From contig NZ_JAMXMY010000002.1 in assembly GCF_024055795.1 (NCBI RefSeq), positions 62,001-126,000 on the forward strand: a DNA stretch of 64,000 nucleotides. Direction: 5' to 3'. Made by a program: the position numbers and the translations under genes. Below the pieces are notes generated by a model, which saw only the letters and a program-made list of their open reading frames with translations, was not told the origin of the DNA and did not search any database. This DNA comes from Actinoallomurus purpureus. Its GTDB lineage: Bacteria; Actinomycetota; Actinomycetes; Streptosporangiales; Streptosporangiaceae. Positions 1-64,000 of this stretch are shown in pieces; position 1 is the first letter of the stretch, and every line of letters begins with the position of its first letter.

Positions 1-473
1 CCTCGCCCGAGCCGCTGCGCCCCGTCGCCGAGGCCCTCGTCGTGGAGATGGGCGGTGAGCCCGTCTGGATTCCCGAGGACCGGCGCGCGCTCTACCACGC
101 GGCGCTCGCGGGCGGCGCCAACCACCTCGTCACGCTCGTGGCCGAGTCGATGGACCTGCTGGCGCGGGTCGGCGTCGACGCGCCCGGCCGGATGCTCGGG
201 CCGCTCCTCGGCGCGGCGCTCGACAACGCCCTGCGGCTCGGCGTGAAGGGCCTGACCGGCCCGGTCGTCCGCGGCGACGCCGGGACGGTCGCCGAGCACG
301 TCGCCGAACTCGCCCGCGTCTCGCCCGAGGCGCAGGGAGCGTACATCGCCCTGGCCCGGCTCACCGCCGACCGCGCGCTGGCCGCCGGGCTGCTCCGCGC
401 CGAAGACGCCGAACGCCTGCTCGATGCCCTCGCGGGCGGCTCTGGAGACGACACCGAGGGGACCCGAGAATGA
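1..473 (+). CDS. Rossmann-like/DUF2520 protein, C-terminal part
   Basis: The reading frame is open to the window edge, so only the C-terminal domain is visible (about 157 codons, frame starting at base 3). It is all-helical, with the pattern of the DUF2520 domain that follows an NADP-binding Rossmann fold: ANHLVTLVAESMDLL, then LGPLLGAALDNALRLG and TGPVVRGDAGTVAEH. Its TGA overlaps the panC start (ATGA), so the two are translationally coupled. Such proteins commonly precede panC in actinobacteria. A ketopantoate-reductase-like or other NADP-dependent role in pantothenate supply is an inference; the catalytic half lies outside the window. Confidence 0.8.
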   Translation, partial: SPEPLRPVAEALVVEMGGEPVWIPEDRRALYHAALAGGANHLVTLVAESMDLLARVGVDAPGRMLGPLLGAALDNALRLGVKGLTGPVVRGDAGTVAEHVAELARVSPEAQGAYIALARLTADRALAAGLLRAEDAERLLDALAGGSGDDTEGTRE

Positions 474-1327
474 TGCCCGTCATCGCCCGCACACGTGAGG
501 AAGTCGCCGCCGCCCGCGCCTCCCTGGGTACCGTGGCGCTCGTCCCGACGATGGGCGCGCTGCACGACGGCCACCGGTCGCTGCTGCGCCGGGCCCGCGA
601 GCTGGCCGACGCCGTCGCGGTGAGCATCTTCGTCAACCCGCTGCAGTTCGGGCCGGGGGAGGACCTCGACCGGTACCCACGGACGCTCCCCGACGACGTC
701 GAGATCTGCGCCGCGGAAGGCGTCGACCTGGTCTTCGCGCCGACGGTCGACGTCATGTACCCGCCGACCGCGCTCGGCGCGCGCGTCACGCTCGACTCCG
801 GGCAGATGGGCACGATCGTGGAGGGTGCCTGCCGCCCGGGCCACTTCGACGGCGTGCTCACGGTCGTCCTCAAGCTGTTCAACCTGGTCCGCCCGGACAT
901 CGCCGTCTTCGGCGAGAAGGACGCCCAGCAGCTCGCGATGATCCGGCGGATGGTCGCCGACCTGAACGTCCCCGTCCGCGTCGCCGGCTCCCCGACCGTA
1001 CGCGAGGAGGACGGCCTGGCGCTGTCCAGCCGCAACCGCTACCTGTCCGCGTCCGAGCGCCTCACCGCCCTGTCGCTGTCCATGGCCCTGCGCGCGGGCG
1101 CCGACGCGGTGGACGACGGCCCCGCCAAGGCCGTACGCGCGGCGCGGACCGTGCTCGACGGGGCGATCGCCGCCGACCCGCCGCTCGAGCTCGACTACCT
1201 CGTGCTCGTCGACCCGGAGACGTTCCGCGAGGTCGACGACGCCCACACCGGCTCGGCCGTCCTCGCCGTCGCCGGCCGGGTGGGCGCCACCCACCTGATC
1301 GACAACGTCCCCCTCCACTTCGGCTAA
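470..1327 (+). CDS. panC: Pantothenate synthetase PanC
   Basis: Condenses pantoate with beta-alanine using ATP to form pantothenate, the last step before CoA assembly, in the cytoplasm. The 285-residue length is normal. The N-terminal [10 protein letters not shown] carries the HxGH-like ATP site, followed by [18 protein letters not shown], the [11 protein letters not shown] pantoate loop, FGEKDAQQ and a KMSKS-equivalent LSSRN segment. ATG codons at 470 and 473 are both possible; 470 overlaps the upstream stop. PanD, which makes the beta-alanine, follows 43 bases later, so the two genes form a pathway pair. Confidence 0.97.
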
Positions 1328-1370
1328 ACCGTTTTGGAGTTTCACTGCCGCGCCCTTCGGAGTGACGCCT

Positions 1371-1793
1371 ATGTTCCGCACAATGTTTAAGTCGAAGATC
1401 CATCGCGCCACGGTGACCCAGGCGGACCTGCACTACGTCGGCTCGGTGACGATCGACGAGGACCTGATGGAGGCCGCTGACCTGCTGCCCGGCGAGCAGG
1501 TGCAGATCGTCGACATCGACAATGGCGCCCGCCTGGAGACGTACGTCATCGCCGGCCCGCGCGGCAGCGGCGTGATCGGCATCAACGGGGCCGCCGCCCA
1601 CCTCGTCCACCCCGGCGACCTTGTGATCATCATCAGCTACGGCACGATGACCGACGAGGAGGCCCGGTCGTTCCGGCCGCGCGTCGTCCACGTCGACCGC
1701 GACAACCGGATCATCGACCTGGGCACCGACCCGGCCGAACCGGTGCCGGGCACGATGACAGTCCGCGGCGACACGGCGACCACGTGCGCCTAA
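1371..1793 (+). CDS. panD: Aspartate 1-decarboxylase PanD
   Basis: Pyruvoyl enzyme that decarboxylates aspartate to beta-alanine for PanC. Starting at ATG 1371 puts the self-cleavage pair Gly24-Ser25 ([10 protein letters not shown]) at exactly the residue numbers of the E. coli enzyme. A GTG at 1362 would add three residues and is less likely. A GGAG lies eight bases upstream of 1371. The 140 residues cover the whole double-psi barrel fold, including the [12 protein letters not shown] segment. It is the last gene of the pantothenate group before the accessory block begins. Confidence 0.96.
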
Positions 1794-1948
1794 GGCGCCG
1801 GGTGGCCGCCCCGGACCATTGGCCGGCCGGCCGGCATTACGTCGCAAGCCCTCAGACTCAGACGTCGTAGGTCAGACTGATCGTCTCCGAGACCGGGTAC
1901 GACTGACCTCGCCGCCGACTCGGGTGCCTGGAATTGCTTCGCGCGGGG

Positions 1949-2536
1949 TCATGCCTCGGCCCGACTTTGGCGCAGCAGCTCAGCAGCGATCGAGTAGGGG
2001 GGTGCCGCCGCCTCGGACCGGGCGGCGTGCTCGACGATCGCGTCCACTATGGAGCGGTCTCCGGCGGGCCGGGGGTACGCGGCGTAGACCTGCGGCAGTT
2101 GGGCGGCCAAGCTGTCGGTGTTGCGGCCGGCGTCGATGAAGACGCCTTTGTGGGTCAGATAGGTCAGAAGGCCGCGCCGGTCGGCGATCCCCAGAGAGGA
2201 GTGCAGGGCGATCGCTTCCCAGACCCTGTCGACGTCCGTGGCGGCGATGCCGTGATCGGTCAGCAGCGAGGCCGCGAGGTCTGCGCCTTCCACCTCAAAC
2301 CGGGCCTTGCCCGGCGCGAGGTTGCCTAGTCCCAGGTCATGCAGCACGCAGGCGGCGAAGAGCAGGCCCTCATCGTAGGCGGCGTCGTCTAGGCAGCCTT
2401 CGTGCTCGGCCAGTAGCCGGGCGAACAGGAAGCTGCGGATGCTGTGGTCGGCAATCGGCGAGCTCTCTGACGTCTGCGCCAAGGAGAGGCTGGCATCGGC
2501 CAGCGGCCCGGTGGGCAAGGCGAGTGCGCGGTTCAT
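1949..2536 (-). CDS. HD-domain metal-dependent hydrolase
   Basis: About 195 residues from the ATG at 2536 (MNRALALPTG); an in-frame upstream start at 2587 would run into the divergent promoter. The HD superfamily pattern is visible: DHSIRSFLFARLL, then the metal-binding HD pair in AACVLHDLGLG, and a third helix with IALHSSLGIADRR. The order and length resemble the cyanamide hydratase-like branch of HD proteins, but the substrate cannot be read from sequence. It is divergent from the GlxA-type regulator with 70 bases between starts, so that regulator probably controls it. Confidence 0.85.
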   Translation of the reverse strand: MNRALALPTGPLADASLSLAQTSESSPIADHSIRSFLFARLLAEHEGCLDDAAYDEGLLFAACVLHDLGLGNLAPGKARFEVEGADLAASLLTDHGIAATDVDRVWEAIALHSSLGIADRRGLLTYLTHKGVFIDAGRNTDSLAAQLPQVYAAYPRPAGDRSIVDAIVEHAARSEAAAPPYSIAAELLRQSRAEA

Positions 2537-2606
2537 ACTTCGACCGTACGAGCGGGCCGCGGCAACCAACAGTGGCCCGAAGGCCAACCGACGCTATGAT
2601 CGGGCC

Positions 2607-3557
2607 ATGACGACGGCGGTGGATCGGCATCGCGTGGTGGTCCTTGTTCTGCCCGGCGTGTCGGCGCTGGAATTTGGGATCGCGATGCAGATCTTCGGGG
2701 CAGACCCCCATTACGAGATGACGGTGTGCACGGACGGCCAGGGCGGACAGGTGCCAAGCGCTGGCTTCACGATCACCGCTTCGGCCGGTCTCGACGCCAT
2801 GGGCGTTGCCGACACTGTGATCGTCCCCCGTTACGAGAACGTCGACGTTCCTCCGTCGTCCGATGTATTGGCGGCGCTGCGCGCGGCGCACGCCCGAGGC
2901 ACCCGCCTCGTCTCCATCTGCACGGGAGCCTTCGCCCTCGCAGCGGCCGGGCTACTCGATGGCCGCCCCGCGACCACGCACTGGCAATACGCCGATCAAC
3001 TGCGCCGGCGATACCCGCGTATCGACGTCCTGCCGAACCAGCTCTACGTCGACGATGGCGACATCCTCACCTCTGCCGGCATTACTGCGGGCGTAGACCT
3101 CTGCCTGCACCTGGTCCGCCTCGACCAAGGCTCTGCGGCGGCCAACACCCGCGCGCGGTTTCTCGTCGCCCCCCCGCGGCGCACAGGAGGCCAGGCACAG
3201 TTTGTCGATCCGATCCGCGCTGACGCGACCGGAGATCGACTCGCCCCTCTAAGGGACTGGATGCTGGAAAACCTTGCGGACGATCTGAGCATCGATGTTC
3301 TTGCGACACGCGCCCACATCTCCCGACGGACCCTCATACGCCGATTCCGGGAAGAGGTCGGCACTTCGCCGATGGCGTGGCTGACTCACGCACGCATCGA
3401 CCGTGCGCGTGAACTATTGGAAACGACGACCATGTCGGTCGAACGTATCGGCCGCCTCACCGGGCTCGGCGCGCCCGCCTCCGTTCGGGCGGCCTTCCAT
3501 CGACAAGTCGGCACTTCCCCACGGGAATACCGGGCCCTTTTCCGTCATTCCGGATAG
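2607..3557 (+). CDS. GlxA-type AraC-family regulator with DJ-1/PfpI domain
   Basis: 316 residues. The N-terminal half is a DJ-1/PfpI amidotransferase-like sensor (VVVLVLPGVSALEFGI; nucleophile-elbow-like VSICTGAFALAAAGLLDG). The C-terminal 100 residues are a double AraC helix-turn-helix (LATRAHISRRTLIRRFREEVG, then IGRLTGLGAPASVRAAFHRQVGTSPREYR). ATG 2607 was chosen because the sensor fold begins immediately. A TATGAT -10 box at 2595-2600 lies six bases upstream, which suggests a leaderless mRNA. A small inverted repeat, TGGCC-CGAA-GGCCA (2573-2586), sits in the divergent promoter and could be its operator. The likely target is the divergent HD hydrolase. Confidence 0.9.
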   Translation: MTTAVDRHRVVVLVLPGVSALEFGIAMQIFGADPHYEMTVCTDGQGGQVPSAGFTITASAGLDAMGVADTVIVPRYENVDVPPSSDVLAALRAAHARGTRLVSICTGAFALAAAGLLDGRPATTHWQYADQLRRRYPRIDVLPNQLYVDDGDILTSAGITAGVDLCLHLVRLDQGSAAANTRARFLVAPPRRTGGQAQFVDPIRADATGDRLAPLRDWMLENLADDLSIDVLATRAHISRRTLIRRFREEVGTSPMAWLTHARIDRARELLETTTMSVERIGRLTGLGAPASVRAAFHRQVGTSPREYRALFRHSG

Positions 3558-3642
3558 AACCGTCGCGCTGGTTAGGGGCTCATTCGCCGGGTGCGCTCGC
3601 TCGACCTGGCTCCCTGGCCCCGCACTTCGCTTTGCATCCGGG

Positions 3643-3661
3643 TACTATCAATTTGATAGTA
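3643..3661. promoter_or_regulatory. Perfect 19-bp palindrome overlapping the HxlR-gene promoter
   Basis: TACTATCAA-t-TTGATAGTA is a perfect inverted repeat with a one-base centre, in unusually AT-rich sequence. It overlaps a promoter-like pair, TTGCAT (3632-3637), a 17-base spacer and GATAGT (3655-3660). The regulator starts 24 bases downstream at GTG 3685. This is where an autoregulatory HxlR dimer would be expected to bind. Confidence 0.75.
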
Positions 3662-3684
3662 TGATCAAGGTGGAGGTTTGCGTC

Positions 3685-4110
3685 GTGACCGAACAACACA
3701 TCGCGACACCGGAACGCAACGTCTACGCGGCGGACTGCCCGACCCGGCAGGTGCTGGACCAGGTGGCGCACAAGTGGACGGTTCTGATCATCGGCATCTT
3801 GTGTGAAGGGCCACATCGCTACGGTCAAATCGCGCGGGCAGTGGAGGGAGTGAGCCCTAGGGTGCTGTCCCGCACGCTGCGCGACTTGGAGCGCGACGGG
3901 CTGGTGCGTCGGGAGCTCCTCAACGCCAGCCCGCCCGCTGTCGAGTACACGCTTACCCCCCTGGGGCAGGGGCTGGAGGAGATCATCTCGCCGATACGGG
4001 ACTGGGCCGAGCGGCACCTTGACGAGATCCACGGCGCGCGAGAACGCTTCGACGACGAGGCCGGGCAGCAGGATCGCACGCCGTGGCAACGGCAGAAGCC
4101 CATGCCCTGA
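3685..4110 (+). CDS. HxlR-family winged-helix regulator
   Basis: About 141 residues with the HxlR core: CPTRQVLDQVAHKWTVLIIGIL, then the recognition region RYGQIARAVEGVSPRVLSRTLRDLERDGLV and the wing VEYTLTPLGQGL. GTG 3685 is preferred over ATG 3661 because AAGGTGGAGG lies eight bases before it and the predicted transcript starts near 3667. HxlR proteins usually repress an adjacent oxidoreductase in response to electrophiles or quinones. Here the next gene encodes an NAD(P)-binding protein, which fits. The conserved Cys near the N-terminus (ADCPTRQ) is a possible sensor residue. Confidence 0.9.
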   Translation: MTEQHIATPERNVYAADCPTRQVLDQVAHKWTVLIIGILCEGPHRYGQIARAVEGVSPRVLSRTLRDLERDGLVRRELLNASPPAVEYTLTPLGQGLEEIISPIRDWAERHLDEIHGARERFDDEAGQQDRTPWQRQKPMP

Positions 4111-4135
4111 TGAACGCTGCGGGCTCAAGGCAGGG

Positions 4136-4157
4136 GTACGGACTCACAAGTCTGTAC
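4136..4157. promoter_or_regulatory. Inverted repeat upstream of the oxidoreductase gene
   Basis: GTACGGACT-CACA-AGTCTGTAC is an inverted repeat with eight of nine arm bases matching. It lies between the HxlR gene and the oxidoreductase it probably controls, 66 bases upstream of that start. It could be a second regulator site or a weak hairpin ending the hxlR transcript. Confidence 0.4.
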
Positions 4158-4222
4158 TGGGCGCCGCTCGCTCGACCGCTTAACGTCGGAAGCGGCAATC
4201 CCAACCTCGAAGGACTCCCCAA

Positions 4223-4870
4223 ATGAGTACCGTCACCATCTTCGGCGCCACTGGCTACGCGGGCGGCGCCATTACCACTGAGCTGCTGGACCGGGGCCAC
4301 GCTGTTGTGGCGGTCGCACGCTCGACCTCCACGCTGACCGAGCGAGCGAATCTGACCGTGGTCTCCGGCTCGTTGCACGACCCGGCCGTGCTGGCGCAGG
4401 CCACGAAGGGCGCCGACGTGATCCTGGTCGCGCTGCCGGCGGGAGCGATCGACGGCGTCCAGTTGATTGACGCGTTGCCCTCCCTGCTCACCACTGCCGC
4501 TGAAGGAGGCGCGCGGCTCGGCATCATGGGCGGGGCGGGCAGCCTGCAGACAAGCCCGGACGGGCCGCTGCTTGTGGACTCACCTGATTTCCCGGCGTCC
4601 GCCCTGGACGAAGCGCTAAGGCACAAGGCGATCCTGGAGGCGCTGCGTAGCTCCGGGACGGAGGTGGACTGGTTTTACGTGAGCCCGGCGGCAGGGTTCG
4701 GCTCCTGGAACCCGGGCAACCGGACCGGTCGCTATCGCACTGGCGGCGACGTGTTGCTCAGTGATTCCAGCGGCAACTCGAACATCTCGGCGGCCGACCT
4801 GGCCATTGCGTTCGCCGAGGAGGTTGAGCACCCGGCGCACCACCGAGAGCGCTTCCACGTTGCTTACTGA
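4223..4870 (+). CDS. NAD(P)-binding atypical SDR oxidoreductase
   Basis: 215 residues opening with the dinucleotide-binding motif TIFGATGYAGGAI (GxxGxxG). It belongs to the atypical short-chain dehydrogenase/NmrA-like group of small NAD(P)H-binding proteins. LMGGAGSL-type and WFYVSPAAGFG segments follow the usual order, and there is no classical YxxxK. An AAGGA ribosome site lies nine bases before the ATG. Placed just after an HxlR regulator, it is probably induced by electrophile or disulfide stress; its substrate is unknown. Confidence 0.85.
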   Translation: MSTVTIFGATGYAGGAITTELLDRGHAVVAVARSTSTLTERANLTVVSGSLHDPAVLAQATKGADVILVALPAGAIDGVQLIDALPSLLTTAAEGGARLGIMGGAGSLQTSPDGPLLVDSPDFPASALDEALRHKAILEALRSSGTEVDWFYVSPAAGFGSWNPGNRTGRYRTGGDVLLSDSSGNSNISAADLAIAFAEEVEHPAHHRERFHVAY

Positions 4871-4915
4871 ACCTCAACCATCTAGGTGCTGCCGGCCGCA
4901 GTGGGCGCTGACCGG

Positions 4916-5887
4916 TCAGGAGCCGCCCGGCGCGTCGGCGTGACGCGACGCCCGTAGGGCGGGGATCAGGGCGGCGACCCGGTCGAGTTGGTCGCGCTGG
5001 GCGCGCAGGTCGAGCGCGCCCAGGCGGATGACGAGGTGGCGTGCTCCTGCGGCGACGTAGCGGCCGAGGCCGTCGAGCACCTCGTCGTCGGAGCCGGTGA
5101 CGACGGCCTGGATCCGCTCCAGATCCTCCAGTGGCATGCCGTACGTGGCCCGCGCGTAGTCCTCCAGGGCGCGGCGGCCGCTCTCCACGCTCTCGTCGAC
5201 CCGTACGGACACGAACAGGGCCGGGGTGATGTCATCGGCCGTACGGCCGGCGTCGGCCGCCGCCTTCCGTACGTCGAGCAGGCCGGTCTCGTAGTCAGTG
5301 GGGTCGGGCGGGTAGGGCAGCCAGCCGTCGTACAGCCTCCCGGTGCGCGCGAGCGCCGCCGGGGTGGCGCCGCCGAGCCAGATCGGCGGGCCGCCGGGGC
5401 GGAACGGCCGGGTCGCGGGCGGGAGGTCGTCGAACCGGAGGATCTCGCCGTGGAACGAGGTCGCCCCCTTCCACAGGTCGCGCCAGAGCGTGACCGTCTC
5501 GTCCAGCCGGGCGAAGCGGCGCTCCCACGGCACCTCCGACAGTGTGTAGAAGGGCCGGCCGAAACGGCCGGGGAAGCCCGCGCCGACCGTCACGGTGAGC
5601 CGGCCGCCGGACAGCAGGTCGATCGACGCGATCGCCTGTGCGGCCTGGACCGGGCGGCGCAGGAACGGCAGCAGCGCTCCGGTCCCCAGCGTCACGCGTT
5701 CGGTCGCCGGGACCAGCGCGGCGAGCATCGTGAGCGCCTCGATGCGCGGACTGATCAGGCCGTCGTTGGCGAAGAGCGAGGTGAAGCCCGAGCGTTCGGC
5801 ACGGCGGCCGAAGGCGACGAGGTCCCGGGGGTCGCCGTCCGGGCCCCACTGGGCGCTTCCGGTCGGGATCAGTACACCGATGTCCAT
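4916..5887 (-). CDS. LLM-class (F420/FMN) flavin-dependent oxidoreductase
   Basis: About 323 residues from ATG 5887 (MDIGVLIPTG); upstream codons in the same frame run into the shared operator. Luciferase-like monooxygenase features include GFTSLFANDG, ERVTLGTGALLPFLRRP, ASIDLLSGGRLTVTVGAGFPG and PPIWLGGATPAALART. It is likely a TIM-barrel enzyme using F420 or FMN; in this type of organism F420 is more likely, but the substrate cannot be predicted. It is divergent from the MmyB-type regulator with 86 bases between starts, and its promoter carries the palindrome shared with the SnoaL-like gene. Confidence 0.9.
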   Translation of the reverse strand: MDIGVLIPTGSAQWGPDGDPRDLVAFGRRAERSGFTSLFANDGLISPRIEALTMLAALVPATERVTLGTGALLPFLRRPVQAAQAIASIDLLSGGRLTVTVGAGFPGRFGRPFYTLSEVPWERRFARLDETVTLWRDLWKGATSFHGEILRFDDLPPATRPFRPGGPPIWLGGATPAALARTGRLYDGWLPYPPDPTDYETGLLDVRKAAADAGRTADDITPALFVSVRVDESVESGRRALEDYARATYGMPLEDLERIQAVVTGSDDEVLDGLGRYVAAGARHLVIRLGALDLRAQRDQLDRVAALIPALRASRHADAPGGS

Positions 5888-5922
5888 GCCGACGATGCTC
5901 ACGCCCGGTGTCGGCGCCCACA

Positions 5923-5938
5923 ATTCCCTGCTGGGAAT
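5923..5938. promoter_or_regulatory. ATTCCC-N4-GGGAAT operator, copy 1
   Basis: ATTCCC-TGCT-GGGAAT is a perfect inverted repeat in the 86-base divergent region between the LLM oxidoreductase and the MmyB-type regulator. The flanks (CACA before it, GG after it) resemble those of the second copy at 7223-7238. The regulator encoded next to it is the obvious candidate binder. Confidence 0.75.
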
Positions 5939-5973
5939 GGCCGCGACTCCGCGTCCTGCCGTACAACAGGCCC

Positions 5974-6756
5974 GTGGACTTCCCCCGTAAGCTCCGCGAA
6001 CGCCGCACCCGCCGGCATCTCAGCCAGCTCGACCTGGCCATGCGAGCGGGCACTACGCAGCGGTACCTCAGCTTCATCGAGTCCGGCCGGTCCGTCCCCG
6101 GCCGGACCATGGTGCTGCGTCTCGCCGAGTCGCTCGAACTGCCACTGCGCGAGCGCAACGAGCTGCTGCTGGCCGCCGGGTTCGCGCCCGCCTACCCGGA
6201 GAGCTCACTCGACGAGCCGGTGCTGGCCCCGGTGCGCACCGCGATCGACCACATCCTCCGCGGTCATCTGCCGTACCCGGCGCTGGTGATCGACCGGAAC
6301 GGCGGCCTGATCGCCGCGAACGACGCGATGAGCCTGATCGCGGAGGGCGCGGCCCCCGAACTGTTCGGCCCGGGAAGGAACGTCTACCGCTTGGCGCTGC
6401 ATCCCGACGGCATGGCGCCCCGCATCCGCAACCTCGCCGAGTGGGCGCGCCACATCCTGACCCGGCTGAGCGATCGGGAGGAGCTGCACGCCGAGCTGGC
6501 GGGCTACGTCCCCGATCTGGAGCCGTCCGCCGGGCAGCTGGGGTTCGCCGTCCCGCTCCATCTGGCGTCCTCACGCGGTGAGCTGCATCTGATGACGACG
6601 GTGACGACGTTCGCCACGGCCGTCGACGTGACGCTCGCCGAGCTGAAGCTGGAGGCGTTCCTGCCGGTGGACGCGGCGACGGCGGAGGCCCTCCAGGAGG
6701 CCGCCGGCCTTCGCCCGTCCGTGTCCGGTGCGATGGATCACTCGGGGAACTGGTAG
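5974..6756 (+). CDS. MmyB-like XRE-family regulator
   Basis: Starts at GTG 5974 (VDFPRKLRERRTRR), 260 residues. The N-terminal XRE helix-turn-helix (HLSQLDLAMRAGTTQRYLSFIESGRSVPG) is followed by an MmyB/MLTR ligand-binding PAS-like domain (YPALVIDRNGGLIAANDAM, NVYRLALHPDGMAPRIRN, then the FAVPLHL region and VTLAELKLEAFLP). Proteins of this type usually sit beside oxidoreductases and respond to small hydrophobic ligands. A near-identical palindrome is present upstream of the divergent oxidoreductase gene and upstream of the convergent SnoaL-like gene, so it probably controls both. Its 3' end overlaps the SnoaL-like gene by 19 bases. Confidence 0.92.
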   Translation: MDFPRKLRERRTRRHLSQLDLAMRAGTTQRYLSFIESGRSVPGRTMVLRLAESLELPLRERNELLLAAGFAPAYPESSLDEPVLAPVRTAIDHILRGHLPYPALVIDRNGGLIAANDAMSLIAEGAAPELFGPGRNVYRLALHPDGMAPRIRNLAEWARHILTRLSDREELHAELAGYVPDLEPSAGQLGFAVPLHLASSRGELHLMTTVTTFATAVDVTLAELKLEAFLPVDAATAEALQEAAGLRPSVSGAMDHSGNW

Positions 6757-7157
6757 TCGGTCGTGATCCGGCCGTCGTCGTCGAGGACGAGGACGTCCAG
6801 GCCGCCGCCGGCCACCGTGCCGTCGGCGGCGGACACCGCGTCCCAGCCGAACTTGACGACCTCGTGGAGGCGGATCGCGCCGCCGCGCGCGCGGAAGGTA
6901 TACCGCCCGGTGGCGACGTACTCTTCGTAGCTCCGCCTCACCCGGGTCTCGATGGCGTCGTGCCCCTGGGCCTCGAGGGTCGTGTGGTCGAAGCCGAGTC
7001 CGGCGGCGACCTCACGGATCTCCACGGGTGGGTGGAGGATGTGCGTCGCGTCCTCCGCCCAGAGGGTCTCGATGGCCTTGCGCCGCTGCCCGGCGTCCGG
7101 CTCCGTCCACTGGGCCATGTAGCGGTCGGCCAGGTCCTGCGGGTCTATCTCGATCAT
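6738..7157 (-). CDS. SnoaL/NTF2-like small protein
   Basis: 139 residues with the NTF2-like cone fold pattern: DLADRYMAQWTEPDAGQRRKAIETLWAEDATHILHPP, then GHDAIETRVRRSYEEYVATGRYTFR and the C-terminal DVLVLDDDGRITTDYQFPE. Such proteins are isomerases, hydratases or ligand carriers; nothing here distinguishes these. ATG 7157 follows a strong GAGGAG ribosome site. Its promoter region has the same ATTCCC...GGGAAT repeat as the LLM oxidoreductase promoter, so the two probably act on the same compound under MmyB-type control. Confidence 0.85.
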   Translation of the reverse strand: MIEIDPQDLADRYMAQWTEPDAGQRRKAIETLWAEDATHILHPPVEIREVAAGLGFDHTTLEAQGHDAIETRVRRSYEEYVATGRYTFRARGGAIRLHEVVKFGWDAVSAADGTVAGGGLDVLVLDDDGRITTDYQFPE

Positions 7158-7222
7158 GGAGGCTCCTCGGCGAGTGGATGAGGGGTCGCCCAAGATCCTG
7201 CGGGCGGCGGCGACGGCCGACA

Positions 7223-7238
7223 ATTCCCCGTGGGGAAT
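7223..7238. promoter_or_regulatory. ATTCCC-N4-GGGAAT operator, copy 2
   Basis: ATTCCCC-GT-GGGGAAT, 66 bases upstream of the SnoaL-like gene. It matches copy 1 at 5923-5938 in both arms and in the CACAATTCCC-type left context. It lies between that gene and nadB, but nadB has its own promoter elements further downstream. Confidence 0.75.
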
Positions 7239-7293
7239 GACCGGCCAGGGCCCGAGTACGCGCCCCGGCGGAACGAGGTGGGAGAACGGGCGG

Positions 7294-7314
7294 TTATAGT
7301 CAATCTGACGAGAA
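7294..7314. promoter_or_regulatory. nadB promoter with imperfect inverted repeat
   Basis: TTATAGTCA-ATC-TGACGAGAA is an inverted repeat with seven of nine arm positions matching. It overlaps the -10 box TATAGT (7295-7300), 22 bases before the nadB start. This fits an operator for a NAD-responsive repressor such as NrtR, but the regulator is not in the window and the family assignment is a guess. No good -35 box is visible. Confidence 0.5.
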
Positions 7315-7335
7315 CTCGCCTCCCGAGGAGGGTCC

Positions 7336-8961
7336 ATGATCCCTCGACGCCTCACCGCCCCCGATCCGGGCTGGACCATCGACACCGACATCGTGGTGAT
7401 CGGCTCCGGCATCGCCGGACTCGTGACGGCGCTGCGGGCCCGAACCGCCGGGCGGGTGCTGCTCGTCACCAAGGCACTGATGGACGACGGGTCCACACGG
7501 TGGGCGCAGGGCGGCATCGCGGCGGCCCTGCACCCCGACGACTCCCCGGAGGAGCACCTCCAGGACACCCTCACCGCCGGCGTCGGCGTCTGCGCCCCCG
7601 AGGCCGTGCGCGTGCTCGTGACCGAGGGCCCGGACGCGGTACGCCGTCTGATGGATCTCGGCGCCGAGTTCGACCGGAACGACGACGGGCGCATCGCGCT
7701 GACCCGCGAGGGCGGTCACCTCAAACGCCGCATCGCGCACGCGGGCGGCGACGCCACCGGCGCGGAGATCAGCCGGGCGCTGCTCGCGGCGATCAAGGGC
7801 GCCGGCATCGAGGTGGTCGAGCACGCCCTGGTGCTCGACCTGCTACTGGACCAGGGCCGCGCCGCCGGTGTGACCCTCCACGTCATGGGCGAGGGCCAGC
7901 GCGACGGCGTCGGCGCCGTACGGGCCCGCGCGGTGATCCTCGCCACCGGCGGACTGGGGCAGGTCTTCGAGGCCACCACCAACCCGGAGGTGTCGACCGG
8001 TGACGGCGTGGCGCTGGCGCTGCGCGCCGGGGCGGCCGTCGCGGACCTGGAGTTCGTGCAGTTCCACCCCACCGTCATGTGGCTGGGGCCGGACGCGAAG
8101 GGCCGGCAGCCGCTGATCTCCGAGGCCGTACGCGGCGAGGGTGCGTTCCTCATCGACGAGCGGGGCGACCGGTTCATGGCCGGGCGGCATCCGCTGGCCG
8201 ATCTCGCCCCCCGTGACGTCGTCGCCAAGGCGATCATGGCGATGATGCGGGAGACCGGCGCCCCGTGCGCGTACCTCGACGGCCGGAACCTCGGACCACG
8301 GATCTGGGCGAACCGCTTCCCGACGATCCTGGCGGCCTGCGAGGAGCACGGCATCGACCCCGTGCACGAGCCGATCCCGGTCATCCCCGCCGCGCACTAC
8401 GCGAGCGGCGGCGTCCGTACGGACCTGTGGGGCCGCACCTCCGTTCCGGGCCTGTACGCCTGCGGCGAGGTCGCGTGCACCGGCGTGCACGGCGCGAACC
8501 GGCTCGCCTCGAACTCCCTCCTCGAAGGCCTCGTCTTCGGCCGGCGCATCGCCGAGGCGCTGCCCGCCGACCTCGCCGGGGAGACGCCTTCGCGGACCGC
8601 CGGAGCGCTCCCGGCGCCGGTGCTGCTCGATCCGAGCGTCCACGCCGAGGCGCAGCGCATCATGACCTCGGAAGCGGGCGTGCTACGGAACGGTCCAGGA
8701 CTGGAGCGGGCCGCTGGGGAGCTCGCCGCCCTCGCCGACCGTACGACCGGCGAGCCGTGCACCGAGGCGTGGGAGGCGACCAACCTGCACACCGTCGCGT
8801 CCCTGATCGTCGCGGCGTCGCGGCGCCGCGAGGAGACCCGGGGCAGTCACTGGCGCGAGGACTTCCCCGACGCCGACGACACCTGGCGCGGCCACCTGGT
8901 CTCGACCCTCGCCGACGACGGAACCCTCACCACGAACTACGAGCCCCGGGAGTTGTCATGA
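7336..8961 (+). CDS. nadB: L-aspartate oxidase NadB
   Basis: FAD enzyme that oxidises aspartate to iminoaspartate, the first step of de novo NAD synthesis. The 541-residue length is typical. Motifs include the FAD fold DIVVIGSGIAGLVTALRA, STRWAQGGIAAAL, LEFVQFHPTV, HYASGGVRTD and the C-terminal FAD-binding GLYACGEVACTGVHGANRLASNS. A GAGGAGGG ribosome site precedes ATG 7336. The nadB-nadC junction is an ATGA overlap. nadA (quinolinate synthase), often adjacent, is absent from this operon and must be elsewhere. Confidence 0.97.
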   Translation: MIPRRLTAPDPGWTIDTDIVVIGSGIAGLVTALRARTAGRVLLVTKALMDDGSTRWAQGGIAAALHPDDSPEEHLQDTLTAGVGVCAPEAVRVLVTEGPDAVRRLMDLGAEFDRNDDGRIALTREGGHLKRRIAHAGGDATGAEISRALLAAIKGAGIEVVEHALVLDLLLDQGRAAGVTLHVMGEGQRDGVGAVRARAVILATGGLGQVFEATTNPEVSTGDGVALALRAGAAVADLEFVQFHPTVMWLGPDAKGRQPLISEAVRGEGAFLIDERGDRFMAGRHPLADLAPRDVVAKAIMAMMRETGAPCAYLDGRNLGPRIWANRFPTILAACEEHGIDPVHEPIPVIPAAHYASGGVRTDLWGRTSVPGLYACGEVACTGVHGANRLASNSLLEGLVFGRRIAEALPADLAGETPSRTAGALPAPVLLDPSVHAEAQRIMTSEAGVLRNGPGLERAAGELAALADRTTGEPCTEAWEATNLHTVASLIVAASRRREETRGSHWREDFPDADDTWRGHLVSTLADDGTLTTNYEPRELS

Positions 8962-9842
8962 ACGCCGAGCTGGAGACGAGGCTGCGCGCCGCCGGACTGG
9001 ATCCCCAGGCTGTGGACGGCCTCGTCCGTACGGCGCTGGCCGAGGACGGCGGAAAGGACGTCACCAGCGAGCCGATCTTCGGGTACACCGCCACCGGCCG
9101 CGCCGACATGGTCGCCCGGCGGTCCGGCGTCGTCGCCGGGCTCCCCGTCGCCGAACTCGTCTTCGCGGCGGTCACGGAAGGTGACGGTTTCGGGGACCTC
9201 AAGGTCGTCACCCGGGTCGAGGACGGCTCCCGGGTCGCGCCCGGGGACGTCCTGCTCACCGTCGAAGGCCCGCTCGTACCGCTCCTGCGCGCCGAGCGCA
9301 CCGCGCTGAACTTCCTCACCCACCTGTCCGGCATCGCCACCCTCACCCGCCGGTGGGCGGACGAGATCGCCAGCACCAGGGCCCGGGTCCGCGACACCCG
9401 TAAGACGCTGCCGGGGCTGCGGGCGATGCAGAAGTACGCCGTCCGTTGCGGCGGCGGCGTGAACCACCGCATGTCGCTCTCGGACGCGGCGCTGATCAAG
9501 GACAACCATGTGGCCGCCGCCGGCTCGGTGACCGCCGCGTTCACCGCCGTGAGCACGCCGGGTCTGCACGTCCAGATCGAGTGCGACACCCTCGACCAGG
9601 TGCGGGAGGCGCTGGCCGCGGGGGCGCGGTCGATCCTGCTGGACAACATGAGCGTCGCCGAGATGACCGAGGCCGTACGCCTGACCGAGGGCCGGGCCGA
9701 GCTGGAGGCCAGCGGCGGGCTCACTTTGGACGGGGCCCGCGCTGTGGCCGAGACCGGAGTCGACTACCTTGCCGTGGGAGCGCTGACCCATTCCGCGCCC
9801 GCGCTCGACATCGGCCTTGACCTCACCACAGCGGGGACCTGA
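8958..9842 (+). CDS. nadC: Nicotinate-nucleotide pyrophosphorylase NadC
   Basis: Converts quinolinate and PRPP to nicotinate mononucleotide with loss of CO2. It has 294 residues from ATG 8958, which overlaps the nadB stop. Family landmarks: ALAEDGGKDVTSEP, RTALNFLTHLSGIATLT, DTRKTLPGLRAMQKYAVRCGGGVNHRM, the KDNH active-site segment in LIKDNHVAA, and the C-terminal ASGGLTLDGARAVAETGVDYLAVGALTHS. Its TGA overlaps the coaX ATG, so nadB, nadC and coaX are translationally coupled. Confidence 0.97.
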   Translation: MNAELETRLRAAGLDPQAVDGLVRTALAEDGGKDVTSEPIFGYTATGRADMVARRSGVVAGLPVAELVFAAVTEGDGFGDLKVVTRVEDGSRVAPGDVLLTVEGPLVPLLRAERTALNFLTHLSGIATLTRRWADEIASTRARVRDTRKTLPGLRAMQKYAVRCGGGVNHRMSLSDAALIKDNHVAAAGSVTAAFTAVSTPGLHVQIECDTLDQVREALAAGARSILLDNMSVAEMTEAVRLTEGRAELEASGGLTLDGARAVAETGVDYLAVGALTHSAPALDIGLDLTTAGT

Positions 9843-10633
9843 TGCTGCTCACGATCGACGTCGGTAACACCCACACGGTGCTGGGCCTCTTCGAAGGCGA
9901 GGAGGTGATCGAGCACTGGCGGATCAACACCGACGCCCGGCGCACCGCCGACGAGATCGCCGTCGTTCTGCAGGGCCTCGTGCAGCAGAGCCCGCTGCTG
10001 GCCGAGACCGACATCAGCGGCATCGCCCTGTGCTCCACGGTCCCTTCCGTCCTGCACGAGATGCGGGAGATGTGCCGCCGCTACTACGGCGACGTCACCG
10101 CCGTCATCGTCGAACCCGGCGTCAAGACCGGCGTGCCGATCCGGATGGACAACCCCAAAGAGGTCGGCTCCGACCGCATCATCAACGCGCTCGCGGCCGG
10201 CCACCTGCACGGCGGCCCCGCGATCGTCGTCGACTTCGGCACCGCGACGACGTTCGACGCCGTCTCGGCCAAGGGCGAGTACGTCGGCGGCGCCATCGCA
10301 CCCGGCATCGAGATCTCCGTGGACGCGCTGTCCGCACGCGGCGCCCAGCTGCACAAGGTCGAGCTCGTACGCCCCCGCAACGTCATCGGCAAGAGCACCG
10401 TCGAGGCGCTGCAGGCCGGCATCATCTTCGGGTTCGCGGGCCAGGTCGACGGCGTCGTACGCCGGATGGCGGAGGAACTGTCCGACGACCCCGAGGAGGT
10501 CACGGTCGTGGCGACCGGCGGCCTCGCTCCGCTCGTCCTGGATGAGGCCCGCAGCATCGACGTGTACGAGCCGTGGCTCACGCTCATCGGTCTGCGCCTG
10601 GTCTACGAGCGCAACGTCGGCGTCTCCGGCTGA
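9842..10633 (+). CDS. coaX: Type III pantothenate kinase CoaX
   Basis: Phosphorylates pantothenate in the first committed step of CoA synthesis. 263 residues in the ASKHA-type acetate kinase-like fold: TIDVGNTHTVLGLF (phosphate loop), VGSDRIINALAA, VVDFGTATTFDAVS and GGAIAPGIEISVDAL. It overlaps nadC by one base, so it is expressed with the NAD genes, while the upstream pantothenate genes panC and panD are separated from it by the accessory block. lysS follows after 115 bases. Confidence 0.96.
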   Translation: MLLTIDVGNTHTVLGLFEGEEVIEHWRINTDARRTADEIAVVLQGLVQQSPLLAETDISGIALCSTVPSVLHEMREMCRRYYGDVTAVIVEPGVKTGVPIRMDNPKEVGSDRIINALAAGHLHGGPAIVVDFGTATTFDAVSAKGEYVGGAIAPGIEISVDALSARGAQLHKVELVRPRNVIGKSTVEALQAGIIFGFAGQVDGVVRRMAEELSDDPEEVTVVATGGLAPLVLDEARSIDVYEPWLTLIGLRLVYERNVGVSG

Positions 10634-10748
10634 GGCGCCGACGACCCGCTCGGCGCGCACCTCACCCGCATGCCTCGGCGGCCGAACCCGACTCACGAGG
10701 GGGCTCGGCGGCCGAGGGGGGTCCGCCGGACCGGTAGCCTTCTTAGCC

Positions 10749-12236
10749 GTGAGCGAGTCGTACGACGATCTTCCGGAGCAGATGCGGGTCCGCCGCGAGA
10801 AGGTGGAGCGGTTGCGCGCGAACGGCGTGGACCCCTACCCACTCGGATTTCCGCGCACCGCGACGATCGCGGAGGTCCGCGCGAAGTATCCCGACCTGGA
10901 GCCGGGCGCGTCGACCGGGGAGAAGGCCGGCGTCACCGGCCGGGTCATCCTGGCCCGGAACACCGGCAAGCTCTGCTTCGCCACGATCCGCGACGGCAGC
11001 GGCGACATCCAGGTGATGCTCTCGCTGGCCAACGTCGGCCCGGAGGCCCTGGAGTCCTGGAAGCGCGACATCGACCTCGGCGACCACGTCGGCGTCGAGG
11101 GCGAGGTCATCACCTCCAGACGCGGCGAGCTGTCGATCATGGCGGACCGGTTCGCGCTGACCTCCAAGTCGCTGCGCCCGCTCCCGGAGAAGCACGCCGG
11201 CCTGACCGACCCCGAGCAGCGCGTACGCCTCCGCTACGTCGACCTGATCGTCAACGACGAGGCGCGGCGGATGGCCCGGCTGCGCAGCGACACCGTCCGG
11301 GCGATTCGCGAGTACCTCACCGGCCGCGAGTTCCTCGAGGTCGAGACGCCGATGCTCCAGCCGATCCACGGCGGGGCGACGGCGCGCCCGTTCGTCACGC
11401 ACATCAACGCGTACGACATGGACCTCTACCTGCGGATCGCGATCGAGCTGTACCTCAAGCGGCTCGTCGTCGGCGGCATCGAGAAGGTCTTCGAGATCAA
11501 CCGCAACTTCCGTAACGAGGGCGCGGACTCCACGCACAACCCCGAGTTCACGATGCTCGAGGCGTACGAGGCGTACGGCGACTACGACACGATCGCCACC
11601 CTCACCCGCGAGCTGTATCAGGCCGCGGTGGTCGCCGCGCTCGGCACGACGGTCGTCGTTCACAAGGACCAGGAGATCGACCTAGCCGGAGACCAGTGGC
11701 CCCAGGTCACCCTGTACGGCTCGGTGTCCGACGCGGTCGGCGAGGAGATCACCACCGAGACGCCCATCGAGGACGTCCGGAAGATCCTCGAGCGGCGCGG
11801 CCTGGAGTACGACCCCAAGTGGGGGCAGGGCAAGCTCGTCCAGGAGCTCTTCGAGGCGCTGGTCGAGCACACCCTGGTCCAGCCGACGTTCGTGCGCGAC
11901 TACCCGCTGGAGACCTCGCCGCTCGCCCGCACGCACCGCGACAACCCGCTCCTCACCGAGAAGTGGGACCTCATCGGCTTCGGCACCGAGCTGGGCACCG
12001 GCTACTCCGAGCTGATCGACCCGATCGAGCAGCGCCGCCGGCTGACCGAGCAGTCGCTGCTGGCCGCGGGCGGCGACCCGGAGGCCATGCAGCTCGACGA
12101 GGACTTCCTGCGCGCCCTGGAGTACGCCATGCCCCCCACGGGCGGCGTCGGCATCGGCATCGACCGCATGATCATGGCCTTCACCGGCAAGAATATCCGC
12201 GAGACGATCCTGTTCCCGCTGGTCAAGCCGGAGTGA
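10749..12236 (+). CDS. lysS: Lysyl-tRNA synthetase, class II
   Basis: Charges tRNA-Lys. Starts at GTG 10749 (VSESYDDLPEQM), 495 residues. An N-terminal OB-fold anticodon-binding domain (VTGRVILARNTGKLCFATIRD) is followed by the class II catalytic core: motif 2 FEINRNFRNEGADSTHNPEFTM and motif 3 GGVGIGIDRMIMAF. The segment GTELGTGYSELIDPIEQRRR replaces the ...ELNDP... form of the E. coli enzyme and is usual for actinobacterial LysRS. It is the last gene of the nadB-nadC-coaX group and is followed by a hairpin terminator. Confidence 0.96.
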   Translation: MSESYDDLPEQMRVRREKVERLRANGVDPYPLGFPRTATIAEVRAKYPDLEPGASTGEKAGVTGRVILARNTGKLCFATIRDGSGDIQVMLSLANVGPEALESWKRDIDLGDHVGVEGEVITSRRGELSIMADRFALTSKSLRPLPEKHAGLTDPEQRVRLRYVDLIVNDEARRMARLRSDTVRAIREYLTGREFLEVETPMLQPIHGGATARPFVTHINAYDMDLYLRIAIELYLKRLVVGGIEKVFEINRNFRNEGADSTHNPEFTMLEAYEAYGDYDTIATLTRELYQAAVVAALGTTVVVHKDQEIDLAGDQWPQVTLYGSVSDAVGEEITTETPIEDVRKILERRGLEYDPKWGQGKLVQELFEALVEHTLVQPTFVRDYPLETSPLARTHRDNPLLTEKWDLIGFGTELGTGYSELIDPIEQRRRLTEQSLLAAGGDPEAMQLDEDFLRALEYAMPPTGGVGIGIDRMIMAFTGKNIRETILFPLVKPE

Positions 12237-12242
12237 CCACCG

Positions 12243-12279
12243 CGAGCCCCGGCGGTCCGTCCGCTCCGCCCGGGGCTCG
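12243..12279 (+). terminator. Hairpin terminator after lysS
   Basis: Ten-base arms CGAGCCCCGG / CCGGGGCTCG with a 17-base loop, seven bases after the lysS stop. There is no U-tract, as is common in actinomycetes. Confidence 0.7.
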
Positions 12280-12459
12280 TCTCATCCGCGAAGACGCATC
12301 CATCTCTTTTCATTTCCGCGGCCTGTCGTCGCTCTTCGGCGTGTTCGGTGGGAACCACGGGACCGGCGGTGAGCCGGCCGCGATGTACTCCTGGGCCTTA
12401 ACCCGACCCCGCCACGGCGGCCTGAACAACCTGCCCGCCGACAGCGCAGGTTACGTCAG

Positions 12460-12477
12460 CCGCCGCCGGGGCGGCGG
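12460..12477. terminator. Short GC-rich hairpin after the DUF1266 gene
   Basis: CCGCCGCC-GG-GGCGGCGG lies 28 bases beyond the stop of the minus-strand DUF1266 gene, in the 225-base gap that follows the lysS terminator. A terminator role is plausible but not well supported. I see nothing else in this gap. Confidence 0.35.
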
Positions 12478-12504
12478 TGGCGGTCGTATCAGTCGGCAAG
12501 GCGG

Positions 12505-13104
12505 TCAGGTACGGTGCCGGTCGGGCTCGCCGATCGCCTGCCAGGGGACCGTGTTCCACGGGCTGTCCGGTGATTCGAGGAGAGTCTTGAGGTGTTTGTC
12601 CGACACCTCCTGTGGTGCGGGGAAGTTTTCGTCGGGGGTGCCGCGCAGCATTCCCATCCAGACGATGCGGCCGAGGAGGTAGTCGTCCGCGTACTCCTTC
12701 CAGGACCCGTAGGCGGCCGCGGTCGGCTGGACGACGGCCCCCAGCAGTCGCCAGGCTTCGGCCTCATCCAGATAGCCGGCGGCGAACCCGTTCCGGACGA
12801 CGTCCACGTAGAGGGCCACGTCCCAGGCCAGCGGCGAGACGCCGAACCGCTCGGCGATCTGCGCCCGATAGCCCCTCTCCGCCAGGCCGCTCAAGGACTC
12901 GACCACGTCGTCCTGAGAGGAGATCTCCCAGTTCTCGGTCAGCCACCGCCGGGAGCGCTTGTCGTCGATGCGCTTGAACGGATACAGCGTCGTCCGTGAC
13001 GCGTCGGCCCCCCGGTTGACCGGTGCGCACAGCGACACGATCCAGAGCTGATGCATCGTCAGCGGAACTGGATACTTCTCCTCGACCTTGGGCCCTCGCA
13101 ACAT
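12505..13104 (-). CDS. DUF1266 family protein
   Basis: About 199 residues from ATG 13104 (MLRGPKVEEKYPVP). The DUF1266 pattern is seen in RWLTENWEISSQDDVVESLSGLAERGYR, then AWDVALYVDVVRNGFAAGYLDEAEAW and the C-terminal SWKEYADDYLLGRIVWMG. The family is helical and uncharacterised. An alternative in-frame ATG at 13149 would overlap the stop of the upstream XRE-type gene (ATGA), so the two are probably one transcript and may be functionally paired. Its biochemical role is unknown. Confidence 0.8.
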   Translation of the reverse strand: MLRGPKVEEKYPVPLTMHQLWIVSLCAPVNRGADASRTTLYPFKRIDDKRSRRWLTENWEISSQDDVVESLSGLAERGYRAQIAERFGVSPLAWDVALYVDVVRNGFAAGYLDEAEAWRLLGAVVQPTAAAYGSWKEYADDYLLGRIVWMGMLRGTPDENFPAPQEVSDKHLKTLLESPDSPWNTVPWQAIGEPDRHRT

Positions 13105-13148
13105 AACGGTGCACCCTACGACAAATGAAACGGCGTCAGGGGCGGGCA

Positions 13149-14003
13149 TCAGGCGCAGCCGGGGCTTCCTCGCATGCGATCCAGGACTCGCCGGGCATAG
13201 CCGTCGGTGGCCTGGATCTCGGCCAGCGGAACGAGCGATAGCCGGACCCGTGTCAGCATCGAAACCTTGCGGGAGATGGAGATCGGATGCAGGCAGTTCG
13301 TGGGCAGTTCCTCGATCTCGGTCCATAGGGCGGGCTTCAGCTCATCCACCAGCCGCAGCCGGAACTCCCCGTGGGTACATCGGTAGCACAGCGGAGTCTT
13401 GCCGTGCTCGCCGCCGGCACCCGCTCGACCACGGCCGAAAGCCGTTCCGTCGGCCCTTGCCGCCTCTTTCTGCTCTTCCTCGGCCGCCCGAGGATCGAGT
13501 GACCCGGGGCCGCCCCACTGGAGCCAATACATGTTCCAGCGGGAGGCACGCATCTCGTTGAAGAGGTCCGTCAGCCGGTCGAGCGAGTCACCGTCGCGCG
13601 ACACCACCATCTCGAAGGCGGTGACCGGCACCGGGGCCGCCTGGAGCGCCGCCGCCATCAGCCCGTCGGCGATGTACGGGGTCTCGGCGAACCAGGAGAC
13701 GAACGACGTGAACTCGATCTTCCAGTCGGCGATCCGCTCTTTTAACGGCAGCTCGGCCGCCTCGGCGATGGCGGCATCGATCGCCTCCCACATCGGCTGG
13801 GTCTCCAGATGCAGATCCAGCTCCATCGCCGCGAGAATCCGATCGGCGAGAGGAAGGGTCAACGTTCGGGTGCCGCGTTCGATGGCGCTGATGCTCGACA
13901 CACTCACCCCGGATCGCTCGGCGAGCGCCTGCAGCGTGAGTCGCCGGGACATTCGAGCATTCCTGATCAGTGCGCCAAGTCGCTGATTGCTGTCATCGGA
14001 CAT
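13149..14003 (-). CDS. XRE-family helix-turn-helix protein with unknown C-terminal domain
   Basis: 284 residues from ATG 14003 (MSDDSNQRLGALIRNA); ATG 14012 is possible. The N-terminal 65 residues are a clear XRE helix-turn-helix (RLTLQALAERSGVSVSSISAIERGTRTLTLPLADRIL). The remaining 220 residues, with SFVSWFAETPYIADGLM, NMYWLQWGGPGSLDP and a C-terminal LSLVPLAEIQATDGYARRVLDRMRG, match no family I recognise. Actinomycete XRE proteins of this size often pair with DUF397 proteins, but none is present here; the partner is the DUF1266 gene. It may be a regulator or the DNA-binding half of a two-gene system. Confidence 0.7.
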   Translation of the reverse strand: MSDDSNQRLGALIRNARMSRRLTLQALAERSGVSVSSISAIERGTRTLTLPLADRILAAMELDLHLETQPMWEAIDAAIAEAAELPLKERIADWKIEFTSFVSWFAETPYIADGLMAAALQAAPVPVTAFEMVVSRDGDSLDRLTDLFNEMRASRWNMYWLQWGGPGSLDPRAAEEEQKEAARADGTAFGRGRAGAGGEHGKTPLCYRCTHGEFRLRLVDELKPALWTEIEELPTNCLHPISISRKVSMLTRVRLSLVPLAEIQATDGYARRVLDRMRGSPGCA

Positions 14004-14533
14004 GAGCGCCATCGTGCGCCTGGCAGGGCCGCCGCATCCATCCACTGTTCACAGTCTGTGGAAAACTCGTCACGCCACAGCGATGCACGTGCAGCGCCCC
14101 CCGGAGGAAGCCCTCCCGTTCCAGGGCTTCCCGCCAGACGGGAAAACTCTCGCCTGAGTAGAACGCGCTGGAGCAGATGGCCCCCGCCGACGGAGACTCC
14201 CCTGCGAGCCCCGCCGCAGAGCACGATCGGCTGCCTGTCCGAGCCTCCGTTGACTTTGGGGAAATCGCCGTTCTGGTGCGGCTGGGAAGGGCGACTATCC
14301 CAAAGTCAACGAGGACGCGGGCACCGGGCGTACGCCTGCGCCAGGACCCACGAGGAGCGCGAGCCACAGCGCCGAGATCACCAGGTCGGACGGGACGGAT
14401 GGCGACGTCGTTCATCTGATCAACCTCGCGCGCCTTCGGGACGCCTTGATCACCATCGACATGCGTGGTCGCCACCCGCTCCAGCGGCCCTCGGCCCAAC
14501 ACCGCCGCGACAGCCTGGGGATGCCCCACCGGT
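14004..14533. other. 530-base gap without a supportable gene
   Basis: The gap lies between the TPR/ATPase gene and the XRE gene, both on the minus strand. Open frames on either strand here have arginine/serine/proline-rich low-complexity translations typical of shadow frames, and I accept none of them. It holds a long inverted repeat (14248-14311) and must contain the XRE-gene promoter. Confidence 0.55.
14248..14311. repeat. 22-base inverted repeat with 20-base spacer
   Basis: Left arm 14248-14269 and right arm 14290-14311 share CGTTGACTTTGGG/CCCAAAGTCAACG and TCGCC/GGCGA, with a few mismatches between these blocks. As RNA it would form a long stem with a 20-base loop. It could be a bidirectional terminator, a recombinase site or the remains of a small mobile element. 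Confidence 0.55.
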
Positions 14534-16555
14534 TCAATCGGCGGATTCAAGCTCAACCCGCAGCTGAAGGATGTCCGGATCGTCCGGAGCCAGCGTTAGC
14601 GCGTGGGCGATATCGGTGCGCGCCTCGGCGAGTTGCCCGGCGGATCGGTGCGCGACGGCACGGTTGTACAGCAGCGCGGCGTCTTCGCCGGCCGCCAGGG
14701 CGCGCGTGAGGTCCCGTACCGCAGCTGTCGGGTCGCCGTGCGCTTCGGCCAACGCCGCCCGGCCGGCGAGCGCCGCGGCGAGTCCGGGTTCCGCGGCGAG
14801 CGCCGTGTCGAAGTCGCAACGAGCCTGTTCGACATCGCCGGCGGCGGCCGCCAGCTGACCGCGTACACAGATCAGGTGCGGGTTGCCGGGATCCACGGAG
14901 AGCCCGGTCCGTATGTCATCCGCCGCGCCGTCATCGTCTCCGATCATGGTTCGCAGTCCGGCCCGGTTCACATACGCGTCGACGTATCCGGGTTCGAGTT
15001 CGAGAACCCGGCCTAGATCACGCAATGCTGCACAGGCGTCACCGTGTGCCTGATGGAGGACGGCGCGGTTGAAGTACATCTCGGGGAAGGGCGGGCCGAG
15101 CCGGATCGCGATGTCGTACGCGGCCAGCGCCGCCTCGTCCTGTCCCGCCGAGCGCAGCAGATTGGCGCGGTCGAAGTGATATTCGGCGTAGTCCGGGTCG
15201 ACGGTGAGCAGCGCGTCGTACGCACGCAGGGCCTCCACGGTGTCGCCGAGCACGGCCAGCAGACGCGCCCGGTTGGACAGCAGGGTGCACCGATCGAGTA
15301 GATGCCGGTCCGATGGCAGCTCACGATCCATTCGCGCGATGCCCTCGTCGACGAGCCGCAGCGCCCCCGCACGGTTCCCCAGCCGGAGTTCGATCAGGGC
15401 TTTTCCGTTCTGGTAAAAGATCTCGTAGAAGGCTCGATCCTGCGGGTCGGGGAGCAGCGACGCGACGGCGATCGCTGCGTTGATCGATGCCATCGCCCGC
15501 ATGTGGTCGTGCCGTTTCGGGTCGTGGTGGCGGGTGTAGAGCATCGCGATCTCATAGCCGGCGACGCGGTGCACGGCCGGATCAGCGGAGGCCGCGTACG
15601 CCTCGTCGTAGAGCGCCTCGCTCTGCTCGCCCTGGCCGAGCAGCGCCAGGGACAGCGCCATCTGCCGGGTGAACCGCCACCAGCTGCCGCCCCCGGGTTC
15701 GGTTCGTGCCCGCCCACGCCGGCCGAGGTCGACGCACGCCTCGTGGAAGGCCAGGGCGAAACAGTGATCCTGCGCGGCGGCGAGCGCGGTGACGGCGGCG
15801 TCGGGGTCGGTGCCGCGTTCGCGGTGGTACGGGATGGCGCCGAGACGCCATGACCAGTCTCCGGTGACGAGTTCGTCCGCGCGAGCGTCGTGCAGCCGCG
15901 CTCGCTCGCTCGCTTCGAGTTGTTCGTAGGCCCGGAGCGCCTGTGGGTCGTCGCATGTGCCGTCGGACGCCACAAGGCGTGCAGCAAGATCACCTGAATC
16001 TTCGGCTCCGAGCGGTGCGGCGTCGGTGTTCCCCTCGATGATCTCGGCCTGCGGCCAGCCCTCGATCGATGTCCTGGTGCACAGGAGCAGGGACAGCAGC
16101 GACGGATCGAATCGCCGCAGCAGTATCGCGATCAACTCGCGGTCCGTCGCGTCGGCCTGATCGACGTTCTCCAGGACCAGAGCGGCGGATCCCGTATTCA
16201 GCCGCCTGAGGTACTCATTAAGAAAGTCGGCTATTCCGTGGGCGATTCGCGCCGTCCGGAGGCGAGAGTGGACGCGGGTGCGTTCCGCGTCCGGGATCTG
16301 ATGGAACAGCGTCTCCCGCCCGATCGGAATCGTGGCGCGAAATTCCGGCGCGACAGTGCGGATCTCCAGGTCGTGCCGCTCAACCAGGTCCGGTGCGATG
16401 GCGAGGGCCGTGGGAACGACCGCCCTGATGATCGCGCCGCCTGCGGTGTAGGGGCCACGGAGGGCGGCATGCGCGTCGATTACCGGCGTTAAAAGTTTCG
16501 GTAGGCCCAAGGAATCGACGAGGCTTTCTCGATCCCATCTCGGGGGAACGGTCAT
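14534..16555 (-). CDS. TPR protein with degenerate STAND-like ATPase region
   Basis: About 673 residues from ATG 16555 (MTVPPRWDRESLVDSL); an ATG at 16588 is the alternative. The N-terminal 200 residues look like a STAND/LuxR-type ATPase that lacks a recognisable P-loop (LRGPYTAGGAIIRAVVP is where it might lie) but keeps a Walker-B-like ALVLENVDQADATDRELIAILLRRF and a sensor-like LLLCTRTS. From about residue 270 onward there are tetratricopeptide repeats, clearest in YHFDRANLLRSAGQDEAALAAYD, MYFNRAVLHQAHGDACAALRD and LYNRAVAHRSAGQLAEART. There is no signal peptide. It lies directly downstream of a 25-residue peptide gene and divergent from a second TPR gene. A role in sensing or handling that peptide is inferred. 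Confidence 0.8.
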   Translation of the reverse strand: MTVPPRWDRESLVDSLGLPKLLTPVIDAHAALRGPYTAGGAIIRAVVPTALAIAPDLVERHDLEIRTVAPEFRATIPIGRETLFHQIPDAERTRVHSRLRTARIAHGIADFLNEYLRRLNTGSAALVLENVDQADATDRELIAILLRRFDPSLLSLLLCTRTSIEGWPQAEIIEGNTDAAPLGAEDSGDLAARLVASDGTCDDPQALRAYEQLEASERARLHDARADELVTGDWSWRLGAIPYHRERGTDPDAAVTALAAAQDHCFALAFHEACVDLGRRGRARTEPGGGSWWRFTRQMALSLALLGQGEQSEALYDEAYAASADPAVHRVAGYEIAMLYTRHHDPKRHDHMRAMASINAAIAVASLLPDPQDRAFYEIFYQNGKALIELRLGNRAGALRLVDEGIARMDRELPSDRHLLDRCTLLSNRARLLAVLGDTVEALRAYDALLTVDPDYAEYHFDRANLLRSAGQDEAALAAYDIAIRLGPPFPEMYFNRAVLHQAHGDACAALRDLGRVLELEPGYVDAYVNRAGLRTMIGDDDGAADDIRTGLSVDPGNPHLICVRGQLAAAAGDVEQARCDFDTALAAEPGLAAALAGRAALAEAHGDPTAAVRDLTRALAAGEDAALLYNRAVAHRSAGQLAEARTDIAHALTLAPDDPDILQLRVELESAD

Positions 16556-16605
16556 GACGCGATGACGAGGCGACACCTCAAGCTCCATCTACGGTATCGG
16601 TGTCT

Positions 16606-16645
16606 GGCGACTGCCGGGCCTTTCGGCCACGGCTCGGCAGTCGCC
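16606..16645 (-). terminator. Nested hairpin between peptide gene and TPR gene
   Basis: On the minus strand, GGCGACTGCCG pairs with CGGCAGTCGCC (11 bp), and the loop contains a second stem, GGCC-GAAA-GGCC, with a GNRA-type tetraloop. It lies 15 bases after the peptide stop codon and before the TPR start. It probably limits read-through so that the peptide is made in excess, or it stabilises the peptide mRNA. Confidence 0.65.
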
Positions 16646-16660
16646 GATGCTTTCAGGAAA

Positions 16661-16738
16661 TCACGGAGCGCCGTGCGCCGTGGCCGCCTTGCCGGCCAGT
16701 TGTTTTATCTCTGGCTTGTGCACGGCTATTTTCTTCAT
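16661..16738 (-). CDS. 25-residue cationic peptide gene
   Basis: ATG 16738 to TGA 16661 encodes a 25-residue peptide that begins MKKIAVHKPEIK and ends TAHGAP. It has five lysines, one glutamate, two histidines and no cysteine or serine. A very strong ribosome site, AAGGGAGGGG, lies eight bases before the ATG on the minus strand, and TTGACA (16815-16810) with a weak TTGAGT -10 lies further upstream. It has no hydrophobic signal sequence, so it would be a signalling peptide, a RiPP-type precursor or a regulatory micropeptide. No modifying enzyme is adjacent; the neighbours are two TPR proteins and an MFS exporter. I do not recognise the family. Confidence 0.65.
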   Translation of the reverse strand: MKKIAVHKPEIKQLAGKAATAHGAP

Positions 16739-16809
16739 GCGTAGCACCCCTCCCTTCGCATGAAACCATGGATTGGGTCCTGGATCACTCAACCCTGTGG
16801 TTTGCGGCC

Positions 16810-16850
16810 TGTCAAGTGGTTGACGCAGGCTCGGTGATGCCGGATAGCAT
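16810..16850. promoter_or_regulatory. Back-to-back divergent promoters
   Basis: On the minus strand TTGACA (16815-16810) drives the peptide gene. On the plus strand TTGACG (16820-16825) with TAGCAT (16845-16850) drives the TPR/MFS genes. The two -35 boxes face each other, four bases apart, and form the inverted repeat GTCAA-GTGG-TTGAC. A single bound protein could switch both directions. Confidence 0.6.
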
Positions 16851-16857
16851 GCAGCGC

Positions 16858-17988
16858 ATGCCAGCGGACGAAGTGCGTGAGCTGCTCGCCCAAGCTGTTT
16901 CGCGGCGGCATGTCGGTGACTATCGAGGTGCGGAGAAGGTCATCGTCCGGGCGCTGGCCGCCTCCCGTGAATTAGTGCATAAGAGGTACGAGGCCGACGC
17001 GCTGACCGAGCTCGGTGTCGTGCAGTCGATGACCGGAGCCGTATCGAAAGCGCTACTCAATCTGGATCAATCTCTCGCCATATATCGACGTCTCGAATGT
17101 GGTTCCGGAGAGGCCCGAGTCCTCTGCATGATCGGTCAGGCGAAGCACCTCGCCGGTGATTATGCATCTGCATTCCCGTACTTCGCTCAATCTCTTGATT
17201 TCTGTCTCGCGAATAAGGACCGGTCCGGTGAGGCCACCGCCAGGATCTATCTCGGGATCGCTCACTACCGGACCGGCGAATATGCCGCCGCGTCGGCGAG
17301 CTATGAACGAGCTCTCGACCTGTGCCGCGATCTCGGCAACAGGCTGAGCGAAGCCAACGCGCTGCATTTCGACGGAGTCGTCCGGCTGGTGACCGGAGAC
17401 CTCGCCAAGGCCGAACAGCGGCTCGCGGGCTCCCTGGACATCTATCGTGAGCTGGGGAACGGACTCGGGCAGGCCAACGCTCTGGTGAACCTCGGCGTTG
17501 TGCGCTATCTATCGGATGATCTCCCGGGGGCGACCGCTCACATCCTCAATTCTCTTCGGCGGTCGCGGGCCATTCCGTACCCCGTCGGCGAGGCCGACTG
17601 CCTCCGTGAGCTGGGCGTCGTCCAGTTCCTGTCGGGCGATGACCCGGCCGCGAGGGAGAGCCTCGCCCAGGCGGTCGACATCTTCCAGGCCGTCGGTGAC
17701 CGTGTCGGGCATGCCGAGGCACTCAACCGCCTCGGGACGGTACTGTGCTCCGCGAGCCGCCCCGGCGACGCCCGCGGCCGATTCTCCGCGGCACTCGAGC
17801 TGAGCCGCGCGACGGGTTGCCGGTTGGAAGAAGGACGCGCCATTGAGGGGATCGGCCACTGCCTGGCCCTGGCCGGAGATACGGAAGCGGCTGTCGATCA
17901 CCTGAACCGGGCACTCGCCGTGTACGACTGTATTGGGGTCCCCGATGCCCGCCGCGTCATGGCGGATCTCCCACGGCTTGCTCGGTGA
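16858..17988 (+). CDS. Tetratricopeptide repeat protein
   Basis: About 376 residues built almost entirely of TPR units of roughly 40 residues, for example EADALTELGVVQSMTGAVSKALLNLDQSLAIYRR, ATARIYLGIAHYRTGEYAAASASYERALDLCRDLG and EALNRLGTVLCSASRPGDARGRFSAALELSR. These resemble the C-terminal TPR part of AfsR/SARP regulators, but there is no DNA-binding domain. In-frame starts exist at 16834, 16837, 16849 and 16858. The TAGCAT box at 16845-16850 points to transcription starting near 16858, hence a leaderless ATG there. It overlaps the MFS gene (GTGA). Its base composition is more AT-rich than its neighbours, suggesting acquisition. Confidence 0.82.
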   Translation: MPADEVRELLAQAVSRRHVGDYRGAEKVIVRALAASRELVHKRYEADALTELGVVQSMTGAVSKALLNLDQSLAIYRRLECGSGEARVLCMIGQAKHLAGDYASAFPYFAQSLDFCLANKDRSGEATARIYLGIAHYRTGEYAAASASYERALDLCRDLGNRLSEANALHFDGVVRLVTGDLAKAEQRLAGSLDIYRELGNGLGQANALVNLGVVRYLSDDLPGATAHILNSLRRSRAIPYPVGEADCLRELGVVQFLSGDDPAARESLAQAVDIFQAVGDRVGHAEALNRLGTVLCSASRPGDARGRFSAALELSRATGCRLEEGRAIEGIGHCLALAGDTEAAVDHLNRALAVYDCIGVPDARRVMADLPRLAR

Positions 17989-19262
17989 CCCGTGCGGCCA
18001 GGGCACGGAAGGTTGAAGCCGGGCGAGCGGGAGTGACGCGGGCCGCCTCTTTGTGGCGTCACCGGGACTTCATGCTGCTGTGGGGCGGCCAGACGATCAA
18101 TATGACGGGCACGCAGGTCAGCCAGCTGGCGGTCCCCCTGGTCGCGCTGTCCGTGCTGCACGCGTCCGCGTTTCAGGTGAGCCTGCTGTCGGCCATGGGG
18201 TTCGTGCCGTACGTGCTGGCCGGGCTGCCTGCGGGCGCGCTGGTCGACCGTTTCCGGCGCCGGCCGTTGATGGTGTGGTGCAGCCTGTCCCAAGGACTGG
18301 TCCTCGGATCCGTGCCGGTCGCCATCGTGTGCGGTGACCTCACTCTGTGGCAGTTGAGCGTGGTCGCGTTCATCGTCGCCTCGCTCGCTGCCCTCTTCGA
18401 TCCCGCGTACCAGAGTTATCTGCCGTCGCTGCTGCCAGCGAGGCAACTCGTCGACGGCAACGGGAAGCTGGGCGCCTCTTACGCGTTCGCGACGGTGGTC
18501 GGGCAGAGCACGGCCGGCTGGCTGGTCGCCGCGCTGGGAGCCGCCGGGACGATCGGGGTCGACGCGGTCTCCTCATTGATGAGCGCGGCGTCCCTGAAAC
18601 TGATCGCCGCACGGGAACCGTCTCCGGAACGGCACGGCACCCGGATGCGGGCGGAGATCGGCGAAGGTCTCCGCTACGTGTTCCACGACCGGCTGATGCG
18701 ACCCGTCGTCCTGGCGAACACGATGGTCTCGGCGGGGATCGGCGCCTCGTGGTCGCTGTGGGTGCTGTACGTCGTCCGCGACCTGCACTGGCCGATGGTC
18801 GTCGCCGGCCTGTGTCAGGGGGTCGCCGCCGTCGGCGGCGTGCTGGGCGGACTGTGCACCGAACCGCTCGCCAGGCGGCTCGGTCTCCCTTTGCTGATGC
18901 TGGTCACCACGCCGATGTACGTACTGGACCTGGTGCCGACCGTGCTCGTTGGGCCGGGTCTGACCGGTCAGGTCGTGGTCACCGTCGGATACACCGTCGC
19001 CCTGGCCGGAGAATTCGCCTACGTCAACGCCAACCTCAGCTACCGTCAGCTCATCTGCCCGCCGGACCTGCTCGGCCGGATGAACGCCACGACACGATGG
19101 CTGTCATGGGGCATCCGGCCGCTGTTCACCCTGATCTTCGGCCTGATCGCCACCTGGATCGGGGTACGGGCGGCGCTCAGCCTCGCGGCCGGCCTCTTCG
19201 CGTTCCCGTTCGCCATCCTCGTCGCCTCACCGCTGCGCGGGCGCACGCGAGAACGTCGGTGA
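17985..19262 (+). CDS. MFS exporter (MFS_3/EntS-like)
   Basis: 425 residues, about 12 membrane segments, with the typical DHA3/EntS-type opening WRHRDFMLLWGGQTINMTGTQVSQLAVPLVAL and the cytoplasmic loop AGALVDRFRRRPLMVWCSLSQG. These carriers export small molecules, siderophores or macrolides. GTG 17985 overlaps the TPR stop, so the two are made together. Adjacent to a peptide gene and two peptide-binding-type (TPR) proteins, it is a candidate exporter for the peptide or its product; that link is inferred from position only. Confidence 0.9.
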   Translation: MTRAARARKVEAGRAGVTRAASLWRHRDFMLLWGGQTINMTGTQVSQLAVPLVALSVLHASAFQVSLLSAMGFVPYVLAGLPAGALVDRFRRRPLMVWCSLSQGLVLGSVPVAIVCGDLTLWQLSVVAFIVASLAALFDPAYQSYLPSLLPARQLVDGNGKLGASYAFATVVGQSTAGWLVAALGAAGTIGVDAVSSLMSAASLKLIAAREPSPERHGTRMRAEIGEGLRYVFHDRLMRPVVLANTMVSAGIGASWSLWVLYVVRDLHWPMVVAGLCQGVAAVGGVLGGLCTEPLARRLGLPLLMLVTTPMYVLDLVPTVLVGPGLTGQVVVTVGYTVALAGEFAYVNANLSYRQLICPPDLLGRMNATTRWLSWGIRPLFTLIFGLIATWIGVRAALSLAAGLFAFPFAILVASPLRGRTRERR

Positions 19263-19330
19263 AACGCTCCCAGCGGGCGGTCTGCGGCATCCGCCCCGGT
19301 TCACGTCCGCAGTTGCCGGTCGAGCGCAGA

Positions 19331-19373
19331 GAACGCCGGGGTCGACACGAGCGGCATGTCGACCCCGGCGTTC
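19331..19373 (+). terminator. Strong hairpin terminator after the MFS gene
   Basis: Perfect 17-base arms GAACGCCGGGGTCGACA / TGTCGACCCCGGCGTTC with a 9-base loop, 68 bases after the MFS stop. It separates the MFS gene from the convergent DUF5999 gene; the rest of the 217-base gap shows nothing else. Confidence 0.85.
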
Positions 19374-19479
19374 ATCCGGGGGACGGGGGGCCGGTGGGGT
19401 TCCTGACGCGGGGGTGGCCGGTCCGGGCTTGCCGACGCCCTTAGACGGCCGTTTCACCTGATCCGCAGGCGATATGGTC

Positions 19480-19671
19480 TTAGGCGGCGGCTCGGTCGAG
19501 GAGGTGGACGGGGACGCTGCGGCCGTCGGGCAGCAGCTCACCGGTGTCCTCGAAGACGATGACGCCGTTGCAGAGGAGCCCCCACCCTTGTTCGGGGTGG
19601 TAGGAGACGAGGCGTGCTGCGTCATGGTCGGGAGCGTCCGCTGTCGGGCACGTCGGGCGGTGCTGGCACAT
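19480..19671 (-). CDS. DUF5999 family small protein
   Basis: 63 residues: the N-terminal MCQHRPTCPTAD, then AARLVSYHPEQGWGLLCNGVIVFEDTGELLPDGR. This is the conserved core of DUF5999, a short protein family widespread in streptomycetes and relatives, with three Cys and a His near the N-terminus that could bind metal. Its function is unknown. An AAGGGGGAG ribosome site lies eight bases before ATG 19671. It is expressed alone, between the MFS terminator and the IclR gene. Confidence 0.88.
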   Translation of the reverse strand: MCQHRPTCPTADAPDHDAARLVSYHPEQGWGLLCNGVIVFEDTGELLPDGRSVPVHLLDRAAA

Positions 19672-19780
19672 TGCGGCGTCTCCCCCTTACTTTCAGTAGG
19701 CATGTATTCGTTCTCATTGACCAGCATGCCGCGCGATCCGCGCCAGCGAAGTGGGAAAAATACCCGGTTGACTACCTGAA

Positions 19781-19806
19781 CCGCGTACGTAGGTATACGT
19801 ACGCGG
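19781..19806. repeat. 26-base perfect inverted repeat rich in TACG
   Basis: Arms CCGCGTACGTA (19781-19791) and TACGTACGCGG (19796-19806) match perfectly around GGTA. It lies 17 bases beyond the IclR stop and about 110 bases upstream of the DUF5999 start. It is either a terminator hairpin for the IclR gene or an operator for the DUF5999 promoter. Confidence 0.65.
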
Positions 19807-19822
19807 GCCGTCGGAAGAGCGG

Positions 19823-20590
19823 TCAGGGGTGGATGAGGTGGTACGCGGAGTACTCGATGCGCTCGCGGGCCTGGAGCAGGAGCGCGGAGATCTCGCGTTC
19901 GCGGGCGTCGTCGAGCCGGATCGCGGGGATCGACACGCTGATCGCGTCGCGGGCCGGGCGCCGGAGCCGCAGGGCCACGCCGAAGCAGCACACGCCCGGG
20001 GTGTTCTCCTCGCGGTCGACGGCATGGCCGCGGTCGCGGACGCGGCGCAACTCGGCGCGGAGCTCGTCAGGTTCGGTGATCGTGTGCTCGGTCTGGCGTT
20101 CGAGGTCGTCGCGGAGCACCGGATCGGGGCGGTCGGCCAGCAGCGCCTTGCCGAGGGAGGTGCTGTGGGCGGCCACGCGCCGGCCGACGCGGATGACGGG
20201 CCGGAGGTTGTGCCGTGACGGCCGGGAGGACAGGTAGACCACGTCGTAGTCGTCGAGGCGCCCGAAGTGGACGGTCTCGCCCGTGGCCTCCGCGAGCCAG
20301 TCGAGCGTCTCGTGGGCCATGCCGACCACGGGGTCGCCGTCGATGTAGGAGGCGCCCACGAGCAGGGCGCGCATGCCGATGCGGTAGAGCGTGCCGGTCG
20401 GGTCGGTCTCCACCCAGCCGAGCTGCACGAGCGTGCGCAGCAGGGCGTACAGGCTGCTCTTGGGGTAGCCGAGCTCCTGCTGGATCTCGGTCAGGCTGTA
20501 CATGCCGCCCTGGCGGGCGAAGAAGTCGAGCAGCGCGACGGTCCGCGTCGCGGACTTGACGCCCGGCGCGGTCCCTTCGGATGCATCCAT
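19823..20590 (-). CDS. IclR-family transcriptional regulator
   Basis: 255 residues from ATG 20590, which follows GGAGGA by six bases. An N-terminal winged helix (SATRTVALLDFFARQGGMYSLTEIQQELGYPKSSLYALLRTL) is followed by an IclR effector domain (ETVHFGRLDDYDVVYLSSRPSRHNLR, HSTSLGKALLADRP, GVCCFGVALRLRRP). These proteins sense carbon compounds. It is divergent from the MsiK-like ATPase gene, whose promoter contains a TGTTC...GAACA repeat, so control of shared sugar uptake is likely. Confidence 0.92.
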   Translation of the reverse strand: MDASEGTAPGVKSATRTVALLDFFARQGGMYSLTEIQQELGYPKSSLYALLRTLVQLGWVETDPTGTLYRIGMRALLVGASYIDGDPVVGMAHETLDWLAEATGETVHFGRLDDYDVVYLSSRPSRHNLRPVIRVGRRVAAHSTSLGKALLADRPDPVLRDDLERQTEHTITEPDELRAELRRVRDRGHAVDREENTPGVCCFGVALRLRRPARDAISVSIPAIRLDDAREREISALLLQARERIEYSAYHLIHP

Positions 20591-20679
20591 CACAGCTCCT
20601 CCAGAGCACCCGGCCTGCGCTCTCGCGCGGCCCGGCGACCACGCCGGAGCCAGGGCACAGCTTAGTCCCGTTCAAGTCT

Positions 20680-20697
20680 TGTTCATATATGCGAACA
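20680..20697. promoter_or_regulatory. TGTTC-N8-GAACA repeat in the IclR/MsiK intergenic region
   Basis: TGTTC (20680-20684) and GAACA (20693-20697) flank ATATATGC, 53 bases upstream of the ATPase start and 90 bases from the IclR start. It is a candidate IclR-type operator; there is also a nearby direct copy of GTTC. Confidence 0.5.
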
Positions 20698-20749
20698 CTG
20701 GTTATGGTTGTGGACACTTTTAGCGATCGAGCATCCGGAGGATTCCCCT

Positions 20750-21979
<1,230 letters not shown>

Positions 21980-21988
21980 GTCTCGCCG

Positions 21989-22024
21989 CCACGGGCCTCC
22001 TCCCCTCGGGGCGGAGGCCCGTGG
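21989..22024. terminator. Bidirectional terminator between MsiK-like and LacI genes
   Basis: Perfect 12-base arms CCACGGGCCTCC / GGAGGCCCGTGG. The 12-base loop contains CCCC-TC-GGGG. It starts 10 bases after the ATPase stop and ends 25 bases before the convergent LacI-family stop. Confidence 0.85.
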
Positions 22025-22048
22025 TGTCTCGTCAGGCCGAGCGTCTCG

Positions 22049-23053
22049 TCAGGCGGACTCGCGGACGATGAGTTCGGGGGACAGGACGACCTGCCGGTGG
22101 TCGTGCCGTTCCGGGTCGCCGGTCTCCGCGAGGGCGAGCTCTGTCGCGATACGACCGAGGTCCGCGCGCGGCTGGCGTACGGTCGTCAGCGGCACGACGG
22201 CCGTCGCGGCCAGGTCGATGTCGTCGTAGCCGACCACGCTGATCTCCGAGGGCACCTTCACCCCCGCCCGTACGAGCTGGTTGATCAGTCCGAGCGCGAG
22301 AAGGTCGTTGGCGCAGAAGACGCCGGTCGGCAGGGGGTCGAGGGTGAGTAGCCTCTCCGCCGCCGCCCGTCCGGCCTCGGCGGTCATCTCCGGCTGCTCG
22401 AACGTCGTCAGCGCGCTCTCGGTCAGCCCGGCGTCCCGCGCGGCGCGTACGGCGCCGTCGTGGCGCTCGCGGACCGGGCCGAAGGACAGCGGGCCGGTGA
22501 CGAACAGGAGCCGGCGGTGCCGCCGGCCGAGCAGGTGGCGGGCGGCCAGCGCCCCGCCCGGGCGGTGGTCGGCCCCCACCGAGCAGACGCCGGTACCGGT
22601 TCGGTCGAGCAGCACCACTGCGAGGCCGCGTCCGTGGAGGTCGGTGATGCGGTCCTCGCCGAGGTCCAGCGGGCTGATCAGGACGCCGGAGACGTTCTGC
22701 TCCTCCAGGAAGTCGAGGCAGCGCTCTTCCTTGGCGAGGGAGCCGTCGCTCGTGCACCACAGCGCGTCGAACCCGTCGGCGTTCATCGCCGCCTCGGCGG
22801 CCCGGCCGAGGTCGGCGAAGTACGGGTTGGCCATGCTCGGGACGACCACCCCGAGGGTGTGCCCGCGTCCCTGCCGGAGCTGCCGGGCGGTCTCGTTGCG
22901 GATGAAGCCGAGCTCGCCGATCGAGGCCTGCACGCGTTCCCGGGTCGCTTCGGCCACGAGATTTGGCCGATTTAGGACATTCGAAACCGTGCCCACCGAG
23001 ACTCCCGCATGGATCGCAACATCTCGGATGCTGATGCGCGTCAACGCTTCCAC
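22049..23053 (-). CDS. LacI-family transcriptional regulator
   Basis: 334 residues from GTG 23053 (GGGAAG ribosome site). The N-terminal helix-turn-helix and hinge are ISIRDVAIHAGVSVGTVSNVLNRPNLVAEATRERV. The periplasmic-binding-protein-like sensor then reads HTLGVVVPSMANPYFADLGRA, GVLISPLDL, TGVFCANDLLALGLINQL and SVVGYDDIDLAATAVVPLTTVRQP. It presumably senses a sugar. No sugar-metabolism operon is adjacent, so its targets are elsewhere. A LacI-like half-palindrome, TGAAACGATTCA, occurs 157 bases upstream of its start. Confidence 0.93.
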   Translation of the reverse strand: MEALTRISIRDVAIHAGVSVGTVSNVLNRPNLVAEATRERVQASIGELGFIRNETARQLRQGRGHTLGVVVPSMANPYFADLGRAAEAAMNADGFDALWCTSDGSLAKEERCLDFLEEQNVSGVLISPLDLGEDRITDLHGRGLAVVLLDRTGTGVCSVGADHRPGGALAARHLLGRRHRRLLFVTGPLSFGPVRERHDGAVRAARDAGLTESALTTFEQPEMTAEAGRAAAERLLTLDPLPTGVFCANDLLALGLINQLVRAGVKVPSEISVVGYDDIDLAATAVVPLTTVRQPRADLGRIATELALAETGDPERHDHRQVVLSPELIVRESA

Positions 23054-23522
23054 CTTCCCGGTGAGTGCGGTTTCCGCAGGTCGACGAGGGTGAACAACTG
23101 TGGCCGATGTGTTATGTAGCGCAACGGATATGAACGCCTACGCGTCGTAACATGCGAACCCTTGACGGTCCGAAGACGGCCGCTTAGCGTTCCGGAGCGG
23201 AGCGTAGCTTGAAACGATTCACGATCTTTGCCGGATCGCTGCGCAGAAGGATGGGGGCGAGGGCGCACACATGACCCCACCCGGACACGCCGACATTGGT
23301 CCCGGCAATGATGCCGGGACGTTTCCTCGTGTCATCGGCTTGCCACACGAGGCGACGTTCCCGCTCAACTCTCCAACGTATGAATCGTTACCTGGAGTTC
23401 CCACGTCGCGCATCCCCATGCGGACGGACGGCCGACTCCGGTCAAGCACGCTCCGGCCTACCCGTGCCCATGCGGCCGTCGCCGCATCCCCGCAGCCATC
23501 ACCCGGGACGAGGGAGGACGGA
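23054..23522. other. 469-base gap upstream of the LacI and LuxR-type genes
   Basis: It holds the LacI-gene promoter side and the leader of the small HTH gene. A TGAAACGATTCA sequence (23210-23221) resembles a LacI-family site, and GTCCCGGCA-ATGA-TGCCGGGAC (23299-23320) is a perfect 9-bp hairpin. An open frame from 23271 extends the HTH gene upstream, but it uses TTA and low-GC third positions and is probably not translated. Confidence 0.5.
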
Positions 23523-23753
23523 GTGGAACAGGCCACACTCGCACGCCGTGGCACCGATGATCCGCGTCTGAGCGAGGATGAGCTCCGCTTGCTCGCGCAG
23601 ATCGCCACAGGTGTCACCGCAGATGTGGCGGCGCGGAAACTCGAACTCAGCGCGCGCACCCTGCGGAGGAGGCTGCGATCGATATGTGACCGGCTCGACG
23701 TGAACACCCCCATCGAGGCCGTCGTATGGGCGGCACGGCGGCAGCTGATCTGA
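23523..23753 (+). CDS. Small LuxR/GerE-type helix-turn-helix protein
   Basis: 76 residues from GTG 23523, five bases after AGGGAGG. It is essentially a stand-alone HTH: RLSEDELRLLAQIATGVTADVAARKLELSARTLRRRLRSICDRLDVNTPIEAVVWAAR. There is no receiver or sensor domain. The in-frame start at 23271 would give 160 residues but lacks good coding character. It may act with another regulator or be a simple DNA-binding switch. The argA-like gene follows after 34 bases. Confidence 0.8.
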   Translation: MEQATLARRGTDDPRLSEDELRLLAQIATGVTADVAARKLELSARTLRRRLRSICDRLDVNTPIEAVVWAARRQLI

Positions 23754-23787
23754 CCGGGTGGAGCCCACCGGCTAGGGTCACCTGTTT

Positions 23788-24303
23788 GTGGAGATAGCGA
23801 TCCGTCGTGCCCGCGTCACCGACGTCCGGGTGATCCGGCGGCTGATCGACCTGTACTCCGGGCCGGGCCGGTTGCTGGAGAAGCCCACCGTCACCCTCTA
23901 CGAGGACGTCCAGGAGTTCTGGGTGGCGGAGGACCGGGAGAGCGGTGACGTCGTGGGCTGCGGCGCGTTGCACGTCATGTGGGAGGATCTCGCCGAGGTC
24001 CGTTCGGTGGCCGTCGACCCGTCCTGGCACGGGCGGGGCGTGGGGCACCGGATCGTCGCGCGGCTCCTCGACACCGCGCGCGAACTCGGTGTACGCCGCG
24101 TGTTCTGCCTGACCTTCGAGGTGGAGTTCTTCGCCCGGCACGGGTTCCAGCCCCTCAAGGGCACTCCGGTGGCGCCGGAGGTCTACGAGGAGCTGCTGCG
24201 GAGCTACGACGACGGTGTGGCGGAGTTCCTCGACCTGGAGCGGGTGAAGCCGAACACCCTGGGCAACACCCGGATGCTGCTTCATCTGGAAGGTAGTGAA
24301 TGA
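23788..24303 (+). CDS. Amino-acid N-acetyltransferase, actinobacterial ArgA type
   Basis: 171-residue GNAT protein: AIRRARVTDVRVIRRLIDLYSGPGRLLEKP, VVGCGALHVMWEDLAEVRSVAVDPSWHGRGVGHRIV (acetyl-CoA loop), and RVFCLTFEVEFFARHGF. The length and pattern match the short N-acetylglutamate synthase of mycobacteria and relatives (first step of arginine synthesis). A CTGACC / TAGGGT promoter pair (-10 at 23773-23778) nine bases before GTG 23788 suggests a leaderless transcript. Its stop overlaps the next start (ATGA). Confidence 0.85.
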   Translation: MEIAIRRARVTDVRVIRRLIDLYSGPGRLLEKPTVTLYEDVQEFWVAEDRESGDVVGCGALHVMWEDLAEVRSVAVDPSWHGRGVGHRIVARLLDTARELGVRRVFCLTFEVEFFARHGFQPLKGTPVAPEVYEELLRSYDDGVAEFLDLERVKPNTLGNTRMLLHLEGSE

Positions 24304-24899
24304 GCGAGCCTTACCGGCCGTACGGCGGGCCGGCGGACCACGGGTCGTACGGCGAGAACCGGCCGGGGGAGTACACGGAGTACCAGGGGTCGTACGGCGG
24401 AGATGAGCCGGCGGGGGAGCTGATCCTCGCCCCGATCGCGCGGCGGGCCGGCGCCCGCCTGATCGACGCGGGCCTGCTCGGGGTGGTCGGGTTCGCGGTC
24501 ATCCTCCCCTTCATGATCGCCGCGGTGGGGCTCAACGAGCCCGGTAGCCACGTCAAGAACGGCGGCGGCATCTGGTCCGGCACGGCCATCATCGGCTGGA
24601 TCCTCGTCCTGGCGATCCTGCCGTTCGCGTACGAGGCGGTGCAGCTGGCGCTGTGGGGACAGACGCTCGGCAAGCGCGTGCTGCGGCTGCGGGTGCTGAC
24701 CGAGACGGGCGAGCCCCTCACACCTGCTCGCGCGGCCGCGCGAGCCGCGGTCAACAACGTCGTCTATCTCTTCGGATGCGGGGTCGGCACGGTCATGGCG
24801 TACCTCTGGGCGATCTGGGACCAGCCGCTGCACCAGGGACTGCACGACCGGCTGGCGGCCACGGTCGTGGTCGACGACCGAGAGTTCGCGGACGAGTGA
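24300..24899 (+). CDS. RDD-family membrane protein 1
   Basis: 199 residues. A polar Tyr/Gly/Pro-rich N-terminal tail of about 45 residues is followed by an RDD domain: RRAGARLIDAGLLGVVGFAVILPFMIAAVG, IIGWILVLAILPFAYEAVQLALWGQTLGKRVLRLRVL and AAVNNVVYLFGCGVGTVMAYLWAIWDQPLHQGLHDRLAATVVV. It is an integral membrane protein of unknown transport or scaffold role. It overlaps the argA-like gene and the second RDD gene at both ends, so the three are coupled. Confidence 0.9.
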   Translation: MSEPYRPYGGPADHGSYGENRPGEYTEYQGSYGGDEPAGELILAPIARRAGARLIDAGLLGVVGFAVILPFMIAAVGLNEPGSHVKNGGGIWSGTAIIGWILVLAILPFAYEAVQLALWGQTLGKRVLRLRVLTETGEPLTPARAAARAAVNNVVYLFGCGVGTVMAYLWAIWDQPLHQGLHDRLAATVVVDDREFADE

Positions 24900-25492
24900 C
24901 CGAGGAGGCCGTCGACGCGGTCGCCGAGCCGTCGCAGCGACTGGTCGCCCGCATCATCGACACCCTCATCGTCGGCGTGCCCATCGGTACGGGCGCCGCC
25001 GAGTTCTTCTCCCGCGAGACGGCGCAGACGGTCGTCGCGCCGATCGCCTTCGCGGTGGTCTTCTTCATCTACGAGGCCGTGCAGCTGGCCGCCTGGGGCC
25101 GTACGGTCGGCAAGCGCCTCACCGGTCTGCGGGTGGTCTCCGTGACCGGGGACCGGCCGACCGTGCCGCAGGCGCTGATCCGCGCGGCGATCTACGCGCT
25201 ACCGCCCGCCACGCGCCCGGTGCCGGTCCTCAACGTCCTCGCCGCGATCTTCTGGCTGGCCGAGAACGGCCTGCAGTTCGAAGGGGCGTACCGTCAGGCG
25301 CTCCACGACCGTGCGGCCGGCACCCTCGTGATCGACACCCGGCCACGCGTCGTGGAGGAGCCCGCCCCGGCCGACGAGCCGGAGCTCGTGGACGGGCCGG
25401 GCCTCATGGACGGGCCGGAGCTCGTGGACGGGCCGGGACTCGTGGACGAGCCGGGACTCGTGGACGGGCCGGGACTCGTGGACGAGCCGGGC

Positions 25493-25507
<15 letters not shown>
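24896..25507 (+). CDS. RDD-family membrane protein 2 with repeat tail
   Basis: 203 residues from GTG 24896, which overlaps the RDD1 stop. An RDD domain (RLVARIIDTLIVGVPIGTGA, FIYEAVQLAAWGRTVGKRLTGLRVV, YRQALHDRAAGTLVIDTRP) is followed by a C-terminal tail of six hexapeptide units of the type (E/G)LVD(G/E)P, encoded by an exact 18-base tandem array. The tail is acidic and proline-rich, presumably disordered on the cytoplasmic side. The last 15 bases overlap the convergent EndoQ-UvrD gene. Confidence 0.88.
25382..25489 (+). repeat. 18-base tandem array, six copies
   Basis: Six in-frame 18-base units, consensus G(A/G)(A/G/C)CTCRTGGACGRGCCG, encoding (E/G)LVD(G/E)P or GLMDGP. Units differ at only a few positions, which indicates recent expansion or active homogenisation by slippage. 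Confidence 0.9.
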
Positions 25508-28666
<3,159 letters not shown>

Positions 28667-29187
28667 CACGTCGTCGCCCGCCGTCTCTCGATCGTCCGCT
28701 CCAACCCCATTGGATCCTGCCATGTCCCGGGACTTATGATCGCCGGTTCGCCGGGCGGCAGGATTCCCGGAACCCCTTGCCCACAGGGGATCCCGCAGTC
28801 CGCGATGGGGCGGGCGCGGCGCATTCGCGTGCGGTCCTGGGGCTTAAGGGCCGGTTGGGCGCTGTTATTCATCGATGCCCAGGGGCGTCGTGAAATCGGA
28901 GAGACGCCCGTTTGCCGGGCGGGCCACCCTCAGTCGCCTCCACCCCGTGGTGCTGCGGGAACGCCGGTGGTGGGTCCGTGCGTTGACGATGGGGCTCGCG
29001 ACCGGCCTCGCCCCCAATCCCTCCCCCTCCTCCGCGGCCCAGATGTCCTCCGCTGCCCGGTCTGAAAGGGGGCGGTGCACCCGCGGCGAGGCGCTGCGAG
29101 ACAATTTCAGGGTGAGGATGCACGCCGAAGACCACTGGGTCGGGGTGGGCGTCCGTTAAACCCGACCGAACGGAAGGTGTGGGTTGG
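28667..29187. other. About 520 bases without a secure gene
   Basis: It contains the start region of the EndoQ-UvrD gene (including its optional 19-codon extension) and the leader of the small membrane protein gene. Opposing open frames at 28875-29159 (plus) and 28869-29225 (minus) have arginine-, serine- and proline-rich translations without a family match, and I do not call them. A short hairpin CCCCT-N7-AGGGG is near 28772. Confidence 0.5.
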
Positions 29188-29331
29188 ATGTGGAAGGACC
29201 TCGCGGCCCTCGCGCCGCCTCTCACGGTGGCCGCCGCGTTCTGCGCAGGCGTGTTCTGGGTGGTGCGGCGAGAGATGGGCGGTAAGCGACGGCGCGAACG
29301 CGCCCCCGAGAAGCGCCGGAGCGACCAGTAA
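29188..29331 (+). CDS. Small single-span membrane protein
   Basis: 47 residues from ATG 29188 to TAA 29331, with GGAAGG ten bases upstream. It starts MWKDLAALAPPLTVAAAF, has one hydrophobic span (AALAPPLTVAAAFCAGVFWVV) and a basic tail (RREMGGKRRRERAPEKRRSDQ), so N-out/C-in is expected. Similar WKDLAALAPPL proteins occur near lsr2 in relatives. Its function is unknown. Confidence 0.7.
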   Translation: MWKDLAALAPPLTVAAAFCAGVFWVVRREMGGKRRRERAPEKRRSDQ

Positions 29332-29477
29332 CCCCGAGGATCCGGAGCGATTGCCGGGGATAACGCTGCGTAACGGGCGTGCTAAACTCGGATCTGTGGT
29401 TCGAATTGTCATCGGCCACCGTCGCGGTATATCTTTGGCAACCGAATGCAGTTTGCTCCGGTGAAAGGTCAGTCTCC

Positions 29478-29798
29478 ATGGCAGAGCAGATCATTAAGCG
29501 CCTCATCGACGACCTCGATGGTGGCGAGGCGGAGGAGACGGTTCCGTTCTCTATCGACGGTGTCTCCTATGAGATCGATCTCAGCAGCGACAACGCGAAG
29601 AAGCTGCGCGATTCTCTGTCGCCGTTCGTGGAGCACGCGCGGAGGGCCGGCGTCGGACGCCGCCGCCGCAGCCGTGCCGCCTCGAGCCGCGAGCGCAGCG
29701 CGGACATCCGTGCGTGGGCGAAGGCACGTGGCATCAAGGTCAACGAGCGCGGCCGCATCCCGGCGACTGTCGTCGAGGAGTACGAACGCGCCCACTGA
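29478..29798 (+). CDS. lsr2: Lsr2 nucleoid-associated protein
   Basis: 106 residues. Xenogeneic silencer that bridges AT-rich DNA. The N-terminal oligomerisation domain (AEQIIKRLIDDLDGGEAEETVPFSIDGVSYEIDLS) is followed by a basic linker with RRRRSRAASSRERSADIR and the C-terminal DNA-binding domain with the AT-hook-like RGR in VNERGRIPATVVEEYERAH. An AAAGG ribosome site precedes ATG 29478. It sits between lysS and clpC as in other actinobacteria, but here the large accessory block separates it from lysS. Confidence 0.97.
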   Translation: MAEQIIKRLIDDLDGGEAEETVPFSIDGVSYEIDLSSDNAKKLRDSLSPFVEHARRAGVGRRRRSRAASSRERSADIRAWAKARGIKVNERGRIPATVVEEYERAH

Positions 29799-29854
29799 CC
29801 CGCAGCAGGGACAAGTCAGACCGGCCCGTTGCCCGAATTTGTCGGCGGCGGGCC

Positions 29855-29868
29855 GTTCGCTTGCGGCG
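29855..29868 (+). promoter_or_regulatory. ClgR-type operator upstream of clpC
   Basis: GTTCGC-TTGCG-GCG matches the GTTCGC-N5-GCG site described for the actinobacterial Clp regulator ClgR. It is 172 bases before clpC. A TAGCAT -10-like box follows at 29975-29980. Confidence 0.65.
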
Positions 29869-30040
29869 TACGGGGAACATCCGGGCCCCGCGCGGTAGTT
29901 GGATGAGGATGAACAGCCTTAGCCCGGGGAATCTCTTCTGGTACGGCGCCGAGGTAGTGACCGCGGGGCGGGGCTAGCATGCGGGAGGACAGGGTCGGAC
30001 ATCCCGGCCTCTGCCCGACCGCTCTGTGAGGAGCGACGAG

Positions 30041-32548
30041 ATGTTCGAGAGGTTTACGGACCGCGCGCGGCGGGTTGTCGTCCTGGCTCAGGAAGAGGCC
30101 AGGATGCTCAACCACAACTACATCGGCACCGAGCACATCCTCTTGGGCCTCATCCACGAGGGCGAGGGTGTTGCCGCCAAGGCTCTGGAGAGCCTGGGCA
30201 TCAGCCTCGAGGCCGTCCGCCAGCAGGTCGAAGAGATAATCGGCCAGGGGCAGCAGGCTCCTTCGGGACACATCCCGTTCACTCCGCGGGCGAAGAAGGT
30301 CCTTGAGCTGTCACTGCGGGAGGCCCTGCAGCTCGGCCACAACTACATCGGGACCGAGCACATCCTGCTCGGCCTGATCCGCGAGGGTGAGGGCGTGGCC
30401 GCCCAGGTGCTCGTGAAGCTGGGTGCCGACCTGAACCGCGTCCGCCAGCAGGTCATTCAGCTGCTGCACGGTTACCAGGGCAAGGAGCCGGCGTCCTCCG
30501 GCGGCCCGTCGGAGGCGGCGCCTTCGACCTCCCTTGTGCTGGACCAGTTCGGCCGCAACCTGACCCAGGCCGCGCGCGAAGGCAAGCTCGACCCCGTCAT
30601 CGGGCGAGAGAAAGAGATCGAGCGGGTCATGCAGGTGCTGTCCCGCCGTACCAAGAACAACCCGGTGCTGATCGGCGAGCCGGGCGTCGGTAAAACGGCC
30701 GTCGTGGAGGGCCTGTCCCAGAAGATCGTCAAGGGCGAGGTGCCCGAGACGCTCAAGGACAAGCAGCTCTACACGCTGGACCTCGGTGCCCTGGTTGCCG
30801 GTTCCCGCTACCGCGGTGACTTCGAGGAGCGCCTGAAGAAGGTACTCAAGGAGATCCGCACGCGCGGCGACATCATCCTGTTCATCGACGAGCTGCACAC
30901 GCTCGTCGGGGCGGGCGCCGCCGAGGGCGCGATCGACGCCGCCAGCATCCTCAAGCCCATGTTGGCCCGCGGCGAGCTGCAGACCATCGGCGCGACGACG
31001 CTGGACGAATACCGCAAGTACCTCGAGAAGGACGCGGCGCTCGAGCGGCGCTTTCAGCCGATCCAGGTGGCCGAGCCCTCGCTCAGCCACACGATCGAGA
31101 TCCTCAAGGGCCTGCGGGATCGCTACGAGGCGCACCACCGCGTGTCGATCACCGACGCCGCACTCGTGGCCGCCGCCCAGCTCGCCGACCGCTACATCAG
31201 CGACCGGTTCCTGCCCGACAAGGCGATCGACCTCATCGACGAGGCCGGGTCGCGGATGCGCATCCGCCGCATGACCGCGCCGCCGGACCTCCGCGAGTAC
31301 GACGAGAAGATCGCCGACGTGCGGCGCGAGAAGGAGTCCGCGATCGACGCGCAGGACTTCGAGAAGGCCGCCGCCCTGCGCGACAAGGAGAAGCAGCTTC
31401 TCCAGGCCAAGGCGCAGCGGGAGAAGGAGTGGAAGGCCGGCGACATGGACGTCGTCGCCGAGGTCACCGAGGAGCTCATCGCCGAGGTGCTCGCGACGGC
31501 GACGGGGATCCCGGTGTTCAAGCTCACCGAGGAGGAGACCACACGTCTGCTCCGCATGGAGGACGAGCTGCACAGGCGGGTCATCGGCCAGAACGACGCC
31601 ATCAAGGCGCTGTCCCAGTCGATCCGGCGCACCCGCGCCGGCCTGAAGGACCCGAAGCGTCCCGGTGGATCGTTCATCTTCGCGGGCCCGTCCGGTGTCG
31701 GTAAGACCGAGCTGTCCAAGACGCTGGCCGAGTTCCTGTTCGGCGACGAGGACGCGCTGATCCAGCTCGACATGAGCGAGTTCATGGAGAAGCACACCGT
31801 CTCGCGGCTGTTCGGCTCCCCGCCCGGCTACGTCGGGTACGAAGAGGGCGGCCAGCTCACCGAGAAGGTGCGCCGCAAGCCGTTCTCCGTGGTCCTGTTC
31901 GACGAGATCGAGAAGGCCCACCCGGACATCTTCAACTCGCTGCTGCAGATCCTGGAGGACGGTCGCCTGACCGACGCCCAGGGCCGGGTGGTCGACTTCA
32001 AGAACACGGTCGTGATCATGACGACCAACCTGGGTACCCGCGACATCTCCAAGGGCCTGTCGGTCGGCTTCGCCCGGGAGAACGACGAGCAGGGGTCGTA
32101 CGACCGGATGAAGGCGAAGGTCAACGAAGAGCTCAAGCAGCACTTCCGGCCGGAGTTCCTCAACCGTGTCGACGACACCGTGGTCTTCCACCAGCTCACC
32201 CCCAAGGAGATCATCCAGATCGTCGATCTGATGATCGCCAAGGTGGACGAGCGGCTGAAGGACCGGGACATGGGCATCGAGCTTCGCCAGGATGCCAAGG
32301 ACCTGCTGGCCGAGCGGGGCTACGACCCGGTGCTGGGCGCCCGTCCGCTGCGCCGCACGATCCAGCGGGAGATCGAGGACAGCCTGTCCGAGAAGATCCT
32401 GTACAACGAGCTGCGCGCCGGCGAGATCGTCATCGTCGGCGTCGAGGGCACCGGCGAGACGGCGAAGTTCACCTTCACCGGCGAGCCCAAGCCCGACTCG
32501 GTGCCCGACTCTCCGCCTCCGGCGACCGAGTCGGTCAACCACCCGTAG
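30041..32548 (+). CDS. clpC: ClpC AAA+ chaperone subunit of the Clp protease
   Basis: 835 residues from ATG 30041 (GAGGAG ribosome site); GTG 30026 is less likely. Two Clp-N repeats ([31 protein letters not shown] and its repeat), first AAA module with [13 protein letters not shown] (about 212-219), UVR motif ([34 protein letters not shown]), second AAA module with [12 protein letters not shown] (about 549-556) and a C-terminal D2 lid. It unfolds substrates for ClpP. The upstream ClgR site suggests stress control, and a strong terminator follows. Confidence 0.98.
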
Positions 32549-32557
32549 TCCGGCACA

Positions 32558-32603
32558 ACGTCGCAGGCCCCGCGCTCCGTACGGAACGCGGGGCCTGCGA
32601 CGT
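32558..32603 (+). terminator. Strong terminator after clpC
   Basis: 17-base perfect arms (ACGTCGCAGGCCCCGCG / CGCGGGGCCTGCGACGT) around a 12-base loop that itself contains TCCGTACGGA. It begins 9 bases after the clpC stop. Confidence 0.88.
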
Positions 32604-32653
32604 GTCCGGGACCCGTGGGCCGACGCGGTACGACCGGGCGCGGTGCACCTGGA

Positions 32654-33049
32654 TCAAGCGGGCGGATACACCTCGACCTCCGCGTAGTGCCCCGACGCCT
32701 TCTTGAGCTTGGCATCGCTCGTCACCAGTGGGCAGTCGAGCGCCTCGGCGAGCGCCACGTAGCAGGCGTCGTACGCGGTGAGATTGTCGCGCAGGTTCCA
32801 AACACGCTCCCCGAGGTCGCGCATCGGATAACGCGTGAAGGGAAGGGCAGCGAAATCCCGCCGTGCGTCGTTCGCTCGATCTGGAGAGATCTTCCGCCCG
32901 AGAACCAGCCCCCGTAGCGCGTGGAGAACCTCGGCATCGATGAGATGCGGTACATGCATCGGCGCACCAGCCAAGCGTTCTACCAGCGTGGCGTCCGGTC
33001 TCTCATCGACGAGTGCGCGAAGGATCGCAGAGGTGTCGACGACGATCAC
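32654..33049 (-). CDS. PIN-domain ribonuclease toxin (VapC/FitB type)
   Basis: 131 residues from GTG 33049, which overlaps the antitoxin stop (GTGA). All PIN acidic residues are present: D in VIVVDTSAILRAL, E in LIDAEVLHALRG, D in LTAYDACYVALAEAL and D in LVTSDAKLKKASG. Such toxins cleave tRNA or rRNA when freed from the antitoxin. The pair sits as a small insert between clpC and the DinB/mutY genes. Confidence 0.92.
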   Translation of the reverse strand: MIVVDTSAILRALVDERPDATLVERLAGAPMHVPHLIDAEVLHALRGLVLGRKISPDRANDARRDFAALPFTRYPMRDLGERVWNLRDNLTAYDACYVALAEALDCPLVTSDAKLKKASGHYAEVEVYPPA

Positions 33050-33273
33050 TCGCCGCGCTCCTCGCGGATGACGGCCACGATGTCCTCTCCGCGTGCGCCG
33101 CCGGTCCGCTGTCTCACTCGTTCGAAAACCTCTGCGGCAGTCGGCCGGTCGGTGAGCTCTGTGATCTGGCGGAGGAGGTACTCCGAGAGGGACAGTCCTT
33201 CTGCGGCGGCACGCGCTCGCACTTTGGCGTGCACCTTGTCGGGAACGTTGCGTATCTGCAGGTTCTTGGACAC
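33046..33273 (-). CDS. Ribbon-helix-helix antitoxin (FitA type)
   Basis: 75 residues from GTG 33273. Ribbon-helix-helix N-terminus LQIRNVPDKVHAKVRARAAAEGLSLSEYLLRQI, then a C-terminal toxin-wrapping tail RTGGARGEDIVAVIREERGE. It neutralises the PIN toxin and represses its own operon. Two 15-base palindromes exactly 20 bases apart lie just upstream of its start, the classic arrangement for cooperative RHH binding. Confidence 0.9.
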   Translation of the reverse strand: MSKNLQIRNVPDKVHAKVRARAAAEGLSLSEYLLRQITELTDRPTAAEVFERVRQRTGGARGEDIVAVIREERGE

Positions 33274-33286
33274 ACATCCAGGGTGC

Positions 33287-33321
33287 CATGCGTACCGCAT
33301 GATCGCCATGCGTTTTGCATG
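33287..33321. promoter_or_regulatory. Twin palindromic operator of the toxin-antitoxin pair
   Basis: CATGCG-TAC-CGCATG (33287-33301) and CATGC-GTTTT-GCATG (33307-33321) are tandem inverted repeats with starts 20 bases apart. They lie 14-48 bases upstream of the antitoxin start, on the same helix face, as expected for an RHH autoregulator. Confidence 0.8.
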
Positions 33322-33376
33322 CTCAGGTCCGGCGCCTGGTAGATCCGGGTCGCAGCCTCGACGGCCACCCGCTCTG

Positions 33377-33904
33377 TCAGTGGCCGGTGGCGCCGTCGAT
33401 GCGTTCGCGGAGCAGGTCGGCGTGGCCGTTGTGGCGGGCGTACTCCTGGATCATCAGCGTGTACACCCAGCGGAGGCTCATCTCGACGCCGCGTCGCGGA
33501 TCGAGGAACGTCTCGTCGAGGGAACGCCCGGACATGGCCCGGCGGACGAGCTCGATCTCGCAGAGATAGGTGTCCAGGTCCGCCTCGGCGTCGGCGGGGG
33601 CCACGTCGAACTCGGCGTTCAGGTCCTCGTCGGTGACGTACAGGTAGCCGGGTGTCTCCCCGGCGAACCGGTGGCGGAACCAGTCGCGCTCCACCTCGGC
33701 CATGTGGCGGACGAGACCGAGCAGTGACAGGTCCGAGGGCTCGATGCAGCGCCGTTTGAGCTGTTCGGCGGTCAGCCCGGCGCACTTCCACAGCAGCGTC
33801 CGCCGATGGTGATCGAGCCAGGCTTCGGCGTTCGCGGGCTCGTCGCTCGTCAGCGCCTCGATGGGAGCAGGCCCGTGGGTGATCTGCGGTGCCGTCCAGG
33901 TCAT
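33377..33904 (-). CDS. DinB-like (DUF664) protein
   Basis: 175 residues with the DinB/DUF664 four-helix pattern: EAWLDHHRRTLLWKCAGLTAEQLKRRCIEPSDLSLLGLVRHMAEVERDWFRHRFAG and a C-terminal LRWVYTLMIQEYARHNGHADLLRERIDGATG. His residues in these helices form the usual metal site, including RHMAEVERDW and EYARHNGHAD. Family members include mycothiol-dependent S-transferases, but the substrate here is unknown. mutY lies 21 bases upstream on the same strand and is probably co-transcribed. Confidence 0.9.
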   Translation of the reverse strand: MTWTAPQITHGPAPIEALTSDEPANAEAWLDHHRRTLLWKCAGLTAEQLKRRCIEPSDLSLLGLVRHMAEVERDWFRHRFAGETPGYLYVTDEDLNAEFDVAPADAEADLDTYLCEIELVRRAMSGRSLDETFLDPRRGVEMSLRWVYTLMIQEYARHNGHADLLRERIDGATGH

Positions 33905-33925
33905 GATGCCACCGTTTCCGAGGAC

Positions 33926-34801
33926 TCAGCGGGGGAGGGCGAAGCGGCCGTCGTCGAGGGGGTCGATGAGGCCGTCCTCGATGAGCGACGCGAGGGCGCG
34001 CTCACGCTGCCGCACATCGTCCCACGCGTCATCCAGTGCCTCTCGCTCCACGGGCCCGCTGGCGTGCCGCAGAACGGCGAGGAGGCGGCCCCGGCACTGG
34101 CGGTCGGTCCCGGCGTACGTCTGGCCCTTGCGCGCCGGACCGTCGTACGCGGGCTTGCCGGCCAGCCGCCAGGAGCACGAGGCGGTCACCGGGCAGTCGG
34201 CGCAGCGCGGAGCACGGGCCGTGCACACGAGCGCCCCCAGCTCCATCACGGCCACGCCCCAGGTCGCGGCCGTCTCGGCGTCCGGCGGCAGCAGCGACTC
34301 GGCGAGGCGCACCTCGGCGGCGGTCTGGGCCTTCGGCGGGTACTCCACGCCGGTGACCACCCGGGCCAGCACCCGGCGCACGTTGGTGTCCAGGACGGCG
34401 TGCCGCTGCCGGTAGGCGAAGCTCGCCACCGCGGCGGCCGTGTAGGCGCCCACGCCCGGCAGAGCGCGCAGGTCGTCGTACGCCGACGGCACCCGCCCGT
34501 CGTGGCGATCGACGATCGCGCGGGCACTCGCGTGGAGGTTCAGCGCGCGACGGGGGTAACCGAGCCGTCCCCAGGCGCGGACGGCCTCGCCGGGCGGCTC
34601 GGCCGCCAGCGCCGCGGGCGTGGGCCACCGGGTCAGCCACGCCTCGTACGCGGGCAGCACCCGGGACACCGGGGTCTGCTGCAGCATGATCTCGCTGACC
34701 AGGACCGCCCACGGAGAGGCGTCCGGGCGGCGCCAGGGCAGGTCCCGTGCGTGCTCGGCATACCAGCTGAGGATGGGTTCGGCGTAGGTAGGTCGGTGCA
34801 T
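33926..34801 (-). CDS. mutY: A/G-specific adenine glycosylase MutY
   Basis: Removes adenine mispaired with 8-oxoguanine. 291 residues. Catalytic Glu37 in VLVSEIMLQQTPVSRV, helix-hairpin-helix LRALPGVGAYTAAAVASFA and catalytic Asp138 in AVLDTNVRRV. The [4Fe-4S] cysteines are C193, C200, C203 and C209 (C-X6-C-X2-C-X5-C). It lacks the C-terminal NUDIX-type domain of E. coli MutY, usual for actinobacterial versions. It runs with the DinB gene and is divergent from the membrane-anchored protein gene. Confidence 0.95.
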   Translation of the reverse strand: MHRPTYAEPILSWYAEHARDLPWRRPDASPWAVLVSEIMLQQTPVSRVLPAYEAWLTRWPTPAALAAEPPGEAVRAWGRLGYPRRALNLHASARAIVDRHDGRVPSAYDDLRALPGVGAYTAAAVASFAYRQRHAVLDTNVRRVLARVVTGVEYPPKAQTAAEVRLAESLLPPDAETAATWGVAVMELGALVCTARAPRCADCPVTASCSWRLAGKPAYDGPARKGQTYAGTDRQCRGRLLAVLRHASGPVEREALDDAWDDVRQRERALASLIEDGLIDPLDDGRFALPR

Positions 34802-34866
34802 GGTGATTCGATCCTGACACGGCGGGTCGCGGCACCGCGCATTGATCGAAAAAGGATACTGAGCGT

Positions 34867-35517
34867 ATGGACTCCGACACGCAACGGGACCTGGGGGAGG
34901 CGGACGCCTACTGGCGCCGCCGGGTCTACGTTCTCGCCGGGGGGATCACCGCCATCGGCCTGATGGCGTGGACCTGCTCGGGTCCCGACCACAAGAAGTC
35001 GACGGCCCAGGTGCGCAACGCCGCCGCCACGATGACCCCGCTGCCGGTCACGGCCACCCCGGTGGCGACCGCGGCGACTCCGGCCGCGACCGTGACGGTC
35101 ACGGTCACGCCCACGGCCGTGCCGGGCGTGAAGCCACGCAGTGGGGATCGCTGCGATGACGCGGACGTCGTCGTCGGGCTGGCGCCGACCAAGGACCTGT
35201 ACAAGAGCAAGGAACACCCGCGATTCCGGCTCAGTGTGGTGAACGCCGGCCGGCGGGCCTGCACGTTCGACGTCGGCGCGAAGGCGCTGCGGCTCCGGAT
35301 CACCTCGGGCGCCGATCCGGTGTGGTCGTCCGACCGGTGCGCGGACGGCCCGGCGTCCGACCTTCAGCTCCTCCGGCGCGGCGTTCCGTACATCGCGGAC
35401 GTCGACTGGGATCGCACACGCTGCGGCGGTGACTCCCGCGCACGGCCGGGGACCTACGTCGTCACGGCCAAGGGCCGCGGGGTGCGGACGCGGAGCCAGG
35501 TGTTCCGCCTGCGCTAG
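34867..35517 (+). CDS. Membrane-anchored exported protein, DUF4232-like
   Basis: 216 residues. One N-terminal membrane segment (VYVLAGGITAIGLMAWTC, about residues 20-37) is followed by a Thr/Ala/Pro/Val-rich linker (VTATPVATAATPAATVTVTVTPTA) and a C-terminal extracellular beta domain with four Cys (DRCDDADVVVGL, RRACTFDVGAKAL, SSDRCADG, RTRCGGDSRARPGTYVVTAKG). The order suggests a surface protein with a DUF4232-like fold; its function is unknown. It converges on disA through a terminator that contains both stop codons. Confidence 0.75.
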   Translation: MDSDTQRDLGEADAYWRRRVYVLAGGITAIGLMAWTCSGPDHKKSTAQVRNAAATMTPLPVTATPVATAATPAATVTVTVTPTAVPGVKPRSGDRCDDADVVVGLAPTKDLYKSKEHPRFRLSVVNAGRRACTFDVGAKALRLRITSGADPVWSSDRCADGPASDLQLLRRGVPYIADVDWDRTRCGGDSRARPGTYVVTAKGRGVRTRSQVFRLR

Positions 35518-35556
35518 GCGTTCTCTCCCGCCGACCTGGCGGGAGAGAACGCCTAG
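35514..35556. terminator. 19-bp bidirectional terminator containing both stop codons
   Basis: Arms CTAGGCGTTCTCTCCCGCC (35514-35532) and GGCGGGAGAGAACGCCTAG (35538-35556) match perfectly around GACCT. The left arm includes the TAG of the upstream plus-strand gene (35515-35517), and the right arm includes the TAG of disA on the minus strand (35553-35555). Confidence 0.92.
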
Positions 35557-36632
35557 ACGTAGCGCTCGAGGATCGAGGACTCGGCCAGGCGGGACAGGCC
35601 CTCGCGGACGCTGCGGGCGCGGGACTCGCCGACGCCGCCGACCGACTGCAGGTCGTCGATGCTGGCGGCGAGGAGCTTCTGCAGGCCGCCGAAGTGCTCG
35701 ACGAGGCGCTCGACGAGCAGGCTCGGCAGGCGGGGGACCTTGGCGAGCAGGCGGTAGCCCCTCGGGCTGACCGGCGTGTCGAGCGGGTCGTTGCCGCCGA
35801 AGTCGAGGACCTCCGCCACGGTGGCCAGGTCGAGGAGCTCGGAGGCCGAGAGCTGGTTCAGCGCGGCGAGGACCTCGGCGACCGACCGGGCGTGATCCTC
35901 CGGCTGGTAGTCGCGGACGATCAGCTCGCGGTCCACGTCGACGCCGGAGACCAGCTCGTCGAGCTGGAGGGACAGCAGCCGCCCGTCGGTGCCCAGCTCG
36001 ACGACGTAGCCGTTGATCTCGTCGGCGATGCGGCGGACCATCTCCAGCCGCTGCACCACCGCGCTGACGTCGCGGGCGGTGACGAGGTCCTCGATCTCCA
36101 GCGCCGACAGCGTGCCGGCCACCTCGTCGAGCCGCAGCTTGTAGCGTTCGAGCGTGGCGAGGGCCTGGTTGGCGCGGGACAGGATGGCGGCCGAGTCCTC
36201 CAGGACGTAGCGGTGGCCGTCGAGGTAGAGGGCGATGATCCGCATCGACTGGCTGACCGACAGCACCGGGTAACCGCTCTGGCGGGCGACGCGCTCGGCC
36301 GTGCGGTGGCGGGTGCCGGACTCCTCGGTCGGGATCGTCGGATCCGGCATGAGGTGCACGCCGGCGCGCACGATGCGGGTGCAGTTGGCGTCGATGACGA
36401 TCGCGCCGTCCATCTTGGCGAGCTCGCGCAGCCGGGTGGAGGAGAACTCGACGTCGAGCTCGAACCCGCCCGTGCTCAGGCCCGCGACGACGCGGTCGTA
36501 ACCCATCACGATGAGCGCGCCGGTGTGGCCGCGAAGGATGCGTTCCAGCCCGTCGCGGAGCTGCGTACCCGGAGCGATGGCGGCAAGGGTTGCGCGGCGT
36601 CGCTCGTCTCTGCCCTTGTCTGTTGCTGGCAC
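35553..36632 (-). CDS. disA: DNA integrity scanning diadenylate cyclase DisA
   Basis: 359 residues from GTG 36632. Makes cyclic di-AMP and scans DNA for branched structures. The DAC domain has DGA at residues 75-77 ([11 protein letters not shown]) and RHR at 108-110 ([12 protein letters not shown]), followed by a helical linker and a C-terminal HhH DNA-binding domain ([30 protein letters not shown]). radA lies 92 bases upstream on the same strand; the radA-disA pair is conserved and RadA is known to bind DisA in other bacteria. Confidence 0.97.
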
Positions 36633-36724
36633 GTGACCCCCGGAGGTCGCTGGACGGCGGTCAGTTTATCGGTGAACGCGGAAAGCCGACCCGCTCCCCT
36701 CGCTCGACGGCGGACGGCCCGGCC

Positions 36725-38125
36725 TCATGCGTCCGCGCTCACGGCCGCGAACGCGATGTCGAGGGCCGACCACACGTCATCCACTTCTGCCACTTGCATA
36801 CCCTCATCCGTCACGATCGTGCCAGTCGTACGGCCGGCCGTCGGGTCGAGTGACCCTCCGGGCACGATGGCGCGCCGGTAGCCGAGCCGGGAGGCCTCGG
36901 AGAGCCGGCGCTTGGCGGCCTGCACGCCCCGGACCTCGCCGGCCAGCCCGACCTCGCCGAAGACGACCAGGTCGGAGGGGAGTGTGGCGTCGTTGGCCGC
37001 GCCGGTGACGGCGAGCGCCACGGCCAGGTCGACGGACGGCTCGCTGAGCCGCACGCCGCCGACCGTCGCGGCGTACACGTCGCGGTCGTGCAGCTTGACC
37101 CGGCAGCGGCGCTGCAGCACCGCCAGCATCATCGCGACCCGGGACGAGTCGAGCCCGGAGGTCATGCGCCGCGGGTTGGCCAGCGGCGAGGGCGCGACCA
37201 GCGACTGCACCTCCGCCACCAGCGGACGCCGGCCCTCCAGCGTGACCGTGACGCAGGTGCCCGGCGCGGGTTTCTCCTGGCGGGTCAGGAACAGGCCGCT
37301 GGGGTCGGCGAGGCCGATGATCCCCATCTCGGACAGGTCGAAGCAGCCCAGCTCGTCGGTCGGGCCGTAGCGGTTCTTCACCGCGCGGATCATGCGCAGC
37401 CGGCTGTGCCGGTCGCCCTCGAAGTAGAGCACGACGTCGACGAGGTGCTCCAGGACGCGTGGGCCGGCGATCGAGCCGTCCTTGGTCACGTGGCCGACGA
37501 CGATCGTGGTGATGCCGCGCTCCTTGGCGACCCGGATCAGGTTGGCGGCGACCTCCCGGACCTGGCTGACCCCGCCGGCGGCGCCGTCGATCTCGGCCGA
37601 GCCGACCGTCTGGATCGAGTCGACGACGATCAGCTCGGGTTTGACGGCGTCGATCTGGCCGAGGACGGCGGCGAGGTCGGTCTCGGCGGCGAGGTAGAGC
37701 CGGTCGGCGATCGCGCCGATCCGGTCGGCGCGCAGCCGCACCTGCTCCGCCGACTCCTCGCCCGTGACGTACAGCGCGGTGCCGCGGTCGGCGTGCAGGG
37801 CCGCGACCTCCAGCAGCAGCGTGGACTTGCCGATGCCGGGCTCGCCGGCCAGCAGCAGCACCGCGCCCGGCACCAGGCCCCCGCCCAGCACGCGGTCGAA
37901 CTCGTCGAGCCCGGTCGCGGTGGTCTGCGAGGCCTGCACGTCCACCTCGCCGATCGGGCGGGCCGGCGCGCTCACCGGGCCCGGCGTCACGACCCGCGCC
38001 GGCTTGGCCGCTCCCGCCACCTCGACGGTGCCCCACGCCTGGCACTCCCCGCAGCGCCCGACCCACTTGGAGGCCTGCCAGCCACACTCGGCACAGCGGT
38101 ACGCCTGCTTCACGCTTTTCGCCAT
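36725..38125 (-). CDS. radA: DNA repair protein RadA/Sms
   Basis: 466 residues from ATG 38125 (MAKSVKQAYRCAECG). Zinc finger C11/C14/C25/C28, RecA-like core with Walker A GEPGIGKST at 94-102, Walker B LIVVDSIQTV, the diagnostic KNRYGP motif (AVKNRYGPTDELG) and a C-terminal Lon-like S5 domain (SVDLAVALAVTGAAND...GEVGLAGEVRGV). It helps recombination branch migration. In-frame ATG 38155 is less likely because it would break family alignment. Confidence 0.97.
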   Translation of the reverse strand: MAKSVKQAYRCAECGWQASKWVGRCGECQAWGTVEVAGAAKPARVVTPGPVSAPARPIGEVDVQASQTTATGLDEFDRVLGGGLVPGAVLLLAGEPGIGKSTLLLEVAALHADRGTALYVTGEESAEQVRLRADRIGAIADRLYLAAETDLAAVLGQIDAVKPELIVVDSIQTVGSAEIDGAAGGVSQVREVAANLIRVAKERGITTIVVGHVTKDGSIAGPRVLEHLVDVVLYFEGDRHSRLRMIRAVKNRYGPTDELGCFDLSEMGIIGLADPSGLFLTRQEKPAPGTCVTVTLEGRRPLVAEVQSLVAPSPLANPRRMTSGLDSSRVAMMLAVLQRRCRVKLHDRDVYAATVGGVRLSEPSVDLAVALAVTGAANDATLPSDLVVFGEVGLAGEVRGVQAAKRRLSEASRLGYRRAIVPGGSLDPTAGRTTGTIVTDEGMQVAEVDDVWSALDIAFAAVSADA

Positions 38126-38161
38126 GCCCGCGACTGTACGGCCCGCCGCCGACAAATGAGA

Positions 38162-38197
38162 GTGACCTTGGTGACCGTGGGTGACATAGTAGTCACC
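38162..38197. promoter_or_regulatory. Array of GTGAC repeats upstream of SGNH hydrolase
   Basis: Three GTGAC copies at 38162, 38171 and 38181, spaced 9-10 bases, precede an inverted copy: GGTGAC-ATAGTA-GTCACC (38180-38197). The array lies 80-110 bases before the hydrolase start. It looks like a multi-site operator, but the half-site spacing does not fit the CRP consensus. Confidence 0.55.
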
Positions 38198-38274
38198 GAC
38201 CGACTTCGGACAAGGGTGTTGACGGAGCCTGTCCGCGAGGTCTTACTGGCGGCAGAGAGGCAGGGGAGGGTGCG

Positions 38275-39123
38275 ATGCGCACGTGGATGGCGCTCGTGTC
38301 GTTGGTTCCGGCGCTCGTCATGGGCGGCCCGGCGCGGGCGGCCGCCGGCCGCTACGTCGCGCTCGGCGACTCGTTCACAGCCGGGCCCTTCATCCCGCAC
38401 CGGCACGGCACCCCGATCGCCTGCCTGCGTTCCGACCACAACTATCCGTCGCTCGTGGCGCGGATGTTCGAGCCCGCCGCCTTCACGGACGTGAGCTGCA
38501 GCGGCGCCACGACCGACGACATGACCCGGTCCCAGCCCGTCCTCTTCGGCCACAACGCTCCGCAACTCGACGCCGTGACCCGCGACACCGCGCTGGTGAC
38601 GATCGGCATCGGCGGCAACGACATCGGCTACAGCCGCATCGTCCTGACCTGCGCGACGCTCAGCATCGCCGAGCCCCAGGGTGCGCCCTGCACGCGGCAC
38701 TTCGGCGCGACCCTCGACGAGCGGATCGCCGCCACCGCACCCAAGATCGCCGCGCTCCTGCGGGCCGTGCACGCCCGTGCGCCCCGCGCCCGCGTCCTCG
38801 TCGTCGGCTATCCACGGATGCTGCCCGCCCGCACCGGATGCTGGCCGACCGTCCCCGCAGCCTCCGGCGACATCCCGTACCTCGACCGGTTCGAGCGGCA
38901 CCTCAACGCGATGCTCGCCGAGCAGGCCCGGCTCGGCGGCGCGGGCTTCGTCGACGCCTACACCAGCGCCCGGCGCCACGACATGTGCGCCGCCGACCGG
39001 TGGGTCGAGGGCATCCTGGTCACCAGCCCGGGCGCGCCGGTCCACCCCAACGCCAAGGGCATGCAGGCCATCGCCGACCGGGTCCTCGCGGTGCTCGGCG
39101 CCTCTCGCGTAGCCGCCGACTGA
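38275..39123 (+). CDS. Secreted SGNH/GDSL-type hydrolase
   Basis: 282 residues with a Sec signal peptide (MRTWMALVSLVPALVMGGPARAA). Block I GDSFTAGP carries the Ser nucleophile, then GATTDDMTRSQ, the IGIGGNDIG block III and the terminal APVHPNAKGM with catalytic His (block V). Disulfide-type Cys pairs are present. Such enzymes are lipases or esterases acting on lipids or cell-wall acyl groups. Control may come from the GTGAC array upstream. Confidence 0.93.
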   Translation: MRTWMALVSLVPALVMGGPARAAAGRYVALGDSFTAGPFIPHRHGTPIACLRSDHNYPSLVARMFEPAAFTDVSCSGATTDDMTRSQPVLFGHNAPQLDAVTRDTALVTIGIGGNDIGYSRIVLTCATLSIAEPQGAPCTRHFGATLDERIAATAPKIAALLRAVHARAPRARVLVVGYPRMLPARTGCWPTVPAASGDIPYLDRFERHLNAMLAEQARLGGAGFVDAYTSARRHDMCAADRWVEGILVTSPGAPVHPNAKGMQAIADRVLAVLGASRVAAD

Positions 39124-39135
39124 TCCGGGTACCAG

Positions 39136-39828
39136 TCAGTAGTGCCGCCACCATAGGTTGACGGCGTAGTCGACCTCACAGCCCTCGACCTCGCCGAGGA
39201 ACTCCGCGGCGAGCTCGGCCGGGAACTCGATCTTCAGTACGGCCTCGAGGGCCGCGCGGTCGTCGAACCGCCAGCGAATGCCCAGCGGCGTACGGGAGAA
39301 CCCATGCCGAGACCAGAACCGCTCGACCGCGTCGGGGTCATAGGACGGCAGCCAGCGCCGGAACCACGTACCGAACGTCGACCGCGTGGCGTCGTTGTCG
39401 ATGACGAACGCCGCGCCGCCGCGTCGAACGACCCGGCGCAACTCCGCCAGGCCCGGTTCACAGCCCGGCCCGAAGAAGTACGCCCAGCGGGCGTGGACGA
39501 CGTCGACGGACGCGTCGGGAACGGGGAGCGACTGGGCCGCGCCCACGCGTACGGCGACGTTCGGGACCCCTGCGACGCGGCGGCGGGCGAGCCCGGCCAG
39601 GCCGGCGTGCGGTTCGACGCCCACGACCTTCGCCGCGGTCCGCGCGAACGCGGGCAGGTGGAAGCCGGTGCCACAGCCCACGTCGAGCACGACCGCGCCG
39701 TCCCACGGCCGGATCTCGCGCATGGCCCGCTCGATCCTGCCGTCCGGGTCGACCGCGCGGTTCTCGAGCTCATAGACCTGGGGACTGCTCCAGATGTTGG
39801 GGCTGGCAATGGCTCCGTCGGCGATCAC
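39136..39828 (-). CDS. Class I SAM-dependent methyltransferase
   Basis: 230 residues from GTG 39828 (GGAGG ribosome site). SAM motif I is [16 protein letters not shown], acidic loop [17 protein letters not shown], then [29 protein letters not shown] and [17 protein letters not shown]. It is a Methyltransf_11-type enzyme with no hint of substrate. It is divergent from the TIM-barrel isomerase gene with about 65 bases between starts. Confidence 0.9.
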
Positions 39829-39893
39829 GCCTCCACGGTAGACGCCGGGACGGCTGGCCGGACCAGGCGATGAAACGCATAGGCTTGCCGATT

Positions 39894-40751
39894 GTGGAAG
39901 AAGTCCTCCAGGTCCCCGACGCGCCGATCGTACTGTCCTCGGCCTCGGTCTACCCGGAGAAGACGCCGGCCGCGTTCGACCTCGCCGCGCGCCTCGGGTA
40001 CGACGGCATCGAGATCATGGTCACCGCCGATCCGGCGAGCCAGGACATCGATGTGCTGCGCAGACTCTCCGACTATCACCAGATCCCGATCACGTCGATC
40101 CACGCGCCCTGCCTCCTGCTGACCCAGCGGGTCTGGGGGCGGGAGCCCTGGGGCAAGCTCATGCGCTCCAAGGACGCCGCCGAGAAGCTCGGCGCCGACA
40201 TCGTCGTGGTCCATCCCCCGTTCCGCTGGCAGCGGGAGTACGCCCGCGAGTTCGAGGAGGGGCTCGCCCGCATGCAGGAGGAGACCGACGTCGTCTTCGC
40301 GGTGGAGAACATGTTCCCCGTACGCGCGCGGGCGGCCGAGGTCGGGATGTACTCCCCGCATTGGAACCCCGTCGACCTGCCCTACCCCAACGTCACGGTC
40401 GATCTCTCGCACGCCGCCGTGTCCGGGTCCGACCCGCTGGCCATGGCCGACGACCTCGGCGACCGGCTGGCGCACATTCACCTCGCCGACGGCATCGGCA
40501 TCGTCAACCGCGACGAGCACCTGGTCCCCGGCCGGGGCAACCAGCCGTGCGCGGAGCTGCTGGAGCGCCTGGCCGCCCAGCGCTACACCGGCCAGGTCGT
40601 CGTCGAGATCAACACCCGCCGTGCCGTCGACCGCGACCAGCGGGCCGACGACCTCGCCGAGTCGCTGGCGTTCGCCCGCCTGCATCTGGCCGCGGCCGCT
40701 CACGCCGGCAGCTGGCAGGTGAACTCCGAGGGCGAGGTCACGCCCTCGTGA
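39894..40751 (+). CDS. TIM-barrel sugar phosphate isomerase/epimerase-like protein
   Basis: 285 residues from GTG 39894. An in-frame ATG at 39870 is possible, but homologues begin near [18 protein letters not shown] and a TAGGCT box eight bases upstream suggests a leaderless GTG. It belongs to the xylose isomerase-like AP endonuclease 2 family: [72 protein letters not shown] and VVVEINTR. The metal-ligand positions look intact. It is the counterpart of the gene beside ppx and proC in actinobacteria. Confidence 0.85.
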
Positions 40752-40786
40752 CCGCGTCGGCGGCCCCGTCGCCCGCACGGTCCGCC

Positions 40787-40906
40787 CCGAACGGCACCCT
40801 GCTCCAAGGGCGCCGCGTCATGGCCGCTTGGCTCGTACGGGCGGCGCCGAACGGCAGCGTGCTCCAAGGGCACCGTGTCGTGTCCGTTTCGCGCGTTCGG
40901 GCCGCC
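40787..40906 (+). repeat. 60-base imperfect tandem duplication
   Basis: Two 60-base units (40787-40846, 40847-40906) both begin CCGAACGGCA and continue CTCCAAGGGC, with about 15-20 differences. A third, shorter copy-like start precedes the first unit. The frame keeps a 20-residue repeat, yet it lies in the gap before the TetR start. Confidence 0.7.
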
Positions 40907-40935
40907 CCGGACCGCGCCCGGCTCGCGGGGCGCGG

Positions 40936-41520
40936 ATGACGGCGCCGACGCGCCGTCCGGGGCGCCGTCCGGGGCGGTCCTCGTCGCGGGACGACATCCT
41001 GGCGGCGGCGCGCGTGCTGTTCGGCGAGCGCGGCTACGACAAGGCCTCAATCCGGGCGATCGCCCGCGAGGCGGGAGTGGACCCGGCCCTGGTCCACCAC
41101 TTCTTCGGCGCCAAGGAGGATCTGTTCGCGGCGGCGATGGAGTTCCCCGTCGACCCCGCGATGGTCTTGGGGCAGGTGGTGGACGGACCGAGGGACGAGC
41201 TCGGCGAGCGGCTGACCCGGACGTTCCTGCGGATCTGGGAGGATCCGCGGCTGCGACCGCAGTTCGTCGGCATCATCCGCTCCGCCACCACGACCGAGCA
41301 GGGCGCCGAGCTGCTCCGGGAGTTCATCTCGACCGCGCTCCTGGCCCGGGCCGGAGACGCGCTCGGCCTGCCGCGCCTGAACATCACCGCGGCCGCGGCC
41401 CAGATGGTGGGTGTCGCGATGCTGAGGTACGTCCTGGAGATCGAGCCGATGGCGTCGGCGACCGAGGAGGAGCTCGTGGCGCTGCTCGCGCCGACCCTTC
41501 AGTGTTACCTCGGCGGCTGA
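40936..41520 (+). CDS. TetR-family transcriptional regulator
   Basis: 194 residues from ATG 40936; the in-frame ATG at 40828 would translate the tandem repeat and is less likely. N-terminal HTH: ILAAARVLFGERGYDKASIRAIAREAGVDPALVHHFFGAKEDLFAAAM. The ligand domain is RLRPQFVGIIRSATTTEQGAELL. It is followed after 60 bases by an ABC exporter pair, which it probably represses. Confidence 0.92.
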   Translation: MTAPTRRPGRRPGRSSSRDDILAAARVLFGERGYDKASIRAIAREAGVDPALVHHFFGAKEDLFAAAMEFPVDPAMVLGQVVDGPRDELGERLTRTFLRIWEDPRLRPQFVGIIRSATTTEQGAELLREFISTALLARAGDALGLPRLNITAAAAQMVGVAMLRYVLEIEPMASATEEELVALLAPTLQCYLGG

Positions 41521-41545
41521 CCCCCGTCACCCTTCGTTTCGCGCC

Positions 41546-41574
41546 TTGACGGTCCCGTGGCACGCACTTAAATT
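41546..41574 (+). promoter_or_regulatory. Promoter of the ABC exporter genes
   Basis: TTGACG (41546-41551), a 17-base spacer and TAAATT (41569-41574), with the ATG seven bases beyond it. This predicts a leaderless mRNA that begins at the ATPase start codon. Confidence 0.75.
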
Positions 41575-41580
41575 CAACAC

Positions 41581-42306
41581 ATGACGAATTATGCCATCGA
41601 GGTCCGGGACCTCCGTGTCGCCCGAGGCGGGCGGGCGGTCCTGCACGACCTGACCTTCGAGGTGCCGCACGGCTCCGTCGTCGGGTTGCTCGGGCCGAGC
41701 GGCTGCGGCAAGACCACGCTCATGCGCGCCGTCGTCGGCGTGCAGATCGTCCAGAGCGGCACGGTCACCGTCCTTGGCCGTCCGGCCGGCCACCGCGACC
41801 TGCGGCGCCGCGTCGGTTACGCCACCCAGAGCCCTGCCGTCTACGCCGACCTCACCGTCCGGGAGAACCTCCGCTACTTCGCCGCGGTGCTCGGCGCCGA
41901 CCGGGGCGACGCGGACCGGGTCGCCGAGGAGGTCGGCCTGGGCGGCGCCCGCGACCAGGTCGCCGCCAGCCTGTCCGGTGGTCAGCTGAACCGGGCCAGC
42001 CTCGCCGTCGCCCTCCTCGGGCGGCCGGAGCTGCTCGTCTTCGACGAGCCCACCGTCGGGCTGGACCCGGTGCTGCGCGGCGAGCTCTGGGAGCTCTTCC
42101 ACGAGCTGGCCGGCCGGGGAACGACCCTGCTCGTCTCCAGCCACGTCATGGACGAGGCCGCCCGATGCGAGCGGCTGCTGCTCATGCGGGAGGGGCTGAT
42201 CATCGCCGACGACACCCCCGACGCGCTGCGCGAGCGCACCGGCGCCGACGACCTCGAACAGGCGTTCCTCAAGGTCATCGAGCAGCGGGGAAAGGTGGCG
42301 GCATGA
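41581..42306 (+). CDS. ABC-2 type exporter ATPase
   Basis: 241 residues, with Walker A GPSGCGKTT (38-46), Q-loop GYATQSPAVYADLT, signature LSGGQLNRASLA (Leu-Asn instead of the usual Arg-Arg/Gln) and Walker B LLVFDEPTVGLDP. DrrA-like exporters have this layout. It is followed by an overlapping permease gene (ATGA) and preceded by a TetR gene, giving a classic drug or lipid efflux module. Confidence 0.94.
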   Translation: MTNYAIEVRDLRVARGGRAVLHDLTFEVPHGSVVGLLGPSGCGKTTLMRAVVGVQIVQSGTVTVLGRPAGHRDLRRRVGYATQSPAVYADLTVRENLRYFAAVLGADRGDADRVAEEVGLGGARDQVAASLSGGQLNRASLAVALLGRPELLVFDEPTVGLDPVLRGELWELFHELAGRGTTLLVSSHVMDEAARCERLLLMREGLIIADDTPDALRERTGADDLEQAFLKVIEQRGKVAA

Positions 42307-43037
42307 GCCCGGCCATCACGCTCGCGACGGCGCGGCGCATCCTGACCCAGCTGCGCCACGACCATCGCACGCTCGGGCTGATCGTCGGTGTCCCCACGCT
42401 GCTGATGATCCTGCTGCGCTACGTACTCGACCGGCCGCAGGCGTTCGACCGGTACGGGCCGATGCTCCTGGCCATCTTCCCCTTCACCGTCATGTTCATC
42501 GTCACGAGCATCGCCACCCTGCGGGAGCGGACCAGCGGCACGCTGGAGCGGCTGATGACGATGCCGCTCGGCCGGCTGGACCTGCTCCTCGGGTACGCAC
42601 TCGCCTTCGGTCTCACCGCCCTCGTTCAGGTGGGGGTCGTCTCCGCCGTCGCGCTCACCTGGCTCGGCCTCGACCTCCGCGGCTCGGTGTGGACGCTCCT
42701 CGCGCTGACCCTGTTCGCCGCGCTGCTCGGCGTGGCGCTCGGGCTGCTCGCCAGTGCGTTCGCGCGCACGGAGTTCCAGGCGGTCCAGTTCATGCCGGCG
42801 TTCGTCCTGCCGCAGCTTCTGCTGGCCGGGCTGTTCGTGCCGCGCGACCAGATGTCCACGGCGCTGCGGTGGATCGCCGACGCGCTGCCGCTGTCGTACC
42901 TCGTCGAGGCGATGCGGGAGCTGACCGGACAGGCCGGCCTCACCGGCACGCTGCTGCGCGACACCGCGGTCGTCGCCGGCTGCACCGTCCTCGGGCTGCT
43001 GCTGGGCGCCGCCACCCTCCGCCGCCGCACGCCCTGA
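42303..43037 (+). CDS. ABC-2 type exporter permease
   Basis: 244 residues with six predicted membrane spans, including LGLIVGVPTLLMILLRYVL, ALTLFAALLGVALGLLASAFA and VVAGCTVLGLLLGAATL. Conserved ABC-2 features are RERTSGTLERLMTMPLGRLDLLLGY and the FVPRDQMSTALRWIADALPLSYLVEAMREL segment. Partner of the upstream ATPase; substrate unknown. Confidence 0.93.
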   Translation: MSPAITLATARRILTQLRHDHRTLGLIVGVPTLLMILLRYVLDRPQAFDRYGPMLLAIFPFTVMFIVTSIATLRERTSGTLERLMTMPLGRLDLLLGYALAFGLTALVQVGVVSAVALTWLGLDLRGSVWTLLALTLFAALLGVALGLLASAFARTEFQAVQFMPAFVLPQLLLAGLFVPRDQMSTALRWIADALPLSYLVEAMRELTGQAGLTGTLLRDTAVVAGCTVLGLLLGAATLRRRTP

Positions 43038-43141
43038 CGACCGGCCGGCCCCGGGGGTGATCCACTGTGACCAGGTCGATCGCGGCTGGCATAGCCTGAT
43101 GGGCGATCGGGACAGTGTGGTCCCTTGGGAGAGGGGGAAGC

Positions 43142-44068
43142 TTGCTCCGCCAGGCTCTCTTGGCCGCCTCGCGCAGCGGCGGCGTACGCCGGATCGTCGA
43201 GACCGCGCCGTACAGCAGAAGCGTCGTTCGCCGGTTCGTCGCGGGGGAGACCTCCGCCGACGTTCTTGAGGGCACCGACCGGCTCATCTCCGATGGGCTG
43301 TTGGTGACCATCGACCATCTCGGTGAGGACACCGTCGAGGCCGTCCAGGCCAAGGCCATCACCGCCGAGTACGAACGCCTCCTCGAGCGGATCGCCGAGG
43401 CCGGGTACGGCGCCCGCGCCGAGGTGTCCGTCAAGCTCACCGCGCTCGGCCAGCTGCTCGACGACGGCGAGCGCACGGCGCTGGACAACGCCCGGCGCAT
43501 CTGCGCGGCCGCCCGCAACGCCCGGACGACCGTGACCCTCGACATGGAGGATCACACCACGGTCGACTCCACCCTGCGCATCCTGAAGGAGCTGTGCCAG
43601 GACTTCCCCGACACCGGGGCGGTCATCCAGGCGTATCTCCGCCGCGCCGAGGAGTACTGCGCCGACCTCGCCCATGAGGGGTCGCGGGTGCGGCTGTGTA
43701 AGGGCGCCTACAACGCCCCCGACTCGGCGGCCTTCACCGGCAAGGACGACGTCGACAAGTCCTACGTCCGGTGCATGCGGGTGCTGATGGCCGGCCGCGG
43801 CTACCCGATGCTGGCCACCCACGACCCGCGGCTCATCGAGATCGCCGGTGCGCTCGCCGTGCTGAACGAGCGCACGCCGGACACCTTCGAGTACCAGATG
43901 CTGTACGGCATCCGCCCGAACGAGCAGCGGCGCCTGGCCGAGCTCGGCGGGCAGGTCCGCGTCTACATCCCCTACGGCGAGGAGTGGTACGGCTACCTCA
44001 TGCGGCGGCTGGCCGAGCGGCCCGCCAACGTCGGTTTCTTCCTGAGGTCGCTCGCCTCGAAGTCCTGA
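43142..44068 (+). CDS. Proline dehydrogenase (monofunctional)
   Basis: Oxidises proline to pyrroline-5-carboxylate with FAD, linked to the membrane chain. 308 residues from TTG 43142, preceded by GAGAGGGGGAA; the in-frame GTG 43115 is the alternative. TIM-barrel motifs: VSVKLTALGQLLDD, TVTLDMEDHTTVDSTLRI, VIQAYLRRAEEYCADL, RVRLCKGAYNAPDSAAFT and EYQMLYGIRPNEQRRLAELG. It sits near proC, the reductase of the opposite reaction. Confidence 0.94.
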   Translation: MLRQALLAASRSGGVRRIVETAPYSRSVVRRFVAGETSADVLEGTDRLISDGLLVTIDHLGEDTVEAVQAKAITAEYERLLERIAEAGYGARAEVSVKLTALGQLLDDGERTALDNARRICAAARNARTTVTLDMEDHTTVDSTLRILKELCQDFPDTGAVIQAYLRRAEEYCADLAHEGSRVRLCKGAYNAPDSAAFTGKDDVDKSYVRCMRVLMAGRGYPMLATHDPRLIEIAGALAVLNERTPDTFEYQMLYGIRPNEQRRLAELGGQVRVYIPYGEEWYGYLMRRLAERPANVGFFLRSLASKS

Positions 44069-44077
44069 GCGGAAAAG

Positions 44078-44145
44078 GACGAACCGCCCCGGCCGCGTGG
44101 GGATAACGCACTTTGGGAGGTGCGGGCAGGGCGGGGCGGTTCGTC
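44078..44145 (+). terminator. Hairpin after proline dehydrogenase gene
   Basis: 13-base arms GACGAACCGCCCC / GGGGCGGTTCGTC with a 42-base loop, 9 bases after the stop. A second stem CCCCGGGCC-GGAA-GGCCCGGGG follows at 44148-44169. Confidence 0.7.
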
Positions 44146-44247
44146 GTCCCCGGGCCGGAAGGCCCGGGGCGTCGTGGTGTTCCATTTAGTACTTGCCCGA
44201 TGGACGGGTTTCGGTTCCCGGTTTGTCGACCGGGACGGTCCGTCTCA

Positions 44248-44275
44248 CCGGTCCGTCGTACGTACGGCGGACCGG
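44248..44275 (-). terminator. 28-base near-palindrome after the subtilase gene
   Basis: CCGGTCCG-t-CGTAC / GTACG-g-CGGACCGG is symmetric except for one position. It lies 25 bases after the minus-strand subtilase stop. It is the likely terminator of that gene, with the neighbouring ProDH terminator at 44078-44169 on the other side. Confidence 0.75.
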
Positions 44276-44300
44276 ATCGGGTTCAACGGATCAGCCGGAA

Positions 44301-47300
44301 TCAGCCGCCGGTGTAGGCGCGGATGATGGTCTGGTCGATCTTTCCGCCGCCGTTGTCGGTGGCCTGGACGCGCAGGGACACGCCCTGGCCCTTCGTGACC
44401 TTGGGAAGTTCGGCGGTGTACTTGCCGCCGGTTCCGGTGGTGACGGTGGCGGGTCGCCAGGTCGTGCCGTCGTCGAGGGAGGTCCACAGTTTCAGGCCGT
44501 CGGCCTTGGCGGTGGTGGCTCCCTTGACGCGGGCGACGGTGAAGGTGGCGACCTCGCCGTTCGGGTGGTTGAGCAGGTCCAGCGGCAGCGCGTAGTCCAC
44601 CGTCAGCAGCGGCACCCGCGTCTCACCCGGCTTCGAGCGGAACGTCCACGTCGTCGACGTCTTCGACGACACGGACAGCGCCTTGGAAGCGTCGACGGTG
44701 TAGACGAGCCGGTAGGTGCCCGCCGCGGCCGGCGCGCTGAAGTCGCCGTGCGAAGCGGCGACGGTCCCGGCGAGCCTGTCGCCGGCGTACAGCTTCATCG
44801 TGCGAGAGCTGACCTTGCCCCAGTCCTCGTCGTCCGTCAGGCAGTCGAATCCATCCGGCAGGTTCTGCAGGTCGACCAGTTCGACGTGGATGTTCCCGCG
44901 GGCCCGGGTGCTCGCGCTGGGGGCGCAGAAACTGGCCGTGGCGCCCGTCGCGGAGTACGGACCCGGCCGGAACGGCTGGCGGACCCATGCGCTCGTGTAG
45001 GTCTCCCCGGCGGTGTACTGCCGGATCGGGACCTGCGTCACCCAGCTCGCCTGGCCGAGATCCGGCGGGAAGGCCTCGTCGAGCCACCGCACGCCCCCGA
45101 CACCGGTGACGTAGTCGGTGCGCGTCGACCCGGCGGGGACCTTGCTCTCCGCCTCGGTCGCCAGGAAGCCGCCCGGGGTGACGCCGTACCGCTTCTCGCC
45201 GTCGGGCTTTGACGTGTCGCCGTTCAGGGCGCCGAACCGCTCGTTCACCCGCGCGAGGTCCTTCGCGGCAGCCGTGTAGTTCACCTCGGCCGGGACCTTC
45301 GGACCCAGGTCCCGCAGCAGGTCGTAGACGGTCTTGCCGCCGTCGGTCAGCCGGGCGAAGGCGTACGCGCGGAAGGTGCCGGTGCGCACGCCGCCGACCG
45401 CCGTGCTGTAGACCATCGGGGACCCGTCGAAGGCGTTCACGCCGCTGCCCCAGACGCCGCCGTCTCCGACGCTGCGCTCCACCTGGAGCCCCTGGGCGGC
45501 GCTCGGGTCGATCTTCGCGTCGGCGGCCGACAGCCGTACCGGCCGGGCCTTCGAGGCGTCGAGGGACAGCGTCGTGTCACCGTGCACCGTCAGCTCGGCG
45601 TCGCCGGTGAACGCGGACCGCTGCTTGCCCTTCGTGGTGTCGTCCACCGTGCCGAGGACGGCATAGCGGCCGACCGGGACCGTGAGCCGCGCGACTCCGT
45701 CGGCGGGGATCTCCACGCCGCCGTCGTACAGATCCGGGTCGTCGAGGTTCACGACCCCGACGTTGCCGCCGAGCGCACCCTCGGGGGTGCCCGGGATGGG
45801 GGTGGCCTTGAGCGTCAGCGTGTGCGTCTCCGGTTCGGCGACCACGCCGACCGGGACCCGCAGCGCCACCCCGGACGCCGTCGCGGTGACGGCGCCGCTG
45901 TAGCCCCCCGCCGTCGTCAGGACGCGCGGGTCGAGCGTCAGCGTCACGGAGGCGGAACCGCCTGCCGGGACGCTCACCGTGGCGGGGAGACCGATGCCCT
46001 TCACGGCCTTGCCGGCCGGGGAGGCCAGCTGGGCCGCGAGCTTGAGCGTGGCGGCGGCGGACCCGCTGTTCGTCCAGCTCAGCCGCTGGGTGAGCGCCTT
46101 GGTCGACCCGCGCGGAACCGAGCCGAACGCGACGGTCGGCTGGTCGCCGACCACGGTCGCCCGTGAGGCGACGCCGACGTCGAGGCGGCCGGCGCCGACC
46201 TGGTAGACGGTCCCCGGTGCCTGGTGCGCCGTGGTGACCAGCGTCGCCTTGAGCCGCGCCGGCGTCCAGGACGGGTGCTTCTGGAGGAGATCGGCGGCCG
46301 CCCCCGCGACGTGCGGAGTGGCCATGGACGTGCCGCTGGCGGAGGTGTACCGCGCGTCGATGACGGTCCCCATCGCGGTGCCCTTGGCGCGGGCGGCGAT
46401 GACGTCGACGCCCGGTGCGGAGATCTCCGGTTTCATCACCGGGCCGCCACGGCTGGAGAAGTCGGCGACCTTGTCGGCACCGTCCACGGCTCCGACGGTC
46501 AGCGCGGAGGGGGCGATGCCCGGCGTCTCGATGCTGGCCGGGGAGGGGCCGCTGTTGCCGGCAGCGATCACGAAGAGCGTCTTGTTCTTGGCGGTGAGCG
46601 TCTCGACGGCCTTGGCCGCCGGGTCGTTCGCCGGGTCCTCGCTGTAGCCGCCCAGGCTCATGCTGACGATCCGCGCCTTGCCGGACGCCCACTCCATTCC
46701 GGCGATGACGTCGGAGTCCCGGCCGCCGCCGTCGTCGCCGAGGACCTTGCCGATGAGCAGGTTCGCGTCGGGGGCGACGCCCTTGCGCTCGCCGTTCGCG
46801 GACGCCCCGGTGCCCGCGATCGTGGCGGCGACGTGGGTGCCGTGGCCGACGTGGTCGACGGTGTCCTTCGCCTGGCTGAAGTTCTTCTGCTCGGCGATCC
46901 GGCCCTTCAGGTCGGGGTGGGTGGCGTCGACGCCGGTGTCGAGGATGGCGACCTTGACGCCCTTGCCGGTCGCACCGGCCTTCCAGGCGGTGGGGGCGCC
47001 GATCTGCTGGAGGTTGTGATCGAGCGCCTGGGCGCGGACCTTGCGGTCCAGCCAGATGCGCGTGACGCCCTCGGCCGGTGCGCTGCGCGCGAGTGCCGGT
47101 CCGTTGCCCTTGGGCTGGCGCACCGCGGTCGCGCCGATGCTGCTCAGGCTGCGGTGGCCGGAGGCGAGCGCCCGCACGCTCGCTCCGCCACGCACGATGA
47201 GCGGCAGCGTGGAGGATCTGGCGTCGTCGTCGCCGTCCTCGATCAACGTCGTGACGTCGAACAGCGCCGGGTCGTAGACCGTCCCGACCCTGGACCGGAC

Positions 47301-47603
47301 GTCCAGCGGGGTGACGCGAATCGTCCCGTCCGGCCGGATGTCCTTGACGAACGGGATCTTCTCCCGGCCCGCGCCCGGCTTCACCGAGACCAGCGAGGGG
47401 CGGTTCCTGACGGTCCGTACCTCGACGACGTCCCCGGTGATCAGTGTGACCTTCCACGACCGGTCTGCGGGAAGCCGCGAGGCCGCCGTGGTCTTGGGGG
47501 TGGTCGTGGTACGGACGGCGGGCGCGGCGTGCGCGGTGACCGGGACCCCGGCGACCACGGCACCGGCGACGGTGATCGCCACGCCCGCTCTGAGTCTTCT
47601 CAT
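44301..47603 (-). CDS. Secreted S8 subtilisin-like protease, large
   Basis: 1100 residues. Signal peptide MRRLRAGVAITVAGAVVAGVP to AHA, an inhibitory propeptide region, then the catalytic triad Asp222 (VAILDTGVD), His254 (HVGHGTHVAA) and Ser426 (SASGTSMATPHVAGAAADLL), with Asn350 (AAGNSG) as the oxyanion residue. After the catalytic domain come beta-rich domains (VSVPAGGSASVTLTLDP...), typical of actinomycete extracellular proteases. It is divergent from proC. Its substrate is probably environmental protein. Confidence 0.95.
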   Translation of the reverse strand: MRRLRAGVAITVAGAVVAGVPVTAHAAPAVRTTTTPKTTAASRLPADRSWKVTLITGDVVEVRTVRNRPSLVSVKPGAGREKIPFVKDIRPDGTIRVTPLDVRSRVGTVYDPALFDVTTLIEDGDDDARSSTLPLIVRGGASVRALASGHRSLSSIGATAVRQPKGNGPALARSAPAEGVTRIWLDRKVRAQALDHNLQQIGAPTAWKAGATGKGVKVAILDTGVDATHPDLKGRIAEQKNFSQAKDTVDHVGHGTHVAATIAGTGASANGERKGVAPDANLLIGKVLGDDGGGRDSDVIAGMEWASGKARIVSMSLGGYSEDPANDPAAKAVETLTAKNKTLFVIAAGNSGPSPASIETPGIAPSALTVGAVDGADKVADFSSRGGPVMKPEISAPGVDVIAARAKGTAMGTVIDARYTSASGTSMATPHVAGAAADLLQKHPSWTPARLKATLVTTAHQAPGTVYQVGAGRLDVGVASRATVVGDQPTVAFGSVPRGSTKALTQRLSWTNSGSAAATLKLAAQLASPAGKAVKGIGLPATVSVPAGGSASVTLTLDPRVLTTAGGYSGAVTATASGVALRVPVGVVAEPETHTLTLKATPIPGTPEGALGGNVGVVNLDDPDLYDGGVEIPADGVARLTVPVGRYAVLGTVDDTTKGKQRSAFTGDAELTVHGDTTLSLDASKARPVRLSAADAKIDPSAAQGLQVERSVGDGGVWGSGVNAFDGSPMVYSTAVGGVRTGTFRAYAFARLTDGGKTVYDLLRDLGPKVPAEVNYTAAAKDLARVNERFGALNGDTSKPDGEKRYGVTPGGFLATEAESKVPAGSTRTDYVTGVGGVRWLDEAFPPDLGQASWVTQVPIRQYTAGETYTSAWVRQPFRPGPYSATGATASFCAPSASTRARGNIHVELVDLQNLPDGFDCLTDDEDWGKVSSRTMKLYAGDRLAGTVAASHGDFSAPAAAGTYRLVYTVDASKALSVSSKTSTTWTFRSKPGETRVPLLTVDYALPLDLLNHPNGEVATFTVARVKGATTAKADGLKLWTSLDDGTTWRPATVTTGTGGKYTAELPKVTKGQGVSLRVQATDNGGGKIDQTIIRAYTGG

Positions 47604-47844
47604 CCAACGACTCGATTCTCATGGACAACATCGGTCACAGAGAATTGGTCGCAGGAGCCGGATCCTTTCCGGTGAATTCGGGACGTATCCGGGCGGGTGC
47701 GCCGAGTGGTCGATGATCTCCGGTGGTCGCCGTGTCCTCGAAGCGGCAGCCGCGACGCCCTCCGCCCGCGGCCGGGCGGCTGGGAGGGTTCGGACCGGGG
47801 TCGTGCGGCTCGGTACGCTCTGGGAGACGGGGAGGCTGACAAAG
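47604..47844. other. 240-base divergent gap, subtilase and proC
   Basis: It holds the promoters for the divergent subtilase and proC genes. I see no clear -35/-10 pair and no small gene; the in-frame extension of proC back to 47311 overlaps the subtilase and is not credible. Confidence 0.5.
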
Positions 47845-48639
47845 ATGATCGCGATTCTCGGTGCCGGCAAGATGGGCGAGGCACTGCTGTCCGGAGTGCT
47901 ACGGGCGGGGCGCAAGCCGTCCGAGCTGATGGTGACGACGCGGCGTGAGGAGCGCGGTGCGCTGCTGCGCGAGCGGTACGGCGTCCAGGTGGCCACCAAC
48001 GCCGAGGCCGCGGCGACCGCGGACACCCTCGTCCTCGCCGTCAAGCCGCAGGACATGGACACGCTGCTCGCGGAGCTGACGGACCACGTCCCGGCCGGGC
48101 GACTGGTCATCTCCCTGGCCGCCGGCATCCCGACCGCCTTCATCGAAGAGCGCCTGCCGGAGGACGTCGCGGTCGTCCGCGTCATGTCCAACACGCCCGT
48201 CCACGTCGACGAGGCGATGAGCGTGATCTCCGCCGGCACGCACGCGGGCGAGGAGCACCTCAAGCTGACCGAGGAGCTGCTGACCCCGGTCGGCAAGGTG
48301 CTGCGCATCCCCGAGTCGCTGCAGGACGCCGCGACCGCGCTGTCCGGCAGCGGCCCGGCGTACTTCTACTACCTCGTCGAGGCGATGGTCGACGCGGGCA
48401 TCCTGCTCGGCATGCCGCGCGCGGCCGCGCTCGAGATGGTGATCCAGTCCGCGGTCGGTGCGGCGGTCATGCTGCGGGACTCCGGCGACCACCCGGTCAT
48501 GCTGCGCGAGGCGGTGACCTCGCCCGCGGGCACGACGATCTCCGCCATCCGCGAGCTGGAGCGCCACGGCGTGCGCGCCGCCGTCATCGAGGCCATCGAG
48601 GCCGCCCGCGACCGCGGCCGCGAACTCGGCGCTGGCTGA
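47845..48639 (+). CDS. proC: Pyrroline-5-carboxylate reductase ProC
   Basis: Reduces pyrroline-5-carboxylate to proline with NADPH. 264 residues from ATG 47845 (GGGGAGG upstream). N-terminal Rossmann GAGKMGEALLSGVL, RVMSNTPVHVDEAM, LSGSGPAYFYYLVEAM and the C-terminal SPAGTTISAIRELERHGVRAAVIEAI. Together with the nearby proline dehydrogenase it gives both directions of proline-P5C metabolism. Confidence 0.96.
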   Translation: MIAILGAGKMGEALLSGVLRAGRKPSELMVTTRREERGALLRERYGVQVATNAEAAATADTLVLAVKPQDMDTLLAELTDHVPAGRLVISLAAGIPTAFIEERLPEDVAVVRVMSNTPVHVDEAMSVISAGTHAGEEHLKLTEELLTPVGKVLRIPESLQDAATALSGSGPAYFYYLVEAMVDAGILLGMPRAAALEMVIQSAVGAAVMLRDSGDHPVMLREAVTSPAGTTISAIRELERHGVRAAVIEAIEAARDRGRELGAG

Positions 48640-48707
48640 ACCCACGAGATCGCGACTTTTTCGGCCGGGTATTGAACCGGAGCGACCTCGCGAACGGTGA
48701 TTCGGGT

Positions 48708-49106
48708 ATGGGTCTGATACTTCGTCTCCTCGTCGTCGCGGGGCTCGCGGTCGACGCGTACATCCACTTCCACCTGGCCGGGAACATGGGGTCGTCCGGC
48801 GGCGGTCTCTCCGAGGGCACGCTCTTCTGGGTCCAGGGGGTCGTCGCCGCGCTCGTCGCCGTGCTGGTGCTGGTCCGCGCGACCCGCCTCACGTACGCGA
48901 TCGCCTTCCTGGTCGCGGCGAGCGCGCTCGGTGCCGTGCTGCTCTACCGGTACGTCGACGTCGGCCCGCTCGGGCCGCTGCAGAACATGTACGAGCCGGT
49001 CTGGTACACCGAGAAGGTCGTCACGACCGTCGCCGAGGCCGTGGCGACCGTCGCGGCCGCACTCGGTCTCTGGCACGTCTCGGCGCGGGAGCGCGTCGGC
49101 GGGTGA
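48708..49106 (+). CDS. Small membrane protein, unknown function
   Basis: 132 residues from ATG 48708; an upstream TTG at 48672 is possible. Four hydrophobic segments: ILRLLVVAGLAVDAYIHFHLA, FWVQGVVAALVAVLVLV, YAIAFLVAASALGAVLLY and TTVAEAVATVAAALGLW. The motif DAYIHFHLAG is seen in small actinobacterial membrane proteins of unknown role. It is followed by the convergent glycosylase gene after 34 bases. Confidence 0.75.
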   Translation: MGLILRLLVVAGLAVDAYIHFHLAGNMGSSGGGLSEGTLFWVQGVVAALVAVLVLVRATRLTYAIAFLVAASALGAVLLYRYVDVGPLGPLQNMYEPVWYTEKVVTTVAEAVATVAAALGLWHVSARERVGG

Positions 49107-49140
49107 CGCGGTGGGGTGGTACGTCCGAGCGCCTCGTCTG

Positions 49141-50040
49141 TCAGCGGGTGACGCGGCGGCCCCGGGCGATCTCGGAGGTGTCCGACTCCCGCCGGGCGCG
49201 CAGCAGCAGGGCCACCCACGACCGGTAGGGCCGCCAGGCCTCCGCGATCGCCGCCAGCCGCGCCGGACTGGGGTCGTGCAGGCCGTACTCGTGGGCCATC
49301 TCGTCGTGCAGCCGGCGTTCCGAGGCGGGGAACACGTCCGGGTGCCCGGCGCCCCGGATGAGGATGAGCTCCGCGGAGAACAGCCCGATGCCGGGGATCT
49401 TCTGCAGTTCGACGAGGGCCCGGGCGATCTCCATGCTCCGCAGCCGGTCGGCGTCGAGGTCGCCGTCCAGTGCGGCGCGGGCGATGCCGTGCAGCCGCTC
49501 GATCTTGACCGGCGGCAGCCCCGGCACGTCGGTGACGGCCAGCAGCCGCTCCGGAGCGGGGAAGCTCGCGAGCCCGCCGACGTCGTCGCCGAGGCGCTCC
49601 GCCATGCGCTGCTTGATGGCGGCCGCCTGGATGATGCGGATGCGGTGCCCGATCACGCTCCAGCAGGCCGCCTCGTACGGCGAGTGGAACAGCACCGGCC
49701 GCAGACCTGGATACCGCTGCCGCAGCGCGGCCACGTGCGGGTCGTCGATGGACGCGAAGCCCGTGCCGTCGACGTCCAGCGACAGAATCCGCCGGGCGTG
49801 CTCGGCGGCCGGCCCCACGTCGTCGGGGTGCGCGTCGATCTCGGCGAGGACCGTGTCACCCTCCTGCCGGAGCCGCACGCCCACCGGGCGCCACGACGGC
49901 GCGGCGGGGAAGGCCAGCGCCAGCGTGCCACGGTGGCGACCCGCGTCCGGCCGCCCCGCCGGCGTGAACCCCTCGAGGAACCGGACACTCGCCGCCAGGG
50001 CGAACGGTCCCGAAGCGGCCAGCGTGACAATTTCGCTCAT
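49141..50040 (-). CDS. DNA-3-methyladenine glycosylase, AlkA-like HhH-GPD
   Basis: 299 residues. HhH-GPD fold: LFHSPYEAACWSVIGHRIRIIQAAAIKQRMAERLG, helix-hairpin-helix LQKIPGIGLFSAELILIRGAGHPDVFPASE with the likely catalytic Asp in HPDVFP. The N-terminal ~110 residues fit the AlkA beta-domain. It removes alkylated purines such as 3-methyladenine. Divergent from the trpS attenuator, with about 53 bases between starts. Confidence 0.9.
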   Translation of the reverse strand: MSEIVTLAASGPFALAASVRFLEGFTPAGRPDAGRHRGTLALAFPAAPSWRPVGVRLRQEGDTVLAEIDAHPDDVGPAAEHARRILSLDVDGTGFASIDDPHVAALRQRYPGLRPVLFHSPYEAACWSVIGHRIRIIQAAAIKQRMAERLGDDVGGLASFPAPERLLAVTDVPGLPPVKIERLHGIARAALDGDLDADRLRSMEIARALVELQKIPGIGLFSAELILIRGAGHPDVFPASERRLHDEMAHEYGLHDPSPARLAAIAEAWRPYRSWVALLLRARRESDTSEIARGRRVTR

Positions 50041-50080
50041 ATCTCGATGGTCGCACCGGGGTCCGACGTTTCCGGTGGGT

Positions 50081-50086
50081 TAAACT
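50081..50086 (+). promoter_or_regulatory. Likely -10 box of the trpS leader
   Basis: TAAACT lies six bases before the GTG of the leader peptide, which implies a leaderless leader transcript. No convincing -35 box is present. Confidence 0.5.
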
Positions 50087-50092
50087 GACGAC

Positions 50093-50131
50093 GTGCGAGG
50101 ACCGCTCAGTAGCAGTTGGTGGGCCGCCTGA
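50093..50131 (+). CDS. Tryptophan attenuator leader peptide
   Basis: GTG CGA GGA CCG CTC AGT AGC AGT TGG TGG GCC GCC TGA encodes the 12-residue MRGPLSSSWWAA. Two tandem Trp codons (50117-50122) lie just before the attenuator stems. A ribosome stalled on them for lack of Trp-tRNA would cover stem segment 1 (50121-50128) and permit the antiterminator, so trpS is expressed. This is the same logic as the trp operon leader of enteric bacteria. Confidence 0.85.
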   Translation: MRGPLSSSWWAA

Positions 50132-50186
50132 CGGCGGCCGACCTGTCCTTGCGTTCCATCCAACGGCCGCCGCCTCGGCGGCCGTT
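50121..50186 (+). promoter_or_regulatory. Tryptophan-responsive transcription attenuator of trpS
   Basis: Four alternating segments: 1 GGGCCGCC (50121-50128), 2 GGCGGCCG (50133-50140), 3 CGGCCGCCG (50164-50172) and 4 CGGCGGCCG (50176-50184). 1 pairs with 2 and 3 with 4, where the 3:4 hairpin AACGGCCGCCG-CCT-CGGCGGCCGTT (50162-50186) is the terminator. 2 with 3 (9-bp perfect) is the alternative antiterminator. The Trp codons lie at segment 1, so stalling there frees segment 2. There is no long U-tract, only TTTC after the stem. Confidence 0.85.
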
Positions 50187-50228
50187 TCGCATGCGCCGGC
50201 GAGGCGGGCTCTGTTCCAAGGAGTCACC

Positions 50229-51212
50229 GTGACCCGCGTTCTCAGTCTCTTCACCCCGTCCGGTCGCCCGACCCTCGGCAACCTGCTGGGGGCGCTGCGC
50301 CCGTCCGCGCGGCGGCTCACCCCGGACGCGTCCCGTACGGACCACGTGTACGGGATCTCCGACCTGCACGCTCTCACGACCCCGCACGACCCCGCGCTGC
50401 TGAACGAGCGAGCGCTGGAGCTCGCCGGGCTGGCCGTCGCCGCCGGGATCGACCCGGCCCGGTGCGTGTTCTTCCGGCAGAGCGCGGTCCCCGCCCACAC
50501 GGAGCTGTCGTACCTCTTGGAGAGCACCGCCTACTACGGCGAGATGCACAGGATGATCCAGTTCAAGGAGAAGTCCGCGAGCCAGGAGGCCGTACGCCTG
50601 TCGCTGCTCACCTATCCGGCGCTGATGGCCGCCGACATCCTGCTCTACCAGGCGACCGAGGTGCCGGTCGGCGCGGATCAGTCCCAGCACGTCGAGCTGA
50701 CCCGTGACCTGGCCGAGCGCTTCAACCGGCAGTACGGCCCGGTGTTCACGCTGCCGCGTGCGGTGCACCCGGCGACGGCGGCCCGCGTCATGGACCTGGC
50801 CGAGCCGTCGCGCAAGATGAGCAAGTCGGTCGACTCCCCAGGGACGATCTACCTGCTCGACCCCGTCGACGTCGTCCGGCGCAAGGTCATGCGGGCGGTC
50901 ACCGACTCCGGCTCGGAGGTGGCGTACGACCAGGTGCGCAAGCCGGGCGTGTCGAACCTTCTGGACATCCTGTCCGCGTGCACGGACGTGCCGGTCGAGG
51001 CACTGTCGTACACCTCGTACGGCGCACTGAAGAGGGACACCACCGAGGCCGTGATCGCGCTGCTCGAGCCGATGCAGAAGCGGTACGGCGCCATCGCCGC
51101 CGACCGCGCCGGACTGGAGACGGTCCTGCGCGCCGGGGCGGAGCAGGCCCGCGCCCTGGCCGAGCCGACGCTCGCGGCGGCCAGGAGTGCGATCGGGCTG
51201 ACCGCCGCTTGA
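50229..51212 (+). CDS. trpS: Tryptophanyl-tRNA synthetase, attenuator-controlled
   Basis: 327 residues from GTG 50229 with AAGGAG eight bases upstream. Class I signatures: PSGRPTLGNLLGALR (HIGH equivalent), YPALMAADILLYQATEVPVGADQSQHVELTRDLAERFN and KMSKS at 196-200 (SRKMSKSVDSPG). Compared with the Bacillus enzyme, residue 9, a Gln that contacts substrate, is Thr here, and 6-7 are Ser-Leu instead of Ser-Gly. A second, attenuated TrpRS is known in Streptomyces as the auxiliary, indolmycin-resistant type. This gene may be that form, or the only trpS; the rest of the genome would decide. Confidence 0.93.
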   Translation: MTRVLSLFTPSGRPTLGNLLGALRPSARRLTPDASRTDHVYGISDLHALTTPHDPALLNERALELAGLAVAAGIDPARCVFFRQSAVPAHTELSYLLESTAYYGEMHRMIQFKEKSASQEAVRLSLLTYPALMAADILLYQATEVPVGADQSQHVELTRDLAERFNRQYGPVFTLPRAVHPATAARVMDLAEPSRKMSKSVDSPGTIYLLDPVDVVRRKVMRAVTDSGSEVAYDQVRKPGVSNLLDILSACTDVPVEALSYTSYGALKRDTTEAVIALLEPMQKRYGAIAADRAGLETVLRAGAEQARALAEPTLAAARSAIGLTAA

Positions 51213-51220
51213 AGGACGTC

Positions 51221-51258
51221 CGCCGTCCGGCCGCCGTCCGCGCGGCGGCCGGACGGCG
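51221..51258. terminator. Terminator between trpS and esterase gene
   Basis: 16-base arms CGCCGTCCGGCCGCCG / CGGCGGCCGGACGGCG with a 6-base loop. It begins nine bases after the trpS stop and ends two bases before the convergent esterase stop. Confidence 0.9.
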
Positions 51259-51260
51259 CG

Positions 51261-52268
51261 TCAGGCGGCCTCCGGGACCGACCCGTGGTCGACCGCGCGG
51301 CGGATGAAGCGGGCGGCCTCCCGCATCGCCTCGTCGGCCTCGGGGATCAGCCGGTTGAACATCTGGAAGACGTGCATCTGCCCGGGCCAGACCTGGAGCC
51401 GGTAGTCGGCTCCCACCTCGGCCAGCACGTCGGCGAACCTCTCCGCCTCGTCCCGCAGCACCTCGATGCCGCCGACCTGGATGAGGAACGGGGGCAGGTC
51501 GGCGCTCGCGCAGGTGAGCAGCGACAGTCTTGGATCGGTCCAATCTCCGGCCCCCACGTACAGCCGGCCGAACCGCGTCGCGACGGCCGGGACGATGAAG
51601 GGATCGCGGCGCAGCATCGGCGAGGTCGTCGCCAGTTCGCCGGTCAGGTCGATCCAGGGGGAGAAGAGCACGACCCCGCCGGGCGCCGGCAGGTCCGTGC
51701 GGCACGCCTCGCCGGCCAGGGCGGCGGCCAGGTGCCCGCCCGAGGAGTCCCCGACCACGGTGATCCGCTCGGGCGGCAGGCCGCGGGCGAGCAGCAGGCG
51801 GTACGCGTCCAGGGCGTCCTCGAACGCCGCCGGGAACGGATGCTCGGGAGCCTGCCGGTAGCGCGGCGCGAGCACCGGCATGCCCGTGTCCATGGCAAGG
51901 CGGGTGGTGATCACCCGGTGGGTCCGCGGAGAGCAGATCGCGTACGCCCCGCCGTGCAGATAGAGCACCACACCGTGGCTCGTGTCGCCGCCGGGCGGGC
52001 GGAGCCACTCGCCCCGGACCGGGCGCCGTATCTCGGGGATCTCCAGGCACGGATCGTTGAGCGGTTCGACGATGACGCGCGGATCGGCGCGCAGGCAGTG
52101 CGAGCCCGCGCCCAGGAGGGTGCGCCACAGGCGGATCCCGTTCGGCCCGCCTTTGACGCGGCCGGAGAAGGGCCGGATCCCCAGCCGGACGGCCGTGGCG
52201 AGCGCGCGGCTCTGGGAGCTGGGGATCCGTTGGTATGGGGGAAGTTCGGCCTCTTCGACATTGGTCAT
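51261..52268 (-). CDS. Alpha/beta hydrolase, HSL-type esterase
   Basis: 335 residues. Oxyanion-hole HGGAY in VVLYLHGGAYAICSPRTHR, nucleophile GDSSGG in VVGDSSGGHLAAALAG, acid residue in DEAERFADVL-type region and His in QMHVFQMF. Hormone-sensitive-lipase family enzymes hydrolyse short acyl esters. It has no signal peptide, so cytoplasmic. Divergent from the FadR-type gene, whose operator lies between the two starts. Confidence 0.92.
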   Translation of the reverse strand: MTNVEEAELPPYQRIPSSQSRALATAVRLGIRPFSGRVKGGPNGIRLWRTLLGAGSHCLRADPRVIVEPLNDPCLEIPEIRRPVRGEWLRPPGGDTSHGVVLYLHGGAYAICSPRTHRVITTRLAMDTGMPVLAPRYRQAPEHPFPAAFEDALDAYRLLLARGLPPERITVVGDSSGGHLAAALAGEACRTDLPAPGGVVLFSPWIDLTGELATTSPMLRRDPFIVPAVATRFGRLYVGAGDWTDPRLSLLTCASADLPPFLIQVGGIEVLRDEAERFADVLAEVGADYRLQVWPGQMHVFQMFNRLIPEADEAMREAARFIRRAVDHGSVPEAA

Positions 52269-52360
52269 CGCAACCGCCTCCTGGGCCAGGAGTCACCTAC
52301 TTAGTTAGATGCCCCACACGTCCGCTTCGTCACGTCACAAACGTGTAGAGTCGGGGCGGT

Positions 52361-52375
52361 AGATGTCTGACATCT
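52361..52375. promoter_or_regulatory. FadR-subfamily operator AGATGTC-T-GACATCT
   Basis: A perfect 15-base palindrome with a TGTCTGACA core, the typical FCD/FadR GntR site, 22 bases before the regulator start and 93 bases from the divergent esterase start. A second, weaker one, CACGT-CACAA-ACGTG, is at 52331-52345. Confidence 0.75.
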
Positions 52376-52396
52376 GGCAGGTAAGAAGGAGTGGGC

Positions 52397-53071
52397 GTGT
52401 CCCTGCAGCCGGTCCCGCGAGGATCCGCCGTCGATGCCGTGCTCGAGCAGATGCACGAGCAGGTCGCCTCCGGCGCGTGGGCGGTCGGCGACCGGATTCC
52501 CGGCGAGCATGAGCTCAGCGCCGTGCTGCGCGTCAGCCGACCCGCCATACGAGAGGCGATCCGGGCGCTCAGCCACGTCGGCGTGCTGGAGGTCCGGCGC
52601 GGCGACGGGACGTACGTGCGCAGCGCCGCCGACCCCCGGCCGCTGCTGCGGCGGATGGAGCGGGCGTCATTGCGGGACGTGTTCGAGGTGCAGCTCGCCT
52701 ACGACGTCCAGGCGGCCAAACTCGCGGCGACGCGCCGAACCCCCGACGACCTGCGGCGTCTCGAAGCCCTCCTGCGCGACCGCGACGCCGCCGAGGATCC
52801 CGCGGCCTTCGGCGAGGCGGACTCCCGGTTCCACCTGGGCGTCGCGGAGACGGCCCGCAACCCGCTGCTGACCGAGGCGTTCCGGTTCTTCCGGCACCGG
52901 CTGCGCGAGTCGCTGAGCGCGCTTCGCGAGGACCGCGACCTGCCCGAGGGCGGTCCCGCCCCGCACCACGCCGTGCTGGAGGCGATCGCCGAGCGCGACG
53001 CCGACGCGGCCGGCAGCGCGGCGGCCCGCGTCGTCGAACCGACACTTCGTGCGCTGGAGGAGGTCCTGTGA
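52397..53071 (+). CDS. FadR/FCD-type GntR regulator
   Basis: 224 residues from GTG 52397, five bases after AAGGAG. N-terminal winged helix ASGAWAVGDRIPGEHELSAVLRVSRPAIREAIRALSHVGVLEVRRGDGTYV, then an FCD all-helical effector domain (LRDVFEVQLAYDVQAAKLAA, FGEADSRFHLGVAETARNPLL). It overlaps the MFS gene (GTGA) and is likely autoregulated via the palindrome at 52361-52375. Confidence 0.93.
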   Translation: MSLQPVPRGSAVDAVLEQMHEQVASGAWAVGDRIPGEHELSAVLRVSRPAIREAIRALSHVGVLEVRRGDGTYVRSAADPRPLLRRMERASLRDVFEVQLAYDVQAAKLAATRRTPDDLRRLEALLRDRDAAEDPAAFGEADSRFHLGVAETARNPLLTEAFRFFRHRLRESLSALREDRDLPEGGPAPHHAVLEAIAERDADAAGSAAARVVEPTLRALEEVL

Positions 53072-54252
53072 GGCGGTACGCCGGAATCGCGCTGATCGTC
53101 CTTGTCGCGCTCAACCTCCGGCCCGCCATCGTCGCGGTCGGCCCGCTGCTCAGCCAGATCCAGGATGACCTGCACCTGTCGGGCGCGGCGGCCGGCGCGC
53201 TGACCACGCTCCCGCTGGTGTTCTTCGGCTCGTTCGGGCTCGTGCTCCCCCTGCTGAAACGTGCCCCGCGCGGGGAGCCCCTGCTGGTCGCCAGCATGCT
53301 CCTGCTCGTCGTCGGGATGCTGGTGCGCGTGCTGCCCTCGCAGGTCGCCCTGTTCGGCGGGGCGCTCCTGGCCGGAATCGCGATCAGCGTCGGCAACATC
53401 GCCGTCCCGTCGATCATCAAGCGGGACCACCCGCAGGCGATCATGGCGGTCACGTCGGTCTACACGATCGCGGTGACCGTCGGCGCGGCCGTCTCCTCGA
53501 GTGTCGCGGTACCGATCGAGCACGCCACCGGGTCCTCCTGGCGGCTTCCCCTCGCACTCCTCGCGATCCCGGCCGCCCTGGCCGCGATCGCCTGGCTGCC
53601 CCGCGCCCGGACGGCCGTCGCGGCGGTGCCGCCGGCCGCCGGTTCGCCCCAGGTGTGGCGTTCCGGGCTGGCCTGGCAGATCACCGCGTTCATGGGCATC
53701 CAGTCGCTCACGGCGTACGTCGTCTCCGGCTGGCTGCCGACCCTCTGCCAGGACCGGGGGCTGAGCGAGACGGCGGCCGGGTACGCCCTCGGCGTCACCA
53801 GCCTCCTGCAGGCCGTCGGCGCCCTGGCCGTCCCGGTGATCGAACGCCGGCTGCGCGACCAGCGGCCCCTGGTCGTGCTGACCGCCGCGCTCGGCCTGGT
53901 CGGCTTCGCCGGCACCGCCTGGGCCCCGATCGGCTCGGTCTGGCTGTGGATCATCGTGCTCGGCCTCGGGCAGGGGATCGGCTTCGCCACCGCCCTGTCG
54001 TTCATCGGCCTGCGCGCCCCCGACGCGCACGTCGCGGCCCAGCTGTCCGGGATGGCGCAGGGCGTCGGCTACGTGATCGCCGCCCTCGGACCGCTCGCCA
54101 TCGGCGCGGTGCACGACGCCACCCATGGTTGGAGCGTTCCCTCCATCATGATGCTGGTCGCGATGCTCGCCCTGGTCGTGCCCGGTCTCGGCGCCGGCCG
54201 CACCCGCACGATCGGCGCCGAGACCGAGCCCGTCCTCGTCAGCCGCCCGTGA
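53068..54252 (+). CDS. CynX/NimT-family MFS transporter
   Basis: 394 residues, about 12 spans. CynX/NimT features: ALIVLVALNLRPAIVAVGPLLSQI, LVFFGSFGLVLPLLKRAPR and WLPTLCQDRGLSETAAGY. The family imports or exports cyanate and nitroimidazole-type molecules in other bacteria, but the substrate here is unknown. Translationally coupled to the FadR gene, so it is probably expressed in response to the same effector. Its 3' end overlaps the convergent CU044_5270-type gene by 14 bases. Confidence 0.9.
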   Translation: MRRYAGIALIVLVALNLRPAIVAVGPLLSQIQDDLHLSGAAAGALTTLPLVFFGSFGLVLPLLKRAPRGEPLLVASMLLLVVGMLVRVLPSQVALFGGALLAGIAISVGNIAVPSIIKRDHPQAIMAVTSVYTIAVTVGAAVSSSVAVPIEHATGSSWRLPLALLAIPAALAAIAWLPRARTAVAAVPPAAGSPQVWRSGLAWQITAFMGIQSLTAYVVSGWLPTLCQDRGLSETAAGYALGVTSLLQAVGALAVPVIERRLRDQRPLVVLTAALGLVGFAGTAWAPIGSVWLWIIVLGLGQGIGFATALSFIGLRAPDAHVAAQLSGMAQGVGYVIAALGPLAIGAVHDATHGWSVPSIMMLVAMLALVVPGLGAGRTRTIGAETEPVLVSRP

Positions 54253-55291
54253 CCTTCGGCGCGCTGTCCGCGACCGTCACCTTCAGCTGAGCCGTCGACT
54301 CCACGACGGTCCCGACGGGAGCCTGCGCCTTCTTTGCGTCCACGACCACGGTCCGGACGCCGAGGAGCGTGTAGGTCCGGCGGTCGAAGATGTACTCCGC
54401 CCGCTCTCCCAGAGCCGGCTCGACCCTGGCGACCGCGATGCCCTTGCGGCCTGCGGCGTCCTCGGCCGACCCGACGGCCTCCGCTCCGGGGATGGTCGCG
54501 GCGGCCCGGAACAGCGCCGCGCGCTGGGCGGCCGGCATGTACGCCTCCGTGAGCAGTCCGCCGACGCGCGACCACGCCTCCGTGTCGGCCTCGGCGGTCC
54601 TCTCCTTCAGATGCGAGTACAGGTGCGCACGCATGCCCTTCGGGTCGGCCGGGAGCCGGCTCAGGTAGGCGAAGTCGGAGCGCAGGTACTCGGCCCTGTT
54701 GTCGAAGTCGGCCGCCTTCATCGGTCCCGACGTTCCGACCGTCTTCCTGGCCTCCGGCGGTATCGGCCAGCTCCCGTACTGTTTGGGCGGCAGGACGACC
54801 TCCGACAGGACGCCGCCCGTGGCCAGGCCCTCGACGGGCAGCCAGATCTTCCGGCGGGAGCAGCTCAGGTAGCGGGAGTAACCGTGCTCTTTGGAGTTCG
54901 AATCCGTGCTCTCCTCGGCCTGCGACTCGAAGACCAGGAACTGGCCGGGCTTGGGATGCAGCTCACGCTGTCTGGACGCCGCGTCGGCGGCACGGTCGAG
55001 GGTCTGCACCACCGCCACCGGCACGGCCTGGGGCGTGTACACCGTCCCGGGGTGACTCGCACCACCGCCGGAGAGCGCGATCCCGGCGACCGCCGCGGCG
55101 GCCAGCCCGGTCGCGAGGCCGCTCAGGCCGATCAACCGGGGACGGGATACACCCCCCCTCCGGCGGGCCGGGCGGCCTGAGGCCGGGGTGGCGATCTCGG
55201 CCAGCAGGCGCTCTTCCTCGGCGCGCAGGTCCGTCGGGACGGGCCGGGGCACCTCCGAGCGCAGCAGGTTCAGCTGGGCCATCTCATCCAT
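54239..55291 (-). CDS. CU044_5270-family membrane protein, sigma partner 1
   Basis: 350 residues. A cytoplasmic N-terminal part (DEMAQLNLLRSEVPRPVPTDLRAEEERLLAEI) is followed by one membrane span (LIGLSGLATGLAAAAVAGIALSGG) and a large extracellular domain ending in the conserved YIFDRRTYTLLGVRTVVVD and STAQLKVTVADSAP. CU044_5270-type proteins follow a sigma factor gene in streptosporangia, so it likely acts as its anti-sigma or sensor; this is inferred from gene order. It overlaps the sigma gene by 8 bases. Confidence 0.85.
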   Translation of the reverse strand: MDEMAQLNLLRSEVPRPVPTDLRAEEERLLAEIATPASGRPARRRGGVSRPRLIGLSGLATGLAAAAVAGIALSGGGASHPGTVYTPQAVPVAVVQTLDRAADAASRQRELHPKPGQFLVFESQAEESTDSNSKEHGYSRYLSCSRRKIWLPVEGLATGGVLSEVVLPPKQYGSWPIPPEARKTVGTSGPMKAADFDNRAEYLRSDFAYLSRLPADPKGMRAHLYSHLKERTAEADTEAWSRVGGLLTEAYMPAAQRAALFRAAATIPGAEAVGSAEDAAGRKGIAVARVEPALGERAEYIFDRRTYTLLGVRTVVVDAKKAQAPVGTVVESTAQLKVTVADSAPKVTGG

Positions 55292-55883
55292 GATCGAATT
55301 CCTCGCTGACAGAAGTGGGATCGGCGCCGCCGAGTTCCGCGCGTAGCTTCTTCCGGGCCCGGTTGACGCGGGAGCGCACCGTTCCGATCGGCACCCTGAG
55401 GGCCTGTGCGGTCTCCTCGTAGCCGAGGTCGCCCCAGGTCACCAGCAACAGCGCGTCGCGATGACCGGCGGGCAACCTCCTCAGGGCGGCGGCCAGGCTC
55501 TGCCGTACGGCCATCGCACTCACCCGCTCGTCGGAGCGGACGAACGGATCGGTGACCGGGTCGATCCCGGTCCGTTCGAGGGCGCGCAGCTGCCGCACCT
55601 CCGTGCGCTGGTGGCGTCCGATCCGGTTGGTCGCGATGCCGTACAGCCAGGGACGCGCGCTGGACCGGGACAGGTCGTACCGGTCCCGCTGTCGGAACGC
55701 CGCCAGGAAGGTCTCGGCGACGACGTCCTCGGCGGCGTCCGCGCCCAGGCGGCGGGTGGCGTACCGCTTGATGTCGGATGCGTGCCGACGGAACACTTCG
55801 GCGAACATCTCGGGCTCTCGCCGGGACCGCTCGATCACGGAGGCGTCGTCGGCCTCCGTGACGGTCCGGCTGGTCTCGCTCAT
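55284..55883 (-). CDS. ECF-like sigma-70 family factor 1
   Basis: 199 residues. Region 2: FAEVFRRHASDIKRYATRRLGADAAEDVVAETFLAAFRQRDRYD and RPWLYGIATNRIGRH. Region 4: LRRLPAGHRDALLLVTWGDLGYEETAQALRVPIGTVRSRVNRARKKLR. It is divergent in sequence from the second sigma gene at 60883. Followed by an overlapping membrane-protein gene; signalling through the pair is inferred. Confidence 0.93.
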   Translation of the reverse strand: MSETSRTVTEADDASVIERSRREPEMFAEVFRRHASDIKRYATRRLGADAAEDVVAETFLAAFRQRDRYDLSRSSARPWLYGIATNRIGRHQRTEVRQLRALERTGIDPVTDPFVRSDERVSAMAVRQSLAAALRRLPAGHRDALLLVTWGDLGYEETAQALRVPIGTVRSRVNRARKKLRAELGGADPTSVSEEFDHG

Positions 55884-55972
55884 ATCCGGCCTCTCGGCTT
55901 TTGTGCAGGACGACCGTTGTTGCCCGCCCGAAGGGGGCCGGTTCCCGCGCGAGAGCCGGATTCAGCGAGGAA

Positions 55973-56146
55973 TTAGATACGGGTGGGGCGGCGGGCCAGT
56001 TCGCCGGCGCAGCTGGGGCACTTGTGGGCCAGCTGCCGGGTGCAGGGCCCGCAGAACGAGCACTCGAAGCTGCAGATGTAAGCGAGGCCGTTGTGGTCCA
56101 GGGGTGCGTCGCAGCGCTCGCACGCGCCGCGCATCTCGAGCGCCAT
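55973..56146 (-). CDS. DUF1272 small zinc-ribbon-like protein
   Basis: 57 residues from ATG 56146. Four Cys pairs: CERC, then CSFECSFC, CPSC. The sequence LEMRGACERCDAPLDHNGLAYICSFECSFC matches DUF1272, a small conserved family likely to bind zinc. Its function is unknown. Divergent from acuC, with about 76 bases between starts. Confidence 0.88.
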   Translation of the reverse strand: MALEMRGACERCDAPLDHNGLAYICSFECSFCGPCTRQLAHKCPSCAGELARRPTRI

Positions 56147-56222
56147 GGCCGGGGAGCCTACCGGTAGCGTGATCGGTGGACGAGTGTGAGTGATCCGCCC
56201 ATCAGGGTCGGGAGGTATGCCG

Positions 56223-57380
56223 GTGAGTGCCTCGTTTCGGGTTTTCTGGGATGACCGGCTCGTGTCGTACGACTTCGGGGCCGAGCATCCGATGAACCCG
56301 GTCCGCGTCGAGCTGACGATGGCGCTCGCCCGCGAGCTCGGCGTGTTCGACGCGCCGGGCGTGTCCGTCGAGGGGTTCGAGCCGGCCGACGACGCGCTCC
56401 TGACGCTCGTCCACGATCCGGCCTACATCGAGGCGGTACGCCGGGAGCGGCTCGACGTCGCACGGGGCCTCGGGCTGCCCGACAACCCCATCTTCCCGGG
56501 CATGCACGACGCGTCGGCGCTGGTGGCCGGGGCGTCGGTGGCGGCCGCGCGGGCGGTGTGGACCGGCGAGGCCGAGCACGCGGCCAACATCGCCGGCGGG
56601 CTCCACCACGCGATGCGCGGGGCGGCGTCCGGGTTCTGCGTGTACAACGACCCGGCCATCGCGATCGCCTGGCTGCTGGACCAGGGCGCGGAGAAGGTGG
56701 CCTACGTGGATGTCGACGTCCACCACGGCGACGGCGTCCAGGCGGCGTTCTACGACGATCCTCGCGTGCTCACGATCAGCCTGCACGAGACGCCGCGCAC
56801 CCTGTTCCCCGGCACGGGTATGCCGCAGGAGACGGGTGCGAAGGGCACGTCGGTCAATGTCGCCCTGCCGCCGGGCACCGGCGACCGCCACTGGCTGCGC
56901 GCGTTCGACGCGGTCGTCCCGCCGCTGCTGCGCGCTTTCGAGCCGGACGTTCTGGTCACCCAGCAGGGTTGCGACAGCCACGAACTCGATCCGCTCGCGC
57001 ACCTGACGCTGAGCGTCGACGGGCAGCGCGCCGCGTACCAGGCCCTGCACCGGCTGGCGCACGAGACGGCCGGCGGACGCTGGATCCTGACCGGCGGCGG
57101 CGGTTACGAGCTCGTCCACGTGGTCCCGCGCGCCTGGACCCACCTGCTGGCCGAGGCGTCGGGGCGGCCGATCCCGCCCGGCACGCCGACCCCGGAGGCC
57201 TGGCGCGAGTTCGTCCGCGGACGCACGGGGCAGCGCGCGCCGGAACGCATGACCGATGGAGCCGACACGGAGGTGCGAACGTGGGAGAGCGGGTACGACC
57301 CAGCGGATCCGGTGGACCGGGCGGTGCAGGCGACGCGGCAGGCGGTCTTCCCGGAGCACGGCCTGGACCCGATGACGTGA
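56223..57380 (+). CDS. acuC: Acetoin utilisation protein AcuC, histone deacetylase family
   Basis: 385 residues from GTG 56223, seven bases after GGAGG. Zn2+-dependent deacetylase: AEHPMNPVRVELTMALARELG, GGLHHAMRGAASGFCVYNDPAIA, catalytic VAYVDVDVHHGDGVQAAFYDDPRVLTIS, GCDSHELDPLAHLTLS and the terminal GGGGYE. AcuC-type proteins deacetylate acetyl-CoA synthetase-type targets; the substrate here is inferred. It overlaps the phosphatase gene by four bases (GTGA). Confidence 0.93.
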   Translation: MSASFRVFWDDRLVSYDFGAEHPMNPVRVELTMALARELGVFDAPGVSVEGFEPADDALLTLVHDPAYIEAVRRERLDVARGLGLPDNPIFPGMHDASALVAGASVAAARAVWTGEAEHAANIAGGLHHAMRGAASGFCVYNDPAIAIAWLLDQGAEKVAYVDVDVHHGDGVQAAFYDDPRVLTISLHETPRTLFPGTGMPQETGAKGTSVNVALPPGTGDRHWLRAFDAVVPPLLRAFEPDVLVTQQGCDSHELDPLAHLTLSVDGQRAAYQALHRLAHETAGGRWILTGGGGYELVHVVPRAWTHLLAEASGRPIPPGTPTPEAWREFVRGRTGQRAPERMTDGADTEVRTWESGYDPADPVDRAVQATRQAVFPEHGLDPMT

Positions 57381-58192
57381 GTCTCGCGGACCAGCCGGTC
57401 CCGACGCGCGACGAGCTGCGGGAGCACCTGGTGCGCACGCTGATCGCCGGCGAGGTCGACACGCCCCGCCAGGGCAACCTCCTGCACTACCGGCGGATGG
57501 CGGCGCGCAAGCCGTACTACCTGTTCGGGCTCGAACTGGAGAACGCCTGGGGGTTCGAGGAGATCTTCGCGCTCATGGTGAAGAAGTGCGGGATCAATCC
57601 CGACCCGGCGCACCTGTACGGCGACGACACGATCGACCCGGACCGTACGATCGACGCCCTGGAGGGCATGGCGGACCGGCTCGCGGAGGCGGCGGAGCGC
57701 CGGGAGACGGTGCTGCTGGCCACGGGGCATCCGGGTGGGCTGCTGCCGGTGTACCTCGCGGTGGGCCGGTCGCTGCGGGCGCGGGGATGCCGGGTGCTGA
57801 CGCCCGCGGCGGGCTGGGCGTATGACGTGGAGACGCCACGCGGGACGGAGTCGCGGCAGATCCGCTACATCGAGGGCGTCGCGACGTTGAGCGCGGGAGC
57901 GTCGCTGCACCATACGCATGATCCGCACCCGATGCGCGCGATTTTGCGGGAACTTGCCGAGGCCGGCGGACCTTGGCCGGATCTGGCCATCGCGGACCAC
58001 GGATGGGCCGGGGCGGCCGGTCAGGCGGGGATCGACACGGTGGGCTTCGCCGACTGCAACGATCCGGCCCTGTTCGCGGGGGAGGCCGAGGGGAAGATCC
58101 ACACCGTGGTGCCGCTGGACGACAACGTGCTCCCGCATCACTACACGCCGCTCACTGTGTATCTTTTGACACACTCGAGCCCGATTGATTGA
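57377..58192 (+). CDS. Predicted phosphatase, conserved in actinobacteria
   Basis: 271 residues from GTG 57377. PTRDELREHLVRTLIAGEVDTPRQGNLLHYRRMAARKPYYLFGLELE, LLATGHPGGLLPVYLAVG and IADHGWAGAAGQAGIDTVGFADCNDPALF mark the actinobacterial phosphatase-annotated family that follows acuC. The catalytic mechanism cannot be stated from sequence alone. It is the last gene before the HTH-bS22-epimerase group. Confidence 0.8.
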   Translation: MSLADQPVPTRDELREHLVRTLIAGEVDTPRQGNLLHYRRMAARKPYYLFGLELENAWGFEEIFALMVKKCGINPDPAHLYGDDTIDPDRTIDALEGMADRLAEAAERRETVLLATGHPGGLLPVYLAVGRSLRARGCRVLTPAAGWAYDVETPRGTESRQIRYIEGVATLSAGASLHHTHDPHPMRAILRELAEAGGPWPDLAIADHGWAGAAGQAGIDTVGFADCNDPALFAGEAEGKIHTVVPLDDNVLPHHYTPLTVYLLTHSSPID

Positions 58193-58299
58193 ACTCCCCT
58201 CTTGCGACTCGCGATTCACGATTTACGCTGGAGAAAGTACACGGCCGTGATCAAAGTCACCCAAAGGTCTGACGCGCGGCGTGTGGAAGAGGGCGTCCG

Positions 58300-58503
58300 A
58301 TGAGCTCAGGCGAGCGACCTCTGAGCGAGGTCAGGTTCCTGACTGTGGCCGAGGTGGCTGCGGTGATGCGGGTGTCCAAGATGACCGTATACCGCCTCGT
58401 TCACTCGGGAGAACTACCGGCGATTCGCGTGGGACGTTCGTTCCGCGTACCGGAGCAGGCTGTCCACGACTATCTGCGAGACGCGTACATCGAAGCGGGC
58501 TGA
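58300..58503 (+). CDS. Excisionase/BldC-type HTH protein
   Basis: 67 residues: FLTVAEVAAVMRVSKMTVYRLVHSGELPAIRVGRSFRVPEQAVHDYL is a MerR-like winged HTH of the excisionase family. Its size and its position just upstream of bS22 match the small HTH gene of the mycobacterial proC region. It is probably a DNA-binding developmental or ribosome-linked regulator. Confidence 0.9.
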   Translation: MSSGERPLSEVRFLTVAEVAAVMRVSKMTVYRLVHSGELPAIRVGRSFRVPEQAVHDYLRDAYIEAG

Positions 58504-58554
58504 CGCTCGGCCTTCGCGGCACGGCGGCGGCCCGCGACCGATCGGCGTCGAGGC

Positions 58555-58604
58555 GGCGGTACCCTTGGGCACCGGGCCATGTGCCCGCCAAGGGTGCTAC
58601 CGCC
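58555..58604 (+). terminator. Complex hairpin between HTH gene and bS22 gene
   Basis: Two coaxial stems, GGCGGTA/TACCGCC and CCCTTGG/CCAAGGG, with an internal loop of GCAC...GTGC. It lies 31 bases before bS22. It could end HTH transcripts or, like other r-protein leaders, bind the product. Confidence 0.55.
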
Positions 58605-58635
58605 CGTCTCCTGCTGATCACCGAGTGAGGGTTTC

Positions 58636-58734
58636 GTGGGCTCTGTCATCAAGAAGCGTCGTAAGCGCATGGCCAAGAAGAAGCACCGTAAGCTGCTGAA
58701 GAAGACGCGCATCCAGCGTCGCAACAAGAAGTAA
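58636..58734 (+). CDS. Small ribosomal subunit protein bS22 (AURKAIP1/COX24-like)
   Basis: 32 residues from GTG 58636: begins [20 protein letters not shown] and ends QRRNKK. The extremely basic composition and the [11 protein letters not shown] start are diagnostic for bS22, the small ribosomal protein first seen in mycobacterial ribosomes. Too short for most ORF calls. The epimerase gene starts 29 bases later. Confidence 0.95.
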
Positions 58735-58763
58735 CGCAGCCGTCCACGGATGGGGGGACACCG

Positions 58764-59822
58764 GTGCCGTCCACGCGTCCCTCCGCGAGCGCAGCGGGAG
58801 TAAGCGGCTCCAGCCGGGTGGTCCTGATCACCGGCGTGTCCCGGTTCCTCGGAGCACGGGTGGCCGAGGCACTGCAGGCTGAGCCGAGCATCGAGCGGGT
58901 CATCGGCGTCGACACCGTGCCGCCTGAGGCCTCTCTCGGGCGCACCGAGTTCGTCCGGGTCGACATCCGCACGCCGAGCATCGCGAAGATCATTGAGTCG
59001 GCGCGGGTCGACACGGTCGTGCACCTGAACCTGGTGACGATGGCCGCGACGGCGCGGATGACGACGAAGGAAGTCAACGTCATCGGCACGATGCAGCTGC
59101 TGGCCGCCTGCCAGCGGTCCGCGGCCATGCGCAAACTCGTGGTGCGCTCGTCCGCGGCGGTGTACGGCTCGTCGGCGCGGGATCCCGCCGTGTTCACCGA
59201 GCACGACGAGCCGGTGGTCCCTCCGACGTCCGGCTATGCCAAGGACGCGGTCGAGGTCGAGGGCTATGTCCGCGGCCTGGCCCGGCGCCGGTCCGACCTG
59301 ACGGTCTCGGTGCTGCGCTTCGCCAACTTCCTCGGCCCGAACATCGACAATCCGCTCAGCCGCTACTTCCACATGCCGGTGGTGGCGACGGTGCTGGGGT
59401 TCGACCCGCGCCTGCAGTTCATCCACGAGGACGACGGGGTCGAGATCCTTCGCCGGATGGCCGTGGAGGACCATCCCGGCTGCTTCAACGCGGCCGGTGA
59501 CGGCGTCGTGCTGCTCTCCCAGGCCCTGCGCCGGGCCGGGCGGCCGATCCTTCCGCTCCCGGCGCCCGCCGTGCAGACGCTCGGCGACGTCGGCCGCCGG
59601 TTCGGCGGGCTGAAGGGCTTCTCGCCGGAGCTGCTGCGCTGGCTGACGTACGGACGAGTGATCGACACCACGCGCCTCACGAACGAGCTGTCGTGGCGCC
59701 CGAAGTACAGCTCCGAAGAGGCGTTCGCCGACTTCGCCGACTCGCAGGGACTCGGCCACGGCCTGCCGACCGAAATCTTTGACCTGGTCACCGGTGGGGT
59801 AAGGGGCCTCAGCAGGAGGTGA
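58764..59822 (+). CDS. NAD-dependent epimerase/dehydratase (GalE2-like)
   Basis: 352 residues from GTG 58764. An N-terminal Ser-rich leader is followed by the NAD fold VLITGVSRFLGARVAEALQ, then VVHLNLVTMAAT, VVRSSAAVYG, YAKDAVEVEGY (Tyr-x3-Lys) and RRSDLTVSVLRFANFLGP. The extended-SDR fold is clear, but the sugar or lipid substrate is unknown. It sits 10 bases before an acyltransferase, as in mycobacteria. Confidence 0.9.
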   Translation: MPSTRPSASAAGVSGSSRVVLITGVSRFLGARVAEALQAEPSIERVIGVDTVPPEASLGRTEFVRVDIRTPSIAKIIESARVDTVVHLNLVTMAATARMTTKEVNVIGTMQLLAACQRSAAMRKLVVRSSAAVYGSSARDPAVFTEHDEPVVPPTSGYAKDAVEVEGYVRGLARRRSDLTVSVLRFANFLGPNIDNPLSRYFHMPVVATVLGFDPRLQFIHEDDGVEILRRMAVEDHPGCFNAAGDGVVLLSQALRRAGRPILPLPAPAVQTLGDVGRRFGGLKGFSPELLRWLTYGRVIDTTRLTNELSWRPKYSSEEAFADFADSQGLGHGLPTEIFDLVTGGVRGLSRR

Positions 59823-59832
59823 CCGCAATCTG

Positions 59833-60762
59833 ATGTCCGAGGAAGCGAGAGCGGCGATGGATCACGAGGCCGAGGTGATCCCGCTCCACGGCGACACACC
59901 CGAACGGCACACCGGGCCGCCCGGTGAGCTGGAGCAGAAGGTCGCATCGGCGCTGCGGTTCGTGCGCCGCCGACTGAGCGGCGACTACCAGGTCGACGAG
60001 TTCGGCTTCGATCCGGAGCTGAACGACCGCCTGCTGATGCCGCTGGCCCGCCAGCTGTACGAGCGGTGGTTCCGCGTCGAGATGCTCGGGCTGGAGAACG
60101 TCCCCGACGAGGGTCCCGCCCTGGTCGTCGGCAACCACTCGGGCACGCTGCCGCTGGACGGCGTCATGCTCCAGGTCGGGCTGCACGACCACCACCGGGC
60201 CAAGCGCAACCTCCGGCTCCTCGGCGCCGACCTCGTCTACCAGATCCCGGTGCTGGCCCACCTGGCCCGCAAGAGCGGGCACACGCTGGCCTGCCAGGCC
60301 GACGCCGCGCGGCTGCTGGGCAAGCGCGAGCTGGTCGGGGTGTTCCCCGAGGGGTTCAAGGGCGTCGGCAAGCCTTACAGCCAGCGCTACAAGCTCCAGC
60401 GGTTCGGCCGGGGCGGGTTCGTCGCCACCGCCCTGCGCGCCCAGGTGCCGATCATCCCGGCCGCGATCGTCGGCGCGGAGGAGATCTACCCGAAGATCGC
60501 CGATCTGCGGTCGATCGCCCGGCTGTTCGGCCTGCCGTACTTCCCCATCACCCCGACGTGGCCGATGTTCGGGCCGCTCGGCCTGGTGCCGCTGCCCTCG
60601 AAGTGGATCGTCGCGTTCGGCGAGCCGATCATGACGGACGAGTACGACCTCGACCAGGCCGACGACCACACGACCGTGCTGAACCTGACCGACCAGGTCC
60701 GCGAGACGATCCAGAACATGCTGTACGACCTGCTCCGCCGCCGCGCCTCGATCTTCTTCTGA
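59833..60762 (+). CDS. Lysophospholipid-type acyltransferase (PlsC-like)
   Basis: 309 residues. The acyltransferase signature is ALVVGNHSGTLPLDGVMLQVGL (His-box with HX6D spacing), then LGKRELVGVFPEGFKGVGKPYSQRYKLQRFGRGGFVATAL with FPEG, and VPIIPAAIVGAEEIYPKIADL. It probably transfers acyl chains in membrane-lipid synthesis at the inner leaflet. Confidence 0.9.
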   Translation: MSEEARAAMDHEAEVIPLHGDTPERHTGPPGELEQKVASALRFVRRRLSGDYQVDEFGFDPELNDRLLMPLARQLYERWFRVEMLGLENVPDEGPALVVGNHSGTLPLDGVMLQVGLHDHHRAKRNLRLLGADLVYQIPVLAHLARKSGHTLACQADAARLLGKRELVGVFPEGFKGVGKPYSQRYKLQRFGRGGFVATALRAQVPIIPAAIVGAEEIYPKIADLRSIARLFGLPYFPITPTWPMFGPLGLVPLPSKWIVAFGEPIMTDEYDLDQADDHTTVLNLTDQVRETIQNMLYDLLRRRASIFF

Positions 60763-60882
60763 CCGCGGTCCGGCCCTGACGGGCCCGCGTCCAAAATTCT
60801 CGGAACAAAGAGCATCTGTTCGGGCAATCAGTATCGTCCGCCCGCCTGAACAGAAGAGCTCCATGAGAAACACGAGTCACCG

Positions 60883-61440
60883 GTGATCGCCGCGGTGTCC
60901 GACGACGCCGAGGTGATCAGCTCCTCCACCACCGATCCCGAGCGGTTCACCGAGCTCTATCACCGGTACGCCGCCGAGATCCACCGCTACATCGCGAGCC
61001 GGCTCGGCCCGGACACGGCCGACGACCTGATGGCCGAGACGTTCCTGCAGGCGTTCCGGCACCGTCACCGGTACGACGCGGCCCGCGCCGGAGTACGGCC
61101 CTGGCTGTACGGGATCGCCACCAAGCTGATCAGCCGGCAGCGCCGGTCCGAGGTCCGGTTCTACAAGGCCGTCGCGCGCACCGGCGTCGACCCGGCCGTC
61201 GAGTCGCCCATGGAACGGGCGACCGACCGGCTGTCCGCCGAGGGCATGCGCGGCGATATCGCGGCGGCGCTGACCCGGCTCAACCAGGGCGAGCGGGACG
61301 TGCTCGTCCTGGTCGCCGCAGGCGGCCTCGGCTACGAGGAGATCGCGCAGGCCCTGGGCGTGGCGGTGGGGACCGTCTCCTCTCGTCTCAACCGGGCCAG
61401 GGCGAAGATGCGAGCGGCGCTGGAGGCCCACAGTGGATGA
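60883..61440 (+). CDS. ECF-like sigma-70 family factor 2
   Basis: 185 residues from GTG 60883. Region 2: FTELYHRYAAEIHRYIASRLGPDTADDLMAETFLQAFRHRHRYD and RPWLYGIATKLISRQRR; region 4: LTRLNQGERDVLVLVAAGGLGYEEIAQALGVAVGTVSSRLNRARAKMR. Closely parallels the factor at 55284. A seven-codon ATG frame (60863-60886) overlaps its start and may couple translation. The partner membrane protein gene overlaps by 8 bases. Confidence 0.93.
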   Translation: MIAAVSDDAEVISSSTTDPERFTELYHRYAAEIHRYIASRLGPDTADDLMAETFLQAFRHRHRYDAARAGVRPWLYGIATKLISRQRRSEVRFYKAVARTGVDPAVESPMERATDRLSAEGMRGDIAAALTRLNQGERDVLVLVAAGGLGYEEIAQALGVAVGTVSSRLNRARAKMRAALEAHSG

Positions 61441-62328
61441 GCTGGAGCTTCTCAGGCGCGGGTACGACCGCATCGGCCCGCCCCGGCAGGAGGTCCTGGA
61501 CGCCGCCGAGGCGCGCCTGCACGACGCCGTACGAGCGGAGCGCGGATCCGTCCGGCGCGGCCGCAGAATGGCGCTGCGGTTCGCCGCCGCGGCGATGGGC
61601 ACCGCCGCGATCGCGACGGCCCTGACGTGGAGCCAGGACGAGGATCCCGCGCGACGGCCGGTCGCCAACGCGGCGGAGCTGGCCCGGCGGGCCGAGACCC
61701 GGTCGCGGAGCGAGCCCGCCGTCGCCGTGCGCCCGAACCAGTGGGCGTACGTGAAGAGGGTGACGCGCGGGCTGGTGGGCGGACCGAAGGCGTCGGAGTT
61801 CTGGACCCGCATGGACGGGAGGCGCGCGCCGGGCGTCCATCTACCTCCCCTGCCGAGCGCCATGGTGCTGGCCGAACTACCCGACCGGCCCGACGCGGCC
61901 CTCGCGCGGCTCTACACCGAGGTCGACCACCTCCAGAAGCTGCTCCCGGAACGTGACCGCGCGCCCGCGTACGCCGGGATCGCGAACTCGCCGCGCGACC
62001 AGGCGGTGTTCCGCCTCGCGACGCTGCTGCTCGAGTACTACTGCGTGCCGCCCCGCGTCCAGGCCACGCTGTACGGGGCACTGTCCCGGGTTCCGGGCGT
62101 CGGCGTGCTGCCGGACGAGGCGGACGCCGCGGGTCGTCACGGGGTCGCTCTGTTCGCCATCAAGGGCAGTCTGCGGATCGAACTGGTCCTGGACCGCCGC
62201 ACCTACCGCTACCTCGGCGCCCGGGACGTCTCCATCGATGACGGCACTGCGCGGCGGACGAGGCCCGAGACCCTTTGGTGGACGGCGCAGCTGTCAGCCG
62301 CGCTCGTCGAGCGACCTGGAGAACACCC

Positions 62329-62332
<4 letters not shown>
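61433..62332 (+). CDS. CU044_5270-family membrane protein, sigma partner 2
   Basis: 299 residues. A cytoplasmic part (DELELLRRGYDRIGPPRQEVLDAAEARLHDAV), one membrane span (ALRFAAAAMGTAAIATALTW), and an extracellular domain with LYGALSRVPGVGVLPDEADAAGRHGVALFAI and the conserved LDRRTYRYLGARDVSI. The same order and motifs as partner 1. Anti-sigma or sensor role is inferred from the overlap with the sigma gene; the following L,D-transpeptidase (GTGA overlap) would be a target or companion. Confidence 0.85.

Positions 62333-64000
<1,668 letters not shown>

Follow-up and report, generated by a model that had tools for sequence, protein, structure and literature searches.

A candidate short-peptide system with a dedicated tetratricopeptide-repeat partner in Actinoallomurus purpureus and other Actinomycetota

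A gene for a short basic peptide was found in conserved association with the gene for a tetratricopeptide-repeat (TPR) protein, TPR1, in a 64,000-nucleotide stretch of the Actinoallomurus purpureus genome (contig NZ_JAMXMY010000002.1, positions 62,001 to 126,000; hereafter "the window") and in many related genomes. We read the locus as a short-peptide system of a kind so far undescribed, with a dedicated TPR partner. Literature searches, which left most subscription papers and figures outside their coverage, yielded no description of the motifs or of the gene combination. The peptide, a P-loop-less TPR1, a second TPR protein (TPR2) and an MFS carrier, all named in a preliminary description of this DNA, were confirmed at the following positions and on the following strands.

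16661–16738, minus strand: peptide gene, encoding a 25-residue basic peptide, MKKIAVHKPEIKQLAGKAATAHGAP
16747–16754, minus strand: Shine-Dalgarno sequence GGGAGGGG, separated from the peptide ATG by 8 nt
approximately 16606–16645, minus strand: hairpin between the peptide stop codon and the TPR1 start, strong and without a T-run
14534–16555, minus strand: TPR1, 673 residues, with an alternative ATG at 16588; a P-loop-less N-terminal domain of about 240 residues, followed by a TPR superhelix (residues 249–673 of the model)
16739–16857: divergent intergenic region between the peptide and TPR2 genes
16858–17988, plus strand: TPR2, an all-TPR protein of the TPR_12 type, 376 residues from 16858
17985–19262, plus strand: MFS carrier, above the Pfam cut-offs for MFS_1 and MFS_3

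The cationic character and very strong ribosome site ascribed earlier to the peptide gene agreed with a computed pI of 10.2 and with the position of the Shine-Dalgarno sequence. In pairwise comparisons of 20 relatives, synonymous changes made up 52% of all codon changes in the peptide frame versus 9–10% in the other frames. Since this is the pattern of a coding gene, not of non-coding DNA, the ORF was considered real and a chance origin was rejected. The window peptide is a divergent member of a family with the pattern MKKIxV(R/H)KPGxxxL(T/S)G...H, for which Pfam and NCBIfam scans returned nothing usable. The profile HMM used (A2) includes 11 selected relatives together with the window peptide itself, and matches on those sequences are circular. 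The TPR2 ORF extends to 16600, antisense through the peptide gene; a start near 16858 was chosen as likely.

For the link between the peptide and TPR1, which earlier rested on gene order, co-localization and co-occurrence now provide support. The small ORF proved conserved near homologous TPR genes, and neither of the refuting conditions set earlier (loci lacking such an ORF, or a non-coding codon pattern) was borne out. It lay directly upstream of TPR1 in 27 of the first 29 homologous loci and further upstream in the remaining two. TPR1 occurred at 93 places, belonging to 80 genomes, among the matches listed; a peptide match (E ≤ 1e-6) was present within 1 kb upstream at 75 of these, and a same-strand match within 5 kb, weak sister-type matches included, at 89. 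At genome level, the peptide was detected at E ≤ 2e-8 in 77 of the 80 TPR1-positive genomes searched, the other three giving weaker matches, versus none at E ≤ 1e-3 in 80 TPR1-negative genomes, picked by handle number among those without a listed TPR1 match; the two sets partly differ in genus and do not represent independent cases. The contrast held within genus g1 (2 positive and 6 negative genomes), and in genus g19 one TPR1-positive genome (G151) and 11 negatives were tested for the peptide. At six loci the peptide had no adjacent TPR1, and each of these genomes carried a pair elsewhere.

Among the matches listed, the link of the peptide family to this single TPR protein extended to roughly half of the order as sampled; the peptide family also occurred sporadically in Streptomyces, Kitasatospora, Lentzea and others, with at least one Ktedonobacter among the carriers. 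The A1-type peptide was sparse outside the taxonomic family (10/296 class genomes, one of them beyond that family), and A1 loci had a common chromosomal neighbourhood. The peptide tail tracked the TPR1 clade, with IHKG present in 21/21 A1 loci and 0/11 A2/A3 loci. In the TPR1 tree, nine extra rows with internal stops, most likely owing to an incorrect reading frame, clustered apart and were left out of the reading; the deep placement of P0005 and L032 beside clade B was weak (80/47).

TPR1 matched TPR HMMs above cut-off. Beyond these repeats and a weak, sub-threshold AAA_16 match on the far side of the N-domain, no other domain was recognized. The P-loop stretch reads GPYTxGGAL. At the Walker lysine position, as placed here, 36 aligned TPR1 sequences (window included) carried G in 28, S in 3, D in 2, A in 2, R in 1 and K in none. 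TPR1 thus differs from STAND NTPases in lacking the Walker A lysine in 36/36 sequences, which bears out the P-loop-less, STAND-like region noted earlier. The structural model had a pLDDT of 94, and its best VIA-align rows were peptide-bound LGN (Z 22.1) and the OGT TPR domain (Z 21.6), in a fold search that barely covered the N-domain. Positions in the concave groove were not more conserved than others (p 0.36). Only position-6 asparagines stood out: of seven repeats compared, two had this residue in 36/36 sequences and a third had it in 33/36.

TPR repeats were also found in TPR2 by domain scan. Its best named model was that of the HaaT-type TPR proteins of cyclophane RiPP clusters (NCBIfam NF041717), with a best-hit stretch covering profile positions 666–881 of 882. 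At 217 bits against a cut-off of 1125 this is far below threshold and without the rest of HaaT, and a radical SAM enzyme was not among the window neighbours scanned. Beside the HaaT-type proteins, FxsT offers a further comparison for TPR2. The MFS carrier showed 12 TM-like segments in a simple hydropathy scan and family-level similarity to MFS_3 exporters such as EntS and MefA, with a TIGR00900 match below its own cut-off and scores below every NCBIfam cut-off listed. Its gene shares its first 4 nt with the end of the TPR2 gene, as expected from the translational coupling proposed earlier; this arrangement was found in the window and was not conserved, the two genes being divergent in L181–L184.

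Peptide, TPR2, MFS and TPR1 recurred together, in rearranged order, in G184, G276, G138 and G291 (another genus), with 57–58% identity for the MFS and 41–43% for TPR2. In L181–L184 the peptide followed TPR2 and was not upstream of TPR1. The genome-wide best match to TPR2 in G184, G138, G291 and G173 was the copy neighbouring the peptide gene, with E values of 2e-74 to 9e-52 versus 2e-11 to 1e-33 for the next match. These copies stood far above background, and a role of TPR2 as a generic TPR neighbour was rejected. TPR2 beside the peptide was found only in the window, L136/L181–L184 and L143. Exporters recurred beside the peptide-TPR1 pair at part of the loci: an MFS gene directly followed TPR1 in L055–L057 and in 7/40 further peptide loci and followed the peptide in L134, and in L143 an ABC ATPase and an ABC-2 permease were divergent from TPR2-peptide. 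A P0004-like MFS was absent from 20/21 A1 pairs, and an MFS as a general rule of the system was rejected; one MFS ortholog (G206:C14, 58%) stood without peptide or TPR.

The reading that we tentatively prefer, at a probability slightly short of even, is a dedicated short-peptide system with a peptide precursor, TPR1 as its partner, export by MFS or ABC transporters, and TPR2 as an adaptor. In such a system, the N-terminal half of the 24- to 25-residue precursor, MKKIxV(R/H)KxGxxxL, would be a recognition segment, and the C-terminal half (approximately residues 15–25) would be the part differing between clades; in clade A the entropy contrast between leader and tail was weak (1.13 versus 1.47 bits). 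TPR1, the near-constant partner, would most likely grip the peptide in its TPR superhelix, and its degenerate STAND-like N-domain may give an output or docking surface. The MFS, or an ABC exporter or other MFS type at some sister loci, would carry the peptide or its product out of the cell, and TPR2 might be a second peptide-handling or sensing adaptor. The peptide may be used as a signal. In favour of the system as a whole are the coding pattern, the co-occurrence and co-localization of peptide and TPR1, the recurrent four-gene set, the exporters at part of the loci, the agreement of peptide tail with TPR1 clade and the predicted folds. Against it weigh the unexceptional conservation of the TPR1 groove, the lack of a hydrophobic stretch in the peptide, the A1 pairs without a P0004-like MFS, the MFS ortholog standing by itself, the peptide loci without adjacent TPR1, the absence of a further recognized domain in TPR1, the weak leader-tail contrast in clade A and the sparseness outside the taxonomic family.

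A sister branch of the system carries, between peptide and TPR1, a membrane HExxH protein (gene15) with a predicted RiPP-recognition (RRE-like) fold. This form is rarer (3/296 phylum genomes), with at least 28 loci counted; TPR1 accompanied gene15 in 27/28 and the peptide in 26/28. Sister-branch peptides showed an entropy of 0.55 bits over residues 2–15 versus 2.09 over residues 16–24, the tails being variable and often Cys/Tyr-bearing. The top Foldseek rows for gene15 were TbiB1-leader complexes, none at E ≤ 0.001, and the model was weak overall (pLDDT 52.6); for these reasons the N-terminal RRE-like resemblance alone was used. The RRE-fused protein is likely to bind and trim the recognition segment. 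In the window's own genome, no gene15 match was found at E ≤ 1e-15. The earlier remark that no RiPP maturase lies nearby held for the 10 neighbouring window proteins scanned, among which neither a maturase nor another modifying enzyme was found (an unfamiliar enzyme would escape the scan), and is qualified by the sister loci. The earlier interpretation as a whole is thus partly supported: the conserved association stands, and the point that the locus does not fit a standard RiPP cluster is modified.

We rate as rather unlikely the possibility that the locus makes a RiPP-type natural product, with the peptide as precursor, TPR1 as maturation scaffold or enzyme-like partner, and TPR2 and MFS in accessory and export or immunity roles, the product being secreted for competition and not for communication. 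The RRE-like domain and the conserved leader with variable tails of the sister branch are in favour, as is the precedent of the daptides described below. Against it stand the lack of a familiar modifying enzyme among the window neighbours scanned and the constancy of A1 tails across genera. Most antimicrobial cores are not known to be constant across genera in this way. The 69 clade A peptides collected, moreover, contain in total just three cysteines and three aromatic residues (F, W or Y). Daptides, according to the available text of PMC10036551, use an RRE-dependent intramembrane peptidase, and their short precursors lie beside this RRE-fused membrane peptidase, resembling the sister branch and not the window copy. 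Their leader motif in the same text, ELExMEAP, is unlike that found here; the daptide aminotransferase, decarboxylase and methyltransferase were absent among the window neighbours scanned, and the word "tetratricopeptide" is absent from the paper's main text.

Given the predicted RiPP-recognition fold on the membrane HExxH protein of the sister loci, a RiPP-like reading would have at least the same standing as an RRNPP-like reading. The latter, in which the peptide would be exported, matured, re-imported and read intracellularly by TPR1 or TPR2, appears improbable. The available text of PMC10075063 describes the RRNPP signature as a propeptide of 10–100 residues, Sec-type secretion, a receptor of 250–500 residues with TPRs binding the matured peptide, and neighbouring genes. 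The 25-residue window peptide falls inside this range, its gene neighbours that of a TPR protein with a fold near those of peptide-binding TPRs, and exporters stand alongside at some loci. Receptor length and secretion do not agree: TPR1 has 673 residues, and no Sec-type hydrophobic stretch was found in the peptide by 9-residue hydropathy, a simple proxy, which peaked at 0.31 in the window copy and at ≤ 1.7 among 69 peptides. The shorter TPR2 would fit the receptor length, at the few loci where it stands beside the peptide. The locus further differs in belonging to another phylum, in its P-loop-less STAND-like domain, and in that domain scans of TPR1 and TPR2 found no HTH.

The 186 nt around the hairpin folded better than 198/200 shuffles (z −2.69), and the hairpin is a possible attenuator or terminator; a minus-strand scan found no canonical terminator there. 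Of the transcript proposed earlier to run from the peptide into TPR1, the order and shared strand were confirmed; the strong hairpin between the two genes may interrupt it. An inverted TGTCAA-4-TTGACG near 16811–16826, read by eye, may represent back-to-back −35 boxes of the divergent genes; a sigma-70 scan of the divergent intergenic region found no promoter. Together with the frequent location of the A1 peptide approximately 40–90 nt before the aligned TPR1 start, the hairpin would suit a cis-acting leader peptide (attenuator) tuning TPR1 expression. This seems very unlikely, since the peptide follows TPR2 in L181–L184, occurs without TPR1 at six loci and precedes gene15 in the sister branch; a cis-only leader was rejected on the rearranged and TPR1-less loci. 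Still less credible is a defence or toxin-antitoxin module in which TPR1 would be a degenerate STAND sensor: the STAND-like remnant and basic peptide would suit it and TPR2 matched PADLOC models for TPR proteins in general, the best at 2.9e-16, but PADLOC gave no match for TPR1, A1 loci share a chromosomal neighbourhood and peptide copies occur without TPR1, and anti-phage defence was rejected on the lack of a TPR1 hit and the restriction of TPR2 hits to TPR-protein models.

Peptide signals with TPR receptors have been described mainly from Firmicutes, and signals of Actinomycetota are typically enzyme-made small molecules, according to the available text of PMC10075063. It is conceivable, if doubtful, that the locus represents a further way of communicating by peptides, used by actinobacteria and by at least one Ktedonobacter, with a 24-residue precursor without visible secretion signal, a cognate P-loop-less STAND-TPR reader, MFS or ABC exporters and, in the sister branch, the RRE-fused protease as processing module. 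On this view the agreement between peptide tail and TPR1 clade would resemble that of cognate signal-receptor pairs. ORFs this short are probably easily missed by annotation, and the motif KKIxVRKxGxxRLT would provide a genome-mining handle for the peptide family; RRE-protease operons have the leader-like motif as well. Through its link to a single TPR partner, the family would give access to an experimentally tractable peptide pathway in Actinomycetota.

The following features make up the divergent module in the window and its surroundings:

5' of the peptide ORF, minus strand: ribosome site GGGAGGGG, from the sequence
16661-16738, minus strand: peptide ORF of 25 codons, MKKIAVHKPEIKQLAGKAATAHGAP, from the sequence
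between the peptide ORF and TPR1, minus strand: strong hairpin, from computed folding
14534-16555, minus strand: TPR1, 673 aa, 3' of peptide and hairpin; TPRs in the C-terminal part, N-terminal domain without a P-loop, the lack of a P-loop agreeing with the preliminary description
16858 (probable start)-17988 and 17985-19262, plus strand: TPR2 and an MFS carrier that overlaps the TPR2 stop by 4 nt, divergent from peptide and TPR1
ten scanned neighbours: luciferase-like monooxygenase, MmyB-type regulator, FAD-binding flavoprotein, type III pantothenate kinase, class II tRNA synthetase, IclR regulator, LacI regulator, ABC ATPase, GNAT and UvrD-like helicase

These ten neighbours were ordinary genes. 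Two genes for HTH regulators of the XRE type are found on the same side of the module as TPR1, at 13149-14045 (minus strand) and 5908-6756 (plus strand); no homolog of the former was found in 10 compared loci.

TPR1 relatives (E ≤ 1e-40) were detected in 140 of 297 genomes sampled from the order. Just 5' of TPR1, a 24-aa ORF (MKKIIVRKPGxxxLTGxSSVIHKG) was present in 27 of the 29 non-self loci returned, and the remaining two carried a related ORF further upstream. A profile built from 12 peptides was applied to 80 of the 140 genomes with TPR1 and matched all 80 at E ≤ 1, 77 of them at 2e-8 or better, with weaker matches in G214 (4e-5), G243 (3e-4), and G234 (0.19). In 80 TPR1-negative genomes, no match reached E ≤ 1e-3, the best (0.0017) lying inside a 600-codon frame. 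Consistent with the proposed conservation of the peptide ORF upstream of homologous TPR genes, 75 of the 93 TPR1 places listed for the 80 genomes had a same-strand match (E ≤ 1e-6) at most 1 kb upstream, and 89 had one within 5 kb when weaker, sister-type matches (E < 0.1) were included. Two of the four match-less places (G234, locus L059; G268:C1, L067) showed sister-type peptides by eye and a third (G151:C776) lay at a contig end; at the fourth (G173:C62, L070) a peptide was looked for and not found. Within the window's genus, the peptide occurred in two of eight genomes, namely that of the window and the other that has TPR1, and the window peptide sequence as query gave a single match in its own genome.

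Codon changes were also those of a gene, as had been anticipated: in pairwise comparisons of 20 loci of clade A1, 52% of changed codons were synonymous in frame versus 9-10% in shifted frames, and ungapped identity was 76% within the ORF versus 26% in the 80 bases upstream. Length was exactly 24 aa in 62 of 69 collected peptides (63 as collected, one of these without its start codon), with a median pI of 11.3. The peptide tail tracked the TPR1 clade, with IHKG at 21 of 21 A1 loci and at none of 11 loci of clades A2/A3.

A search of 297 genomes gave orthologs of the window MFS carrier (P0004; ≥ 55% identity) in five genomes besides the window's own. In four of these (G184, G276, G138, and G291, all of one other genus), a stretch of roughly 5 kb holds peptide, TPR2, MFS, and TPR1, arranged as TPR1 < MFS < | TPR2 > peptide >, versus TPR1 < peptide < | TPR2 > MFS > in the window. 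The TPR1s of these four fell in the A2/A3 clade of the tree and did not group with the window TPR1, so that the TPR2-MFS pair goes with two lineages of TPR1. In G276 (L182, 6781-6870, minus strand) the last third of the peptide is altered and the adjoining TPR2 matches over a shorter stretch. The fifth ortholog (G206:C14) stood alone; elsewhere in that genome, peptide and TPR1 were divergent from another, 25% identical MFS. The TPR2 adjoining the peptide was by far the best genome-wide TPR2 match in G184, G138, G291, and G173. In G173 (L143, 2922-5102, minus strand), the position of the MFS is occupied by genes for an ABC ATPase (ABC_tran, DrrA1-3_C) and an ABC-2 permease, which run divergently from TPR2-peptide. 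Of the named models, HaaT came closest to TPR2, with a score far below the HaaT cut-off.

Among 40 further strong peptide matches fetched with flanking DNA, 29 had a TPR1 homolog within the fetched stretch. The other 11 comprised L143, with its adjoining TPR2; L134, where an MFS follows; L153, near a contig end; L131 and L132, with no recognised partner in the fetched stretch; and six loci (L115, L116, L117, L120, L125, and L149) that kept the peptide without TPR1, related genomes having both. The six seem to sit at the A1 site of the chromosome, and all six genomes carried a peptide-TPR1 pair elsewhere. At seven of the 40 loci and at L055-L057, the gene directly after TPR1 encodes an MFS akin to the L055 one; of 21 A1 loci, one (L062) holds a portion of a P0004-like MFS in that position.

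In the sister branch, clade B, a membrane protein with an HExxH motif (gene15) is encoded between peptide and TPR1. Its N-terminal domain, three strands and three helices in the predicted structure, was not recognised by the sequence libraries searched. Top structural matches were to the lasso-peptide RRE TbiB1 with bound leader (probability 1.00, target TM 0.64, E 0.1), with PqqD, ThcOx, and McbBCD chains further down the ranking and no match reaching E 0.001. Gene15 was sparse (three of 296 genomes sampled from the phylum), and no match at E ≤ 1e-15 was found in the window's own genome. Across named genomes, at least 28 loci were found, the matches listed including Streptomyces, Kitasatospora, Lentzea, Micromonospora, Nocardia, and Ktedonobacter; among these, TPR1 adjoined gene15 in 27 of 28 and a peptide was found by pattern at 26 of 28, with one more by eye (L231). 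In 24 sister-branch peptides, mean entropy was 0.55 bits over residues 2-15 versus 2.09 over residues 16-24. This operon of short peptide, membrane HExxH protein with RRE-like N-terminal domain, and TPR1 is scattered and apparently undescribed.

Operons of this type were seen at L039, L048, L052, L054, L058, L059, L066, L067, L193, and L212-L239, L238 having an HExxH relative only. Their peptides read KKIxVRKxGxVRLT plus a variable tail in which Cys and Tyr are frequent. Upstream of 9712-11013 (minus strand) in L048, a tandem pair of near-identical peptides (tails YVCYQ and YFCYE) precedes gene15. At L052, L053, L054, and L058, a gene of one family adjoins the operon on the opposite strand; in L054 this gene encodes a BTAD/NB-ARC (SARP-type) regulator. 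At L087, on a Streptomyces plasmid, a gene15-like gene is preceded by an annotated BTAD regulator and a ThiF protein. L231, from Ktedonobacter robiniae, outside Actinomycetota, combines gene15, TPR1, and a peptide-like ORF.

By the criteria of PMC10075063, RRNPP systems share their layout with the window module but differ in receptor length and Sec signal. Daptides (PMC10036551) have an RRE-fused membrane peptidase in common with the sister branch. In a biphenomycin-type cluster, an MFS occurs together with a putative metalloprotease and a TPR-rich enzyme. The peptide motif strings were not found in the literature searched.

The TPR1 model was confident (pLDDT 94.2). In VIA-align its TPR part ranked with the superhelices of LGN and OGT, several solved with bound partners; Foldseek placed a Pol II elongation-complex chain first and the OGT TPR domain second. 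Taken as a class, groove positions showed no higher conservation than other positions (p 0.36). Because of the LGN/OGT-like TPR part and the near-constant peptide-TPR1 pairing, binding of the peptide by TPR1 would be the most likely step. The presence of exporters at some of the loci points to release of the peptide, or of its product, from the cell; this product may be a signal or, alternatively, a RiPP-like compound. In the sister branch, the leader/tail pattern and the RRE-like domain favour the N-terminal half of the peptide as the part that is recognised.
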